DNA of 10,074 bases from Actinomycetes bacterium (lineage in GTDB: Bacteria > Actinomycetota > Acidimicrobiia > Acidimicrobiales > SZUA-35). The position numbers and the translations under genes were made by a program. Positions 1 to 10,074 of the stretch are shown here, piece after piece. The notes below the pieces were generated by a model. The model saw nothing but the letters and a program-made list of their open reading frames with translations, was not told the origin of the DNA and did not search any database. The stretch spans positions 1-10,074 of the forward strand of contig JAAETV010000268.1 in NCBI GenBank assembly GCA_024227975.1, read 5' to 3'. Position 1 is the first letter of the stretch; each line of letters begins with the position of its first letter.

Positions 1-176
1 CCAGCCGACTGACCCTCTTCGACTTCCTCTGTTTGCTCATCCTCAGCTTCATCAGCGACGACATCTTCACCATCGTCGGCCGAGTCATCGCTGCTGCTGC
101 AGGCGGCAGCCAACATCGCCATAGCGGCGAGTGCGGCCAGCAGCCGAAGCAGGCTGGTCTTGCGTGAGAACCTCAA
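1..176 (-). CDS. Solute-binding lipoprotein of an ABC importer, N-terminal part only
   Basis: Partial gene; the rest lies beyond the left edge of the window. The 58 visible residues start at a TTG codon (176-174) preceded by a strong ribosome site, AAGGGGGAG at 189-181. Residues 2-6 are basic (RFSRK), residues 9-25 are hydrophobic, and LAAAC at 22-26 is a lipobox, so signal peptidase II would cut before Cys26 and the protein would be lipid-anchored outside the membrane. Residues 27-58 are a Ser/Asp/Glu-rich linker, usual in actinobacterial binding proteins. No ligand-binding domain is visible. Assignment as the peptide-type binding protein is inferred from the OppD gene directly upstream on the same strand and the permease operon nearby. 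Another lipoprotein class is possible. The lipoprotein nature is well supported, the ABC role moderately. Confidence 0.75.
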   Translation of the reverse strand, partial: MRFSRKTSLLRLLAALAAMAMLAAACSSSDDSADDGEDVVADEAEDEQTEEVEEGQSA

Positions 177-180
177 TGGT

Positions 181-189
181 CTCCCCCTT
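181..189 (-). promoter_or_regulatory. Ribosome binding site of the lipoprotein gene
   Basis: AAGGGGGAG on the minus strand lies four bases before the TTG at 176. It decides the start, because there is no ATG or GTG close by that would fit the signal peptide. Confidence 0.6.
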
Positions 190-244
190 GGTGATCGATC
201 CAGCGGAGCTGGTCTAGACAGACCCGCACACCATAGGTGCTGGG

Positions 245-282
245 GTGACGTCAGTCACGCCACCACAATGATTGACATAATG
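245..282 (-). promoter_or_regulatory. Candidate promoter/operator of the lipoprotein gene
   Basis: The 154-base gap between the OppD stop and the lipoprotein start holds two elements on the minus strand: CATTATGT (282-275) and, 16 bases later, GTGACTGACGTCAC (258-245), whose GTGAC and GTCAC arms form an inverted repeat around four bases. The same pair occurs in the gap before the permease operon (1993-2026). Shared use at two promoters of one transporter suggests a common regulator, which cannot be named from the sequence. CATTATGT may overlap a -10 element, but no convincing -35 was found, so the transcription start is not assigned. Confidence 0.45.
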
Positions 283-330
283 TGACCGAATTGGCCCTGA
301 TTCTCTATCCAACCCGATGGTTGTCGTGCC

Positions 331-1437
331 CTACACCTGGGTACGGCCCGACTCGATCACGACCCTGGTCTGGGCTAGTCCCTTGGCCAGGTTCGCCTCC
401 AGGGCTTCCTGATTCTCCTTGGTGCCGACCGGATACCAGCAGGCGTAGCTGTGTCCGGCCTCGTCGGCAGGAGTTAGCGTCGGCTCCTCGTGGTGGCAGC
501 GCTCTTGGGCATAGGGGCAACGGGGGCTGAAGTTGCAACCGTCGGGGGGTGAGATGAGGTCTGGGGGGCGACCCCCGATGGCTTGAAGGGCGGTGTGGCT
601 CGGATTCTCGATCTTGGGGATGGAGCGGAGCAAAGCCTCGGTATAGGGCATCTTCATATTCGAGAACAGGATGTTGGTCGGCGCCTTCTCGACGATCTTG
701 CCGGCGTACATGACGGCAATCTCATGGGTCCGACCGGCGACCACACCCAGGTCGTGGGTGACCAGGATCATGCCCATGTCCCTCTCCTCCTGGAGCTCGG
801 CCAGCAGGTTGAGGATCTGGGCCTGGACTGTCACATCGAGCGCCGTCGTTGCCTCATCGGCGAACAGGAGCTTGGGTCCGCAGGCCAGAGCCATCGCAAT
901 CGTGACCCGCTGGCGCATACCGCCCGACAACTGATGACGGTACTCCTCCAACCGTTGCTCTGGCTCGGGGATGTGGACGCTCTTCATCAGCTGCAGGGCC
1001 GTAGCCTCGGCCTCATCCCTCGGCATCTTGAGGTGCTTGCGCAAACCCTCGGTCAGCTGCTTGCCGATCTTCATGACCGGGTTGAGCGAGGTCATGGGGT
1101 CTTGGAACACCATCGACATCTCGACACCCCAGAAGTTCCGCAGCTCGGCGTCTTCCATCGCCGTGATGTCGCTGCCCTCGAAGATGACCCTGCCGGCGCT
1201 ATAGACGTTCCGCTTGGGGAAGAGCCGCATGATCGAACGCGACAACACGCTCTTGCCTGAGCCCGACTCACCGACCAGGCCGAGGGTGCGCCCTCGCTCG
1301 AGGCTGAGCGATACCCCATCGACGGCTTTCACCACCCCACGAGCGGTGAGGAAGTGGGTTCGCAGATCCTCGACTTCGAGCAGGTGCCGATTCGACTCGG
1401 TGCCTTCGGTGAACTCCGTCGATTCCACGCTGGTCAT
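331..1437 (-). CDS. OppD/DppD-type ABC transporter ATP-binding protein (first copy)
   Basis: Cytoplasmic ATPase of a peptide/nickel-family importer, 368 residues from the chosen start. Motifs in order: Walker A GESGSGKS (56-63), Q-loop Gln112 in [11 protein letters not shown], signature LSGGMRQ (170-176), Walker B LLFADE with catalytic Glu195, and switch His228. The C-terminal oligopeptide-transporter domain has Cys301, 307, 314 and 333; a comparable four-cysteine set is reported to hold a [4Fe-4S] cluster in mycobacterial OppD. The ORF extends 11 codons further up to 1470, but AAGGGGAG sits five bases before the ATG at 1437, which favours the shorter form. Odd point: the usual DEPTTALD reads DEATTALD here. 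It lies on the strand opposite its presumed permease partners and is closely similar to the protein at 7940-9082. Function is near certain; the substrate is unknown. Confidence 0.95.
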
Positions 1438-1442
1438 CCGTG

Positions 1443-1450
1443 CTCCCCTT
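1443..1450 (-). promoter_or_regulatory. Ribosome binding site that sets the OppD start
   Basis: AAGGGGAG on the minus strand, five bases before the ATG at 1437-1435. No comparable site precedes the ATG at 1470, so the 368-residue product is preferred over the 379-residue one. Confidence 0.65.
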
Positions 1451-1535
1451 GGTTGCTCGTTGGCGACCATGATCTCTGGTCAGGGTCGGGGACAGCAAAC
1501 GCCAGCTCAGTCTGGGATCGGTGCCATCACCCTGG

Positions 1536-1901
1536 CTAGCGGTTGTAGCACACCACCGACGGCTTTCGAAGGGTGAGGGCTTCGGTCACTGCTCCATGGT
1601 CGAACCCGGCCAGCCGGTAGGCATTGGCCAGGAACTGCTCTCCAGTAGGTGCTGACCCGTCGACCATCAGCTCCCGTCCAACCTCGGCACGAATCCGGAA
1701 TCCGAACCAGGTATGGCGAACACCGCGTCTTGTGATCAATTCGACGTGGTAGACCGACTCCCACGAGACCGTCTGCTCTTGGGTGACGAGACCCAGCTCG
1801 GTGATGATGGATACCGGGGTCGCCCCGTCAGGGGGTGCTGAGCGCCGGGCTAGCGTCATCAAGACGCCGGCAACGGCGACCACCCCGGCGATCAACCACA
1901 C
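1536..1901 (-). CDS. Small single-helix membrane protein, unknown function
   Basis: I do not recognise this family. It has 121 residues from the chosen GTG at 1901; AGGGG at 1914-1910 is eight bases upstream. The frame also allows a GTG at 1910, but that codon overlaps the ribosome site. Residues 2-17 are a hydrophobic anchor followed by ARR, so the rest probably faces the cytoplasm. The soluble part alternates short hydrophobic and charged stretches (VSWESVYHVELITRRG, HTWFGFRIR), recalling the strands of small PH-like membrane-associated domains; that is only an impression. It lies 98 bases upstream of the OppD gene on the same strand and diverges from the permease operon, so it may share the OppD transcript. 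It has gene-like composition on this strand and its own ribosome site, so it is probably real. Confidence 0.6.
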   Translation of the reverse strand: MWLIAGVVAVAGVLMTLARRSAPPDGATPVSIITELGLVTQEQTVSWESVYHVELITRRGVRHTWFGFRIRAEVGRELMVDGSAPTGEQFLANAYRLAGFDHGAVTEALTLRKPSVVCYNR

Positions 1902-1928
1902 GGCAGTCACCCCTGATCGACCCGGATC

Positions 1929-1972
1929 GGAGTCGGAGTGTCACTGCTTCGCCTGGGTTGGAGTCGGAGTGT
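1929..1972. repeat. Direct repeat pair in the divergent promoter region
   Basis: The 13-mer GGAGTCGGAGTGT occurs at 1929-1941 and again, without a mismatch, at 1960-1972. The start-to-start spacing is 31 bases, about three helical turns. It lies between the small membrane gene and the permease operon, where a regulator could bind both copies on one face of the DNA. Chance duplication is also possible. Confidence 0.5.
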
Positions 1973-1992
1973 GAATGGGTGAGACGTTATGC

Positions 1993-2026
1993 CATTATGT
2001 GGCACAGCAGATGTGACGTGCGTCAT
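1993..2026 (+). promoter_or_regulatory. Candidate promoter/operator of the permease operon
   Basis: CATTATGT (1993-2000), itself within the inverted repeat GCCA-TTATG-TGGC (1991-2003), is followed after 12 bases by GTGACGTGCGTCAT (2013-2026). The core of the latter, TGACG-TG-CGTCA, is a perfect inverted repeat. The same two elements, in the same order relative to the gene, precede the lipoprotein gene (282-245). This fits a dimeric repressor or activator acting on both transporter promoters. The regulator is not identified and no such gene is in the window. Confidence 0.5.
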
Positions 2027-2046
2027 CCTCGAAGTTGGATGCGCCC

Positions 2047-2059
2047 AAAGGAGAGGGGG
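2047..2059 (+). promoter_or_regulatory. Ribosome binding site of the OppB-type permease
   Basis: AAAGGAGAGGGGG ends seven bases before the GTG at 2067. This favours the GTG over the in-frame ATG at 2079 (nearest site AGGAG, 11 bases away) and over the upstream ATG at 1989, which would place the operator-like repeat inside the coding region. Confidence 0.6.
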
Positions 2060-2066
2060 CCCAGGA

Positions 2067-3197
2067 GTGCCACGATTCATGCGCAGCGTTGGCTTCATCG
2101 CTGCCGTGAGCTGCTTGGCGGTCATCATCATCGGGTGGATCGTCGGAGCTCCGATAGCGCTGATGATCTTCGCCATGTTGGTGATCTTCACCTTCGCCGC
2201 CGCTCAGATCAGTCGCCGCTATGTCGCCTTCCGGCTGTTGTCCCTGATCCCGGTGATGCTCGCTGTCACTTTCTTGACCTTCATCATGTTGAATCTGCTG
2301 CCCGGCGACCCGGCGACCAACATCTTGGGCCAGGCCGCGACGCCGGAATCGATCGCCGAGTTCCGTGAAGTGAACCGGCTCGATGACCCGGTCGTGACCC
2401 GATACCTGAGATGGCTTGGTGATGCGGCCAAGGGTGATCTCGGTAAGTCTCCATTCCTGCAGGAAGAGGTTCGAGACGGGATTGCTCGAACCCTGCCGGT
2501 CTCCCTCCAGCTGATGATCTACGCCCAGCTCACGGCCTTGATCATCGCTATCCCGACCGGGATCTACACCGCGTATCGGTCTGGTCGGCGGGTCGACAAT
2601 CTGGTGTCGACCACGGCCTTTGGGGTTCTAGCCGTGCCGAACTTCGTCTTGGCCATCCTCTTCATCTTCTTCTTTGCCCTGGGTGGCTTCTCGTTGTTCG
2701 GGCGAGACATCGGGGCTACATTCCTGCCCGCCACCGGTCACGTCGACCTCAGCGAGAGCGTCGTCGATCACATCCGACACTGGGTGCTGCCCGTCTTGGC
2801 CCTCGGGCTCGGCCAGTCTGTGGTCTACATGCGACTGCTCCGCACTGACATGATCGCCACCCTCCAGGAGGACTTCATCAATGTGGCCAAGGCGAAGGGG
2901 ATGAGCAACCGGCGGATCCTACTGATGCACGCCCTACGGCCCTCCAGCTTCACCCTCTTGACCGTGGCCGGGGTGAACATCGGTGCCCTCGTCGGCGGGA
3001 CACTGATCCTCGAGACGATATTCAATATCCCCGGGGTCGGAACCTATCTGGCCACCGCCATCTTCCAGCGAGACTGGTTGGCGGTGCAGGGTGTCGTTGT
3101 CGTGTTGGCTGTCGGATTCGTGTTCGCAAACTTCGCTGTCGATGTCTTCTATGCCGTCCTCGACCCCAGGATTCGCAATGCTCGAGCAATCTCCTAG
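2067..3197 (+). CDS. OppB/DppB-type ABC transporter permease with extended N-terminus
   Basis: Integral membrane subunit of a peptide/nickel-type importer, 376 residues from the GTG at 2067. The family's first helix and following motif are at 56-85 (LLSLIPVMLAVTFL, then LNLLPGDPA). Later landmarks are a periplasmic segment at 85-140, helices around 147-170, 182-207, 238-258, 296-316 and 340-363, and the EAA coupling loop at about 268-293 (DFINVAKAKGMSNRR), which docks on the ATPase. The usual family start lies close to residue 50. Here residues 8-27 and 29-47 add two further hydrophobic segments, giving probably eight helices rather than six. The stop overlaps the next gene by 20 bases, so translation is likely coupled. 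Permease identity is near certain; the exact start is less so. Confidence 0.93.
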   Translation: MPRFMRSVGFIAAVSCLAVIIIGWIVGAPIALMIFAMLVIFTFAAAQISRRYVAFRLLSLIPVMLAVTFLTFIMLNLLPGDPATNILGQAATPESIAEFREVNRLDDPVVTRYLRWLGDAAKGDLGKSPFLQEEVRDGIARTLPVSLQLMIYAQLTALIIAIPTGIYTAYRSGRRVDNLVSTTAFGVLAVPNFVLAILFIFFFALGGFSLFGRDIGATFLPATGHVDLSESVVDHIRHWVLPVLALGLGQSVVYMRLLRTDMIATLQEDFINVAKAKGMSNRRILLMHALRPSSFTLLTVAGVNIGALVGGTLILETIFNIPGVGTYLATAIFQRDWLAVQGVVVVLAVGFVFANFAVDVFYAVLDPRIRNARAIS

Positions 3198-4140
3198 CGC
3201 CACCACCGACGGTCCTGAACCGCCGGCCCAGGTCGATCTCGAAGCCCTTCTCGACGAGGGGGTTTCCGGAGGCGACGAGAGCGTGTACCAGACGAAGAAG
3301 CTCGGACTCTTCTTCTGGCTCGCTGCGGCCTGGCTCGTCAGTCTGGTGCTGTCAGCGATCTTCGCTGACTTCCTACCCCTCAAGGACCCCGACGCCACTT
3401 TCGCCGGGACGTTCCGCCAGGGACCGAGTGCAGAGCACTGGTTCGGCAGCGACAATATCGGGAAGGATGTCTTCTCCCGAACGATCTACGGGGCCCGCAA
3501 GTCGCTCGGTACCGCCTTCACTGCTTCATTGATCGGGTTCGTGGTCGGAGGAAGCATCGGTCTCCTGGCCGGCTACTACCGCAAGCGGATCGAGGGCATC
3601 CTCACCGGAGGGATTGACATCCTGCTTGCCTTCCCTGCCTTGATCCTGGCTCTGATCCTCGCCCTCTTCCTCGGTGAGACCGAGCTCCCGGTGCTCAAAC
3701 AGATTGCTGGGTCACCGACCAAGGCGCTCATCATTGCGCTCGGAATCCTATCCATCCCGACCATTGCCCGTATCACCAGAGCTGGCGTGCTCGTCAACAC
3801 CGAACGGGAGTATGTCTTGGCGGCACGGACGCTTGGAGCCCGAAACCTGCGCATCATGATCCGAGAGGTTCTACCAAACGTCTTGCCAGCCATGCTGGCC
3901 TTTTCCCTGATCGGGGTGTCGTTCCTGATCATCATCGAGGCGGCACTGGCCTTCCTCGGTGTTGGCGATCTGACCAAGGCCAGCTGGGGAGTGATGATCA
4001 GTTTCGGACGAGACCGGTTGAAGGAGGCACCACACGCCGTGTTCTTCCCTGCCCTTTTCATGTTCTTGACCGTGCTATCGGTCAACTTCATCGGAGACCG
4101 GCTGCGCCAGTACTTCGACGTCCGGGATTCGGCCCTCTGA
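3178..4140 (+). CDS. OppC/DppC-type ABC transporter permease
   Basis: Second membrane subunit of the importer, 320 residues. The ATG at 3178 has CAGG seven bases upstream and overlaps the end of the previous gene by 20 bases. Longer in-frame readings back to 3091 lie wholly inside that gene and are unlikely. Residues 1-40 are an acidic cytoplasmic tail, longer than in many members. Helix 1 is at 42-63, followed by the family segment HWFGSDNIGKDVFSR (87-101). Further helices are at about 112-132, 145-165, 183-200, 236-260 and 288-305. The EAA loop is EYVLAARTLGARNLR (211-225). The last base of its stop is the first base of the next start (TGATG), the usual coupling of permease and ATPase genes. 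Nothing important is missing. Confidence 0.95.
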   Translation: MLEQSPSATTDGPEPPAQVDLEALLDEGVSGGDESVYQTKKLGLFFWLAAAWLVSLVLSAIFADFLPLKDPDATFAGTFRQGPSAEHWFGSDNIGKDVFSRTIYGARKSLGTAFTASLIGFVVGGSIGLLAGYYRKRIEGILTGGIDILLAFPALILALILALFLGETELPVLKQIAGSPTKALIIALGILSIPTIARITRAGVLVNTEREYVLAARTLGARNLRIMIREVLPNVLPAMLAFSLIGVSFLIIIEAALAFLGVGDLTKASWGVMISFGRDRLKEAPHAVFFPALFMFLTVLSVNFIGDRLRQYFDVRDSAL

Positions 4141-5504
4141 TGGCGGGCAGCGGTTCAGCTCACCTCCGCCCGCCCGACGAGTCTCTCGTCAGGGTCGAGA
4201 ACATGGTCGTGGAGTTCCCGGTCGGCAACACCGAGCTCAAGGTCCACGCCGTATCCGATGTCAGCCTCGACATCCGAGAGGGCGAGACCCTGGGACTCGT
4301 CGGCGAGTCCGGTTGCGGAAAGACCACCACCGGTCGGGCCATGATGCAGGTCCCACCTCCGACCTCTGGCGCTGTCCTCCTCGATAACCAGGATCTCACC
4401 GGGTTCGGCAATGAAGCGATCCGTGACGTGAGGGCGAAGATGCAGATGATCTTCCAGGATCCGATCTCATCACTCAACCCCCGCCGGACGATCCGCGAGA
4501 TCGTCTCGGAACCACTGGTCATCCAGTGGTTGGAGAGCCTGGGTCGCTCCAAGGTGTCGCTCCTGTGGGAGCGTTATGTCCGCTGGCTCATGCCCCTCTG
4601 GCTGAAGGCTTGGTCATACGCCCGCTTCGTGCTGGCCGTGCTCGGCCTCGGCGTCGTGTTGTGGATCATCGGTGAGGCTGGCAGCGTCAGCGCGATTTCG
4701 ACCATCTCGGCGGTGATCTGGCTGCCGGCTCTCATTGTCCTTGCGCCCTTCTTGGTCTTCTACGGGTTGACCGCCCTCGGCTGGCTGGGTCTCGCCGTTG
4801 GCATACCGTTCATGGCGGTCCCCCGGATCGTGCGAGCCCGAAGAGACAAGGAACGGTTCCGGGCTGAGACCGAAGACCGGGTTCGCCAGGTTCTGACCAC
4901 GGTAGGTCTCGATCCCGACGTCACCCTGGACAAGCGGCCCTTCGAGTTCTCAGGTGGTCAGGCCCAGCGGATCTGTGTCGCTCGGGCCCTCACTCTCGAC
5001 CCGAAGGTCCTCATCTGCGACGAGCCGGTGTCGGCCCTCGACGTCTCGGTCCAGGCTCAGATCCTCAATCTGTTGGAAGACATGAAGCGGACCTACGGGC
5101 TGACGATGGTCTTCATCTCTCATGACCTGGCCGTGGTGAAGAACATCTCCGACCGGGTTGCCGTCATGTACCTCGGCAAGATCTGCGAGATTGCCCCGCC
5201 CGATGAGTTGTACTTCAGTCCTGCTCATCCCTACAGCTCGGCCTTGATCAGCGCTATCCCGGTTCCCGATCCCCTGATCGACCAGAAAGATATCGAGGGC
5301 ATCGAAGGTGAGCTCCCCTCCCCCATTGCCCCGCCCAGCGGCTGCCGGTTCCGGACCCGGTGCCCCCATGTCACTGATCGTTGTACCGATGTGGAGCCAC
5401 AGGTCCGCCAGGTCGGGGCCGACCATTTCGTGGCCTGCCATCACCCCCTGCTCGGGAGTGACGAGTTGGCCGACACCGCCCCTTCGGCTGGAGTCTCAGC
5501 CTGA
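4140..5504 (+). CDS. OppF/DppF-type ABC ATPase with a membrane-like insertion
   Basis: ATP-binding subunit, 454 residues against the usual 320-350. Walker A GESGCGKT (55-62), Q-loop Gln106 in IFQDPISSLNPRR, signature SGGQAQR (271-277), Walker B LICDEP with Glu295, switch His328, and the C-terminal domain with Cys402, 408, 415 and 433. All catalytic residues are present, so it should be an active ATPase. The excess length lies between the Q-loop and the signature: 165 residues separate Gln106 from Ser271, against 58 in the paralogue at 9082. About residues 128-240 include hydrophobic runs at 162-178, 189-210 and 211-227, ending in a basic patch RIVRARRDKERFR. This places probable membrane segments inside the helical subdomain that contacts the permeases. 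The reading frame is unbroken and the downstream motifs are intact, so it is not a frameshift artefact. The start overlaps the permease stop (TGATG). Confidence 0.93.
   Translation: MAGSGSAHLRPPDESLVRVENMVVEFPVGNTELKVHAVSDVSLDIREGETLGLVGESGCGKTTTGRAMMQVPPPTSGAVLLDNQDLTGFGNEAIRDVRAKMQMIFQDPISSLNPRRTIREIVSEPLVIQWLESLGRSKVSLLWERYVRWLMPLWLKAWSYARFVLAVLGLGVVLWIIGEAGSVSAISTISAVIWLPALIVLAPFLVFYGLTALGWLGLAVGIPFMAVPRIVRARRDKERFRAETEDRVRQVLTTVGLDPDVTLDKRPFEFSGGQAQRICVARALTLDPKVLICDEPVSALDVSVQAQILNLLEDMKRTYGLTMVFISHDLAVVKNISDRVAVMYLGKICEIAPPDELYFSPAHPYSSALISAIPVPDPLIDQKDIEGIEGELPSPIAPPSGCRFRTRCPHVTDRCTDVEPQVRQVGADHFVACHHPLLGSDELADTAPSAGVSA
4510..4531 (+). repeat. Perfect inverted repeat at the start of the ATPase insertion
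   Basis: AACCACTGG (4510-4518) and CCAGTGGTT (4523-4531) are exact complements around the loop TCAT. The repeat is inside the coding sequence (residues about 124-131), where the OppF-type ATPase departs from its paralogue. The matching part of the gene at 9082 has no such repeat. There is no T-tract, so it is not a typical terminator. It could be a scar of the insertion, an RNA hairpin affecting translation, or chance. Confidence 0.6.
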
Positions 5505-5507
5505 ACA

Positions 5508-5685
5508 TCAGGAGTCGAGCATTCGGGAGATGAGGAGGCGTTGGAGCTCGGACGTCCCCTCGTAGATCTGGTAGACGCGGACCGTTGAGGACCCACTCAT
5601 CACCATCTCTGACGGCCCGAGTTGTGATAGCGGCGGCGTAGGGAGCGATCTCGGCCTAGGCGAATGCCCTGGCTGTGGCCTGCTG
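5508..5685 (-). pseudogene. Collapsed acyl-CoA dehydrogenase remnant
   Basis: Three separate pieces of the acyl-CoA dehydrogenase fold can be read on the minus strand in the right order but far too close together. First, at 5685-5632, RAFA-stop-AEIAPYAA, resembling the N-terminal helix. Second, in the same frame at 5628-5581, ITTRAVRDGDEWVLNG, the strand region of the middle domain. Third, one frame over at 5585-5508, TVRVYQIYEGTSELQR followed by LLISRMLDS and a stop, the hallmark C-terminus of the family. A full enzyme has about 380 residues; here about 60 codons remain, with one in-frame TAG (5658-5656) and one frame change. So at least two internal deletions have occurred and the product cannot work. 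It lies 15 bases beyond the alcohol dehydrogenase stop on the same strand, so it may once have been its operon partner. Confidence 0.8.
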
Positions 5686-5700
5686 TCATCCTTGGCTCAC

Positions 5701-6810
5701 TCAGTCGTAGACGATGATGCCGCGCATATTGGTGCCGGCGTGGAGGTCGCGGTAGCCCTCGTTGATCTGATCGAGGGTGTAGCGCTTGGTCACGATCTCA
5801 TCGAGGCGAAGCTGGCCTGAACGGTACATATCCAGCATCCAGGGGATATCGCGGCTGGGACTGGAGCCTCCGAACATGGCACCCTGGATCCGTTTCTGGA
5901 ACAGAGTCAGCTCTCGGGCGTTGACCTCGACGTCTGCGTCGGGATGGCCGAGGCCGGTGACGACAACCGTTCCCCCCTTTCGGATCGAGGCGAAAGCTTC
6001 ACGCACATGATCACTCTGTAGCACCCCAGTGCAGACGATGGCAGAATCTGCCCCTTGGCCATTGGTGACCGACTGGGCGAAGGCGGTGGCATCGCCCATA
6101 TTGTCGAAGCTGTGAGTGGCCCCGACCTGCTCGGCCACCTCCCGCTTGAGGCCGGCGGGATCGACGGCAATGACCCGGCTGGCCCCCACATGGCTCGCTC
6201 CTTGCACGGCGTGGATACCGACCCCACCGACACCCATGATGATCACGGTCTGGCCCGGTGCCACCCCGGCACTGTTGACCGCAGAACCCCAACCGGTCCC
6301 GACCCCACAACCAACGAGGCAGATCACCTCGAGTGGGAGGTCCTTCTCCACCTTCACTGCCGAGGCCACGTCGACCAGGGTGTATTCACAAAAGGTGGAG
6401 ATCCCGCACATCTGGCCGACGTCGGCCCCATTGAGAGAGAGACGGAAGCTCCCGTCGGGTCGACAGCCGGCGAGTAGCCATTGGCCCAAGTCGCACAGAT
6501 TCTGCTGCCCGCTGGCACACCAGCGGCACCTTCCGCACCCCGGGATATAGGACGTGACGACATGGTCGCCGATCTCCCACCCCGGCGTGTTGGGCCCGAC
6601 CGCGGCTACCCGGCCCGAACCCTCGTGGCCACCGGCGAAAGGAAACATGTCGATGGTGGTGTCACCCTTGGCGTGGTGGTCATCGGAGTGGCACAGTCCG
6701 GTCGCCGCCATCTTCAGTATCAGCTCACCCTGGCGGGGTTCATCGAGATCGAGCTCGACGATCTCCCACTCACCTGGTGTTTGTCGTAGGACAGCTCCAC
6801 GCGTCTTCAT
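5701..6810 (-). CDS. Zinc-dependent alcohol dehydrogenase, NDMA-dependent (mycofactocin) type
   Basis: Medium-chain dehydrogenase, 369 residues, predicted cytoplasmic, oxidising an alcohol to an aldehyde or ketone. Catalytic zinc ligands are Cys40 (GLCHSD), His62 (GGHEGSG) and Cys168 (VGCGVGTGWGSA). Structural zinc ligands are Cys92, 95, 98 and 106. The Rossmann motif is GVGGVG (193-198), with Asp217 at the end of the second strand, indicating NAD rather than NADP. The start MKTRGAVL, the CHSDDHHAKGD segment and LVGCGV resemble the family named NDMA-dependent alcohol dehydrogenases, in which the NAD stays bound and mycofactocin is thought to re-oxidise it. I assign this from memory of the family pattern; an ordinary class III-like alcohol dehydrogenase is the alternative. 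The nearest good ribosome site (AAGGAG, 6836-6831) is 20 bases from the ATG, with a four-codon ORF between. Confidence 0.9.
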   Translation of the reverse strand: MKTRGAVLRQTPGEWEIVELDLDEPRQGELILKMAATGLCHSDDHHAKGDTTIDMFPFAGGHEGSGRVAAVGPNTPGWEIGDHVVTSYIPGCGRCRWCASGQQNLCDLGQWLLAGCRPDGSFRLSLNGADVGQMCGISTFCEYTLVDVASAVKVEKDLPLEVICLVGCGVGTGWGSAVNSAGVAPGQTVIIMGVGGVGIHAVQGASHVGASRVIAVDPAGLKREVAEQVGATHSFDNMGDATAFAQSVTNGQGADSAIVCTGVLQSDHVREAFASIRKGGTVVVTGLGHPDADVEVNARELTLFQKRIQGAMFGGSSPSRDIPWMLDMYRSGQLRLDEIVTKRYTLDQINEGYRDLHAGTNMRGIIVYD

Positions 6811-6821
6811 GCCCGGACCAT
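6807..6821 (-). other. Four-codon leader ORF overlapping the dehydrogenase start
   Basis: ATG GTC CGG GCA TGA on the minus strand has AAGGAG nine bases upstream (6836-6831). Its stop overlaps the dehydrogenase ATG as ATGA, in a different frame. The dehydrogenase frame has no other start before its upstream TAA stop. Ribosomes could load on the mini-ORF and restart at the dehydrogenase. This is inferred only from spacing. Confidence 0.35.
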
Positions 6822-6878
6822 AGTTGACCGCTCCTTATCAACCCCAAGGTGGGGACGAGGGCCACCCCTCGGGGCCGA

Positions 6879-6884
6879 TAGCGT
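6879..6884 (+). promoter_or_regulatory. Possible -10 element for a leaderless EamA transcript
   Basis: TAGCGT fits the loose actinobacterial -10 pattern TANNNT and ends six bases before the GTG at 6891. No Shine-Dalgarno at a usable distance precedes that GTG. Transcription starting at the GTG itself would give a leaderless mRNA, common in actinobacteria. No -35 was seen, so this is weak. Confidence 0.25.
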
Positions 6885-6890
6885 TCCAGG

Positions 6891-7796
6891 GTGCTCGACA
6901 ACCGGCGACTGGGCTGGGCCTTGGCCGCCTTCGGCATGCTGGCCGTTTCCACCGACTCGCTCTTCGTCCGATTGTCCGAGGCCGGGGCGGTAGACATGGC
7001 CTTCCTCGTCTCGGCCTTTTCCCTCCCCGTTTTTCTTGCCCTCAGTCGGATCTTCGACACCGAGGGCATCAGCCAGTCGATCAAAGGGTCCGCCGCGGCC
7101 CTGTTCGGAGTGGCGGCCCTGTCGGCCATCAGCCAGGTGTCATTCATCACCGCCATCACCCGAACGGCCGTCGCCAATGTGGTTGTCATCGTGGCCGCCG
7201 CCCCGGTCGCTGCCGCCCTTGCGGCTCGGCTGATCTTGGGTGAGCGAACATCGCCTCGGGTCTGGGTGGCGATGGCCATGACCGGGATCGGGATCGGGAT
7301 CGTGGTCGCCCCGTCGGTCGGCAGTCCGAGCCTTGATGGGGATCTGCTGGCCCTGCTGGCCATCATCGCCTTTGCCATCAATCTGGCCTTGTGGCGCCGC
7401 CACCCGTTCCTCAGCCGCTATGTCGGGCTGGCCATTGGGGCTGCCATCGTGTTGGTGGTCACCGCCCCGTTTACCTCGCTGGACAGTCTCGAGCCGAGGA
7501 GCTTCGCTGCGGCGGCGGCGATGGGCTTGCTGTTCAGCCCTGCCGGCCGGATCGCCCATAGTTCAGCGCCCCGGTTCGCCCCGGCGGCCGAGGTCGCCCT
7601 CTTTGCCCCGGTGGAGACGGTGGCCGCAACCATCTGGGCCTGGATCGCCTTCGCCGAGCCCCCGAAAACGGCCACCGTCATTGGGGGTGTGATCATCGTG
7701 GTCGGTGTCTTCTATGGCACCTTCGGGTCAGCCAGGTCAGCCGGTGGCGAGAACGGGCGACGATCGAGTCGGCCTCGGAGTATCGGTGAGGCTTGA
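6891..7796 (+). CDS. EamA/DMT-family membrane transporter
   Basis: Hydrophobic protein of 301 residues, the usual length for a ten-helix drug/metabolite transporter made of two EamA repeats. The first half ends in the typical VANVVVIVAAAPVAAALAAR and LGERTSPRVW stretch (94-125), with GIGIGIVVAP in the helix after it (132-141). The second half has the matching APAAEVALFAPVETVAATIW region (230-249) followed by FAEPP. The tail from 280 is basic, Ser/Arg-rich and probably cytoplasmic. The substrate cannot be told from sequence; the family exports amino acids, metabolites or toxic compounds. It diverges from the alcohol dehydrogenase across 80 bases. The GTG at 6891 is preferred because it gives a full first helix; an ATG at residue 16 would cut it. 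It stands alone rather than in the ATPase operon that follows. Confidence 0.88.
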   Translation: MLDNRRLGWALAAFGMLAVSTDSLFVRLSEAGAVDMAFLVSAFSLPVFLALSRIFDTEGISQSIKGSAAALFGVAALSAISQVSFITAITRTAVANVVVIVAAAPVAAALAARLILGERTSPRVWVAMAMTGIGIGIVVAPSVGSPSLDGDLLALLAIIAFAINLALWRRHPFLSRYVGLAIGAAIVLVVTAPFTSLDSLEPRSFAAAAAMGLLFSPAGRIAHSSAPRFAPAAEVALFAPVETVAATIWAWIAFAEPPKTATVIGGVIIVVGVFYGTFGSARSAGGENGRRSSRPRSIGEA

Positions 7797-7939
7797 TCGG
7801 TGTTGGTCAGAGGCGACGCTGTAGGGGGTGCCTTCACCGAACTGAAACATGCCCGGACCCCGGGTGGAAATCGTCCGTGTCAGAGGTCACACTGGCGGGC
7901 AGCAATAGACCCCCAACACCAACCGACGTTGAGGATTTG
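7797..7939. other. Intergenic region before the second ATPase pair
   Basis: These 143 bases carry no stop in the frame of the following ATPase. The translation of that frame here (Arg/Cys-rich) is unlike any ATPase N-terminus and is absent from the paralogue, so I treat it as non-coding. It holds a small GC hairpin CCCGG-ACC-CCGGG (7852-7864) without a T-tract, and GTTGAGGA just before the ATG as ribosome site. The CATTATGT and GTGAC-N4-GTCAC elements of the first transporter are not present, so regulation probably differs. Confidence 0.4.
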
Positions 7940-9082
7940 ATGAACTCAGGGAACGCTCTCGTCGAGCGCGTAGCTCCGGCGGAGGGCGACAGTCCGCTAC
8001 TCGTGGTCGATGATCTCAGAACCCATTTTGAGATCGAGGCTGGTCTGGTCAAGGCCGTCGACGGGGTCAGCTTCTCATTGGCGAGAGGCAATACGCTCGG
8101 GGTCGTTGGCGAGTCAGGATCGGGCAAGACCGTGCTCGCACGATCCATCATGCGCCTCAACACGGCCCAGAACGCACACAGCACTGGCTCGGTCTCCTTC
8201 GATGGTCAAGAGCTCATCGGCAAGTCGCCAAGAGAACTGAGGGAGCTCTGGGGGACCGAGATGGCGATGGTGTTCCAGGATCCGATGACGTCGTTGAATC
8301 CCGTCGTACGGACCGGCCGCCAGATCACCGAACACCTCCGCTTCCACCTCCGTGTTTCAAAGGCCGAAGCAAAGACTCTGGGGATCGAATTGCTGCGTAG
8401 CGTTCGGATTCCTGAACCCGAGGCCAGGTTCTCCGCCTACCCCCATGAGCTCTCGGGTGGGATGCGCCAGCGGGTCTCCATTGCCATCGCCTTGGCTTGT
8501 GGGCCCCGCATGCTGTTTGCCGACGAGCCAACGACAGCGCTGGATGTGACGGTTCAGCATCAGATTCTGAATCTCTTGAGCTTGCAGCAGCGCGAGCGGT
8601 TCATGACCATGATTCTGGTGACCCATGATCTGGGTGTTGTCGCCGGACGCACCGACGAAATCGCAGTGATGTACGCCGGCAAGATCGTGGAGAAGGCTCC
8701 TACGAAGACGCTCTTCGCCTCGATGCACCACCCCTACACCGAAGCCCTGCTCCGATCCATCCCCAAGGTGAGCAACCCCAAGCACACCAAACTGAACGCG
8801 ATTGCCGGTCGACCACCGAGCCTGATCGATCCGCCCGCGGGGTGCTCATTCTCTCCCCGCTGCCCCTATGCCCAGCAGAAGTGTTTCGAAGAGGCACCTT
8901 CCCTGGAGGCGGCTGCTAGCCCCGGCCATGCCTTCGCATGCTGGCTGCCGGTCGGCTCGCCCGAGAACAAAAGCGCATACCAGAAGAACCTGGCCAACAA
9001 GGTGGCAGCCACTCTGGCTGTGGATGGCCGGGTGCGGGCGACCGAAGAGCTGGTCGATACCGTGACAGAGGTTGGCCACTGA
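7940..9082 (+). CDS. OppD/DppD-type ABC transporter ATP-binding protein (second copy)
   Basis: ATPase subunit of a peptide/nickel-type importer, 380 residues. Walker A GESGSGKT (57-64), Q-loop Gln113, signature LSGGMRQ (171-177), Walker B LFADEP with Glu196, switch His229, and C-terminal cysteines 302, 308, 315 and 334. It matches the OppD at 331-1437 almost throughout, including DLRTHF near the start, KIVEKAPT and the ACW(Y/L)PVG ending, but keeps the normal DEPTTALD. The frame is open back to 7793; the ATG at 7940 is chosen because GAGGA lies just upstream and the distance to DLRTHF then matches the paralogue. A GTG at 7877 is a second possibility. Its stop overlaps the next gene's ATG (TGATG), so the pair is translationally coupled. 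Confidence 0.95.
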
Positions 9083-10074
9083 TGGCCGGTTCGGGAAAGG
9101 CCCATCTGCGCGATCCTGGCGAGACAATCCTGCGAGTCGAAGACCTCGTGGTCGAGTTCCCGGCCGGTCGAGGCCGTTCGGTGAAGGCAGTGAGCGGGGT
9201 CAGCTTCGATATCGCAGAAGGTGAGACACTAGGTCTTGTCGGCGAGTCGGGTTGTGGCAAGTCGACGACCGGCCGTGCGGTGCTCCAGCTTCCTCCGCCC
9301 ACCAGCGGGTCTGTCTCTCTCGATGGTACGGATCTGACCGAGCTCGAGGGTGAGGAGCTCCGATCCCATCGCACCCGCATCCAGATGGTGTTCCAAGACC
9401 CGATCTCGTCCTTGAATCCTCGACGGACGATTGGTGAGGTCGTAGCCGAACCCTTGCGGGTCTGGGGTCCGAAAGACCGTGACCAGCAGTGGGAGAAAGT
9501 CGCCACCCTGCTCGATGCCGTCGGGATCGACCCGCAGGTGGCCAGACCAAAGCGTCCCCATGAGTTCTCGGGGGGCCAGTGCCAGCGCATCTCGATTGCT
9601 CGTGCCCTGGTGCTCGAACCCAAGATCATCATCTGCGACGAACCAGTCTCGGCCCTGGATGTCTCGGTCCAGGCTCAGATCCTCAACATGTTGGAAGATC
9701 TCAAGGCCGAGTACGGGTTGACCCTGGTCTTCATCGCTCATGACCTGGCTGTGGTCAAGAACATCAGCGACCGGGTGGCCGTCATGTACCTCGGGAAGAT
9801 GTGCGAGATGTCGGAGAGTGATGAGCTCTACGCCAACCCCGCCCACCCCTACACCGAGCTTCTGCTCAGTTCAGCGCCCGTCCCCGATCCGTTGGTGGCC
9901 ATCGATGAGACTGTGGCTCCCGACGAGGGTCTCCCTTCCCCCATCAACCCGCCCTCCGGCTGTCGCTTCCGCACCCGCTGTCCCTATGTCACAGAGCTTT
10001 GTGAGCAGGCGGAGCCCAGGATGCGGAGGGTGAGCGACGACCATTATGTCGCCTGCCACCATCCACTCGTCCCC
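9082..10074 (+). CDS. OppF/DppF-type ABC transporter ATP-binding protein (second copy), 3' end cut
   Basis: ATPase partner of the preceding OppD. The 331 visible residues are open to the window edge with no stop, and the protein is probably nearly complete. Walker A GESGCGKS (54-61), Q-loop Gln105, signature SGGQCQR (163-169), Walker B IICDEP with Glu187, switch His220 and C-terminal cysteines 294, 300, 307 and 325. The first 27 residues closely match those of the gene at 4140 (both start MAGSG-x-AHLR), and stretches of DNA around Walker B are almost identical, so the two are paralogues. Unlike that copy it has the ordinary short helical subdomain, without the hydrophobic insertion. The ATG overlaps the upstream stop. 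Permeases for this pair are not in the window and may lie downstream. Confidence 0.93.
   Translation, partial: MAGSGKAHLRDPGETILRVEDLVVEFPAGRGRSVKAVSGVSFDIAEGETLGLVGESGCGKSTTGRAVLQLPPPTSGSVSLDGTDLTELEGEELRSHRTRIQMVFQDPISSLNPRRTIGEVVAEPLRVWGPKDRDQQWEKVATLLDAVGIDPQVARPKRPHEFSGGQCQRISIARALVLEPKIIICDEPVSALDVSVQAQILNMLEDLKAEYGLTLVFIAHDLAVVKNISDRVAVMYLGKMCEMSESDELYANPAHPYTELLLSSAPVPDPLVAIDETVAPDEGLPSPINPPSGCRFRTRCPYVTELCEQAEPRMRRVSDDHYVACHHPLVP

Follow-up and report, generated by a model that had tools for sequence, protein, structure and literature searches.

OppF carries a predicted membrane domain inside its motor

By analysing a stretch of 10,074 nucleotides (hereafter the window), we found that an OppF-type ABC ATPase carries, between its Q-loop and its signature, an insert that is probably a genuine inherited membrane domain, so that OppF would be an integral subunit, tethered and most likely packed against the N-terminal helices of the permease OppB. 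As judged from sequence and structural models, the insert is one of a recurrent family with predicted two-crossing and six-crossing forms. We also observed that OppB of the insert operons has extra N-terminal hydrophobic helices alongside the OppF insert. ABC importer ATPases are regarded as soluble motors, in contact with the permease via coupling helices; the conserved insert together with the added OppB helices suggests a new way to fasten such a motor to the membrane. The features of the protein and of its comparison copy are as follows.

4140..5504, forward strand: OppF-type ABC ATPase with the putative inserted membrane domain, 454 aa (PF00005 split in two; PF08352, oligo_HPY)
4455..4511, forward strand: Q106 to E124, the Q-loop and the stretch with N113 and E124 (alignment with E. 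coli OppF 8z21_D; available text of PMC12136057)
4521..4859, forward strand: insert, residues 128-240, between the Q-loop helix and the signature (alignment with the copy at 9082 and 34 insert-bearing homologues)
4551..4616, forward strand: residues 138-159, amphipathic, basic, Trp-rich lower half of the first long helix (AlphaFold2 helix 138-180, hydrophobic moment)
4617..4679, forward strand: residues 160-180, predicted first membrane span (AlphaFold2, hydropathy)
4689..4814, forward strand: residues 184-225, second long helix, charge-free, with the predicted second span and a hydrophobic lower half (AlphaFold2, hydropathy, charge)
4818..4901, forward strand: residues 227-254, basic helix back into the ATPase helical subdomain (AlphaFold2, charge count)
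4950..4961, forward strand: ABC signature SGGQ, residues 271-274 (alignment)
5343..5438, forward strand: C402, C408, C415 and C433, cysteine pattern of the [4Fe-4S] C-terminal domain (alignment; available text of PMC12136057)
9082..10074, forward strand: second OppF-type ATPase, insertless comparison copy (alignment, Pfam, tree)

The gene is a single open frame and shares its first base with the end of the OppC stop codon. Its product displays, in order, GESGCGKT at 55-62 (Walker A), Q106, SGGQ at 271-274, ICDEP at 292-296 (Walker B) and H328 (H-loop), and it ends in an oligo_HPY domain (PF08352, 62.1 bits for a cut-off of 27.1) with all four cluster cysteines present. For DppF, the ligands of the cluster in the [4Fe-4S] C-terminal domain are described in the available text of PMC12136057. 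The protein scores below the NCBIfam equivalog cut-offs of OppF (363 vs 540 bits) and DppF (278.6 vs 660 bits), as does the insertless copy at 9082 (402.5 and 298.6 bits, respectively), and NCBIfam and Pfam describe it as an OppF-like ATPase only. Both copies, as well as most of the aligned relatives, share, with or without insert, a conserved N-terminal motif, MAGSG(x)AHLR.

The spacing from Gln106 to Ser271 is 165 residues in the window OppF and 58 in the copy at 9082, which bears out the prediction of about 107 extra residues made from the sequence, while the two proteins align with 60-65% identity on either side of the insert. The Pfam ABC domain PF00005 is thereby broken into two stretches. 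We considered a fused TMD-NBD half-transporter and ruled it out, since the membrane part splits PF00005 and since OppB and OppC are separate genes. Searches with the insert alone returned no known domain. The lone Pfam match, Exosortase, stayed below threshold (16.1 bits, cut-off 25.7) and was treated as chance, a sequence search of the PDB gave nothing at E up to 1, and a search of a plasmid collection gave no match.

The insert recurs in independent assemblies and exists in two sizes

By using residues 110-265 of the window OppF as a query against protein clusters, we obtained 38 matches. One was the window's own fragment (P0002) and another was insertless (P0039); both were dropped. The 36 others span the whole of 110-265 at 42-75% identity, and all except P0016 and P0029 were kept for alignment. 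Four of the 36 bear organism labels, three Acidimicrobiales and one Actinomycetota, all of them MAGs. An identical type of insert is also present in an independent assembly, the locus L001 of an Acidimicrobiaceae MAG, with the same gene order as in the window; the match L002 covers only the flank (query residues 115-138) and was left out. The original prediction had named an assembly error as what would refute it and a search for recurrence in other OppF proteins as a check; the insert does recur, in the 36 clusters and in L001, and an assembly or gene-calling artefact is thus refuted. The one match that could speak for an artefact, P0039, is devoid of the insert but also of a second stretch. 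P0039 is an Acidimicrobiia-like OppF labelled Idotea baltica, probably a contaminant, and its gaps look like splicing by a eukaryotic gene predictor.

In the genome of L001, a second OppF is interrupted at this same site by a larger insert: 283 residues separate its Q-loop glutamine from the signature, an excess of about 225 over insertless copies. A search with this large insert returned at least 69 clusters including the query, 61 of which are 553-605 aa long, a lower bound because the 7996 candidates scored were those sharing most words; the matches cover 94-100% of the query piece, save one at 70%. A sub-type with 176 residues counts 9 clusters, query included. Among the 109 insert-bearing sequences that we collected, the lengths cluster at 165 (29 sequences), 176 (10) and 283 (52). 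Once deprived of its ATPase flanks, the profile of the small insert scored 27.8-39.3 bits against the six large inserts tested and 46.9-51.8 bits against two inserts of the sub-type, which are relatives of two profile rows. The window OppB, OppC and EamA, used as controls, all scored below 0, and 200 shuffles of the L020 insert reached at most 8.5 bits. Since the scores are well above those of the controls, the small and the large inserts form one family.

The insert was found in at least 2 of 395 genomes in a sample of the class, in 6 of 39 in the family of L001's genome, in at least 7 of 298 in the order with the large-type profile and in at least 2 of 148 in the order of G003 with the small-type profile, the centre genome being counted each time; the sample of the phylum (at least 2 of 396) gave the same pair as the class. 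As at most 8-10 candidates per genome were scored (class, order with the large-type profile, phylum), or 27 for the order of G003, and as each profile mainly detects its own type, these counts are lower bounds. As far as seen, the insert is a minority trait of one class. The large form is also recorded in Ca. Poriferisodalaceae (P0097), a family within Acidimicrobiales.

The models predict an even number of membrane crossings

In the small type, three 19-residue hydropathy maxima (family means of 1.97, 1.52 and 2.39, compared to at most 0.98 elsewhere in the protein) coincide with the three hydrophobic runs noticed at the outset. The window OppF also holds a charge-free run of 49 residues (180-228), while the longest such run in its 9082 paralogue is of 15 residues; upon shuffling the window OppF 2000 times, the longest run was 20.8 residues on average and 48 at most. 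Hence, the window OppF is predicted to depart from the soluble, span-free state that is usual for ATPases of the OppF/DppF type.

AlphaFold2, run with an alignment of 38 sequences, folded the window insert into two long helices (138-180 and 184-225) followed by a third one (227-254), with block pLDDT values of 88-94 over 141-240 and 84-86 over 121-140. The model of the whole protein is middling (mean pLDDT 73.4, pTM 0.66, 33 for the Walker A block), and how the insert sits on the motor should therefore not be read from it. In the model of the large type there are six spans (160-180, 186-236, 242-266, 270-295, 301-322 and 326-371), with block pLDDT values of 68-91, a mean of 76.5 and a pTM of 0.67. 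Hydropathy maxima alone number 3 in the small type and 7 in the large one. A topology with three crossings was rejected, because the maxima are odd in number and the models merge two of them into a single helix, and because with 3 or 7 crossings the chain could not get back to the cytoplasm, whereas the models show 2 and 6, respectively. For the window, AlphaFold2 joins runs two and three in the continuous helix 184-225, so that two crossings are expected. The original prediction is supported on this point: its even number of crossings agrees with the models and with the in-out-in pattern of hydropathy and charge, and its three runs are there, two of them being merged in the model.

Charge distribution points to the same topology. 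Over 37 rows, the small type averages 5.3 and 6.0 K+R on its cytoplasmic flanks and only 0.3 in its outer turn, which is a few residues long in the model (181-183). The return flank is the basic patch already proposed as a cytoplasmic return, with 5.97 K+R per sequence on average in residues 228-241. Over 38 rows, the large type has 4.1, 1.4, 1.8 and 6.5 K+R in its successive inside segments and 1.7, 1.2 and 1.2 outside. The small type therefore fits the positive-inside rule clearly, whereas the large type does so only at both ends, its inner loops being barely more basic than its outer ones. Together, these data support an insert predicted to span the membrane an even number of times and to come back to the cytoplasm via a basic segment.

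We weighed these data against a water-soluble helical bundle or a pair of helices lying on the surface without spanning the membrane. Helix 1 is amphipathic in its first half, with a hydrophobic moment of 0.45-0.51 in 18-residue windows starting at 138-144 (0.41 being the protein's 95th percentile), and AlphaFold2 takes no account of the membrane, which leaves room for such a bundle. Yet the 49-residue charge-free run, family-mean hydropathy values of up to 2.39 in the small type and 2.69 in the large type, helix lengths of 42-51 residues, the four further spans of the large type and the positive-inside pattern of the small type all argue the other way, and we hold the soluble alternative to be very improbable.

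The insert evolves faster than the motor but under constraint

The insert has a mean pairwise identity of 0.52, while the two parts of the ATPase reach 0.83 and 0.89. Between the window and L001, the 115 codons of the insert differ 42, 27 and 53 times at codon positions 1, 2 and 3, and the 115 codons following it differ 12, 6 and 50 times. W143, W154, W175, G178, P203, W215 and R234 are each at least 90% conserved in the small-type alignment. Constraint at the protein level is thus weaker in the insert, yet real. In the outer loop of the large type (38 rows), S177, E178, A179, E181, R183 and E186 are at least 90% conserved, and W191 and P195 fully so. The faster change of the insert would also suit a passive anchor.

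OppB of the insert operons has extra N-terminal helices

In the window and in L001, OppB, OppC and OppF are co-directional and OppD is divergent; the window thus encodes B, C and F with a divergent D, while A, B, C, F and D stand together in relatives.

331..1470, reverse strand: OppD-type ATPase, insertless, 59 residues from Q to signature (frame and domain analysis)
2079..3197, forward strand: OppB permease, 372 aa from the ATG at 2079, with an in-frame ATG upstream at 1989 (NCBIfam, Pfam)
2079..2216, forward strand: extra N-terminal pair of hydrophobic helices of OppB (hydropathy; outside the matched OppB models)
3178..4140, forward strand: OppC permease, start set at the Met of MLEQ (same 20-base overlap with OppB in L001)

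The window OppB matches PF00528 (BPD_transp_1, 131.1 bits) and PF19300, the N-terminal domain that goes with it (39.7 bits), with residues 1-45 outside both, and those NCBIfam and Pfam models that reach its N-terminus start only at residue 46-52. We compared 57 OppB proteins. Searches of 12 genomes gave 75 matches, of which 50 were examined (9 at insert loci, 41 in 40 further loci) and 25, partial or weaker, were left out; the window and six more insert loci completed the set, made of 15 main OppBs of insert operons, one second OppB (L014) and 41 from insertless loci. An OppB was scored as extended when at least one 19-residue segment with a hydropathy of at least 1.6 lay in the 110 residues before the core. 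By this rule, the extension is present in 14 of the 15 insert operons, absent from the second OppB of L014 and present in 1 of the 41 proteins from insertless loci. The latter, at L079, has a single segment lying in the upstream read and was rejected by eye as a helix pair, which leaves 14 of 15 against 0 of 42.

The number of segments varies among the extended OppBs. Those of L018 and L019 pass with one, their second stretch reaching 1.15 (in the scanned part of L018) and 1.49 (L019), while those of L014 and L017 have four. The cores of OppB share 48-53% identity between the window and other insert types, and 85% with L001, so the pairing of insert and extension has been kept across a large divergence. 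At the insertless loci, 33 of the 40 show at least one ATPase in the stretch examined, and the Q-to-signature spacing is 55-65 residues in 48 of 49 ATPase domains, the exception being L080 (106).

Insert-bearing ATPases and extended permeases each form a clade

The ATPase tree groups 108 of the 109 insert-bearing sequences in a single clade (support 0.914), which is split into a large type (65 sequences, 0.749) and a small type (43 sequences, 0.884). The insertless group that includes the 9082 copy is sister to it (0.983). Likewise, the 14 extended OppBs form one clade (0.997). Clustering of the ATPases at 90% identity reduces the 15 insert loci to 11 groups, one of which is L099-L103. As both traits are clade-bound, their co-occurrence is a correlation and not a proof; for the same reason, we do not count a Fisher test on the table 14,1/0,42 as evidence of independence. 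The co-occurrence may reflect a single joint gain, kept afterwards.

The exception among the 15 insert operons is L020 (L020:7868-10339), where an OppF with a membrane-like insert is fused in one frame to OppD and where OppB is without extension. We do not count this insert as a third form within the family, because it scores 7.6 bits against the small-type profile whereas the best of 200 shuffles scores 8.5; its E-value of 5.2e-13 was obtained with the ATPase flanks included. Its OppF lies outside the clade made of the insert-bearing ATPases and their insertless sister (0.936), but in the OppB tree its permease branches as sister of the 14 extended OppBs (0.892). We thus make no claim that OppF gained its insert before OppB gained its helices, since this order rests on the OppB tree and the two trees disagree.

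These data bear on whether the insert could be a passive hydrophobic element, sitting in the membrane at a tolerant site and adding nothing essential. The site does take other inserts, as in the OppD-type frame L080:2062-3678, whose spacing of 106 residues comprises about 48 extra ones with a hydropathy maximum of 0.86; the insert is the fastest-changing part of the protein; and a sister OppF clade, including the 9082 copy, does without it. Against this, no insertless ATPase from whole genomes, which were sampled regardless of the insert, falls inside the insert clade, although losses are under-sampled, 94 of the 109 insert-bearing sequences having come from searches with the insert itself. 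Moreover, the lengths cluster at 165, 176 and 283, the tryptophans and the other residues listed above are conserved, and codon positions 1 and 2 change less than position 3. We therefore regard a passive element as improbable.

The insert probably lies beside the coupling contact

According to the available text of PMC12136057, the partner of DppF in the E. coli Dpp importer is DppC and not DppB, the contact with DppC involves N113 and E124 of DppF, and the helical subdomain turns by about 20 degrees upon closure. In the window OppF, N113 and E124 occur in the same motif, with the same 11-residue spacing, and are invariant in a 37-row alignment. From this spacing, and with E. coli OppF aligned, we infer that they are the equivalents of the DppF contact residues (PMC12136057, available text). 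The insert would thus start about 3 residues past the counterpart of the DppF glutamate that contacts the coupling helix of DppC. Given this site and the turn of about 20 degrees, the anchor would sit on the moving part of the motor, adjoining the coupling contact, which fits the earlier placement of the insert in the helical subdomain that touches the coupling helices (alignment; PMC12136057, available text).

We propose that the chain leaves the ATPase in one long helix (138-180), crosses the membrane and comes back in the other (184-225), which would keep both halves of the motor cytoplasmic. By homology with DppF-DppC, as covered in the available text of PMC12136057, the base of the insert would adjoin the groove for the OppC coupling helix. 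Within the membrane, the insert would pack against the extra N-terminal helices of OppB. The motor would then be permanently tethered and would have a second mechanical link, by which the turning of the helical subdomain at ATP-driven closure would reach the permease. The six-crossing form would be an enlarged version of this two-crossing device.

In type I permeases, the first helix packs against the partner permease. The N-terminal helices of OppB would therefore lie near OppC, hence near OppF, which favours OppB as docking partner. Conversely, the pairing of DppF with DppC instead of DppB (PMC12136057, available text) counts against docking on OppB, and so does L020, with its insert and unextended OppB, against a pairing of the insert with OppB helices. 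The full proposal is that, in a lineage of Acidimicrobiia, the ATPase of a type I importer is itself a membrane subunit whose two or six helices dock on the added helices of OppB, forming a second, in-membrane transmission path beside the coupling helices; we advance it tentatively, as slightly more likely to be wrong than right in this complete form.

Alternatively, the insert could be a membrane domain devoted to sensing or regulation, contacting a lipid, an ion, a peptide or OppA via its outer loops, instead of serving as tether or coupling element. The large type lends this some weight: its outer loop is conserved and acidic (the first outer loop averages 4.95 D+E and 1.74 K+R), and its four extra spans exceed what an anchor needs. 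But the outer turn of the window type amounts to residues 181-183, and no sensor or channel family was matched, either in Pfam, where the large insert of L014 had no match and the small one stayed below threshold, or in the PDB, searched with the small insert alone. Sensing thus seems unlikely to us, and the tether packed against OppB remains the reading that we prefer. If true, it would offer a natural experiment on the share of coupling borne by the coupling-helix contact, and it would bear on the means by which a heteromeric importer matches each ATPase to its proper permease. It would also mean that the helical subdomain is able to host a membrane domain predicted to have two or six spans, and the predicted contact between OppF and OppB helices within the membrane is directly testable.

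Comparison with known ATPases

The best fold match in the PDB, and one of the best sequence matches, to the window OppF is OppF/DppF of the E. coli OppBCDF (8z21) and DppBCDF (8z1v) complexes. The proteins share Walker A, the Q-loop, the signature, the four-cysteine oligo_HPY domain and, in relatives of the window, an operon with OppB, OppC, OppD and OppA. By contrast, the solved E. coli chains are of 333-334 aa, have neither the 107- nor the ~225-residue insert, and are cytoplasmic, held by coupling helices. Among actinobacterial peptide-importer ATPases, OppD Rv1281c (8j5q) and DppD (8wd9) of M. tuberculosis have two consecutive ATPase halves per chain, according to the available text of PMC12136057. 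Rv1281c is the best PDB sequence match, and in its second half no more than about 8 residues (465 to 473) separate the parts that align to the two sides of the window insert. The Mycoplasma OppF model NF043078 (649 positions) also has much extra sequence before the signature, residues 248-384 of the window OppF aligning to model positions 473-608; its cut-off was passed by no control genome.

Domains added between Walker A and the signature are found in ABCF proteins (the Arm), in UvrA and in Rad50/SMC (the coiled coil), but these are soluble and serve in ribosome or DNA work, not as membrane anchors. Permeases of the MalF type have an extra N-terminal pair of membrane helices before a six-helix core, as OppB does here, while MalK is without membrane insert; we know of no permease extension that is paired with an ATPase insert. 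No membrane insert in OppF was described in the open-licence PubMed Central papers that we searched, and the source annotations of the homologues, where given, read oligopeptide/dipeptide ABC transporter ATP-binding protein or similar.

Gene content around the insert operons

No OppA was seen in the 10,074 nucleotides of the window; if present, it lies outside. A small protein with a hydrophobic N-terminus is encoded at 1536-1910 on the reverse strand; it matched no Pfam family above cut-off and shares 42% identity with a neighbour found at the same place in L001. In L019 (L019:10607-12290), OppA of the insert operon is in two overlapping frames, perhaps owing to a frameshift in the assembly or in the gene. 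L014 (contig C13 of G001) is a compound operon, A'B'C'-A-B-C-F(insert)-D, where the upstream second OppB/OppC pair is without N-terminal helices and a further ATPase match (L109) lies just beyond. Finally, the five genomes of L099-L103 have two consecutive OppA genes before B-C-F(insert)-D.
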